Shown here piece by piece: positions 1 through 36,279 of a DNA stretch of 36,279 nt. Origin of the DNA: Candidatus Woesearchaeota archaeon (GTDB taxonomy: Archaea > Nanobdellota > Nanobdellia > SCGC-AAA011-G17 > JAGVZF01). Where the stretch lies: NCBI GenBank assembly GCA_018302785.1, contig JAGVZF010000015.1:1-36279 (forward strand). Direction: 5' to 3'. Made by a program: the position numbers and the translations under genes. How positions within the stretch are numbered: the first letter of the stretch is position 1; every line of letters begins with the position of its first letter. The notes below the pieces were generated by a model. The model was not told the DNA's origin. It ran no database searches and saw nothing but the letters and a program-made list of their open reading frames with translations.

Positions 1-718
1 TATCAAAAACAAATGGAAATGGAATAGTTGAAGGAAATATAAGAATAAATGATTATGGCAATACACTACAACAAATTAATTTAATATTTACATATATAGG
101 CCAAAGATCAACAACAAGCAGATTTGCTGCTCAAGTACCAGAAGACAGGTTTGTTTGTTCTTTCACACTTGATGGATCTTATAATTGTATGAGATATAAC
201 ACAAATAAAGTAGGAGTAGATGTCACAAACCAATTTAAGATTAGTATGGATACACTAACACTAGCTTCAAGAGATTGTACATCGCAAATGATTACTGATT
301 TAGCTGATTGTGATCAATATAGTAGCCATAATTTAAAGTTAAATTGGAAAACTCCAACTGATTTGTATATTGGTTTCTACAAAGTAAGAGTAGAAGCAGT
401 TGATAATAATGGAATACGAATGAATTACCCCAACCAACAAATTCTGGACAAGGAAATGATAACAAAAACAATAATAATCAAAATCTTCCAATAGAACCGA
501 TTACACTTCGGGAATTAGTTCAATGCCAATGGATTTTAAGTGAAATAATTAGAGGCATGCACAGCCAAGGTACAAGTATTAGCGATACTTCTTCAACAAT
601 TGGAGATTTGAATAAAGATGGTATTATTAGCTTAAGTGACTTAGTTGTATTCCAACAGCATTACACGAACCCTGGATGGTGTAGATCATTTTTTGAACCT
701 AAGCCAGCAACAAACTAA
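1..718 (+). pseudogene. Secreted/surface protein C-terminal part with dockerin-like EF-hand (partial at window edge, frameshifted)
   Basis: Frame open from base 3 (SKTNGNGIVEGNIRINDYG...) to stop 492-494. A different frame continues as PQPTNSGQGNDNKNNNNQNLPIEPITLRELVQCQWILSEIIRGMHSQGTSISDTSSTIGDLNKDGIISLSDLVVFQQHYTNPGWCRSFFEPKPATN* to 716-718. One extra C in the CCCC run at 428-431 joins the two frames. DLNKDGIISLSDL is a dockerin/EF-hand-type Ca-binding loop. Confidence 0.6.
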
Positions 719-726
719 ATATTTTT

Positions 727-1549
727 TTAATTTTTTATTAAATACTCTAAGTATTCTTTAACATAATTGAAATTATTCTTTTTTGCTAGCTTTTTAATCT
801 CATTATTTATATTACTTCCATATTGACCTGCTGTTTTAGGTCTTAAAGCAATTTCTTCAGGAACGCCAATAGACATAGCATATTCTCTTAGAATTATCTT
901 TTTAACATTATTATTTATCTTTAATCCAGGATCTATTTTCATAGTATTAATAATTAAATCTTTATCCATAAAAGGAGTTCTTACATCCATATCTAAATTC
1001 TTTGCAATTAAATAATCTCTCTCTAAATCAACTTTCCACATTTCTTTTAAACCTCTCCATGATTCTTTATGGATTTCTTCATTATTCTCTTTCAAATGTC
1101 TCTGGTAGCCACAAAATATTTCTTCTGCACCCAATCCATTTAATACAATATTTTCATTATTTTCTTTTGCAAATTTTAATGCTAGATAAGTTACACATGC
1201 TATAGAAATATAAACTGGATTTGTATTATTAAGAATTTTAACAACATTTTTTAAGGCATCTTCTAAATCTTTTTCATTAAGAATTTTTATCTTCAATTTA
1301 AGTTTTAATAGTTTTGCAGCTTTCTCTGAATAAACAACATCTTTTGAACCTTTAAAACCTATTGTATAACATGTAAAATCCTTTCCCAAATCTTTACAAG
1401 TTTTAGCTAATATTGTGCTATCCAAGGCACCAGAATATAAGATTCCAAAATTATATATATCTTTTAATATTGTTTTCTTTCCTTAATGATTCAATAAAAT
1501 CTTTCCACTGAGCTTCACTTATTAATCCATTATCTTGATATATTCCCAT
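727..1549 (-). pseudogene. Asparagine synthase C-terminal (ATP-pyrophosphatase) domain protein, frameshifted/truncated
   Basis: ORF 727-1425 has NGLGAEEIFCGYQRH, DVRTPFMDKDLI and LRPKTAGQYGS motifs of asparagine synthase-like domains. N-terminal piece MGIYQDNGLISEAQWKDFIESLRKENNIKRYI* lies in another frame at 1451-1549. PP-loop reads YSGALDST rather than SGGxDS. Confidence 0.65.
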
Positions 1550-1689
1550 AATCTATATTTATTAGCTAACTATTTTAAAGTTTACTAAATATAAATAAGT
1601 ATATTTAGAAAAGAAATATTTTAAAGACTACTTAATGAAATCAGTTGAATTATTAAGAACCAAATATTATTATAAATCTTTTTCAAAAA

Positions 1690-1725
1690 TAATACAAAAA
1701 AAGAAAAAAGAGATTTTAGTCTCTT
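1690..1725 (-). terminator. Putative hairpin plus poly-T terminator of the 1716-3482 gene
   Basis: On the minus strand AAGAGA-CTAAAA-TCTCTT followed by TTTTCTTTTTTTG; overlaps the stop codon. Confidence 0.45.
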
Positions 1726-3482
1726 CGCTTTTTGAATATTAATATAATAAAGTATAGTGCTAATACAATTAAAACAATATCAGCTATAACCCAAAAAGCT
1801 GTAGAAGCTCCATTTCCAAATAATCTTGAAGTTGGCAAGAATGTAGTACTTCCACTTACTTCATTATTATCTTCTTCACTAGGAGTTTCAGTTGGAGTAG
1901 TTTCTTCTTCATTTCCATCATTTGTAGGTTCTTCAGTTGGAACTTCTTCACTAGGGGTCTCTTTACTGCACTGCCCCACAGCTAGAAATACAGTATCACT
2001 TACAGTTTCTCCACTGCCATAAGTTACCTCAACATCAATTGGATAGCTTCCTTCTTTAGTAGTTGGAGGTACAACAAATTCAAGTCTTTTTGTAGCCTTA
2101 GCATCTTCATCATCCTTGAATTCCTTTAATGTAAATCTTTCTGTAACTTCTCTGATGTTTAATACAGCATTCTTTACTGTTATAAAAACATCATCTTGGT
2201 CATCTCCACCAATATTCTTAACCTTAACAACAGTTCCAACAGTTTCTCCACAAATTGCAGCTGCAGGAGTTAAAGTTGCACTTTCTAATTCAACATCATC
2301 GTCTTCTAATTCGATCTTTAAATCTACTGAATCAACAATACATTGTTCATTTTCATTATCGTCATCAAAGGCTTTTATGAATAAAGTCAAAATATCCCCA
2401 TCATCAACGTCATTAGGATCACTTGGGATATTTAAGCTAAATTCAAAGTCGAAATCATCATTTTCATCTAAATTTTCAGTTCCACCGTCTTCACTTTCTA
2501 ATTCATCTCCGCTTTCATCTAACAAGAAAGCTTCAACAGTTACATCATAATCTTGGTCTCCATTATTGTCAACATTAACAGTTATATCTACTGTTTCTCC
2601 TGGTTTAAATTTATCATTATTATCAGGGTCTTGTACATCAATACTTAAAGCATTTCCAACAACTCCATCACTGCAAATGTCTTCTACAACATCAAAAGTC
2701 ATTTCTAATGTATCTGAAAATTGGTTATTTTGAGTTGATGCAGTCATTGTTCCAGTATATCTTTTTAATTCTTGATCTTCAGGAACATCAAAAGTAACTT
2801 GAACAGTAACTTCACTATTTGCCTGTATTGTTGGGTTTGAAGGAGTAAATCTAATATCTACTATATCTCCATCATTATCTGTGTATTGTGCAGTTGGAAC
2901 ATTAAAACTTACTGTTAAAGGAGTGGTTTCTCCATTTTTAATCTTAAATGAATGTCTGTCATTTAATTCTCCTCTTTGTAAAGTCCTAAGTCCTAATACT
3001 GTTAAATCTCTATTACTTAAATCTACTATTTGAATTCCTACCCCTTGAGTTACACTAACTGTATAAGGTAATGTTGCTGTAGTACTAGGTGTATTAACAT
3101 CAGTTACAGTTATAATTCCATTATAATTACCAAAAACAGCATTACTTGGCACATTTACAGTAAATGTAATTGCCTTAGTTGTTGGTACTGTAGGAGTACC
3201 TACCTCAATATTTGTAGGATTTGTAAATACTATATTACTTATAGGAATAGTTGCTCCTTGAGGTCCAGTTAAAGCAGTGCTTGAGAAATTAACACTAGTT
3301 GCTGGTCCTTTATTTTGTAATGTAAAACCAACAGTTAATGTTTGACCTACTCTCCCATTTGGACTTGTAGCATTTATAATGTCTATGTTTCCAGTTGGAT
3401 TATTTGCATAAACAGAAGCTACATTTAAAGAACTAGACAATACTATTAAAGTCATTAATATTGTAAAAAGTATATTTTTCAT
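1716..3482 (-). CDS. Secreted, membrane-anchored surface protein with NEW3/CARDB-like Ig domains
   Basis: 588 aa ORF; N-terminal signal peptide; repeated beta-sandwich-like acidic domains; Thr/Glu/Pro-rich stalk; C-terminal TM plus basic tail (FWVIADIVLIVLALYFIILIFKKRRD). Confidence 0.8.
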   Translation of the reverse strand: MKNILFTILMTLIVLSSSLNVASVYANNPTGNIDIINATSPNGRVGQTLTVGFTLQNKGPATSVNFSSTALTGPQGATIPISNIVFTNPTNIEVGTPTVPTTKAITFTVNVPSNAVFGNYNGIITVTDVNTPSTTATLPYTVSVTQGVGIQIVDLSNRDLTVLGLRTLQRGELNDRHSFKIKNGETTPLTVSFNVPTAQYTDNDGDIVDIRFTPSNPTIQANSEVTVQVTFDVPEDQELKRYTGTMTASTQNNQFSDTLEMTFDVVEDICSDGVVGNALSIDVQDPDNNDKFKPGETVDITVNVDNNGDQDYDVTVEAFLLDESGDELESEDGGTENLDENDDFDFEFSLNIPSDPNDVDDGDILTLFIKAFDDDNENEQCIVDSVDLKIELEDDDVELESATLTPAAAICGETVGTVVKVKNIGGDDQDDVFITVKNAVLNIREVTERFTLKEFKDDEDAKATKRLEFVVPPTTKEGSYPIDVEVTYGSGETVSDTVFLAVGQCSKETPSEEVPTEEPTNDGNEEETTPTETPSEEDNNEVSGSTTFLPTSRLFGNGASTAFWVIADIVLIVLALYFIILIFKKRRD

Positions 3483-3590
3483 TTTAACCCCCCTTAAAAG
3501 GTTTATAAACTGTTGTTATTGGACAGTTATGACTAATATTTAAAGGTTTTGGTATTATGTTACTATTTATAAATAGTTAAAAATAGAAAG

Positions 3591-3600
3591 ATTTATATAT
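3591..3600 (+). promoter_or_regulatory. Archaeal TATA-like box of the DGR target gene
   Basis: ATTTATATAT about 30 nt upstream of the ATG at 3629, preceded by purines (AGAAAG); spacing fits a very short leader or leaderless mRNA. Confidence 0.45.
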
Positions 3601-3628
3601 TTAAAGATAGCCTTAATTTTGTTATAAA

Positions 3629-4336
3629 ATGGCCAGCATAACTAAAAACCAAAATTTAAGAATAAAAGAAGGAAGAACTGAGTTAACTACGACTCATCAA
3701 GGTCAAGATTTAACTTTTGTACATCCTTCTTATGGTCCTGATACTTATGCTAATGTTGGATCTCAAATAGAGCAAGCTGGTTTAATAAGGCCAACAATGT
3801 CACAAATTACTTCTTTAGCTCATACGTCATGTAATTCTAATGATAAATATAGTAAAGAAATACAAAAAATAATGAAAGATAATTGGCTTTGGGGATTTAC
3901 AGGAACTCTATATGTTCCAAATAAAGGAGCTTATATTCAAGAAGATCCTCAAATAAGAAACGGAATGCCGTTTATGGATGAATCAGATTTAGTTAGGAAA
4001 TTAGAAGCAAATGATCCTAATGTAAGATTTGTTCCTTTTGGCTTTAAAACAGAAGAAATGACTCCAATACAACTAGCAAATAATGATTATGTTAAAGCTT
4101 TAGTTGGAGAAGAAGGAGCAGAAAAACTAGCAGAAATATCAGATAAACATAGATATAAACCATATTTATACAGTTTTGAATCTGTAGATGAACCATTAAC
4201 AAGAGTTTCCGCTTTGAATTCCAATTGGAACTTAGATGACAGGCTTAATGTCAATGGCAACGATCGTGGCGACGACAGGAATGGTTTTTCGTTCGGGGTA
4301 AGTCGTACTGGCGAAGCCAGTCGCGTCGAAAAATAA
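3629..4336 (+). CDS. DGR target (variable) protein with C-terminal VR-encoded region
   Basis: 235 aa ORF; C-terminus ALNSNWNLDDRLNVNGNDRGDDRNGFSFGVS is encoded by a near-repeat of the downstream TR with adenine-specific differences; no obvious signal peptide. Confidence 0.88.
   Translation: MASITKNQNLRIKEGRTELTTTHQGQDLTFVHPSYGPDTYANVGSQIEQAGLIRPTMSQITSLAHTSCNSNDKYSKEIQKIMKDNWLWGFTGTLYVPNKGAYIQEDPQIRNGMPFMDESDLVRKLEANDPNVRFVPFGFKTEEMTPIQLANNDYVKALVGEEGAEKLAEISDKHRYKPYLYSFESVDEPLTRVSALNSNWNLDDRLNVNGNDRGDDRNGFSFGVSRTGEASRVEK
4207..4300 (+). repeat. DGR variable repeat (VR)
   Basis: 94 bp aligning without gaps to 4511-4604; 87/94 identical; all 7 mismatches at positions where the TR copy is A (6 A-to-G, 1 A-to-T). 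Confidence 0.93.
4307..4321 (+). other. Hairpin/cruciform immediately downstream of the VR
   Basis: ACTGGC-GAA-GCCAGT perfect 6-bp arms, 6 nt after the VR end; extendable by CG/CG with one bulged T (4304-4323). It contains GCGAAGC, a known unusually stable DNA mini-hairpin. Confidence 0.65.
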
Positions 4337-4369
4337 GCTTTATTAATAACTTATTCTTTTCAAATATGT

Positions 4370-4393
4370 CTTAGTAAGTTGCAACTAACTAAG
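4370..4393 (+). other. Inverted repeat between target gene and TR
   Basis: CTTAGTAAGTT-GC-AACTAACTAAG: 11-nt arms with one mismatch. Confidence 0.4.
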
Positions 4394-4510
4394 GCTACAT
4401 GCTCATTGATTGCGCTTGTAAGCCATAAAATTCAATCATAATATCTAGTAAGTTTTTGCTGAAAAATAAAATGATGGTGATTTACTTTTAATTAATGAGC
4501 TACATAACTG

Positions 4511-4604
4511 TTCCGCTTTGAATTCCAATTGGAACTTAGATGACAGGCTTAATGTCAATGGCAACAATCATGGCAACAACAGGAATGGTTATTCGTTCGG
4601 AATA
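4511..4604 (+). repeat. DGR template repeat (TR)
   Basis: Non-mutated partner of the VR, located between target gene and RT; AAC/AAT-rich core (GGCAACAATCATGGCAACAACAGGAATGGTTAT). Confidence 0.93.
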
Positions 4605-4628
4605 GCCTTAGTTGCTAAGACATCAAAT

Positions 4629-5775
4629 ATGAAAACTTACAATAATCTTTATTCTGAAATTGCTTCATTCCAAAATTTATTTTTAGCATATAACAAAGCT
4701 AGAAAAGGAAAAACAAGCTAGAAAAGGAAAAACAACAAGGAAATATGTAATAGATTTTGAAAAAGACTTATTAAATAACCTTCAGCAACTGAGGGCGGAA
4801 TTGTTAGATTATTCCTATAGGCCAAAACCACTAAAAACTTATATTATAAGAGATCCAAAAACAAGAAGAATTTCCAAATCTCATTTTAGAGATAGAATTG
4901 TGCATCATGCTATTTGTAATATTATAGAACCAATTTTTGATAAGTCATTTATATATGATTCTTACGCAAATAGAAAAGGTAAGGGCGCTTTAAAAGCATT
5001 ACAAAGACTTGATCAATTTAAAAGAAAAGTAAGCAGAAATGGAAAAATCAATGGTTGGTTTAATAATAACCAAATAAAAGGTTATTGTTTAAAAGCTGAT
5101 ATTAAACATTATTTTGAAGAAGTAAATCACAATATTTTGTTAAATGCAGTCAAAAAGAAAATAAAATGTAATAAAACTATAGGTCTAATAAAGAAAATTT
5201 TGACTAACTATGCTAGGGGGGGAATTCATGAAAAAGGAATGCCCCTAGGTAATTTAACATCACAGTTTTTCGCTAATATTTATCTAAATGAGTTAGATAA
5301 ATTTGTTAAGCATAAAATAAAAGCCAAATATTACCTAAGATATGTAGATGATTTTGTAATTCTGCATAATTCAAAAGAGCAATTAATAACATGGAAAGAA
5401 GAAATAGATATTTTTCTTAAGAATGAATTAAAATTAGAACTTCATCCAGATAAGTCAAGAATCATACCATTGTCTAAACCAATCCCATTTGTAGGTTTTA
5501 GAATATTTAATTACTTTAAATTATTAAAAAAATTTAATAGAAAAAATATTCAAAGAAAATTAAAAAAGCTTCATGACTTATTTTTAGAAAAAGAATTAAC
5601 TTATGATAAAATTTATGAGATATTACAAGGATCATTTGCCTACATGAAACAAGCAAATACATACAATTTAAGAAAGAAAATTTATTTTAAAATAGAAAAA
5701 GTCTTTTCAAAAGAAGTTTCAAGTTTAGAAGTAAATAAAACCATTAAGTACTTTAAAAAATTAAGTAAAAATTAA
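4629..5775 (+). pseudogene. DGR-type reverse transcriptase, frame interrupted by a 19-bp tandem duplication
   Basis: N-terminus MKTYNNLYSEIASFQNLFLAYNKARKGKT in frame 3 (stops at 4719-4721) continues as TRKYVIDFEKDLLNNLQQLRAELLDYSYRPKPLKTYIIRDPKTRRISKSHFRDRIVHHAICNIIEPIF... in frame 1. LGNLTSQ (5245-5265) matches the DGR RT [ILV]GxxxSQ motif; YVDD at 5341-5352. Confidence 0.9.
4696..4735 (+). repeat. Exact 19-bp tandem duplication (about 2.1 copies) inside the RT N-terminus
   Basis: AAGCTAGAAAAGGAAAAAC at 4696-4714 and again at 4715-4733, followed by AA; 19 = 3x6+1, so it shifts the frame by one. Confidence 0.95.
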
Positions 5776-6168
5776 TTATTTCAAGAATATAACTTCTTTA
5801 TTAAAAGATTTAAAATGTGAATCTCCAGTTAATACCTTAGCTTGAAGTTTTCGTGCAGTTAGTAAAATAAAAGTATCTGCTAAACCAAAATCCTTAATTT
5901 TGGTTCTAATTTCTGCATGTAAAAGCCCAGCTTCTTTGGCAAATTCTAAGTCTATTTCATATATTTTTGACAGACTTATTATAGTTAAGAAAGTTTGATT
6001 ATAGTCCATTCCTTCTCGTTTGGCAACACTCATTACTTCTGATATGCTAATTAAAGATGTGAATATTTCATTGTGCTCAGATTCTATTATTTCCTTAACT
6101 ATAGTACCCTTGTTACTTGCTATTAAGTACTCAATCCACGCAAAAGTATCTATTACACACTTAGTCAT
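5776..6168 (-). CDS. PIN-domain ribonuclease toxin (VapC-like)
   Basis: 130 aa; MTKCVIDTFAWIEYL, SLISISEVMSVAKREG, IKDFGLADTFILLTARKLQAKVLTGDSHFK: PIN acidic motifs. Confidence 0.85.
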   Translation of the reverse strand: MTKCVIDTFAWIEYLIASNKGTIVKEIIESEHNEIFTSLISISEVMSVAKREGMDYNQTFLTIISLSKIYEIDLEFAKEAGLLHAEIRTKIKDFGLADTFILLTARKLQAKVLTGDSHFKSFNKEVIFLK

Positions 6169-6361
6169 AGTCCGATTTAAATTTATCTTCTTTAGTAAAT
6201 GGCCTCATGCCTTTAAGTAATCCAAATCCACTTTTCTTTAACTTTCTTGCTTCAAATTCTATTAATTCTCCTTCTATAATACCTTCTTCCTTGACAATTT
6301 CTTTAGGTACAGTAACTACAATAGATCCTCCTATTTTCCTTGTCCTTGTAACAGATTTCAT
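6161..6361 (-). CDS. AbrB/SpoVT-like antitoxin (VapB-like)
   Basis: 66 aa; SVTRTRKIGGSIVVTVPKEIVKEEGIIEGELIEFEARK swapped-hairpin AbrB pattern; overlaps PIN gene start by 8 bp. Confidence 0.85.
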   Translation of the reverse strand: MKSVTRTRKIGGSIVVTVPKEIVKEEGIIEGELIEFEARKLKKSGFGLLKGMRPFTKEDKFKSDYD

Positions 6362-6421
6362 GTTATATATAATGTTATATTTTATTATATATAAAGTTAT
6401 CTATTTTTAAAAGTGAGAAAT

Positions 6422-9400
6422 TTACCTTTTTCTAAATAAATGTAATTTCAGCATATAAGCAATTCCAATTAACATTAGTATATTAATTGCAGCTAAAAAT
6501 ATTACTGGTTTGCTTTGTCCTGGAATAGGTTCATAAAATATAATCTTATTAATTTCTTCTTTATTTACTTGTTTTTTAACTATTTGACTATTTCCGCTTT
6601 TTACATTAATGGTATTTGTTTTCTTATTAGATTTACTATCAACTTTTACATTATTACTATTTCCATCACTTTTTATTGAACTTACTCCACATTCTTCAAT
6701 TCTAAGTTCAACTTCTTTACTATCAACTTTATTATTATACTCTAAATTAACAGTAAACTTGTAAGTGCCTTCTTTAGCATCATTAAGATTTAAGTTAATA
6801 TCTTTACTTACACTATTATCATCAGAATCAAAAGCTTCAATTTCAAATTCTTCACTAGCTTCATTAATATTCAATTCACTATTTGTTACCTTTAATATAG
6901 CGTTTTGATCATCTTTTCCGTAATTTACAATTTTAACAGTTAAATCAGCATTTCTACTGCAGCTTAATTCAAGTGGAAATATTTCTGCATCATTAATTCT
7001 TAAATCATCATCTTCAATATTTAATTTCAAATCAATAGTCTCTTCTTGACACTCTACATTTTCTTTTCCATCCTCATAAGCTTTAACATACAACTTTAAT
7101 TTTTCATCCTTCACATCTTTAGGATCTTTTGGGATTTCTAATTCAATTTCAAATTCTTCACTAGTTTTCTTCTTAATTCTATTATTATCATTATCATCTT
7201 CTAATTCTTCATTATCACTATATAAAATTGCTTCAACATTGACTTCTTTATCTACATCATTATTGTTTTTCACATCAATTAATACATTTACTTTTTCTCC
7301 AAATGAAAATTCATCATTTTTATTTGGGTCTTTAATATTTATTTTTAAATTTCCAAGTACTCCATTACTACATTTATTTATATTATCTACATTGTTATTA
7401 TTAACATTTCTACTACATTGTATTGAACAACAAATTCCAGAATCACTGCTCTGTAAATTATTACCATTACAAACTTCATTTACTGTACATAAATCTCCAC
7501 TTAATTGACTACATGATCTTAAACTTCCACTCCCAATTTTATATGTTGAAAATCCATTTACATCAAAACTTAACATCCTAGAATCAGAATTATATTTAAC
7601 ATTACTACATATATTATTTGGGCATTCTTGATTTATTCTATTAAAATCAGAAGTAAATTCATTAACATAATAAATAGTAGGAATCCCACTGAATATTAAT
7701 CCATAAAGTGTTATAGTAGCCTTTTGATTACTAAATTCATTATACTTTAATGTATTAATTCCAATAAGATAAGGCAATAATAGTATATTACTATCTAAAT
7801 CAACAACATTACTTAAATCAATAGGCCCTTGTAAACTAATTTTACCAATGCCTTTCTTTTCTATTACAACATTTTGCATTGAAACTAATTGATTTCCATC
7901 TAAATCAAAGTTTGTTGTATCTCCATCAAAATTATTTGTGATAGGATGATCACTTACAATTAAATCCCAAGTATTTGATATTGTAAATTCATTATCTGAT
8001 ATTTGTACTTTAACCTTATGAGTTTTTACCTCTCCATCAGCTATAAACACAAAATTATTTCCATTCAATTTTTCAACATCGTCAACAAACCATTTTACAT
8101 TTAAATTGTCATTTTCTATATCATAAGCATCAATATTAAAATTAATATTTTCAACTTCAGAAATTACTTGATTTAATCTGGAAGGAATAAAATTCCTAAT
8201 TCTAGGTGCATCGTTTACAGCATTAACTTTTACTGTAAATTCATTAGATTCTACAATAGCATTAGAAGCATCTTTTGCAACAATCTTAATATTTAATTGT
8301 CCATTAAAATCTTCTTTTGCATATAATCTTCCTATATTATTTGTAGCATCAATTAATATATTATCATTTCCTATTACAGAATAACTTAATGCTTCATTAT
8401 CAGGATCACTAAAAAAGTTAGATAATTCTAAGTTTATACTAGAATCTTCATTAAATTCTTGTTCATTAACAGTTCCAGTAAATACAGGAATTCTATTAAC
8501 ATTATTTACTGTAATTTTTACTTGTTTTGTTGCAGTTAAAATTCCATCACTAGCTTGTATATTAACAAAAAATATCCCAGCATCATTATAATTAGTTTGG
8601 TAACTAAATTTATCTCCATTCTTTACAAATCTATTATCATCAATACTTAATATTATATCACTCCCATCAGGATCATGTGCATTTACATCAATTAAAACAA
8701 CTTCATTCTCATTAACAACAATATCATTAATAGTCTCAATTACTGGAGGATAATTCATATCTACTCTAAATACAAAATCAACAGGTGCAAAAGCCTCTAC
8801 ATATTGGTCCTTACATAAGATATTCCATCTGTAAATTCCATCAGGGATATCTGATACAGAAAATCTTCTCTCTACATTATTTCTTGTACTTAATTCTGCA
8901 AGTCTCTCAAGTTGAGTTGAATTTGAATTATTCAAATTACTATAAAAATAACATGTAAAACTACTAGCTAAATTATCAGTAGCCAAATAAGAAAATGATA
9001 ATTCATTAGTTTCGCTAAAATAATTATCTACTGGATTTAATAAAGTAACTACTGGTGGAATTAAATCAGCATCATTTGAAAATTCTTTTGTTGCTTTCTG
9101 TAAATTCCAGTCTGTATTAATATTACTATCATAACCATTAGGTTTTCTGCTCCAGGTAAATTCATTATCTTGTTCATCTCTCATTACTATTGTTTCATCT
9201 ACTAGCTCATCTCTATTATTATATAATTTTAAAGTTTCTTCATCGTCATTTAATAAGGAACTATTTAAAGTTAAAACTTTATAACTATTTGCTTCTAATG
9301 TAAATCTAGTAATATCTATTCTATTATTCTCTTTATCTTTTAAATACCATGAATTAACTTCTACACTTATATTGTTAGGATTATAAAGTTCAATCCACTC

Positions 9401-10915
9401 ATTTCCTTCATCTAGCCCACTTGGATTTAATTCAACTTCATTAATAACTATTTTTGGCTCAACAATAACTATAAATGTATCACTATCGCTTAAAGATCCA
9501 TCACTTACTCTTACACTAGAAGTATATGTTCCTATATCTTCTAATCTTGGGATCCAGACTCCATTCTGGTTAAATGGATCTGTATAACTAAATGTTAAAG
9601 TATCATTCTCAACATCTGTAGCCCTAGGATTTAATATTAAGGTGTTAGTAGCAACTACTCTTAAAGTATCAATATCATCTAATTCTGGCCTGTCATTAAT
9701 TGGTCTTACATTAAAAACAACAGCATTGCTATTAGTAGAAGCTCCTTTAATATCTGTTGCTGTAAAAATAATACTATTATTTCCAAAGAAATTTAAATAT
9801 GGTTTAAATGTAACTTTATGTTCATCATTAATTATAACATCTATATTTGTATTCCCACTAGCACTAAATGTTAAAGGATCATTCTCATAATCTGCAAAAG
9901 AATCTAAGTCTATAATATTAATTAATTGTCCATCTTCATTTATATTAAAAGGAGTTGGGAAATTATTTCTTAATATAGGGGCATCATTTCTACAATTTTC
10001 GTCTATATTGTTTATAATTTCTCTTGCATTAGGATTTATATTTTCATTACTATCATCACAATCTAGACCACCAACAATTGTGGAACTAAAACCATCTTCA
10101 TCTAAATCATTTAAATCGCTTCCATTACAATCTTGATCTATATTATCATAAGGAATTTCTTCTGCATCAGGATTTATATTTGCATTTCTATCATCACAAT
10201 CTAAGTCACTAAAGAATCCATCATTATCAAAGTCTTCTCCATTTAAAGTCCATAATATAGAATTCTCAAAAAGTTTTTTAGCATTTTCAGTCCAATATTT
10301 ACTTTTTGTAATACCAAAGAATGTATTTCTTCCTTGAGTTGTTTTTCCATTTAATAAAATAACTCCTTTTGGAGCTGCTGCTATAACACTATCAAAATCA
10401 CTTTGCATTGTAGAATCAATCTTTATCATTCTAATAGATGTATATATTTTTCTTAAATAAAAGATTGGAATCGCAATTGAATTTTCACAACATGTAGTAT
10501 ATACCTGAATTTGTGTTGGCATATTTATATTAATTACATGATTAGGATTAATATTCTTAATTTTGATTGGCTGACTACCACCTAATTGAACAGCATTCCT
10601 ACTTGAAAAACCAAAATCATCTACATATTCTGGGTTAACTACTAATGAATTATGTGAATTTACAATAGTTGCGTTTAACTTAGTAAAAGTATCATCTCCA
10701 ATTAATAACATATTATATACTGAGAGATTTATTGTGTCTAAACTTGAATCTTCAACAACATCATAAGTTAGCCCTAATCTATTTAAAGTTTGAATAAATT
10801 CTTGATTAAGTCTAGCATCATCTCTAACAATATAAGCAACATCTTTTGCAAAAACACCAATACTAATTAAAGAAAAAATTAATACATAAATTAGAAAGAT
10901 ATTTGTCTTTTTCAT
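6422..10915 (-). CDS. Giant multidomain surface protein (putative metal-binding motif repeats, Ig/cadherin-like repeats, lamin-tail domain, shared C-terminal module, TM anchor)
   Basis: 1497 aa; signal peptide; DxDxDGFxxxxDCDDxNxxINPxAxEIxxxNIDxxC repeats; IVINEVELNPSGLDEGNEWIELYNPN...WYLKD lamin-tail-like domain; C-terminal TM IFLAAINILMLIGIAYMLKLHLFRKR. Confidence 0.85.
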   Translation of the reverse strand: MKKTNIFLIYVLIFSLISIGVFAKDVAYIVRDDARLNQEFIQTLNRLGLTYDVVEDSSLDTINLSVYNMLLIGDDTFTKLNATIVNSHNSLVVNPEYVDDFGFSSRNAVQLGGSQPIKIKNINPNHVININMPTQIQVYTTCCENSIAIPIFYLRKIYTSIRMIKIDSTMQSDFDSVIAAAPKGVILLNGKTTQGRNTFFGITKSKYWTENAKKLFENSILWTLNGEDFDNDGFFSDLDCDDRNANINPDAEEIPYDNIDQDCNGSDLNDLDEDGFSSTIVGGLDCDDSNENINPNAREIINNIDENCRNDAPILRNNFPTPFNINEDGQLINIIDLDSFADYENDPLTFSASGNTNIDVIINDEHKVTFKPYLNFFGNNSIIFTATDIKGASTNSNAVVFNVRPINDRPELDDIDTLRVVATNTLILNPRATDVENDTLTFSYTDPFNQNGVWIPRLEDIGTYTSSVRVSDGSLSDSDTFIVIVEPKIVINEVELNPSGLDEGNEWIELYNPNNISVEVNSWYLKDKENNRIDITRFTLEANSYKVLTLNSSLLNDDEETLKLYNNRDELVDETIVMRDEQDNEFTWSRKPNGYDSNINTDWNLQKATKEFSNDADLIPPVVTLLNPVDNYFSETNELSFSYLATDNLASSFTCYFYSNLNNSNSTQLERLAELSTRNNVERRFSVSDIPDGIYRWNILCKDQYVEAFAPVDFVFRVDMNYPPVIETINDIVVNENEVVLIDVNAHDPDGSDIILSIDDNRFVKNGDKFSYQTNYNDAGIFFVNIQASDGILTATKQVKITVNNVNRIPVFTGTVNEQEFNEDSSINLELSNFFSDPDNEALSYSVIGNDNILIDATNNIGRLYAKEDFNGQLNIKIVAKDASNAIVESNEFTVKVNAVNDAPRIRNFIPSRLNQVISEVENINFNIDAYDIENDNLNVKWFVDDVEKLNGNNFVFIADGEVKTHKVKVQISDNEFTISNTWDLIVSDHPITNNFDGDTTNFDLDGNQLVSMQNVVIEKKGIGKISLQGPIDLSNVVDLDSNILLLPYLIGINTLKYNEFSNQKATITLYGLIFSGIPTIYYVNEFTSDFNRINQECPNNICSNVKYNSDSRMLSFDVNGFSTYKIGSGSLRSCSQLSGDLCTVNEVCNGNNLQSSDSGICCSIQCSRNVNNNNVDNINKCSNGVLGNLKINIKDPNKNDEFSFGEKVNVLIDVKNNNDVDKEVNVEAILYSDNEELEDDNDNNRIKKKTSEEFEIELEIPKDPKDVKDEKLKLYVKAYEDGKENVECQEETIDLKLNIEDDDLRINDAEIFPLELSCSRNADLTVKIVNYGKDDQNAILKVTNSELNINEASEEFEIEAFDSDDNSVSKDINLNLNDAKEGTYKFTVNLEYNNKVDSKEVELRIEECGVSSIKSDGNSNNVKVDSKSNKKTNTINVKSGNSQIVKKQVNKEEINKIIFYEPIPGQSKPVIFLAAINILMLIGIAYMLKLHLFRKR

Positions 10916-10916
10916 T

Positions 10917-11585
10917 TTAACTTCTTTTTAAATAATAAAAACCCCCTAATATTGCAACTATTACTATAAGAATTATAAACGAAATAGTAAAACCATTAAC
11001 TTCAAAATTAATTTTAGAAGTTTCATTTCCAGTAATTTCATTATTATTTGTAGTTTCTTCTTTACCTTTTTTATCTAAAATATTTTTAGGATTAAAATTG
11101 AATCCACTATCATTTGTATTATTTACATTATTAGAATTACTATTTCCATTGTCATTAACATTATTATTCTTTGGAAGATCTCCTTCTGCAATAGCTTTTA
11201 TTATCAAAACAGAGCTTAAACCAACAGCTTGTCCTTTTTTAGGTGTAAAAGTTACAACAATTCTTATTTCATAATTTCCTGACTCTTTTAAAGCAACACT
11301 ATACCTTGCATCTTTACTTTCATTAGTTTTAAGACTAAATTCCTTATCTTTAATAGTCACTAAATCTTTATATTCACCAGATGCCTCAAGATTAATATCC
11401 ACATCTTCATTATTAACATTACTTACTTTAATAGCTCTGTCTATTATTGTAGGAGATTCTTTCATCTCTACATTAATTATTGCCTTTGCATTACCTAAAG
11501 AAGCTGTAATAGCATAGACATGGCTAGAAAATAAGCTAAATAAAATCAATCCAACCAAAAAAACACTATATTTGTTTGCTATCAT
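10917..11585 (-). CDS. Small secreted/anchored surface protein
   Basis: Start adjusted to ATG at 11585 (ORF track uses upstream TTG 11603); signal peptide, one beta-rich domain, N-rich linker, C-terminal TM (ISFIILIVIVAILGGFYYLKRS). Confidence 0.72.
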   Translation of the reverse strand: MIANKYSVFLVGLILFSLFSSHVYAITASLGNAKAIINVEMKESPTIIDRAIKVSNVNNEDVDINLEASGEYKDLVTIKDKEFSLKTNESKDARYSVALKESGNYEIRIVVTFTPKKGQAVGLSSVLIIKAIAEGDLPKNNNVNDNGNSNSNNVNNTNDSGFNFNPKNILDKKGKEETTNNNEITGNETSKINFEVNGFTISFIILIVIVAILGGFYYLKRS

Positions 11586-11589
11586 TTTA

Positions 11590-11692
11590 TTATCACTATA
11601 CAATTTAATATTTAATAATCACTATAATGTGATAAATAATATACAGTATATATAAATACATTATTGTGTTATAATAATTGTGATACATTATA
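11590..11692. promoter_or_regulatory. Cluster of TATCAC/GTGATA-type motifs upstream of the 10917-11585 gene
   Basis: TTATCACTATA, ATCACTATAATGTGAT (palindromic arms), ATTATTGTGTTATAAT, TAATTGTGATACATTA within about 100 bp; similar CACTATTGTGATAA near 15346. Confidence 0.35.
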
Positions 11693-11746
11693 TATATTAC
11701 AGAACTAATTTAATCTTAAATAAAAATAAAATTTAATAAATTAAAA

Positions 11747-12859
11747 TTAAATTGTAAAAGAAGTGCTTTGTGCTACAGTATTTCCTGCCTTATCTATTAC
11801 TTGTAAATCTATATTATGTATACCTTCAATAAAAGACTTTCTAGCAATACAATGATTGTCTCTTAGTCTACTGCATAATGTTCTCCATCTAGGTCTTGAT
11901 TCATTATGATCATAATAATCAAGACTATCAAAATTAGCTTCATTTATTAAAATATCAAAGTCAACATTTCTTCCATCAATCTCATAATTTAAAGCTTCAA
12001 TTACTGGCATTTGCGTGTCTACACTAATACTCACTCTCCTAGTTTCATGAGAAGAATCAGAAATATCAATTAAATGTGCCCAGTATTCTATAATTTGTCC
12101 ATTAAATAAATTTAAGTTTATGTTTGTATTACAAGTATGCTTTCCTCTATTTTCTTGGCAATCATTTAAATTAACTTCATGCATCAAATATCCATTTATA
12201 GGATTTCCATAATGTATCATTAAACTTTCTGGATTTTCTTCTCTAAATTGAATCATAAAATTTCCTGAAGTTAGTCCTCTTTTGGGTTCAGTTTTTATTA
12301 TCTTTGGTTTAATACTATCAACATAAAAACTTATATTTAGATAATTAGTATTCCCTTCGGGATCATTTGCTTTAAAGGTAATGTTATTTAAACCTTCTTT
12401 AAAACTTCTTCTTCCTAGATAACTAGAACAATCTGTACATAGTCTTGTCCATCTATCTCTCCCATTTATATTATCTTGATAATATAAATCTCCAATTTCA
12501 TTAATTCTTATATCTATATTTATAACTCTTTCATTATAAACTTCATTATTTTCTGGAGAATTTAAATCTATTATTGGAGCTTCTCTATCAATACTTGCAT
12601 TAGCCAAATATGAACAGCTTAATCCTAGACTATTGCATTGGTTAATATTAGCAGGACAATAAACACCTCCCCCTAAATTATTTGTACAATATTGGCATCC
12701 AGAATTACTATCACAAGTTCTATCTGGTATACTAGGATTACACATTGAAAATCTTACAGTTTCACCTCTATTTAAACATAAAAGTTGATATTCAGCAAAA
12801 GCTATTGGTAAAACTAAAAGGATTGCAAATAAACTAATAATCATAAATTTAATTTTCAT
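11747..12859 (-). CDS. Secreted Cys-rich protein with repeated Ig-like domains
   Basis: 370 aa; signal peptide; N-terminal CTNNLGGGVYCPANINQC cysteine cluster; two copies of a xRxRWRTLC...C..R+SFxEGxxNI...DxxGNT module. Confidence 0.78.
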   Translation of the reverse strand: MKIKFMIISLFAILLVLPIAFAEYQLLCLNRGETVRFSMCNPSIPDRTCDSNSGCQYCTNNLGGGVYCPANINQCNSLGLSCSYLANASIDREAPIIDLNSPENNEVYNERVINIDIRINEIGDLYYQDNINGRDRWTRLCTDCSSYLGRRSFKEGLNNITFKANDPEGNTNYLNISFYVDSIKPKIIKTEPKRGLTSGNFMIQFREENPESLMIHYGNPINGYLMHEVNLNDCQENRGKHTCNTNINLNLFNGQIIEYWAHLIDISDSSHETRRVSISVDTQMPVIEALNYEIDGRNVDFDILINEANFDSLDYYDHNESRPRWRTLCSRLRDNHCIARKSFIEGIHNIDLQVIDKAGNTVAQSTSFTI

Positions 12860-12902
12860 TATAACATACTCCTTTTTATTATAAAATTTAAATTAAAAAA
12901 TA

Positions 12903-12930
12903 AAAAATAGGGCTTTCGCCCGTTTTTGCA
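12903..12930 (-). terminator. Hairpin plus T-tract terminator of the 12932-14035 gene
   Basis: Minus strand AAAAACGGGC-GAAA-GCCCTATTTTTTA immediately after the stop codon. Confidence 0.6.
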
Positions 12931-12931
12931 T

Positions 12932-14035
12932 TTATATGGCCTCTCCCCAGAAGAATATTGCTCCTGTGTCAAAGTCACCATTACATGGTTCTGGTAGACT
13001 TAATTTAAAGGTTATTGCCATCTCTGCACCTGGAGCCAAGATATTACCTGGGTAATATGGTCCTACGTGTGGGAATTGAAGGATTTCTGCATTGTCATAG
13101 AATGGTGATGGGTCATTGAATCCATGTCCATATTCTATATTTACATAACCTTCAGCATCTGAATCCCTGGTAACACTTCCAGCTGTGTTAATTTCTAAGT
13201 CATCAGCAGTTGAATAAGCTCCATTAGTTACAAAGTATCTAAATGCTCCTAAGCTTAACTGGTTTGTTATTGGGCACATTGCTCCACTGCTTGAACTATC
13301 ATAGAAATCAGTACCTGTTATAAACATATCAAGTAAGACTCCTGATCCAGCATCTGCATCATTTCCAACTAACAATGTTTCTGAATAAGCGTCTGTTCCT
13401 GGTCTTACATCATCAAATGTCATTTCTCCATCAATAGATAGAGCGACAATAGGATTTAAGAACCAAAATTCATTCTCATCCATTGTTCCAGTTAATCCGT
13501 CATTATCAATTGCTTCTACTGTTATCCAGAATTCTCCATACATGCTTTCTGGAGTTTCAACAGTCAAAGTACATGTGTATGCATCCATTGTGTCAGCATC
13601 AAATTCATGTAATCTTTCTTCAAGAATTCTTGCATTACAAGATCTTGGTAAATCACTACCATCCCTTACATATTGTCTTTGACAGTTTACTTCTATAGGG
13701 TTACCTTCCCCTTGAGAGTCTCCAACAGTTCCATAGACATCAGCTACTTTTTCAATTCCATTTTTATCCATAACTAATATATCCCATTGGATTTGCTCTC
13801 CTTCGAAAGCATAGTTGTTTATTCTTTCAACTAACTCTTGACCATCTCTGCTAATTCTTCCGTACTCTACAGCATCGTCAAAAACTACTCTACCGTCACA
13901 CATCCACACTTGTGGTGGAAAATCTTCTGTGTTAATGTTAGGTGTGATAGGTACTCCTTGACTTACAGCTAGAGCACTAGGCATTACTGAAGCCACTAGA
14001 ACTAGTACAACTAAACTTACTAAAATCTGTTTCAT
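12932..14035 (-). CDS. Abundant secreted / S-layer-like protein candidate
   Basis: 367 aa; signal peptide (MKQILVSLVVLVLVASVMPSALA); no C-terminal TM; acidic; visibly higher GC and more varied codons than neighbours; own terminator. Confidence 0.75.
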   Translation of the reverse strand: MKQILVSLVVLVLVASVMPSALAVSQGVPITPNINTEDFPPQVWMCDGRVVFDDAVEYGRISRDGQELVERINNYAFEGEQIQWDILVMDKNGIEKVADVYGTVGDSQGEGNPIEVNCQRQYVRDGSDLPRSCNARILEERLHEFDADTMDAYTCTLTVETPESMYGEFWITVEAIDNDGLTGTMDENEFWFLNPIVALSIDGEMTFDDVRPGTDAYSETLLVGNDADAGSGVLLDMFITGTDFYDSSSSGAMCPITNQLSLGAFRYFVTNGAYSTADDLEINTAGSVTRDSDAEGYVNIEYGHGFNDPSPFYDNAEILQFPHVGPYYPGNILAPGAEMAITFKLSLPEPCNGDFDTGAIFFWGEAI

Positions 14036-14270
14036 ATTCTTTTACCCTCCATAATTTTTATATAATCGTTCCAACTTTTAGTTGGTTGTCTACTAAAAGA
14101 CCATAAACAAGTTTTGTGAGTAATCTTCTTTGTCATATTATTCCTTCTTAATTGGTAATTGTCATCCCTATACTGTAATCTGTTATTTAAATATTATCAT
14201 CATCAAGTGTGTATATTATATTATCTAGATTAAAAATGACAAATTGCAATTATTATAGAGTAGCAATATA

Positions 14271-15266
14271 TTAATCTCTAATAATCACAATAATTAGAAA
14301 TATTAATAATAGCAATAAAACAATATTTGCTAATATTAAAGTAAAAAAGTTGCTTTTATTTTCCAACACTACATCTTCAATAGGCTTTGTAGGCATGTTA
14401 GATTGTGATACAAACAAGACTTTATCTTTTTTAACTTTATCAGTAACTTTTTCTTTACATTCAACAAATAATCCAACATTTTCTGATTCTCTTTCACCAT
14501 CAAATATAACTTCTACATCCATTAAATAATTTCCAGTCTCTACATTATTTGGAATGTCTAAATATAATTTTGCAATATAATTATCATCTTCTTCTCCAAA
14601 TTTATCTAAATCAAACTCATTACTTAATTTATTAATATTAAGTATATTATTTGAAGCTTTAACTCTTACATCTTTAAGTTTTCTCTCTCCAATATTATTT
14701 ACCTCAACAACTAATGTACTTGTAGTTCCACAATCAACTTTAGAAGGTAATAAATTAACTTTTTCTATATCTACTGCTTTATTTTCTAATTCAAGATCTA
14801 AATCAACAGATCCTTCTTCACAAGCACCACTTTCACTATTTTCATCAAAAGCCTTAATAAATAATATAAATTGATCATTATCATCTAATCCTCTACTTTT
14901 TTTAGGCACAGTTAAATCAAATTCATATCTTTCATCGTCTCCTGGACTTAATCTTTCATCATCAGAGTCTTCTGCTTCAATTGTATTATCTTCATCAACA
15001 TTATATAAAGAAGCTTCAACCTTAATATCTCTAGTTCTATCACTTCTATTTCTAACTTTAACTTCTATATTTATAGTATCTCCAGGCTCAAAATTATCAG
15101 AATTATCAGGATCTTTAATTTCTAATTCTAAATTACCAGTTTCCCCATTAATACATTCATCTAAGTCTTTTTCATTATTATTAGCTGCATAAACACTATT
15201 AATTAAAAAAAATAATAAAAAAATAAAAACTAAACCTTTAAACTCAAAACGTTGGGGCATGTTCAC
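14271..15266 (-). CDS. Secreted, anchored surface protein sharing a module with 1716-3482 and 6422-10915
   Basis: 331 aa; CINGETGNLELEIKDPDNSDNFEPGDTINIEVKVRN...DLDLELENKAVDIEKVNLLPSKVDCGTTSTLVVEVNNIG; C-terminal TM (FFTLILANIVLLLLLIFLIIVIIRD). Confidence 0.8.
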   Translation of the reverse strand: MNMPQRFEFKGLVFIFLLFFLINSVYAANNNEKDLDECINGETGNLELEIKDPDNSDNFEPGDTINIEVKVRNRSDRTRDIKVEASLYNVDEDNTIEAEDSDDERLSPGDDERYEFDLTVPKKSRGLDDNDQFILFIKAFDENSESGACEEGSVDLDLELENKAVDIEKVNLLPSKVDCGTTSTLVVEVNNIGERKLKDVRVKASNNILNINKLSNEFDLDKFGEEDDNYIAKLYLDIPNNVETGNYLMDVEVIFDGERESENVGLFVECKEKVTDKVKKDKVLFVSQSNMPTKPIEDVVLENKSNFFTLILANIVLLLLLIFLIIVIIRD

Positions 15267-15433
15267 CTCTTTTTAACCATAAAGTAGTCTTATCATAAAA
15301 CTACTCAAAGTTACTAACAATAATTCATTTAAATATATAAACACTATTGTGATAAGAAATCTAAATTTGTTATTATAATATTTAAATAATACTAATTCAA
15401 AAAGATTATAAATAATCTATAGCTTAAAAGTTT

Positions 15434-15964
15434 ATGAAATATGAGCATAAACTAATAATAAGAATCATTCTTCTTTTTTTAATATGGCCTAGCCTTTTAT
15501 ACATAATATTTTTCATTCCAACAATTTATCTAAGTTATTTAATATTAAAATTAATAGGTTATAATATAATTGTAGATTTAACTTCTCAACTATTAATTAT
15601 TAATGACTTAAAATTAAATTTTATAACAGCATGTGTTGCAACTTCTGCTTATCAATTGCTTGCAATTTTAATTCTTTTAACAAAAGATTTGAGCTTTAAA
15701 AAAATGCTAAATATGTTTATAGCAGGAAGTTTATTAGTTCTAGCTGTAAATGTCATAAGAATTATATTTTTAAGCTTAATTTTTGTTAATTATGGCTACG
15801 ATTTATTTGAAAAGTTCCACATCCTATTATGGAGGGGCGCAGCTTCATTTATAGTATTTTTTATATGGATTACTATAATTAAAATATTTAAAGTTAAAAC
15901 AATTCCTATAATTAGTGATGTAACTTATTTATATAAAATGATAAGAAAATCTAAGAAAAAATGA
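15434..15964 (+). CDS. Archaeosortase/exosortase-family transpeptidase-like membrane protein
   Basis: 176 aa polytopic; Cys in ITACVATSAYQ (codon 15632-15634), Arg in NVIRI (15758-15760), His in FEKFHILLW (15828-15830): ordered Cys-Arg-His triad of exosortase-like proteins. Confidence 0.75.
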   Translation: MKYEHKLIIRIILLFLIWPSLLYIIFFIPTIYLSYLILKLIGYNIIVDLTSQLLIINDLKLNFITACVATSAYQLLAILILLTKDLSFKKMLNMFIAGSLLVLAVNVIRIIFLSLIFVNYGYDLFEKFHILLWRGAASFIVFFIWITIIKIFKVKTIPIISDVTYLYKMIRKSKKK

Positions 15965-16149
15965 TACCAATTATTTTAAAGCCTATACTTCATTTTATAA
16001 CCTCAGGAGTCTTTGGATTAATTTTATATTTAATATTTATTAAATTATTTAATAAACTAAGAAATAAAGAAGAATGTGCCTTTTTATTTTCGTTATTTAA
16101 TTCAATATTACTTCATGTAATTATTGATTATGGTCCAGGTTGGTTTTAA
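15961..16149 (+). CDS. Small hydrophobic membrane protein
   Basis: 62 aa, two predicted TMs, ATGA overlap with archaeosortase-like gene; ends HVIIDYGPGWF. Confidence 0.55.
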   Translation: MIPIILKPILHFITSGVFGLILYLIFIKLFNKLRNKEECAFLFSLFNSILLHVIIDYGPGWF

Positions 16150-16150
16150 A

Positions 16151-16348
16151 ATGAAATATGTTTATGTTTTTTTATATTCTGGCTTAATTAGCATAATTGT
16201 AGACCTAGATCATTTTATAGTTTTAATATTAAAAGATCTTCCTATAAACTTATTTAATTTAAATTTCTTAGCTGGAAGACCGTTACATGTTCCATTACTA
16301 ATTACATTATTTATAATTTTTATGTCATCAATTATAAAAAATAAATAA
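16151..16348 (+). CDS. Small membrane protein with DLDH / GRPLHVP motifs
   Basis: Start set at ATG 16151; MKYVYVFLYSGLISIIVDLDHFIVLILKDLPINLFNLNFLAGRPLHVPLL...; DLDH resembles motifs of membrane metal-dependent hydrolase-like proteins. Confidence 0.5.
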   Translation: MKYVYVFLYSGLISIIVDLDHFIVLILKDLPINLFNLNFLAGRPLHVPLLITLFIIFMSSIIKNK

Positions 16349-16519
16349 AAACATACCTTATAATTAGTATTTTATAAAATACAATTCTTTTTTAGTGTAC
16401 ACTCAATATTAGCAAAAACAGAATAGGATATATAAAAATTTACCACTTAAATGTAGTTTACTATATAACTATTATATAATAATAAATTATAAAAGCACAA
16501 ATATCAAATATAATATAAA

Positions 16520-17236
16520 ATGAAGAATTTAACAGTGCTTATTCCATGCTATAATGAAGAAAAAGGCATAGGAAAAGTAATTGATGGCATCCCCAAAGAA
16601 AAATTAAACGCTCTTGGTTATAATACTAATGTTATTATTATTGATAATAACTGTACAGATAAAACAGTAGAAATAGCAAAATCAAAAGGAGCTTTAATAA
16701 TAAAAGAACCTATTAAAGGGAAAGGTAAGGCACTAATTAAAGGTTTTTCTAGTCTTAATGGAGATACGGATGTTGTGGTAATGTTAGATGGAGATAATAC
16801 TTATCAAAGTTCTGAAATGATAAGATTAATTGAACCTATAGACAATAATTTTTGTGATGCTGTTATTGGTACAAGATTAAGTGGTAAAATTAATAGTGGT
16901 TCAATGAGTACATTTAATAGAATTGGCAATTGGGCATTCACTTTTTTAGTAAGAGTGGCTTATCATGGAAATATAACTGATGTTTGTACAGGTTATTTTG
17001 CATGGAAAAGAGAAGTCATAGATTCTTTATCTAAGACACTTACATCAAATGGATTTGCAATTGAAATGGAAATGATTACTAAAATGATAAAAATGGGTTA
17101 TTCAATTTATTCTGTTCCAATTACTTATAATAGAAGTGAAAAATCTTCATCTCTTCATCCAGTTAAAGACGGAGCTAAGATATTGACTACATGGGCCAGA
17201 AATTTAGCATGGCAGCCAAATGGATATAAAAAATGA
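16520..17236 (+). CDS. Glycosyltransferase family 2 (polyprenyl-phosphate sugar synthase-like)
   Basis: LTVLIPCYNEEKGIGKVIDGIP, DNNCTDKTVEIAKSKGA, VVMLDGDNTYQ, ITDVCTGYFAWKREVI. Confidence 0.85.
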   Translation: MKNLTVLIPCYNEEKGIGKVIDGIPKEKLNALGYNTNVIIIDNNCTDKTVEIAKSKGALIIKEPIKGKGKALIKGFSSLNGDTDVVVMLDGDNTYQSSEMIRLIEPIDNNFCDAVIGTRLSGKINSGSMSTFNRIGNWAFTFLVRVAYHGNITDVCTGYFAWKREVIDSLSKTLTSNGFAIEMEMITKMIKMGYSIYSVPITYNRSEKSSSLHPVKDGAKILTTWARNLAWQPNGYKK

Positions 17237-18465
17237 AGTTAGCATTTTTGGCCCCAGAATTTTATAATTCTTGGGGTGGTGTAGGAATATATTCAATAGA
17301 ACTTATTAAAGGTCTTTCTAAATTAGACAATCTAGAAATTCATGTTATTACACCAAATATAAAACAAACTAATAAGAAAAATAAATTAAAATCTATATTT
17401 AACGAAAATGTAAACATACATACTATCTCTAATGCAAATGATACATTTATTTATAATCTAAAATTTCAAGCAGCTGTATTTAAAGAATTTAATAAACTAA
17501 ATAATAAATATAAATTTGACATTTTACATTCTGCAAACTTAGTAAATATGCCTGATATATTATTAAAATTCAATAAGATAGAAATCCCAAGTTTAGTTAC
17601 AGCTCATACAACAATAAAAGGCCAAGTAAAAGGATTTCTTAAAGGAAACATAAATCCCTTTAAAATGGCATCTAGTGAAAAACTTAGTTTATTAGCATAT
17701 CCATATATTAGTTTTCTTGAATATTATTATTTAAAAAAAACAGATAATTTAATTACAGTATCAAAAAAATTTGGAAAATTACTAAAAAAAGAATATAAGT
17801 ATAAAGGAAAAATAACTACAATTTACAATAGCATAGATATAAACCATTATAACTTTAATAAAATTAAAGAAGAAGATTGTATTTCAAAATTCCCATTCTT
17901 AAAAAATATTAATAAACCAATAATATTATATGCAGGTAGATTAATATCTCAAAAAGGCATTGACATTTTTATTAAATCAATTAAGTTATTACAAGATAAA
18001 GGATATAATTTTCATTACATAATTGCAGGTAAAGGAAATACAAACTTATTATATAATAATCTTAAAGAAAATAAAATTGACAAAAACAATATTAATTATG
18101 TAGGCTACATAGATAATAGAAATTTAGTTTATCTTTATAGAATGTCTGATATTTTTACACTTCCATCATACTATGAAAATCTCCCAATAAGTTTATTAGA
18201 GGCTATGTCAATGAAATCATGTTGCATCTCAACTAATGTTGGGGCAGTAGATGAAGTAATAGATAATAATAAAAATGGAATATTAATAAATCCAGGAGAT
18301 TATAAAAAACTAGCAGAAAACATTATATTTTTAACAGAAAACCCAGAAATAATAAGAAAAATAAGCAAAAATGCTAGAGAGAAAGTATTAAAAAATTTTA
18401 GATCTGATATAATGGCTAAGAAAACATTAGACGTCTACAAAAATATAGTGAATAACTTTAATTAA
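17233..18465 (+). CDS. Glycosyltransferase family 4/GT1-like
   Basis: APEFYNSWGGVGIYSIELIKGL, ILYAGRLISQKGIDIFIKSIKLL, FTLPSYYENLPISLLEAMSM. Confidence 0.88.
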   Translation: MKLAFLAPEFYNSWGGVGIYSIELIKGLSKLDNLEIHVITPNIKQTNKKNKLKSIFNENVNIHTISNANDTFIYNLKFQAAVFKEFNKLNNKYKFDILHSANLVNMPDILLKFNKIEIPSLVTAHTTIKGQVKGFLKGNINPFKMASSEKLSLLAYPYISFLEYYYLKKTDNLITVSKKFGKLLKKEYKYKGKITTIYNSIDINHYNFNKIKEEDCISKFPFLKNINKPIILYAGRLISQKGIDIFIKSIKLLQDKGYNFHYIIAGKGNTNLLYNNLKENKIDKNNINYVGYIDNRNLVYLYRMSDIFTLPSYYENLPISLLEAMSMKSCCISTNVGAVDEVIDNNKNGILINPGDYKKLAENIIFLTENPEIIRKISKNAREKVLKNFRSDIMAKKTLDVYKNIVNNFN

Positions 18466-18487
18466 AATACTGAAAATCGGAGGAAAA

Positions 18488-18706
18488 ATGAGTGTATTTA
18501 ACAAATTTATAACAATTCTTGGATGGATAGCTTTTATATTTATATGCCTAATTATATTAGTTGTAATTTACATATTAATATCAAATAAAATAGAAAACTC
18601 CAAAAGAAAAAAGCATTTAGAAAAAGTTAGAAATGAAACATTAGTAACTATAAAACAAGAAGGGGTGCATAAAACTGAAACAGATAATCATAACACTCAA
18701 AAATAA
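18488..18706 (+). CDS. Small single-TM protein
   Basis: 72 aa; GGAGG-type RBS (CGGAGGAAAAATG); one TM; stop overlaps next start (TAATG). Confidence 0.55.
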   Translation: MSVFNKFITILGWIAFIFICLIILVVIYILISNKIENSKRKKHLEKVRNETLVTIKQEGVHKTETDNHNTQK

Positions 18707-19809
18707 TGAAACCAAAACTTTTATATGCAATACCTCTTGTAGGGTCAATAGAATGGTTAAAAGAGAATGGACCCTTAAATAGATATCTAAAGGAATTTGA
18801 GTATTTACAAAATAATTTCGACGTTTTTATAATATCAAAAGATAAGAAAAAATTTAATTTGTTAAATAAGGCAAAACATGAATCTCTTCCAAATTTACCA
18901 TTAGGTTTTAGAAATATATTATTTTTATTTTTTCCTTTTATCAAACCAAAATATTTTATTGAGTCAGATGTTTATTATGCAGACCATGTATCTTCTGCTT
19001 TCCCATTAATACTAGCAAAATTCTTATTTAATAAAAAAGTTATTGTGAGATTTAATTGGGACTGGTCATATTTTGTTAAAAGAGAATATAATTTTTTTAC
19101 TTATGCATTTGTCAGTTTTCTTGAAAGAGTATCAATAAAAAACGCAGATGTTGTTATAGCAACTACTCCTTATTTAAAAGAAGTAGTAATAAAAAGATAT
19201 AATTTCAAAAAGAAAATTGTAGTAATACCAAATTGGATTGACACAGACTTATTTAAACCAACTAAAACAAAAAGAAAAAAGAACTCAATAATATCAATAG
19301 GGAGATTAGTAGCACAAAAGGATTTTACTTTATTACTAAAAACAATAAAACATATTAATAATGGATACTCAGTAACTTTAATCGGTGATGGTCCAGAAAA
19401 AAAAGATTTATTATCACTTGCAAAGAAATATAATATAAATCTTAAGATAATAAATAAAGTAGCTAATCAACAAATTCCAAAATATTTGAATTCTCATGAA
19501 TTGTTTATATCTACCTCTAGATATGAAGGAAATCCTAAGGCAGTTTTAGAAGCAATGTCTTGTGCCATGCCAATAATAGCAACAAATGTTATAGGAAATT
19601 CTGATATAATAATTAATGAAAATAATGGTTTAATCACAGACAGAGATTCAAGAAAATTAGGAGTAAAAATAATTAAGATATTCAAAGATGATAAATTAAA
19701 GACTAGAATTTCTAAAAATGCAAGAGAATATGTAATAAACAACTGTAGCTTTGATGAAGTATTTAAGAAAATAACAAATGAAATGTTAATGCAAGTTAAA
19801 AATGGTTAA
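18706..19809 (+). CDS. Glycosyltransferase family 4-like
   Basis: IISIGRLVAQKDFTLLLKTIK, LIGDGPEKKDLLSLAKK, FISTSRYEGNPKAVLEAMSCAMPIIATNV. Confidence 0.88.
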   Translation: MKPKLLYAIPLVGSIEWLKENGPLNRYLKEFEYLQNNFDVFIISKDKKKFNLLNKAKHESLPNLPLGFRNILFLFFPFIKPKYFIESDVYYADHVSSAFPLILAKFLFNKKVIVRFNWDWSYFVKREYNFFTYAFVSFLERVSIKNADVVIATTPYLKEVVIKRYNFKKKIVVIPNWIDTDLFKPTKTKRKKNSIISIGRLVAQKDFTLLLKTIKHINNGYSVTLIGDGPEKKDLLSLAKKYNINLKIINKVANQQIPKYLNSHELFISTSRYEGNPKAVLEAMSCAMPIIATNVIGNSDIIINENNGLITDRDSRKLGVKIIKIFKDDKLKTRISKNAREYVINNCSFDEVFKKITNEMLMQVKNG

Positions 19810-20749
19810 AATAAGTGTTATTATTCCATTGTATAATGCAGAAAAATACATAGAAGAATGCATAAAATCAATAATAGAAGCGGAACCATTAGACAAAGAA
19901 ATTATAGTGGTAGATAATAATAGTAAAGATAAAGGACCAGAAATAGTCTCAAAATTTAAGGAAGTAAAATTAATACATGAAACTAAAAAAGGACCTTCGG
20001 CAGCTCGTAATAGGGGGATAAAAGAATCCACAGGATCTATCTTATTATTCTTAGATGACGATTTAATAATAGATAAAGATTACATAATAGAAATTGTAAA
20101 AACATTTGATGAAGACAAAAAGATTTTAGCTGTTGGAGGGATTGCTCATTCTTATGACCAAAAAAGCATAATATCTTTAAGTCATGAAGTTAGATTAATG
20201 GGTTATAACCCTTCAAAACAAGGCATTTTTGAAGTTAAAACTATCCCAACAATGACATTTAGTACATTAAAAAAGATTATTGATGAAGTTGGGGCATTTG
20301 ATGAAAATTTAATGGGTGCAGAAGACTATGACCTATGCTTAAGAATTAGAAAAAAAGGCTATAAATGTGTTATGAATAGTAAAGCAATTGTATACCATAG
20401 AAATCCTACCAACTTAAAGAGTTTAACAAGCAGATGGTTCAAATATGGTATAATGTGGGTAGAGGCAAATCAAAAAAATAAAGTTATCAGCGAAATAATG
20501 AATACAATTATATGGTTTTTAATGGTATTACTATCTATAATATTATTAATAGTAGATATAAAATTTATTTTTTTAACAATAATATTGTTTATATTACCAT
20601 GGTTCATTTATTATTCTATTGATACATTAAAATATTTTATAATATATAAAAAACCAGAAACATTGCTTTTCCCATTTATACATCAAATTTTAATATTGTC
20701 TAGATCTACAGGGATATTATATGGTATATTAAAAATAAAAAGTAAATAA
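19802..20749 (+). CDS. Glycosyltransferase family 2 with C-terminal TM segments
   Basis: ISVIIPLYNAEKYIEECIKSI, GPSAARNRGIKESTGSILLFLDDDLII, GAEDYDLCLRIRKKGY. Confidence 0.88.
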   Translation: MVKISVIIPLYNAEKYIEECIKSIIEAEPLDKEIIVVDNNSKDKGPEIVSKFKEVKLIHETKKGPSAARNRGIKESTGSILLFLDDDLIIDKDYIIEIVKTFDEDKKILAVGGIAHSYDQKSIISLSHEVRLMGYNPSKQGIFEVKTIPTMTFSTLKKIIDEVGAFDENLMGAEDYDLCLRIRKKGYKCVMNSKAIVYHRNPTNLKSLTSRWFKYGIMWVEANQKNKVISEIMNTIIWFLMVLLSIILLIVDIKFIFLTIILFILPWFIYYSIDTLKYFIIYKKPETLLFPFIHQILILSRSTGILYGILKIKSK

Positions 20750-20751
20750 TA

Positions 20752-21762
20752 ATGAACATATTAATTGCTTCTACATATCTGCCACCTTTTGCAGGAGGCG
20801 CTGAAAGAATAGCATTTGATTTAGCTAAAGGCATAAATGAAAAAGAAAATGTTAAATTAATAACAACTTCCAAAAATACAGAATATTATAATAATAAAAT
20901 TATTAAAGTAAAATACACTAAAGGACTTACATTATTCTATTCAACACTTGCATATCCGTATATTAAAAAATTAATAAAAAATGAAAATATTGAATTAATT
21001 CATACACATATGACTTTACCTTGGGGTTATGTTTTTAGAAATATAAAAGTTAAAAAATTAATTACATGTCATGGTAGTGATGTTTACCCCGAAAAGAATT
21101 TTTTTATTAATAAACTTATTAATGATACATTTAAAAAAACTGATGTAATAGTGTCTCCAAGTATATGGTTATCAAAATACATAAATGAAGAATATAATTA
21201 TTCCTCTAGGATTATCCCCAATGGAATTAATACCAGATTATTTAGACCTTTAAAAATAGAATCTAATGAAAAAGTAGTTTTATTTGTAGGAAGATTTATA
21301 GAACTAAAAGGAATCAATTTAATATTGAAAGTAGCTTCTATACTAAAAGACTACGAATTTTGGTTTGTGGGAAATGGTCCTTTATCAAAGAAAATAAATT
21401 TACCTAATACAAAAATTTTAGGATTCAAAAATAAAGAAGATCTTGTTGAATTATACAACAAAGCAACCATATGCCTATTTCCATCCCAAAGAGAGAATTT
21501 TCCATTAGTTGGTCTTGAAGCAATGTCATCTGGATGTCCAGTGATAACTACTAAGTTAGGCTTTTCAGAATACATTAATGATATGGAAAATGGGTTACTA
21601 ATTAATTATGATAAGGGAGAATTACTGAATAAAATTTCTTTATTAATGGAAGACTATCAACTCAGAAAGAATATTAAGAAAAATGCAAGAAAAACTGCAG
21701 TGAAATTTGATAAACAGATAATGATCAATAAGTACTACAGTTTATATAAAGAAATAATATGA
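20752..21762 (+). CDS. Glycosyltransferase family 4-like
   Basis: ILIASTYLPPFAGGAERIAFDLAKG, HTHMTLPWGY, VLFVGRFIELKGINLILKVA, LFPSQRENFPLVGLEAMSSGCPV. Confidence 0.88.
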   Translation: MNILIASTYLPPFAGGAERIAFDLAKGINEKENVKLITTSKNTEYYNNKIIKVKYTKGLTLFYSTLAYPYIKKLIKNENIELIHTHMTLPWGYVFRNIKVKKLITCHGSDVYPEKNFFINKLINDTFKKTDVIVSPSIWLSKYINEEYNYSSRIIPNGINTRLFRPLKIESNEKVVLFVGRFIELKGINLILKVASILKDYEFWFVGNGPLSKKINLPNTKILGFKNKEDLVELYNKATICLFPSQRENFPLVGLEAMSSGCPVITTKLGFSEYINDMENGLLINYDKGELLNKISLLMEDYQLRKNIKKNARKTAVKFDKQIMINKYYSLYKEII

Positions 21763-22913
21763 AATATGATATTGAAACCATAAAGAGTAAAGAAAAATTC
21801 TATTCCATGAACGATGATTGGAATAAATTACTCAATGAGTCTCAGAACCCTAATATTTTTTTAACATGGGAATGGGTATATGAGTGGTTTGATATTTTTG
21901 GTAGTAGATTTAAACTTTACATAATTACTATTAAAGAAAATGATTGTTTAATAGGAATTGCGCCATTTATAATTAATAAAAATAATCTTTCTAAAATGCA
22001 AATCATAAATTATCTAGGATCAACATCAGTTTGTTCTGATTATTTGGATTTAATAATTAAACGGGGTTATGAGGATGATGTTATTATAGAAATATTTAAC
22101 TTTCTAAAAAATAACAATAAAGAATGGGACATTATTATCTTAGGTGATATGAACCTTGATTCCCAAAACTTAAACCTTATAGAGAAACATGCAAAAAATA
22201 ATAATTTTGTATTAAAATCAAAAGTGATTACTAAATGCCCCTATATAACCCTTCCAAGAGATTTTAGGCAATTTCTTGCTAGATTTGGTCACGATAGTAG
22301 ATACAAATTTAGAAGAAGTCAGAGAAAGTTAAAAGAAGACTTGAAATCATCTATTATTTCTGTAGATAATGAAAATGAGTTGCTAAAATCCATGAATATG
22401 ATTTTTAAACTAAATTCTAAAAGATGGAGAAAAGAAGGCATTAAAGGAAGTTTCTATAATGAAGATATAAGGAATTTTAACATAAATGTGAGCAAAAGAT
22501 TTCTCAAGAATGGGTGGTTGCAACTTGATTATATGACTATAGGTGATAGAGTTATTGCTTATTGTCATAATTTTAAATTCGAAAATAAAATATATGGATA
22601 TTCAACAAGTCATGATCCAGATCCATCATTAACTAAATTAGGTGTAGGTAGGATATTACAATTAAAGTGCATAGAGAATGCAATAAATAGCGGTGTTATA
22701 GAATATGATTTACTAAGAGGAACTTCTGATTACAAGTACTCTTTTTCAAAGGAAGAGAGAACTTTAGTAAGTTTCACTATTGGAAGAAAATCCTTTAAAT
22801 CCAGTTTATACTTCTTTCTAAATGATATTTTCAATTTAGTCATAATATTTTCAAGATCAATAATTCCAAAACAAATTAGGAAAAAGTTAGGGGATAAATA
22901 TCTAAGAAAATGA
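21759..22913 (+). CDS. FemAB/BioF2-like GNAT acyltransferase
   Basis: PNIFLTWEWVYEWFDIFGSRFKLYIITIKENDCLIGIAPF, ITKCPYITLPRDFRQFLARFGHDSRYKFRRSQRKL, GVIEYDLLRGTSDYKYSFSKEERT. Confidence 0.78.
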   Translation: MKYDIETIKSKEKFYSMNDDWNKLLNESQNPNIFLTWEWVYEWFDIFGSRFKLYIITIKENDCLIGIAPFIINKNNLSKMQIINYLGSTSVCSDYLDLIIKRGYEDDVIIEIFNFLKNNNKEWDIIILGDMNLDSQNLNLIEKHAKNNNFVLKSKVITKCPYITLPRDFRQFLARFGHDSRYKFRRSQRKLKEDLKSSIISVDNENELLKSMNMIFKLNSKRWRKEGIKGSFYNEDIRNFNINVSKRFLKNGWLQLDYMTIGDRVIAYCHNFKFENKIYGYSTSHDPDPSLTKLGVGRILQLKCIENAINSGVIEYDLLRGTSDYKYSFSKEERTLVSFTIGRKSFKSSLYFFLNDIFNLVIIFSRSIIPKQIRKKLGDKYLRK

Positions 22914-23845
22914 CTTATTTTTGCGTAACTATTGATACAGAATGTGATATGCCTAACTGGAAACCAAAAAAACTCCCAACACTAGAGAATATTAAAGAAC
23001 TGCCGAAGTTACAAGAATTATTAAATAAATATGAAATAAAACCAACATATTTAATAACATATCCTGTAGCTACAGAAGCAATTAGCGTAGATATCTTAAA
23101 AACATTACATAAAGTGAATAATTGTGAGATAGGAACACATTTCCATCCATGGACAACTCCTCCTATAAAAAATGAAGAAATTGAAGAAGCAACATTCCCA
23201 CATAAATTAGACATAAATCTACATAAGCTTAAATTAACTAATTTAACAAATGCAATAAAAAAATCATTTAATATAAATCCTGTATCCTATAGGGCGGGAA
23301 GATTTGGTTTTGATTCAATTGGATTAAAAATTATAGAAGATTTAAATTACAAAATAGACACTAGTATAACTCCATTAACAAATTGGGGTGCTAATTTTAC
23401 AAATGCTCCTATAGAACCATATTTTTTGCATCATAACAATTTATCTAATCCTGGAAAAAGTAAAGTATTAGAAGTTCCTGTTACTATAGATATTGATATA
23501 CCAATAAAAATAAAAAAATTATATGGTAAATCTCCAGAAAAAATTAAAGGATTTATATCCTTATTAGGAATTAAAAGAGTATGGTTAAGGCCATCAATTT
23601 CATCTTCAAGAGATATGATAAAATTATCAAATAAATTAATTGAAAATAATCATACTGTACTAAATATGATGTTTCATTCTAATGAACTAAGTATTAAAAC
23701 AAGTCCATTTAATAATACTAAACTAAAATTAGAAAATTATTACAATAGATTAGGGGAATATTTTAAATTCATTAATAAAAATAAAATAGAAAGTAAAACC
23801 TTACACGAATTTTACAAAATTTATGTAAATAATATTAATTATTAA
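22910..23845 (+). CDS. Polysaccharide deacetylase-like (NodB-fold) protein
   Basis: YFCVTIDTECDMPNW, EIGTHFHPWTTPP, SYRAGRFGFDSIGLKIIEDLNYKIDTSITP, LNMMFHSNELS. Confidence 0.75.
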   Translation: MTYFCVTIDTECDMPNWKPKKLPTLENIKELPKLQELLNKYEIKPTYLITYPVATEAISVDILKTLHKVNNCEIGTHFHPWTTPPIKNEEIEEATFPHKLDINLHKLKLTNLTNAIKKSFNINPVSYRAGRFGFDSIGLKIIEDLNYKIDTSITPLTNWGANFTNAPIEPYFLHHNNLSNPGKSKVLEVPVTIDIDIPIKIKKLYGKSPEKIKGFISLLGIKRVWLRPSISSSRDMIKLSNKLIENNHTVLNMMFHSNELSIKTSPFNNTKLKLENYYNRLGEYFKFINKNKIESKTLHEFYKIYVNNINY

Positions 23846-25634
23846 AATTATTTTTGTAAATGAAGATTTCTTGATTATCATAAATTCTATCAAGAGATTC
23901 TGATTTATCAAATTTAATTATAATATCTTCATCAAGGGGCTCATTAAAGATAAAACTTGGATACTTAAATACTGCTTCATTAATTATAAGATAATCAACA
24001 CGACTCCTAAATTGGGTATGTTTATAATTTCCAAATAAAATACCATTGCCAAGTATGGATTCTAATTCTATTGGGCTACTCTTATATAATCTAAAAGTTT
24101 CGAAGTCTGTGGCAGTATCAAAACTGTAAAATCCAGTGTAAATATCAAAAACAGTAGGATCTCCTAAAACTTTTGCATCATTAACTTGCGATTTTAACCA
24201 TTTTCCAGAATCAAATAACTCTAGGCTTCTAGATCTTGGTTCTCCAAGAACTATGTCTTTATTAAAATCTCTATTAGTTATAGAAGGCGTAAATCCAATA
24301 ATCAAACCACTAATAAATATTAGAGAGATGACTATAACCGCACTAAACTTTGTTAGATTTTCACCAAATTTAACAACTTTAAAAATAGTAAGGGAAATTA
24401 ATATTGCAAGAGGTATTGTAAAGATCCATAATACTGTAGAAGATACAACATTTAATCTAGTTCTAATTAATAAACCACTTATAATGTAACCAATAAATCC
24501 AAAAATTACAAGAAATGTTAAAATTTTTTGGTTAGGGTCTTTGACAAGTCTCTTAAAATTAATTAAAAAATAAATAATGCCTAAAGATGCTATAGCAATA
24601 AATATAAGTTGTGAAGCATATGCTAAAATGGTTTCATATATTAAGTTTATATGAACTGCAGAAGGGCCATATACATTTGAGCCTAATACAGAATCTATTC
24701 CAAAGCTTGTTTTAATAAATAAAATTATGTCTCCTATATATCCTAATTCTGTATTGAACAAAACTCTAGCAAATATTGTTTCCCAAGTAAGAAACAGAAC
24801 AAAAAATATTATAATATGTACGGATAAGTTATTAAATATAACAAACTTATGATCCTTAACAAACATATTAGAAATTAGGGTATAAACATATGCAGAGACT
24901 AAAAATAATAATAAAATATATGAAGTAGAATGATCACTAACTATTATAAGAACTGACGAAATTAAATACAAAACATAATATGATAATTTATTCTTTTTTG
25001 TATATTTAATTAGATATAACAAGCTCAAAAGCAAAAATACCTCTCCAAGGGTTCTTCTAGAAACAGATATAGGAATAAATGCTGGAGAAACAAATGCTAT
25101 TAAACTTGAAATAGCTGCTATAAATTTATCTCTAGTTAATTCAAATGCAATTATATAAGTAAGGATTAATATTAAAACTCTGAAAATCAATGGCAACAAA
25201 GTTTTTGAAATAATATATGTATTAAGTCCACTAATTATAGATAATTTTGCTAATATTACATGCAACAATGGATTATAACCATAATAATTTTCAGCAAATC
25301 CTTTTCCTAACCTAGGATCATATCTATCATTTTTTATTAATGAATCTGCAAATTGTGATTCAAATATAGCATCTTTTTCCAAGTAACGAACTTCATTTAA
25401 GTAAGTTATTGGGATAAGTCCTATAGACAACACAAAAATTATTAAAAAAACAATATAGTGTTTTCTATAAAAAATTATAATACTACTCACATAGATAATA
25501 TTTAGACTAATTAAAATCCAGAAAATATAATTTGGGGCATAAGTTCTTTTTAAAATAAAATATAAAACAATTAATAGTGTAATAAATATTTGAATTAATA
25601 CAAATAGTAAAGTTTTTTGCAAATTATCTTTCAT
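23835..25634 (-). CDS. Polytopic GT-C-like glycosyltransferase/membrane protein
   Basis: 599 aa, about 12 TMs; first loop FESQFADSLIKNDRYDPRLGKGFAENYYGYNPLLHVILAKLS; soluble C-terminal tail. Confidence 0.65.
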   Translation of the reverse strand: MKDNLQKTLLFVLIQIFITLLIVLYFILKRTYAPNYIFWILISLNIIYVSSIIIFYRKHYIVFLIIFVLSIGLIPITYLNEVRYLEKDAIFESQFADSLIKNDRYDPRLGKGFAENYYGYNPLLHVILAKLSIISGLNTYIISKTLLPLIFRVLILILTYIIAFELTRDKFIAAISSLIAFVSPAFIPISVSRRTLGEVFLLLSLLYLIKYTKKNKLSYYVLYLISSVLIIVSDHSTSYILLLFLVSAYVYTLISNMFVKDHKFVIFNNLSVHIIIFFVLFLTWETIFARVLFNTELGYIGDIILFIKTSFGIDSVLGSNVYGPSAVHINLIYETILAYASQLIFIAIASLGIIYFLINFKRLVKDPNQKILTFLVIFGFIGYIISGLLIRTRLNVVSSTVLWIFTIPLAILISLTIFKVVKFGENLTKFSAVIVISLIFISGLIIGFTPSITNRDFNKDIVLGEPRSRSLELFDSGKWLKSQVNDAKVLGDPTVFDIYTGFYSFDTATDFETFRLYKSSPIELESILGNGILFGNYKHTQFRSRVDYLIINEAVFKYPSFIFNEPLDEDIIIKFDKSESLDRIYDNQEIFIYKNNFNN

Positions 25635-26871
25635 TGTAATTTTTTATTTTTATTATTGCATAAAATGAAAATATTAAATTAGTAACAAACCAACCTATAC
25701 CTATCCCAGTTATACCATATTTATTTATTAATAACCAACTTATAGTTAAGAAAACAATAAAGAAATATAGTCCTATAAATATTAGTTTTTTAGAATTATT
25801 CTTTACTTTATTTAAGGTTATAAAAATACTATTCAGCGAAAAAGGTACAGAAGTAATTATTAAAATTATTAATAAGTTTAACGAATTAGCGATATAATCT
25901 TCTCCAAAAAAACCTAAAATAAACTTTGACAACATTATAATAAATATTATGGTGGGTATTAATAATAAATAAATTAATTTTAATGCTTTCTTTATTTTCT
26001 CTTTTATATCAAGATCATTAGTAGATGTCTCAGCAAATAAAGAGGTGGCAATAGAATTTGGTATTACAGATATACTCTCAGAAATAATCCATGCCATATA
26101 GAAATAAGCAGTATCCTTTGGGCTAAGAAAATTAGTTATTATTAAAGGAAGTAATAATCCTGGTGAAGAAAGTAAAATTCTCATAACATAATTTGAAAAA
26201 GTAAAAATTAACATATTTTTAATTGGCTTAAAATTTATAATAAATTTTGGCGTATACTTAAATTTCTTTAAAATTATTATTGTAACAATAATTAATGTTA
26301 TTATTAATGCAATAATCCATGAAGAAAAAATTCCAATATAACCTAATGATACTAGTATGAATGGAAATACAAGCTTTAAAGTGCTAAATATAAAGTTCTT
26401 AATAAGGACATATTTTGAATTTTTTAAGGAAATAAATACTCCATCCGTAATAACAAATAAAGTCCATAACACAACAAATAAAATAAATAACAAATTAAAA
26501 AAAACATTATTAAACATATTTGATAATTTTGGGGCAAATAATTTTATAAAAATTACAAATATTAATGAGAATATAACTGTATTAATTGTGCATATGGAAT
26601 AAATAGAATTAATAATATCTTTTTTATTATTTGCTTTACTTAAAAACTTAATAATAGAGTCATCTAGACCAAATATGGATAAAGTTGTTATCAATGTCAT
26701 AGAAGATATCAAAGTTAAAGCTAATCCAACATCATCACTATTGAATATCCTAGCATTTATAGCCCAGAATATAAATCCTAAACCCGACATAATTAGGGAA
26801 TTTAATATTAAGAATAATGCGTTTTTATACATACTTCCCTTAAATGTGTTTAATAAATCTCTTAAAATCAT
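25624..26871 (-). CDS. Wzx/flippase-like polysaccharide biosynthesis membrane protein (MOP superfamily)
   Basis: 415 aa, about 12 TMs; FIFWAINARIFNSDDVGLALTLISSMTLITTLSIFGLDDSIIKFLSK. Confidence 0.82.
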   Translation of the reverse strand: MILRDLLNTFKGSMYKNALFLILNSLIMSGLGFIFWAINARIFNSDDVGLALTLISSMTLITTLSIFGLDDSIIKFLSKANNKKDIINSIYSICTINTVIFSLIFVIFIKLFAPKLSNMFNNVFFNLLFILFVVLWTLFVITDGVFISLKNSKYVLIKNFIFSTLKLVFPFILVSLGYIGIFSSWIIALIITLIIVTIIILKKFKYTPKFIINFKPIKNMLIFTFSNYVMRILLSSPGLLLPLIITNFLSPKDTAYFYMAWIISESISVIPNSIATSLFAETSTNDLDIKEKIKKALKLIYLLLIPTIIFIIMLSKFILGFFGEDYIANSLNLLIILIITSVPFSLNSIFITLNKVKNNSKKLIFIGLYFFIVFLTISWLLINKYGITGIGIGWFVTNLIFSFYAIIKIKNYNER

Positions 26872-26923
26872 GGCCTTTAATAATATAACAAATTTTATAA
26901 ATTCTTTTAAGAAATAACAATTT

Positions 26924-27337
26924 ATGAAAATAGGTACTTTATTAATAATTGTATTATCTGCTTTAATAATAGTAACTTTGCTATTAATAATATCAAAATT
27001 TCAACAAATTCCAAAATCAAGTTTTACAGAAATTTATTTTAATGATATTGAAAATATACCAAAAATAGCTAAAATAAATCAACCAATTATATTTTCTTTT
27101 TCAGTATCTAATAAACAAAATAAAAATTATAATTATGAATATGAATTAATGCTAAAAATAGGTGATAATGAATCAATAATTAAAAGGGATAACTTCAATC
27201 TTAATAAAAATGAAATAAAAAATATAATAGAAAATCTAACTATTAAGGAGAATTTTGAAAAGGCATTAATTAGTGTAAAATTGATTGATACTAATCAAGA
27301 AATACACTTTTGGGTAACAAACATAAATAAGAATTAA
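26924..27337 (+). CDS. Single-TM extracytoplasmic beta-sandwich protein (DUF1616-like)
   Basis: 137 aa; N-terminal TM then KINQPIIFSFSVSNKQNKNYNYEYELMLKIGD Ig-like domain; next to flippase gene. Confidence 0.5.
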   Translation: MKIGTLLIIVLSALIIVTLLLIISKFQQIPKSSFTEIYFNDIENIPKIAKINQPIIFSFSVSNKQNKNYNYEYELMLKIGDNESIIKRDNFNLNKNEIKNIIENLTIKENFEKALISVKLIDTNQEIHFWVTNINKN

Positions 27338-27345
27338 TTTATATT

Positions 27346-28215
27346 TTATTTATTGGCCTGGAATGTTATTAAATCATCAGTACTTAATTTCTGTCCTTTC
27401 TTAATTTTTTCCTCTACTATATTTACTTTTTGATGTATCAAATCTCTTTTTTGAATTTCTTTCTCTTCACTAATTTTTTTATTTTCAATACCAATTTGAT
27501 TTTTTATATTATCAAACTCCCTGAATTTTTCTTTCAATAATAAATTAGTCTTTAAAGAGTCCGCCTTTAATTTTATATAACCATCATTAGTAATTTTCAT
27601 ATCTTTCTTTAACTCAAATATTTCTTTAGAAATTTTCATGAAATCATCATAATCAGATCTAGTCTTCATTTTTTCATTAATTTTCTCTTTAATATTATTT
27701 AATCTAACTCTTTTATTATCAATATATTTAGAAATTTTATTATACTCATCATCTAAATCAACAATTTCTTTTACAGATTTATATTCTTTTTTTAGTTGAT
27801 TTACTCTCTTCATAAGCTTCTTCTCTTCTTCATATGAAATAGCTTCCGTTTCTATTTTCAATTCTAATTTTTCTAGAGCGACCTTAATTAGTCTAGGATT
27901 TTTATCTATTTTCTTAGTTTCTCTAAATTTTTTTATTTTTTCATTAATTTTTTTAATTTTGATTATTAAGTCACTAATTTCTTTATTTAAATTTTCTTTT
28001 TCTTTAAACTCTTCTTGCAATCCTATATTATCTTTATCCTTTTTACTCTTTAAATCCTTAATTTTTTTAATTTTGTCTTTAATCCTGTCACTTAAAGAAA
28101 TTCTTTTCTGATATAATTTTTCTTTCTCTTCTCTATTATTATTCAAATTACTTCTAAATATATCAATGTCTTTTCTTATTGTTTCTAATTTTTTGAATAA
28201 ATCTTCTTTATCCAT
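27346..28215 (-). CDS. Long coiled-coil protein (COG1340-like)
   Basis: 289 aa, charged heptads throughout; C-terminus VEEKIKKGQKLSTDDLITFQANK typical of archaeal coiled-coil COG1340 proteins. Confidence 0.65.
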   Translation of the reverse strand: MDKEDLFKKLETIRKDIDIFRSNLNNNREEKEKLYQKRISLSDRIKDKIKKIKDLKSKKDKDNIGLQEEFKEKENLNKEISDLIIKIKKINEKIKKFRETKKIDKNPRLIKVALEKLELKIETEAISYEEEKKLMKRVNQLKKEYKSVKEIVDLDDEYNKISKYIDNKRVRLNNIKEKINEKMKTRSDYDDFMKISKEIFELKKDMKITNDGYIKLKADSLKTNLLLKEKFREFDNIKNQIGIENKKISEEKEIQKRDLIHQKVNIVEEKIKKGQKLSTDDLITFQANK

Positions 28216-28323
28216 TTTCTATTTATAATTATTACAAACTCTGCCTTATATCCTTTTTGTTTTTAAAATTCTAGTTATTATTTATAACTAATTTTTTAAT
28301 AATTGAATAAATAAAAAAGGGTT

Positions 28324-28611
28324 TTATCCAAATAATGCTCCTAATCCTGCAGCTGCTTGGGCTTCATCTTTCTTTTCATCCTTCTTTGCTTCTTTCGGTT
28401 TCTCTTCAGTCTTTGCAGGCGCAGCAATTGGTTGAATAGCGGCTTCTTTTAATACTTCATCAATGTTAACACCTTCTAAGGCAGCTACAACAGCTTTAAC
28501 CTTAGATTCTTCCACTCTTGCTCCTGTCGCATTTATAACTTTCTTTAAGTTTTCCTCGTTCACTTGTTGTCCTACCTTATGCAGCAGCATGCTTGCATAA
28601 ATTAATTCCAT
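28324..28611 (-). CDS. rpl12: Ribosomal protein P1 (archaeal L12)
   Basis: MELIYASMLLHKVGQQVNEENLKKVINATGARVEESKVKAVVAALEGVNIDEVL...EAQAAAGLGALFG. Confidence 0.95.
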   Translation of the reverse strand: MELIYASMLLHKVGQQVNEENLKKVINATGARVEESKVKAVVAALEGVNIDEVLKEAAIQPIAAPAKTEEKPKEAKKDEKKDEAQAAAGLGALFG

Positions 28612-28627
28612 TTTGAATCCTCCTTGA

Positions 28628-29578
28628 TCATGTTTTATGTTTTAAATCCTCGTCCTTCAACTTTTCTAATATTTCTTGAGCCTTTTTTGCCATCTCATCA
28701 CTATATTGTACAATTCCACTTTTATTCCTAGTTTCTGTAGTCTCTTTAATTTCTTTAGGCTTTTCTGAAGGCCTTGAATCTAAATTTATATCAACCTGAA
28801 TATTTAATTTTTCTTGTAATGCTTTTTCTTCTCTAAATGCTTTCTTAATAAGTCCCTTAATAGATTCTTTGCTTGGATATCCTATATGAATAGCTAATCC
28901 AAGAGATTCTATAAAAGCTTTCTTTAATTCATCTAAATAAACTTTTTCATCTACACTTAAAACTTCTCCATCATAAACCAATCCGTCTTCTAGTAAAGCA
29001 ATTATCTTTAAACCAATCTCCATAGGCATAATTCCAAACTTGCTCATTAAATCAGCTTGTTTTTGCCCTATTGAATTTCCTTTATGCACTAATAATGTAT
29101 CATCTCTTATTGAAATTTTGCCCGCTTCAACCATTGTTTTTATTCCCATCTGCCCGAATTCTCCTATCATAGGACCAGCTTGAAACTGGGTAGGTCCTGC
29201 AGGAATTACAATATCTATAGGTGCTAATTGTCCTGTTTTTGCAGGAGCCTTAGATTTACTTTTATTCACAAACTTTGCTACTTTAAAAGGAGCATCATTT
29301 GTCAATAAAACTGCAGGAATTCCTTTGTCTAGTAAAGGAATTAAATTATCAATGCCCTTTACTCTATCTTTGTGGGAAATTAATGCAATTTTTACAACAT
29401 TTTTATTATAAACCTTAATAAGCATCTTGCCTCTTAATTTAAACTTAATTTTTTGTAATTGAGCAGAAGGCAAACTAGTAATATCAGCCAATCCAATAAC
29501 TTTATTATTCTGGATTAAAGATTCTAGCTCAGCTAATTGCTTTTTCTTAAACTCCGAGACATGAGCTTCTTTTTTCAT
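28628..29578 (-). CDS. rpl10: Ribosomal protein L10 (P0)
   Basis: VSEFKKKQLAELESLIQNNKVIGLADITSLPSAQLQKIKFKLRGKMLIKVYNKN...; precedes P1. Confidence 0.93.
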   Translation of the reverse strand: MKKEAHVSEFKKKQLAELESLIQNNKVIGLADITSLPSAQLQKIKFKLRGKMLIKVYNKNVVKIALISHKDRVKGIDNLIPLLDKGIPAVLLTNDAPFKVAKFVNKSKSKAPAKTGQLAPIDIVIPAGPTQFQAGPMIGEFGQMGIKTMVEAGKISIRDDTLLVHKGNSIGQKQADLMSKFGIMPMEIGLKIIALLEDGLVYDGEVLSVDEKVYLDELKKAFIESLGLAIHIGYPSKESIKGLIKKAFREEKALQEKLNIQVDINLDSRPSEKPKEIKETTETRNKSGIVQYSDEMAKKAQEILEKLKDEDLKHKT

Positions 29579-30306
29579 TTATTTTTTACCTTTGCTTTTC
29601 TTTCTTTATACTTAGATTTCTTTTCTTCTTTAACTTTATTTATTACATCAATCTTATCGGTAATCTTAATAGCATTGCTCATAGAAAATTTTACAATAAC
29701 ATTTTTTACATTAGCTTCTTCTTGAGGCAATGCATGAACAGCAGAATTATAAACATTTAAGATATTCTCTGCAATCTCTTCATCATTCATTTCTTCACTC
29801 CCGATTGGAGCTCTTAAACTAGAATCATTTTTTGTTTGTACATGAATCATATCCCTTAATTTTGCACTTAAAACTTCTAAATTTGCTGTAGGCGGTACAA
29901 TTAGCTCTGCTTTAGGATTAGGCATCTTTCCTAATGGCCCCAGAGTTTTACCAAATGAAGTAGCAATATTTGCCATAATATTTGCTTGAGCTAGGAAAAA
30001 ATCATATTCTCTAGCCAATTTCTTTTGTATTTTTTTATTATCATATTTAATAAATTCTTCTTTTAAAATAGCTTTATCAAAATGTTTTTTGGCTTGATCA
30101 TGTAACTCATGATCTACAAATGCACATAGCTTATTTTTCTTTCCTTTAGAGTAAGGCAGTTTGATAAACAAATCAACTTTTTGACCTGGTTTTTTAATAT
30201 CAATACTTTTTAAATTAATAACTAAGTCTACTGACTGTGAAAATTTCCTTTTAGTATTAATTTCCCTTAACTTCTTTAATGCTTCTAAAATAAGTTTCTT
30301 GTTCAT
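29575..30306 (-). CDS. rpl1: Ribosomal protein L1
   Basis: FSQSVDLVINLKSIDIKKPGQKVDLFIKLPY, FGKTLGPLGKMPNPKAE. Confidence 0.93.
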   Translation of the reverse strand: MNKKLILEALKKLREINTKRKFSQSVDLVINLKSIDIKKPGQKVDLFIKLPYSKGKKNKLCAFVDHELHDQAKKHFDKAILKEEFIKYDNKKIQKKLAREYDFFLAQANIMANIATSFGKTLGPLGKMPNPKAELIVPPTANLEVLSAKLRDMIHVQTKNDSSLRAPIGSEEMNDEEIAENILNVYNSAVHALPQEEANVKNVIVKFSMSNAIKITDKIDVINKVKEEKKSKYKERKAKVKNK

Positions 30307-30453
30307 AATAACCCTCCTACATTCTGTAGTCTTATCGGGTAATTTTAATTCATCAAAAACCTTTATAAAACTTTCTAACGAATTATTTTCTGAGTTATTA
30401 TAAAATTAGCTAAATTTTTATATTTATCATATAAATCTGGATAAACCAATAAA

Positions 30454-31008
30454 ATGGCTAAAATATCAAATATACTTAAATTAGGACTAACATTCTTATT
30501 AAGCTCTACTTCAGCAAAAGCAGATTATTCTTTAGAAGAAATTACTTTAACAAATAAACCTTACTCGTTATATGATTATGATACATCTCCATATCTTGAA
30601 TCTATCAATAGACAAAGAGTAATTGATATAATCCAAGATTTAGCTTGTGAACCAAAAAATAATGATCCTTTAACTTACACATTAAATTTTATAAATGAAA
30701 ATTTTGTATATACGATAAGCTATGTTAAAGATTCTTTAAATAAAAAAGATATTATTTATATTCTAGAAAATGATCTAAAAACTTCAGCAACAACAATAGT
30801 TTTTGATAAATTAAATTCTTGCAATGAAAGATCTATTAGTGGTTATTCCGCAGTAATTGAATTATCTGAATTAATAAATAAACCAAGTGAAAATTATTCT
30901 GCTTTAATAAACTCATATAGTGATATAGGCCCTTTAGCAGAATTAATTTATGGAGAGTTTGTTGAAAAATTAGAAAGATATATTTCAATTAAAAAATTAA
31001 AAAATTAA
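30454..31008 (+). CDS. Secreted hypothetical protein
   Basis: 184 aa with signal peptide-like N-terminus (ILKLGLTFLLSSTSAKA); no recognised domain. Confidence 0.55.
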   Translation: MAKISNILKLGLTFLLSSTSAKADYSLEEITLTNKPYSLYDYDTSPYLESINRQRVIDIIQDLACEPKNNDPLTYTLNFINENFVYTISYVKDSLNKKDIIYILENDLKTSATTIVFDKLNSCNERSISGYSAVIELSELINKPSENYSALINSYSDIGPLAELIYGEFVEKLERYISIKKLKN

Positions 31009-31769
31009 ATACCTATGCTTATTTTATTATTTGCTTTAATAGTCAATTTTTTGTCTTTAGGTATTTTTAGTCCTACTCTAGTATTTCCGTCAATATCCAT
31101 GCCTACTTCTAAACTAGTATCAACTTTTCCATTATTAATCTGAACTAGTTTTCTATTTACATCATCAACTATATTTACATCAGCATCTTTTCTAGTCTCA
31201 AGCTTTATTACAGGAGCAAATATATATTTTCCATTTCCAGCAATATGTATAGAATCTGCTGCATTAAAATCTAATGTTACTGTTGAAATACTATCTGGAT
31301 TAACATTCAAATTTCCTATAATTTTAACTTCACTAGATGGTAACATAGCGTTCTTTAATCCACCAGAATCTGTAACTAGAATATTTGAGAGAACTAGTCT
31401 AATTTGTTGATATGTTCCAGCTTCTAATTTTATATCTGATAATAATTGTATTATATCTTCTTTATCTAAAGTTACTAAATCTACTGTTTGTGAAGTATTC
31501 ATAACTTTAATCCATCCTTTATCACTATTATGAACTTCAATTTTGTCAATAGTTATTCTAATACTAGTAATAGAACTTGTATCTACACCTAAGTCAGTAA
31601 CTCCAAATATAACTCTGCCTTCACCAGTAGTAACTAGTTCTTGGTCATTGTTATTATCATTATTTTGATTATTATCATTAGGTTGTTGATCTATAGTCTG
31701 ATTATAACATCCACTAATTAATAACAATGGAATAAATAACATTATTAAATATAATTTTATATTTCTCAT
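31005..31769 (-). CDS. DUF4382-like lipoprotein
   Basis: Lipobox LLLISGC; EGRVIFGVTDLGVDTSSITSIRITIDKIEVHNSDKGWIKV...LEAGTYQQIRLVLSN. Confidence 0.8.
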   Translation of the reverse strand: MRNIKLYLIMLFIPLLLISGCYNQTIDQQPNDNNQNNDNNNDQELVTTGEGRVIFGVTDLGVDTSSITSIRITIDKIEVHNSDKGWIKVMNTSQTVDLVTLDKEDIIQLLSDIKLEAGTYQQIRLVLSNILVTDSGGLKNAMLPSSEVKIIGNLNVNPDSISTVTLDFNAADSIHIAGNGKYIFAPVIKLETRKDADVNIVDDVNRKLVQINNGKVDTSLEVGMDIDGNTRVGLKIPKDKKLTIKANNKISIGI

Positions 31770-31838
31770 TTTTGCATCTCTATATGCTAATTTAATCCTA
31801 TTTTAATACTTTTCTAATTTGATTTTAACCTAAAAAAT

Positions 31839-32474
31839 TTATGTATGCCCCACTAATATATGTTTAGCAATCTTATGAAAACCTTGTTTAGGTATTAATA
31901 TCTTTTTGTAGTGATTGCTGTAAATTCCATAGAATCCGGGTATTTCCTCGCTATCTGCAACAGGCCTAACATGGCAATAGATAGGATAAACTCCATATAT
32001 TTCATTGATAAATCTTAATTTTACAGAGCTTTTCCCAATAATTCTTCGCATATACTTTATTTCGAATATAATGGGTATATTTAGTTCTAAGTCATTAAAC
32101 ATCCATAAAGAATCTATTTCCGTTATTTCGTTTGTTCCTCTACGAAAATGAATATTTCCATACTTGTCTGTGAAATAATCAGTTCCACCTCTAATGGTGC
32201 CATCCGGAAATACCTCATGAAAGTCTTCTTTAGTGCTACCAAACAGTCTAAGAACATTCTTAACATAATATTCTAAAACAAAACCAACAAAAGAACTAAC
32301 TTGTTTACTATTGGGTACAAAGTCTGAATTTCTAATATTAGGCTTGTCTGAAATTAATATAGCTCTTTCTAATTCCCCCAGTTCTGTATCATCATTAACA
32401 AAAAACTGAGCTAATGGTATAAATAATTCTCTATTGATCCTATCCCTCACTGTTTCATTTACTTGTTTTGCCAT
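31839..32474 (-). CDS. Hypothetical protein with PD-(D/E)xK nuclease-like signature
   Basis: 211 aa; NEITEIDSLWMFNDLELNIPIIFEIKYMRRIIGKS gives D-(about 15-20)-ExK pattern. Confidence 0.55.
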   Translation of the reverse strand: MAKQVNETVRDRINRELFIPLAQFFVNDDTELGELERAILISDKPNIRNSDFVPNSKQVSSFVGFVLEYYVKNVLRLFGSTKEDFHEVFPDGTIRGGTDYFTDKYGNIHFRRGTNEITEIDSLWMFNDLELNIPIIFEIKYMRRIIGKSSVKLRFINEIYGVYPIYCHVRPVADSEEIPGFYGIYSNHYKKILIPKQGFHKIAKHILVGHT

Positions 32475-32570
32475 CTAAAATTTAATACTGAAAAGTGTTA
32501 TAAATTTTATCAAAAAATCACTAAAATCGTAAAGAATATAAACTAAAAGCTCTTTATAATTATATGGTGA

Positions 32571-33095
32571 TTTGGTTTTAGATCTATATTAGTTAGTAAG
32601 TATCCTATAATAATAGGCATTGATCCAGGCACAACTGTTGGATATGCAATTCTAAATTTTAATGGTGATTTAATTCATGTTGATTCTTCAAAGAAATTAA
32701 GCATTGATAAACTAATAGAAGAAACAATTAGTTTTGGCAAGCCATTAATTGTAGGCTCTGATATTGTAAACCCTCCAAAATTTGTGAGGAGATATGCAAC
32801 AGATACTAAATCAATTTTGGTAAAACCTTCATTACCAATAAACTTTGAACATAAAAAGAAGATTACATCTGAATTTCTTAAAAATAAAGAAGTTAAATTA
32901 AAAGATAAACATCAAATTGCAGCTTTATATGCAGCATTAATAGCATATAAAAACTTTAAATCATTATTCTTAAAAATAGATAGAATATTACAAAGACAAA
33001 ATAAACAATATTTGTCATCAGAGATTAAAGTTAAAGTTTTATCTAATAAAATTCCAATAGTAGAAAATATTAAAATTGTTGAATCTTCTTATTAA
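32571..33095 (+). CDS. DUF460-like RNase H-fold protein (start uncertain, possible frameshift)
   Basis: Frame open from 32571: ...SKYPIIIGIDPGTTVGYAILNFNGDLIHVDSSKKLSIDKLIEETISFGKPLIVGSDIVNPPKFVRRYATDTKS...; no ATG/GTG/TTG in frame upstream of the GIDPGTT motif. ATG at 32564 joins if one T of TTTT is removed. Confidence 0.6.
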   Translation, partial: FGFRSILVSKYPIIIGIDPGTTVGYAILNFNGDLIHVDSSKKLSIDKLIEETISFGKPLIVGSDIVNPPKFVRRYATDTKSILVKPSLPINFEHKKKITSEFLKNKEVKLKDKHQIAALYAALIAYKNFKSLFLKIDRILQRQNKQYLSSEIKVKVLSNKIPIVENIKIVESSY

Positions 33096-33226
33096 TTTTC
33101 ATAATCTGAGTATCCTAATAACCAACCAGCTTCTGCAACAGATATCAAATCAGCTTCTACTTGTTTATCTCTGGCTTCTTCCGAGTCCCAATCTTCATCA
33201 TCCGAATAAATTATTCTTTTTTTCAT
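33092..33226 (-). CDS. Small acidic ORF (44 aa)
   Basis: MKKRIIYSDDEDWDSEEARDKQVEADLISVAEAGWLLGYSDYEN*; not in supplied ORF track. Confidence 0.45.
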   Translation of the reverse strand: MKKRIIYSDDEDWDSEEARDKQVEADLISVAEAGWLLGYSDYEN

Positions 33227-33237
33227 TTCAATATCAT

Positions 33238-33375
33238 TTAATGCTTACAATCATCTAAAAATTTACACATATTTGCCTTTATACTACTCCCATTGTAATT
33301 AATAGTCATAAAACACACTTCTTCTTTTTTGTTAATTATAGGTAGCTCATAAAGAGCTACCTGGTATTGATTCAT
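33238..33375 (-). CDS. Small Cys-containing ORF (45 aa)
   Basis: MNQYQVALYELPIINKKEEVCFMTINYNGSSIKANMCKFLDDCKH*; GGAGGTG upstream of ATG; 11 nt upstream of the 33092-33226 ORF. Confidence 0.45.
   Translation of the reverse strand: MNQYQVALYELPIINKKEEVCFMTINYNGSSIKANMCKFLDDCKH
33340..33362 (-). other. Perfect hairpin
   Basis: AGGTAGCTC-ATAAA-GAGCTACCT, 9-bp perfect arms, just inside the 5' end of the 33238-33375 ORF. Confidence 0.6.
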
Positions 33376-33468
33376 GGCATTGGCACCTCCACACTTTTAT
33401 AATATTACTATGTATTTACCTTATAAATCACTTATTAAACTAAGATTCATATTATAAATTCACAAGAT

Positions 33469-33477
33469 TTATAAATC
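33469..33477 (+). promoter_or_regulatory. Archaeal TATA-like box
   Basis: TTTATAAAT about 25-28 nt upstream of the ATG at 33497, consistent with leaderless mRNA. Confidence 0.4.
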
Positions 33478-33496
33478 AAAATATAATTGTTACATT

Positions 33497-34144
33497 ATGG
33501 CAGTAACATATTATTTTGCTCCCCCATGGTTTATCAATATAGGGATTATTTTTGAAGCTCTTTTTGCAATAGTTCTTATTGCAATAAGCATAACAGCATA
33601 TAAATTTTATAGAGTTTCAAGACAAGAAAAACTTAAATTATTTTCAGCAGCCTTTGGTTCTCTTGCACTTTATTATATTATAAAGTCTTTAATAAATGCA
33701 GATTTATTAACATCAAATAATTTAACAAGAGATAAACTCCTAGATCTAGGCCAATTAACTTTAGTTGCCCATATCTTTTTTATGTTAGCTGGCTTAATAA
33801 TTTTATTATATCTCTCTTTAAAAGTAAAAAATAATAGGTTATTTTCATTACTAATAATAATAATTTTTGTTACTGCCTTTACAAGCAGAAATAATGTTAT
33901 AATATTTCATGTAATTTCAACTATACTTTTAAGCTTTTTATCTTTACATTACTATGAAAGTTATAAAAAGAAACCTCATAAAAATAATCTAATAGTTTTC
34001 ATTGCATTTTTACTTTTATTACTAGCTAACTTAGACTTTATCTTTTCATATTATAGCCCTATATTATTTGTAATAGGCCATTTTATTGAATTTATATCAT
34101 ATCTATTATTTTTGATTAATCTAATTAACATATTTAAAAAATGA
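33497..34144 (+). CDS. Polytopic (about 7 TM) membrane protein
   Basis: 215 aa, mostly hydrophobic helices; ATGA overlap with downstream wHTH gene. Confidence 0.7.
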   Translation: MAVTYYFAPPWFINIGIIFEALFAIVLIAISITAYKFYRVSRQEKLKLFSAAFGSLALYYIIKSLINADLLTSNNLTRDKLLDLGQLTLVAHIFFMLAGLIILLYLSLKVKNNRLFSLLIIIIFVTAFTSRNNVIIFHVISTILLSFLSLHYYESYKKKPHKNNLIVFIAFLLLLLANLDFIFSYYSPILFVIGHFIEFISYLLFLINLINIFKK

Positions 34145-34425
34145 AACAGAAAAGAGATAGACTTGAAATATTTCATGATATGCTTGTAGCAATAAATGAT
34201 AAAAATGGTAGAATTAAACCAACACATTTAATGTACAAATCAAATTTATCCCATAATATGCTTAATGAATATGTAATGGAATTAATAAAAAGAAAATTCG
34301 TAGAAGAAATTGAAACTCCTAATGGGAAATCTTATAGAATAACTAAAGCTGGTCTAGAATATATAGAAAAATACTCTTCTATTATTAAATTTGTAGATTC
34401 TTTTGGTCTTGAAGACGAAGAATAA
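34141..34425 (+). CDS. Winged-helix transcriptional regulator-like protein
   Basis: 94 aa; IFHDMLVAINDKNGRIKPTHLMYKSNLSHNMLNEYVMELIKRKFVEEIETPNGKSYRITKAGLEYIEKY. Confidence 0.78.
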   Translation: MKQKRDRLEIFHDMLVAINDKNGRIKPTHLMYKSNLSHNMLNEYVMELIKRKFVEEIETPNGKSYRITKAGLEYIEKYSSIIKFVDSFGLEDEE

Positions 34426-34546
34426 CTTTTGTGCTTTCTAACTGGTAAATTTAATGTTTTTAGAATTATAGAGATTAAATAGAAAGGTTTATAAATAACT
34501 ACTATATAATGGTAATATTCTAATTTTGATAAATCTGAACTTAAAA

Positions 34547-34858
34547 ATGACACACAATCCATTGGAAACTATCTCAATAGGTGAAGCATTAAAACTGTTG
34601 GAAGAAGTAGTAGGTAACCATACAAAAAGACAAATTGTAGATGGTAAAATAGTTGTAGCTGGGATGGATGAAGATAGAATTAGAAGGTATTTTGAGAATA
34701 TAATCAATGGTCTCGAAATAGCAAAGGGTGCAATACCAACCGAAGCTGAAGAAGAGTTTAAGCCAGTTCATAGAAAACAAACAGACTCAATTAACCAAAC
34801 TATACTTAATTATAGGGATCAAAGAGCTAGGACCTTAGGATTCTATCACACAGAGTAG
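34547..34858 (+). CDS. Hypothetical protein
   Basis: Start moved to ATG 34547; TATA-like TTTATAAAT upstream at about 34489; no recognised family. Confidence 0.55.
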   Translation: MTHNPLETISIGEALKLLEEVVGNHTKRQIVDGKIVVAGMDEDRIRRYFENIINGLEIAKGAIPTEAEEEFKPVHRKQTDSINQTILNYRDQRARTLGFYHTE

Positions 34859-34866
34859 AAACAAAT

Positions 34867-36195
34867 ATGTCACCTAATAAAGCAGCTAAGAATTTACAAT
34901 CAAAATTTAGTTTTAAAAAAATAAGTTTTAGTAATATAAGAAAAATACTTAGTATTTTTGGGAGTTGGTTTGGATTTTTCTTTATAATTTATATAATACT
35001 TTTAATTAAGGCAGTAACAGTAAGAAATATAGAAACTAATTTATTTTTTGCAGCATATAGTATTATTATTACAACATATATTTTATCAAGATTTCTTTTA
35101 TCTTATTTTCATAAGTCAATACCATATGATAAAAATTATGAACCTTCCATTACATTTGTTGTGCCAGCAAAAAATGAAGAAGATAACATAGGAGAGACTA
35201 TTAGAAGGTTTAGTGAGGTAAACTATTCCAAAGAAAAAATAGAAGTTATAGCAATAAACGATGGCTCTACAGATAATACTCTTGCTGAAATGCAAAAGGT
35301 TTCCCAGGAAGTTAGAAATAAAGGAATAAATATTAAAGTTATTAACTGGAAAATAAATAGAGGTAAAAGAGAGGGTATGGCAGAAGGTATTAAGAGAGCG
35401 AAAAATGAAATAGTGATTTTTGTAGACTCTGATAGTTTTATTGATAAAGATTGTGTAATACATTTGGTTAAATATTTTTCAAATCAAGAAGTTGGAGCTG
35501 TTTCTGCGCATACTGATGTATTCAATAGAGACATAAATTTATTAACACAGATGCAAGGTGCAAGATATTTTATTGCGTTTAAGGTTTATAAGGCTGCAGA
35601 ATCTATTTTTGGTAGTGTAACTTGTTGTCCTGGCTGCTGTTCTGCTTATAGGAGAAAATATCTAACAAAGATTGTTGACAAGTGGTTAAACCAAAAATTT
35701 CTTGGAGTCAAATGTACTTTCGGAGATGATAGGAGCTTAACAAATTTTATAATTAAGAAATATAAAGCAGTTTATTCACCAGAAGCCAAAGCACATACAG
35801 TTGTACCAGATACATTCAAAAAATATTTCAGGCAACAACAAAGATGGAAAAAATCATGGGTTAGAGAAACCTTTATTGCAAGTTCGTTTATGTGGAAAAA
35901 AAATCCTTTAGCCGCACTATCTTTCTATTCTTATGTATTCTTAGCACTTAGCTCATCAATAGTATTTTTTAGAGCAGTAATATGGAATCCATATGTGACA
36001 AGAGCTTGGCCAATTGCATATTTATCAGGTTTATTACTAATGCTTATGTTACATGGTTTGTATTATAGAATTAAGGTTGGCAAAAGAGCATGGTTTTTAG
36101 CAATTCTAAGCTTTTGGTTTCACACTATTTTATTAATTTGGCAATTGCCTTGGGCCATTATAACTATTAAAGATTCAAGGTGGGGTACTCGTTGA
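34867..36195 (+). CDS. Processive membrane glycosyltransferase family 2 (cellulose/hyaluronan synthase-like)
   Basis: SITFVVPAKNEEDNIGETIRRF, INDGSTDNTLAEM, FVDSDSFIDKDCV, CPGCCSAYRRKYL, FGDDRSLTNFIIKK, RQQQRWKKSW; flanking TMs. Confidence 0.88.
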   Translation: MSPNKAAKNLQSKFSFKKISFSNIRKILSIFGSWFGFFFIIYIILLIKAVTVRNIETNLFFAAYSIIITTYILSRFLLSYFHKSIPYDKNYEPSITFVVPAKNEEDNIGETIRRFSEVNYSKEKIEVIAINDGSTDNTLAEMQKVSQEVRNKGINIKVINWKINRGKREGMAEGIKRAKNEIVIFVDSDSFIDKDCVIHLVKYFSNQEVGAVSAHTDVFNRDINLLTQMQGARYFIAFKVYKAAESIFGSVTCCPGCCSAYRRKYLTKIVDKWLNQKFLGVKCTFGDDRSLTNFIIKKYKAVYSPEAKAHTVVPDTFKKYFRQQQRWKKSWVRETFIASSFMWKKNPLAALSFYSYVFLALSSSIVFFRAVIWNPYVTRAWPIAYLSGLLLMLMLHGLYYRIKVGKRAWFLAILSFWFHTILLIWQLPWAIITIKDSRWGTR

Positions 36196-36198
36196 AAA

Positions 36199-36279
36199 AT
36201 GTATGCGGATATATCATTAAATAAAATCATGCAAATTCTAAGCTTAACAATAATTTTAAGTTTAAGCGTGATACTAACT
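36199..36279 (+). CDS. 5' end of a CDS truncated by window edge (membrane/secreted)
   Basis: ATG 36199: MYADISLNKIMQILSLTIILSLSVILT..., open to window end. Confidence 0.4.
   Translation, partial: MYADISLNKIMQILSLTIILSLSVILT

Follow-up and report, generated by a model that had tools for sequence, protein, structure and literature searches.

Phase-variable mutagenesis suggested by frame breaks and slippery tracts in the reverse transcriptase genes of DPANN diversity-generating retroelements related to a nanoarchaeal-type cassette

The best-matching described system for the locus studied here is the nanoarchaeal DUSEL4 type of diversity-generating retroelement (DGR). In the part of its description drawn on here (Paul et al. 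2015, PMC4372165), IMH TGGGGT is set against IMH* TGGAAT, and a hairpin with a GRA triloop lies within the target gene. Our window, the whole stretch of 36,279 nucleotides analysed (contig JAGVZF010000015.1, Candidatus Woesearchaeota archaeon), contains IMH GGGGT, IMH* GGAAT and a GRA-triloop hairpin within the target gene. The DGR identity proposed in the initial annotation is supported by the VR/TR pattern, RT family, target fold, IMH and hairpin, and the locus is securely a genuine DGR of the nanoarchaeal (DUSEL4) type, carried by a tiny DPANN archaeon. Among named records, MAGs of Nanoarchaeota, Woesearchaeota and Pacearchaeota come closest. Taking all the evidence together, we consider it likely that this DUSEL4-type DGR has had its RT switched off by a duplication and that its relatives practise phase-variable mutagenesis.

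The cassette runs from target through VR and TR to RT, entirely on the + strand, as first proposed. VR (4207–4300) and TR (4511–4604, +) align over 94 bp without gaps, and the seven mismatches each fall on a template A. The initial annotation was right on that point and counted too many mutations: the last two mismatches (4297–4298, GG in the VR and AA in the TR) make up the fixed difference between IMH and IMH* published for nanoarchaeal DGRs, so the VR proper (4207–4296, +) holds five mutations, at 5 of its 27 template adenines. With those two uninformative, the earlier chance estimate of about 2 in 10,000 for seven gives way to 0.0018 for all five remaining changes falling on A. The IMH, CGGGGTA (4294–4300, +), is paired with CGGAATA in the TR (IMH*, 4598–4604; PMC4372165), and when set against 48 other VR/TR pairs from relatives, nearly every archaeal cassette was found to have a VR ending in GGGT and a TR ending in GAAT. 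The codon changes in the VR (N>D, H>R, N>D, N>D, Y>F) all lie within its 3′ half, and its share of mutated adenines is the smallest among 100 VRs compared. The ten AAY codons of the TR allow about 2.7e15 protein variants, and a stop codon is impossible. The target gene also contains, downstream of the VR, the hairpin ACTGGC-GAA-GCCAGT (4307–4321, +; z -3.2). A pattern with every template A left free matched only the VR and TR in the window and nothing in 100 shuffles, and in 49 VR/TR pairs the check on related cassettes came out in favour of a DGR, the differences being almost all at template A. In L039 (2183–3600), L047, L048 and L049, a single TR is common to several VRs in adjacent target genes.

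The target gene (3629–4336, +) encodes 235 residues with a C-terminal C-type-lectin-like domain. Its sequence found no match in Pfam, NCBIfam or PDB, including a sequence profile against PDB, and neither a signal peptide nor a transmembrane segment was evident by eye. The AlphaFold model has a mean pLDDT of 69; Foldseek alone gave the fold no name (best E 0.68), and VIA-align placed the model on the nanoarchaeal DGR target AvpA (5ioo_A) with Z 15.8 and rmsd 3.0 over 185 aligned residues, the next row reaching 5.9. From this model, the assignment to the AvpA-like, C-type-lectin type of DGR target appears settled well enough. AvpA (5ioo; PMC5006420) shares the fold over those 185 residues, and the VR is at the C terminus in both proteins, although identity over the structural alignment is 14%.

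The RT matches Pfam RVT_1 (E=3.4e-25) and PHROG 1423 (E=2.4e-104), and it carries the LGNLTSQ and YVDD motifs claimed for it earlier. Its best PDB sequence match is the Bordetella phage DGR RT 8ub7 (E=2.5e-32), and the top fold matches of its model are 8ubd, 8ubf and 8ub7, whereas the NCBIfam group II model scores 146.9 bits, far under its 300-bit cut-off. A group II intron or retron identity, the outcome that the initial annotation said would count against a DGR, was therefore rejected, because the DGR RT ranks first both by sequence and by fold. A viral origin was likewise rejected, as far as scans with narrow patterns reach: an RT scan of viral contigs returned only distant relatives (41%), the target alignment returned none, and two scans found no tract joined to motif 4.

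An avd or HRDC accessory gene is present in many DGRs, not all. No avd gene was seen between target and TR, as had been noted before, and no ORF of at least 60 aa lies there except a frame crossing the TR. That space is occupied by an RT-16 RNA (Rfam RF03019; 4369–4508, +; 99.8 bits, E=3.6e-15), immediately 5′ of the TR. RT-16 was found in nearly all scanned archaeal DGR loci, with RT ON or OFF alike, and it ends within a few bases of the TR in almost all archaeal cassettes where both were located. The three bacterial loci scanned (L072, L073 and L090) yielded no RT-16, nor did the RT-less locus of the genus-mate G076 or L046. In these systems, which show no avd, RT-16 would probably supply the DGR template RNA with its structured 5′ portion, a likely role for an RNA family known in Rfam by number only.

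In this assembly the RT frame is broken near its N terminus by a duplication. The initial annotation began the gene at TTG 4801, a start that we have to withdraw; the natural start is ATG 4629, which lies in another frame owing to a perfect 19-nt tandem duplication, AAGCTAGAAAAGGAAAAAC twice (4696–4714 and 4715–4733; 4696–4733, +), that shifts the RT frame by +1. The natural 5′ end of the gene (MKTYNNLYSEIASFQNLFLAYNKARKGKT; 4629–4721, +) encodes an N terminus, MKTYNNLYSEI..., that is kept in relatives, and meets a stop after the duplication. The rest of the gene (4734–5775, +) is open to its stop and includes LGNLTSQ (5245–5265) and YVDD (5341–5352). Because the duplication shifts the frame, this copy of the DGR is probably off, a reading from the sequence that bears on activity and not on DGR membership. 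Loss of one 19-nt copy would restore the frame. Both halves of the gene show dN/dS of 0.11–0.16 against the sister L010, which suggests that the break is probably recent. Among 163 RT genes, the window copy is the only one with a tandem duplication of a 13–40-nt unit. Shortly before GMPLGNLTSQ, the disordered loop holds a G7 run (5216–5222, +) that is in frame with the sequence following it; this run is below our 8-unit tract threshold and, unlike most tracts, is not followed by CGA. Since this tract is short and in frame, the cassette would be off for another reason; one isolated tandem duplication may simply reflect decay.

The same genome carries a second, complete DGR (L058, G000:C4; 4154–4990 and 2724–3938, - strand) with an intact RT, its own TR and VR, and a different target. 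Its TR and VR differ by 15 A-changes, two of which lie in the IMH, and by nothing else. No remote VRs for either TR were found in the genome outside the two cassettes. The second DGR is flanked by NusG-like and ribosomal protein L11-like genes, and a PIN-like gene adjoins it, as a VapC gene adjoins the window DGR. Large surface-type proteins with C-terminal hydrophobic segments flank the window DGR on the minus strand (1716–3482 and 6422–10915), the first with weak CARDB-like matches, and glycosyltransferase-like genes lie further along, past them. Window positions 1696–3599 and 6418–15415 are collinear with G076. The stretch of G076 between these flanks holds different target-like genes, of which one has a clear VR-like end, and so the site appears to exchange DGR modules. 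Neither RT nor VapBC is present at the orthologous site in G076, and no RT was detected in that genome, which is 89% complete. Target-like genes with VR-like ends occur in G076 both at this site and elsewhere; those beginning MPIDDYL... are at L136 (G076:C9; 4478–5227, 5230–6048 and 1801–2523) and L152 (420–2446). A second copy of the G076 VR-like sequence was considered as a TR and rejected, as it proved to be the end of another VR-like gene.

Many relatives have RT genes split into two frames at one place, with G or GA runs before GMPLGNLTSQ. These tracts, like the hairpin, the RT-16 RNA, the frame break and the second DGR, were absent from the initial annotation. Our census took in 163 distinct RT genes, drawn from the order, the class and named genomes, with a tract defined as a G/C run of at least 8 or at least six GA units; those found were G8–G12 or (GA)6–13. 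Tracts were borne by 36 of the 163 genes, about 22% among the matches listed. Twenty-nine of the 36 fall at residues 176–202, which make up 7% of the length (P=6e-27), in the disordered loop before GMPLGNLTSQ and motif 4, and minor sites lie near residues 249 and 309. The loop is the low-confidence stretch 141–147 of the RT model, and a change of tract length in such an unstructured loop should be tolerated. The RT genes hold 27 G8+ tracts in 163 kb, compared with four G8+ or C8+ runs in 529 kb of flanks. G9+ runs occurred in 24 of 25 whole genomes, mostly selected for carrying tracts, and in most of the 24 the sole run was within a DGR RT gene; G315 and G321 have two such runs each, all in DGR RTs. 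A fairer comparison is that of runs of at least 9, with 26 in the 163 kb of the RT census and 12 non-RT runs in 24 Mb. CGA directly follows 21 of the 27 G8+ tracts; among 689 short G runs, 10 have it. After the tracts, the CGA mostly continues as CGAAC or CGAAG, even in different loops, and is similar to the apex of the hairpin in DGRs. One rare long G tract outside an RT gene, at L275 (G331:C4, 1501–1511), is followed by CGAAG and perhaps lies upstream of a gene start, and at L267 (G321:C19, 1501–1511) the tract of another DGR RT is C11 on the coding strand.

The loop tracts leave the RT gene ON in five cases, shifted by +1 in eight and by -1 in 16 (24 OFF), in sequences that are all consensus assemblies, mostly MAGs, so that run lengths of G9–G12 may be off by one. 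Frame breaks were found in 28 of the 36 RT genes with a tract and in 8 of the 127 without (P=2e-17); the excess of OFF states above two thirds was not significant (P=0.08). On a FastTree phylogeny of the RT, tracts are scattered, with 26 changes, at least 10 of them forced by well-supported branches. Sister genes occur in different states, as in L196 (G10, off) and L217 (G9, on), or L158 (-1) and L166 (+1). Twenty-six of 27 OFF RT genes contain no further stop. Both halves of OFF genes are conserved, and downstream of the break the L158–L166 pair has dN/dS of 0.07, a rough value because synonymous sites are near saturation and the ratio averages over all the time since the two genes diverged. 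VR adenines are mutated at 0.59 in OFF cassettes and 0.52 in others, and other VR/TR differences per site amount to 0.010 and 0.009, respectively. The relatives, sampled at one genome per species, show two features of contingency genes: an enriched coding tract, and ON and OFF states in related genes.

From these comparisons we think there is a good chance that the DPANN DGR mutator is a phase-variable contingency gene, in which recurrent G or GA tracts in one loop would switch hypermutation through heritable changes of frame. As in known DGRs, the adjacent RT would copy an RNA comprising RT-16 and TR, making errors at adenines, and the resulting cDNA would replace the VR in the C-type-lectin-like target, guided by the IMH and the GAA-loop hairpin. 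Slippage in the G or GA tract would turn the RT on and off, so that many cells in a population would be frozen and a few would be mutating. The case for such a switch is strong for the class and weak for the window itself.

A different reading takes the broken RT genes for dying pseudogenes, with tracts and duplications as products of decay and the window cassette as a recently dead DGR. The window VR, the least mutated of the 100, would fit it, as would the DGR-like target genes that stand without an RT at the orthologous site of G076. Decay, however, would not explain why long G or GA tracts sit in the same loop in numerous lineages, or why most G9+ runs of these genomes lie in the DGR RT; the OFF genes have no other stops, their dN/dS is low and their VRs are A-mutated, and tracts in frame also exist. 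We therefore regard decay as unlikely. For the window only, the duplication might be an artefact of assembly or of a minor variant, with the DGR on, given that the genome is known from a single consensus sequence with a contamination estimate of 6%; this has a small probability, since a perfect 19-nt tandem copy is atypical as a short-read error and a VR with so few mutations is in keeping with a less active cassette.

The CGA that follows most G8+ tracts and few short G runs would suit a recoding signal, with slippage of the ribosome or RNA polymerase on the G run giving a small, constant supply of full-length RT. Against this, +1, -1 and in-frame states are all found, and GA tracts, which are no simple slippery site, fill the same loop; we hold recoding to be improbable, and the mixed directions tell against programmed frameshifting, whether -1 or +1, accounting for the pattern by itself. 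Very improbable in our judgement is a two-protein RT divided at the loop, whose second part would be translated from the conserved ATG in GMPLGN. Such a division would suit breaks that mostly share one site and the purifying selection on both halves, but 119 of the 127 tract-less RT genes are intact in one frame with the conserved Met there too, the frame relation varies, and a slippery repeat would be needless at a split site. The frames, the scatter on the tree, the VRs, the selection and the position in the loop favour a reversible switch over decay, recoding and a split protein.

How DGR mutagenesis is restrained is, to our knowledge, an open question. Continuous rewriting by a DGR would erase useful variants. 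If our reading is true, a slippage switch in the RT provides a simple restraint that needs no regulator, in very small genomes, and amounts to archaeal repeat-mediated phase variation whose target is evolvability and not a surface trait. Surveys that require an intact RT frame will miss some such systems. We recognised no description of RT phase variation in the portions of the DGR literature consulted; a mention in the 2017 survey of DPANN and CPR DGRs is possible.

The comparison with known systems places the locus as follows. With the DUSEL4 DGRs, as far as the part of their description used here extends (PMC4372165), it shares TR-to-VR transfer beside the RT, IMH and IMH*, the GRA-triloop hairpin in the target gene, several DGRs per genome, and RT-less target genes; it differs in that the window RT is frame-broken by the 19-nt duplication, and that part of the description does not mention tracts in RT genes. 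With the Bordetella phage BPP-1 DGR (8ub7 and others; PMC3240598) it has in common the family and fold of the RT, A-specific VR/TR differences, an IMH and a hairpin. In contrast to BPP-1, the window has no Avd, an archaeal chromosome in place of a phage, an RT-16 RNA 5′ of the TR, and a GAA triloop. The tracts of the related RT genes resemble those of phase-variable contingency genes, in the portion of the account consulted (PMC11868660), in being coding tracts found in three frames, scattered on the tree and recurrently gained and lost. Whereas the genes switched in that account are surface antigens or methylases, the gene that would be switched here is an archaeal targeted mutator.

Follow-up and report, generated by a model that had tools for sequence, protein, structure and literature searches.

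Diversity-generating retroelements (DGRs), such as those of the Bordetella phage BPP-1 and of Nanoarchaeota (PMC4372165), have in common with the locus studied here a reverse transcriptase (RT) family nearest to the solved structure 8ub7, adenine-specific differences between a template repeat (TR) and a variable region (VR), a target gene, and the occurrence of several cassettes per genome, some of them devoid of RT. DGRs in which the RT was frameshifted but VR and TR stayed intact were noted earlier in DiGReF (PMC3521204) and in the Pseudoalteromonas prophage proACA1-A (PMC10612066). When we compared the latter with phage ACA1 (L248 and L249; OR438930.1 and OR438928.1, respectively), the DGR RT was found to have changed from A6 to A5, generating the frameshift in the prophage. 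An alternation between diversification and purifying selection in DGRs has been raised (PMC8144416), and how cells protect a useful variant from being overwritten by a hypermutating DGR is unsettled (Roux et al.). In the literature searched, where most subscription papers lay outside reach, no report of repeat tracts in DGR RTs was found.

A DGR whose RT is disrupted

The window (the whole stretch of 36,279 nucleotides analyzed here) contains a DPANN-archaeal DGR consisting of a target gene with VR, an RT-16 RNA, a TR and an RT (Table 1), and its near relatives are found in records labelled Nanoarchaeota, Woesearchaeota and Pacearchaeota. The RT family profile matched the DGR RT 8ub7 best among the solved structures (E 1.5e-61). 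VR resides inside the target gene and differs from TR at seven positions, all of which are adenines in TR (6 A>G and 1 A>T). Thus, the original prediction of a mutagenic retroelement was borne out by the RT profile, the TR/VR pair and the target gene. The cassette lacks an intact RT, which is required for activity in cis but not for family identity, and represents a DGR whose RT allele is broken. By its position, the RT-16 RNA of the window is part of the DGR RNA. The same RNA was detected in two other cassettes of the genome, on contigs C4 and C18, and in six further archaeal DGR loci; our data suggest that it forms the 5' portion of the template RNA of the DGR.

Table 1. Features of the DGR locus in the window
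Feature	Position	Strand	Remark
DGR target protein, 235 aa, VR near the C-terminus	3629-4336	+	no Pfam match
Variable region (VR), within the target gene	4207-4300	+	94-nt match to TR
RT-16 RNA (RF03019), directly upstream of TR	4369-4508	+	Rfam 99.8 bits, E 3.6e-15
Template repeat (TR)	4511-4604	+	
Truncated RT frame, 30 codons then TAG	4629-4721	+	agrees with the N-terminus conserved in the relatives' RTs
Exact 19-bp tandem duplication, 2.1 copies	4696-4735	+	shifts RT by +1
Rest of RT (RVT_1, YVDD intact), single frame to stop	4801-5775	+	PF00078, E 3.4e-25
In-frame G7 within the RT loop that immediately precedes GMPLGNLTSQ	5216-5222	+	site of poly-G/(GA)n in relatives

The RT begins with ATG at 4629 (MKTYNNLYSEIASFQNLFLAYNKARKGKTS) and meets a TAG at 4719-4721, the stop position given in the original prediction. 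The cause is AAGCTAGAAAAGGAAAAAC, which occupies 4696-4714 and, without any difference, 4715-4733, followed by the beginning of a third copy that reaches 4735. Downstream of the duplication, the RT frame resumes and stays open to 5775, and a single 19-bp copy would restore a continuous frame. As the N-terminus of the relatives' RTs reads uninterrupted (NLxxAxxKARKGKTxKxYVxxFE), the two-copy allele is regarded as disruptive. In the present assembly, the window RT would be off, with translation ending after codon 30. The first start codon in the resumed frame is TTG at 4801, from which a rescue by internal initiation had been proposed; we rejected this possibility as unlikely, because a start at this position would leave out some 53 conserved residues. 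The idea that the G7 tract compensates for the shift was also rejected, since a single frame runs on both sides of this tract. No second lesion was found in the rest of the RT.

Origin of the 19-bp duplication

The RT of the window may not be the only one available in the cell. The cassette on contig C4 carries an intact DGR RT without a loop tract (see below for the loop), and 18 of its 21 VR/TR mismatches are at A. A third cassette, on contig C18 (L005; G000:C18:12500-20000), adjoins a replication factor C-like gene and retains VR, TR and the RT-16 RNA but no RT; it possibly needs to be served in trans or is a fossil. Because the genome possesses both the intact C4 RT and the RT-less C18 cassette, the window RT may be dispensable, with its cassette served in trans and the RT free to decay. 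That the window RT is a pseudogene in the making, its cassette served by the C4 RT, is a tentative reading to which we give slightly less than even chances. The RT-16 RNA common to the three cassettes speaks for it, and recent inactivation, one of the options raised in the original prediction, fits the VR/TR differences being confined to adenines as well as the backup RT on another contig. On the other hand, the lack of a second lesion and the same seven adenine mismatches imply that any decay has only begun, and the tracts in the relatives are left unexplained. This reading is compatible with the explanation we prefer for the family, namely that its RTs are contingency genes with repeat tracts in a loop.

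The duplication could also be an artefact of a metagenome-assembled genome, since the source genome (0.95 Mb) is a fragmented assembly of 48 contigs with contamination of 5.97%. We consider this unlikely, as the 19-bp duplication is clean, internal and normally flanked, unlike a typical homopolymer or contig-end error. Even so, the result at the level of the family would be unaffected, because the tracts lie between two conserved halves of RT across many assemblies.

The original prediction further held that the repeat could act as an on/off control, one copy being gained or lost, and we weighed it as an evolved phase-variation switch. The repeat is indeed exact, back-to-back and near the RT start, and one copy gives a continuous frame. 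However, there are two copies only, and they lie within conserved coding residues. None of 2,000 base shuffles of the window RT produced a perfect tandem duplication whose unit measured 15-30 bp, and the window RT is alone among 203 RT genes (222 kb) in carrying one with a unit of at least 13 bp. No out-of-frame change in spacing at the RT N-terminus was detected in the 197 RTs scored, a count for which the window's own row was disregarded owing to its spurious frame. The repeat neither recurs nor is conserved at this site among the relatives. As no relative scored is out of frame there and comparable duplications are absent from the other RTs, the 19-bp repeat looks like a one-off mutation rather than an evolved switch, the latter being quite improbable, and the duplication is probably a recent, separate lesion. 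Its reversion by slippage would be possible. On/off control nevertheless gains strong support for the RT class as a whole, through poly-G and (GA)n tracts that lie mainly in the loop described below.

Repeat tracts in the loop of related RTs

RT matches were detected in 117 of the 380 genomes surveyed in the window's phylum and in 118 of the 384 Patescibacteria genomes. In the control phylum, that of a proteobacterium (L038/G773), matches were found in 17 of 399 genomes and, among the matches listed, all were in long open frames. Many RT matches end at one and the same residue just before GMPLGNLTSQ, where a disordered loop is occupied by poly-G or (GA)n and, in one case each, by C11 and (CT)n. 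Such a loop tract was present in 49 of the 200 RTs in which both sides of the loop were readable, a frequency that is approximate, as are the proportions of on and off frames, because sampling was non-uniform (every split RT listed for the archaea was included deliberately, as were 20 RTs of Patescibacteria, most of them split) and some Patescibacteria loops were only roughly anchored. All seven short tracts were in frame. Among the 42 long tracts, only eight were in frame, while 19 were at +1 and 15 at +2 (against equal phases, chi-square p=0.11). Of the 151 RTs without a loop tract, 148 were in frame (Fisher p=3e-23). The window RT bears a short, in-frame tract at this site, but its genome has 13 G7 sites in all, so that this tract taken alone is weak evidence.

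The tracts concentrate at this site. Within RT genes, 41 of the 47 long tracts fell at reference residues 180-209, the remaining six being split evenly between positions near 248 and near 312, and RT-flanking DNA contained such tracts at about fivefold lower density. In Patescibacteria, tracts were found at the same RT site, with (GA) up to 39 nt and in both phases. Of the 34 runs of at least G9 in 18 genomes, 19 were in DGR RTs, a share inflated by our having picked these genomes for a G-tract in RT; the background outside DGR RTs was about 15 in 20 Mb. In 10 of the 18 genomes, no run of at least G9 occurred outside DGR RTs, when the second run of G361, which lies in another frame-shifted DGR RT, is counted accordingly. 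Runs of (GA)6 were confined to RT in four of the five genomes having them. An RT protein scan of viral contigs recovered five relatives, none with tracts, and no viral contig matched the tract-plus-motif patterns.

On the FastTree phylogeny of 197 RTs, tract presence required 28 changes, compared with a mean of 42 when the labels were shuffled. Tract presence is partly inherited, yet it was gained or lost many times, at least as often as these changes, in both archaea and Patescibacteria. In a structure model of an in-frame G12 allele, the loop (181-200) was a low-confidence coil between two helices, which is consistent with a loop before GMPLGNLTSQ that tolerates changes in length.

Several side observations concern the sequences around the tracts and their copies. 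In diverged RTs (L026, L027, L086, L088, L093 and L176), the poly-G loop tracts are often preceded by TCG and followed by CGAAC or CGAAG, while CGCG or CGTG often comes directly after the (GA)n loop tracts. Two genomes, G387 (L178-L181) and G388 (L182-L184), possess several DGR RT copies in differing states, including G12, G13, AG14, G9 and tract-free. In Patescibacteria, many of the flank tracts fall no more than 50 nt upstream of the conserved start of the RT. Tracts of poly-G, (GT)n, (GA)n or (CT)n are frequent within about this distance (L185, L198, L199, L206, L212, L214, L215, L217, L221-L227 and L232). Candidate start codons lie before or after these tracts, so that effects on both coding and expression are possible.

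Long tracts are mostly out of frame, and the genes bearing them could simply be decaying. This is countered by the intact residues of the shifted RTs and by their fresh VR/TR differences. The archaeal frame-shifted RTs kept 94.7% of 87 invariant residues, equal to the single-frame RTs, and nearly all of them kept YxDD. Where a VR/TR pair could be detected at a frame-shifted locus, mismatches were almost exclusively at TR adenines (15/15 in L096, 17/17 in L088, 19/19 in L142 and 14/14 in L026), as found by a search that allowed at most three non-A mismatches per 45 nt and so favours fresh pairs; no pair was found for L034 and L140 in the stretch examined. Homopolymer tracts can cause polymerase slippage, but it is very unlikely that the loop tracts serve programmed ribosomal frameshifting or transcription slippage, by which out-of-frame genes would still yield RT. 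A single programmed shift should go with one preferred phase and one type of slippery sequence, while both phases occur, some alleles are in frame and (GA)n of up to 39 nt is as frequent as poly-G; such a shift was rejected on account of the mixed phases. An RT split into two subunits would be a further conceivable reading.

Altogether, the best explanation, to which we assign a probability of roughly three in four, combines an incidental 19-bp lesion in the window RT with RTs of the family serving as loop-tract contingency genes. Judging from the sequences, the DGR RTs of this family are most likely phase-variable. We propose that the length-tolerant loop before GMPLGNLTSQ would repeatedly gain poly-G or (GA)n, and that slipped-strand mispairing would alter the number of units, placing the catalytic half of RT in or out of frame. 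Lineages would then alternate between RT-ON, in which the target is rewritten at adenines, and RT-OFF, in which a working variant is kept. We infer the slippage itself, its reversibility and the benefit of the loop tracts. It also seems probable that repeat-tract switches of targeted hypermutation arose repeatedly and convergently in two domains, in the DGR RTs of both DPANN archaea and Patescibacteria. They would lie in the tolerant loop and, for the Patescibacteria, at the start of the RT as well, and through them the target protein would alternate at random between diversification and conservation. If true, such a switch would provide a simple mechanism for sparing useful variants, and many working DGR cassettes may be overlooked or misnamed in surveys that demand an uninterrupted RT frame.

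Comparison with known DGRs and contingency loci

Compared with the known DGRs (BPP-1; PMC4372165), the window has an RT-16 RNA between VR and TR, and no avd-like ORF was seen beside its RT. In the archaeal DGR loci tested (the window, L004, L005, L024, L026, L071, L088, L096 and L142), the RT-16 RNA is placed between VR and TR, its end adjoining TR. The relatives of the window differ from the known DGRs in having slippery tracts inside RT or at its start. The frameshifted DGR RTs described earlier (PMC3521204, PMC10612066) resemble the window in combining a truncated RT with intact VR and TR, but they were read as inactivation, with neither a recurring tract nor a recurring site.

The RT family shares with the simple-sequence-repeat (SSR) contingency loci of Neisseria (PMC5320596) and Campylobacter (PMC8437040) a homo- or dinucleotide tract in the coding region, here at a recurrent site, with on and off frames mixed and the gene otherwise intact. 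It differs from them in its hosts, which are DPANN archaea and Patescibacteria, and in that its switching in populations is here a proposal drawn from sequences. It differs also in the nature of the switch candidate: the gene encodes an enzyme of hypermutation, whereas those loci concern surface structures or methylation.
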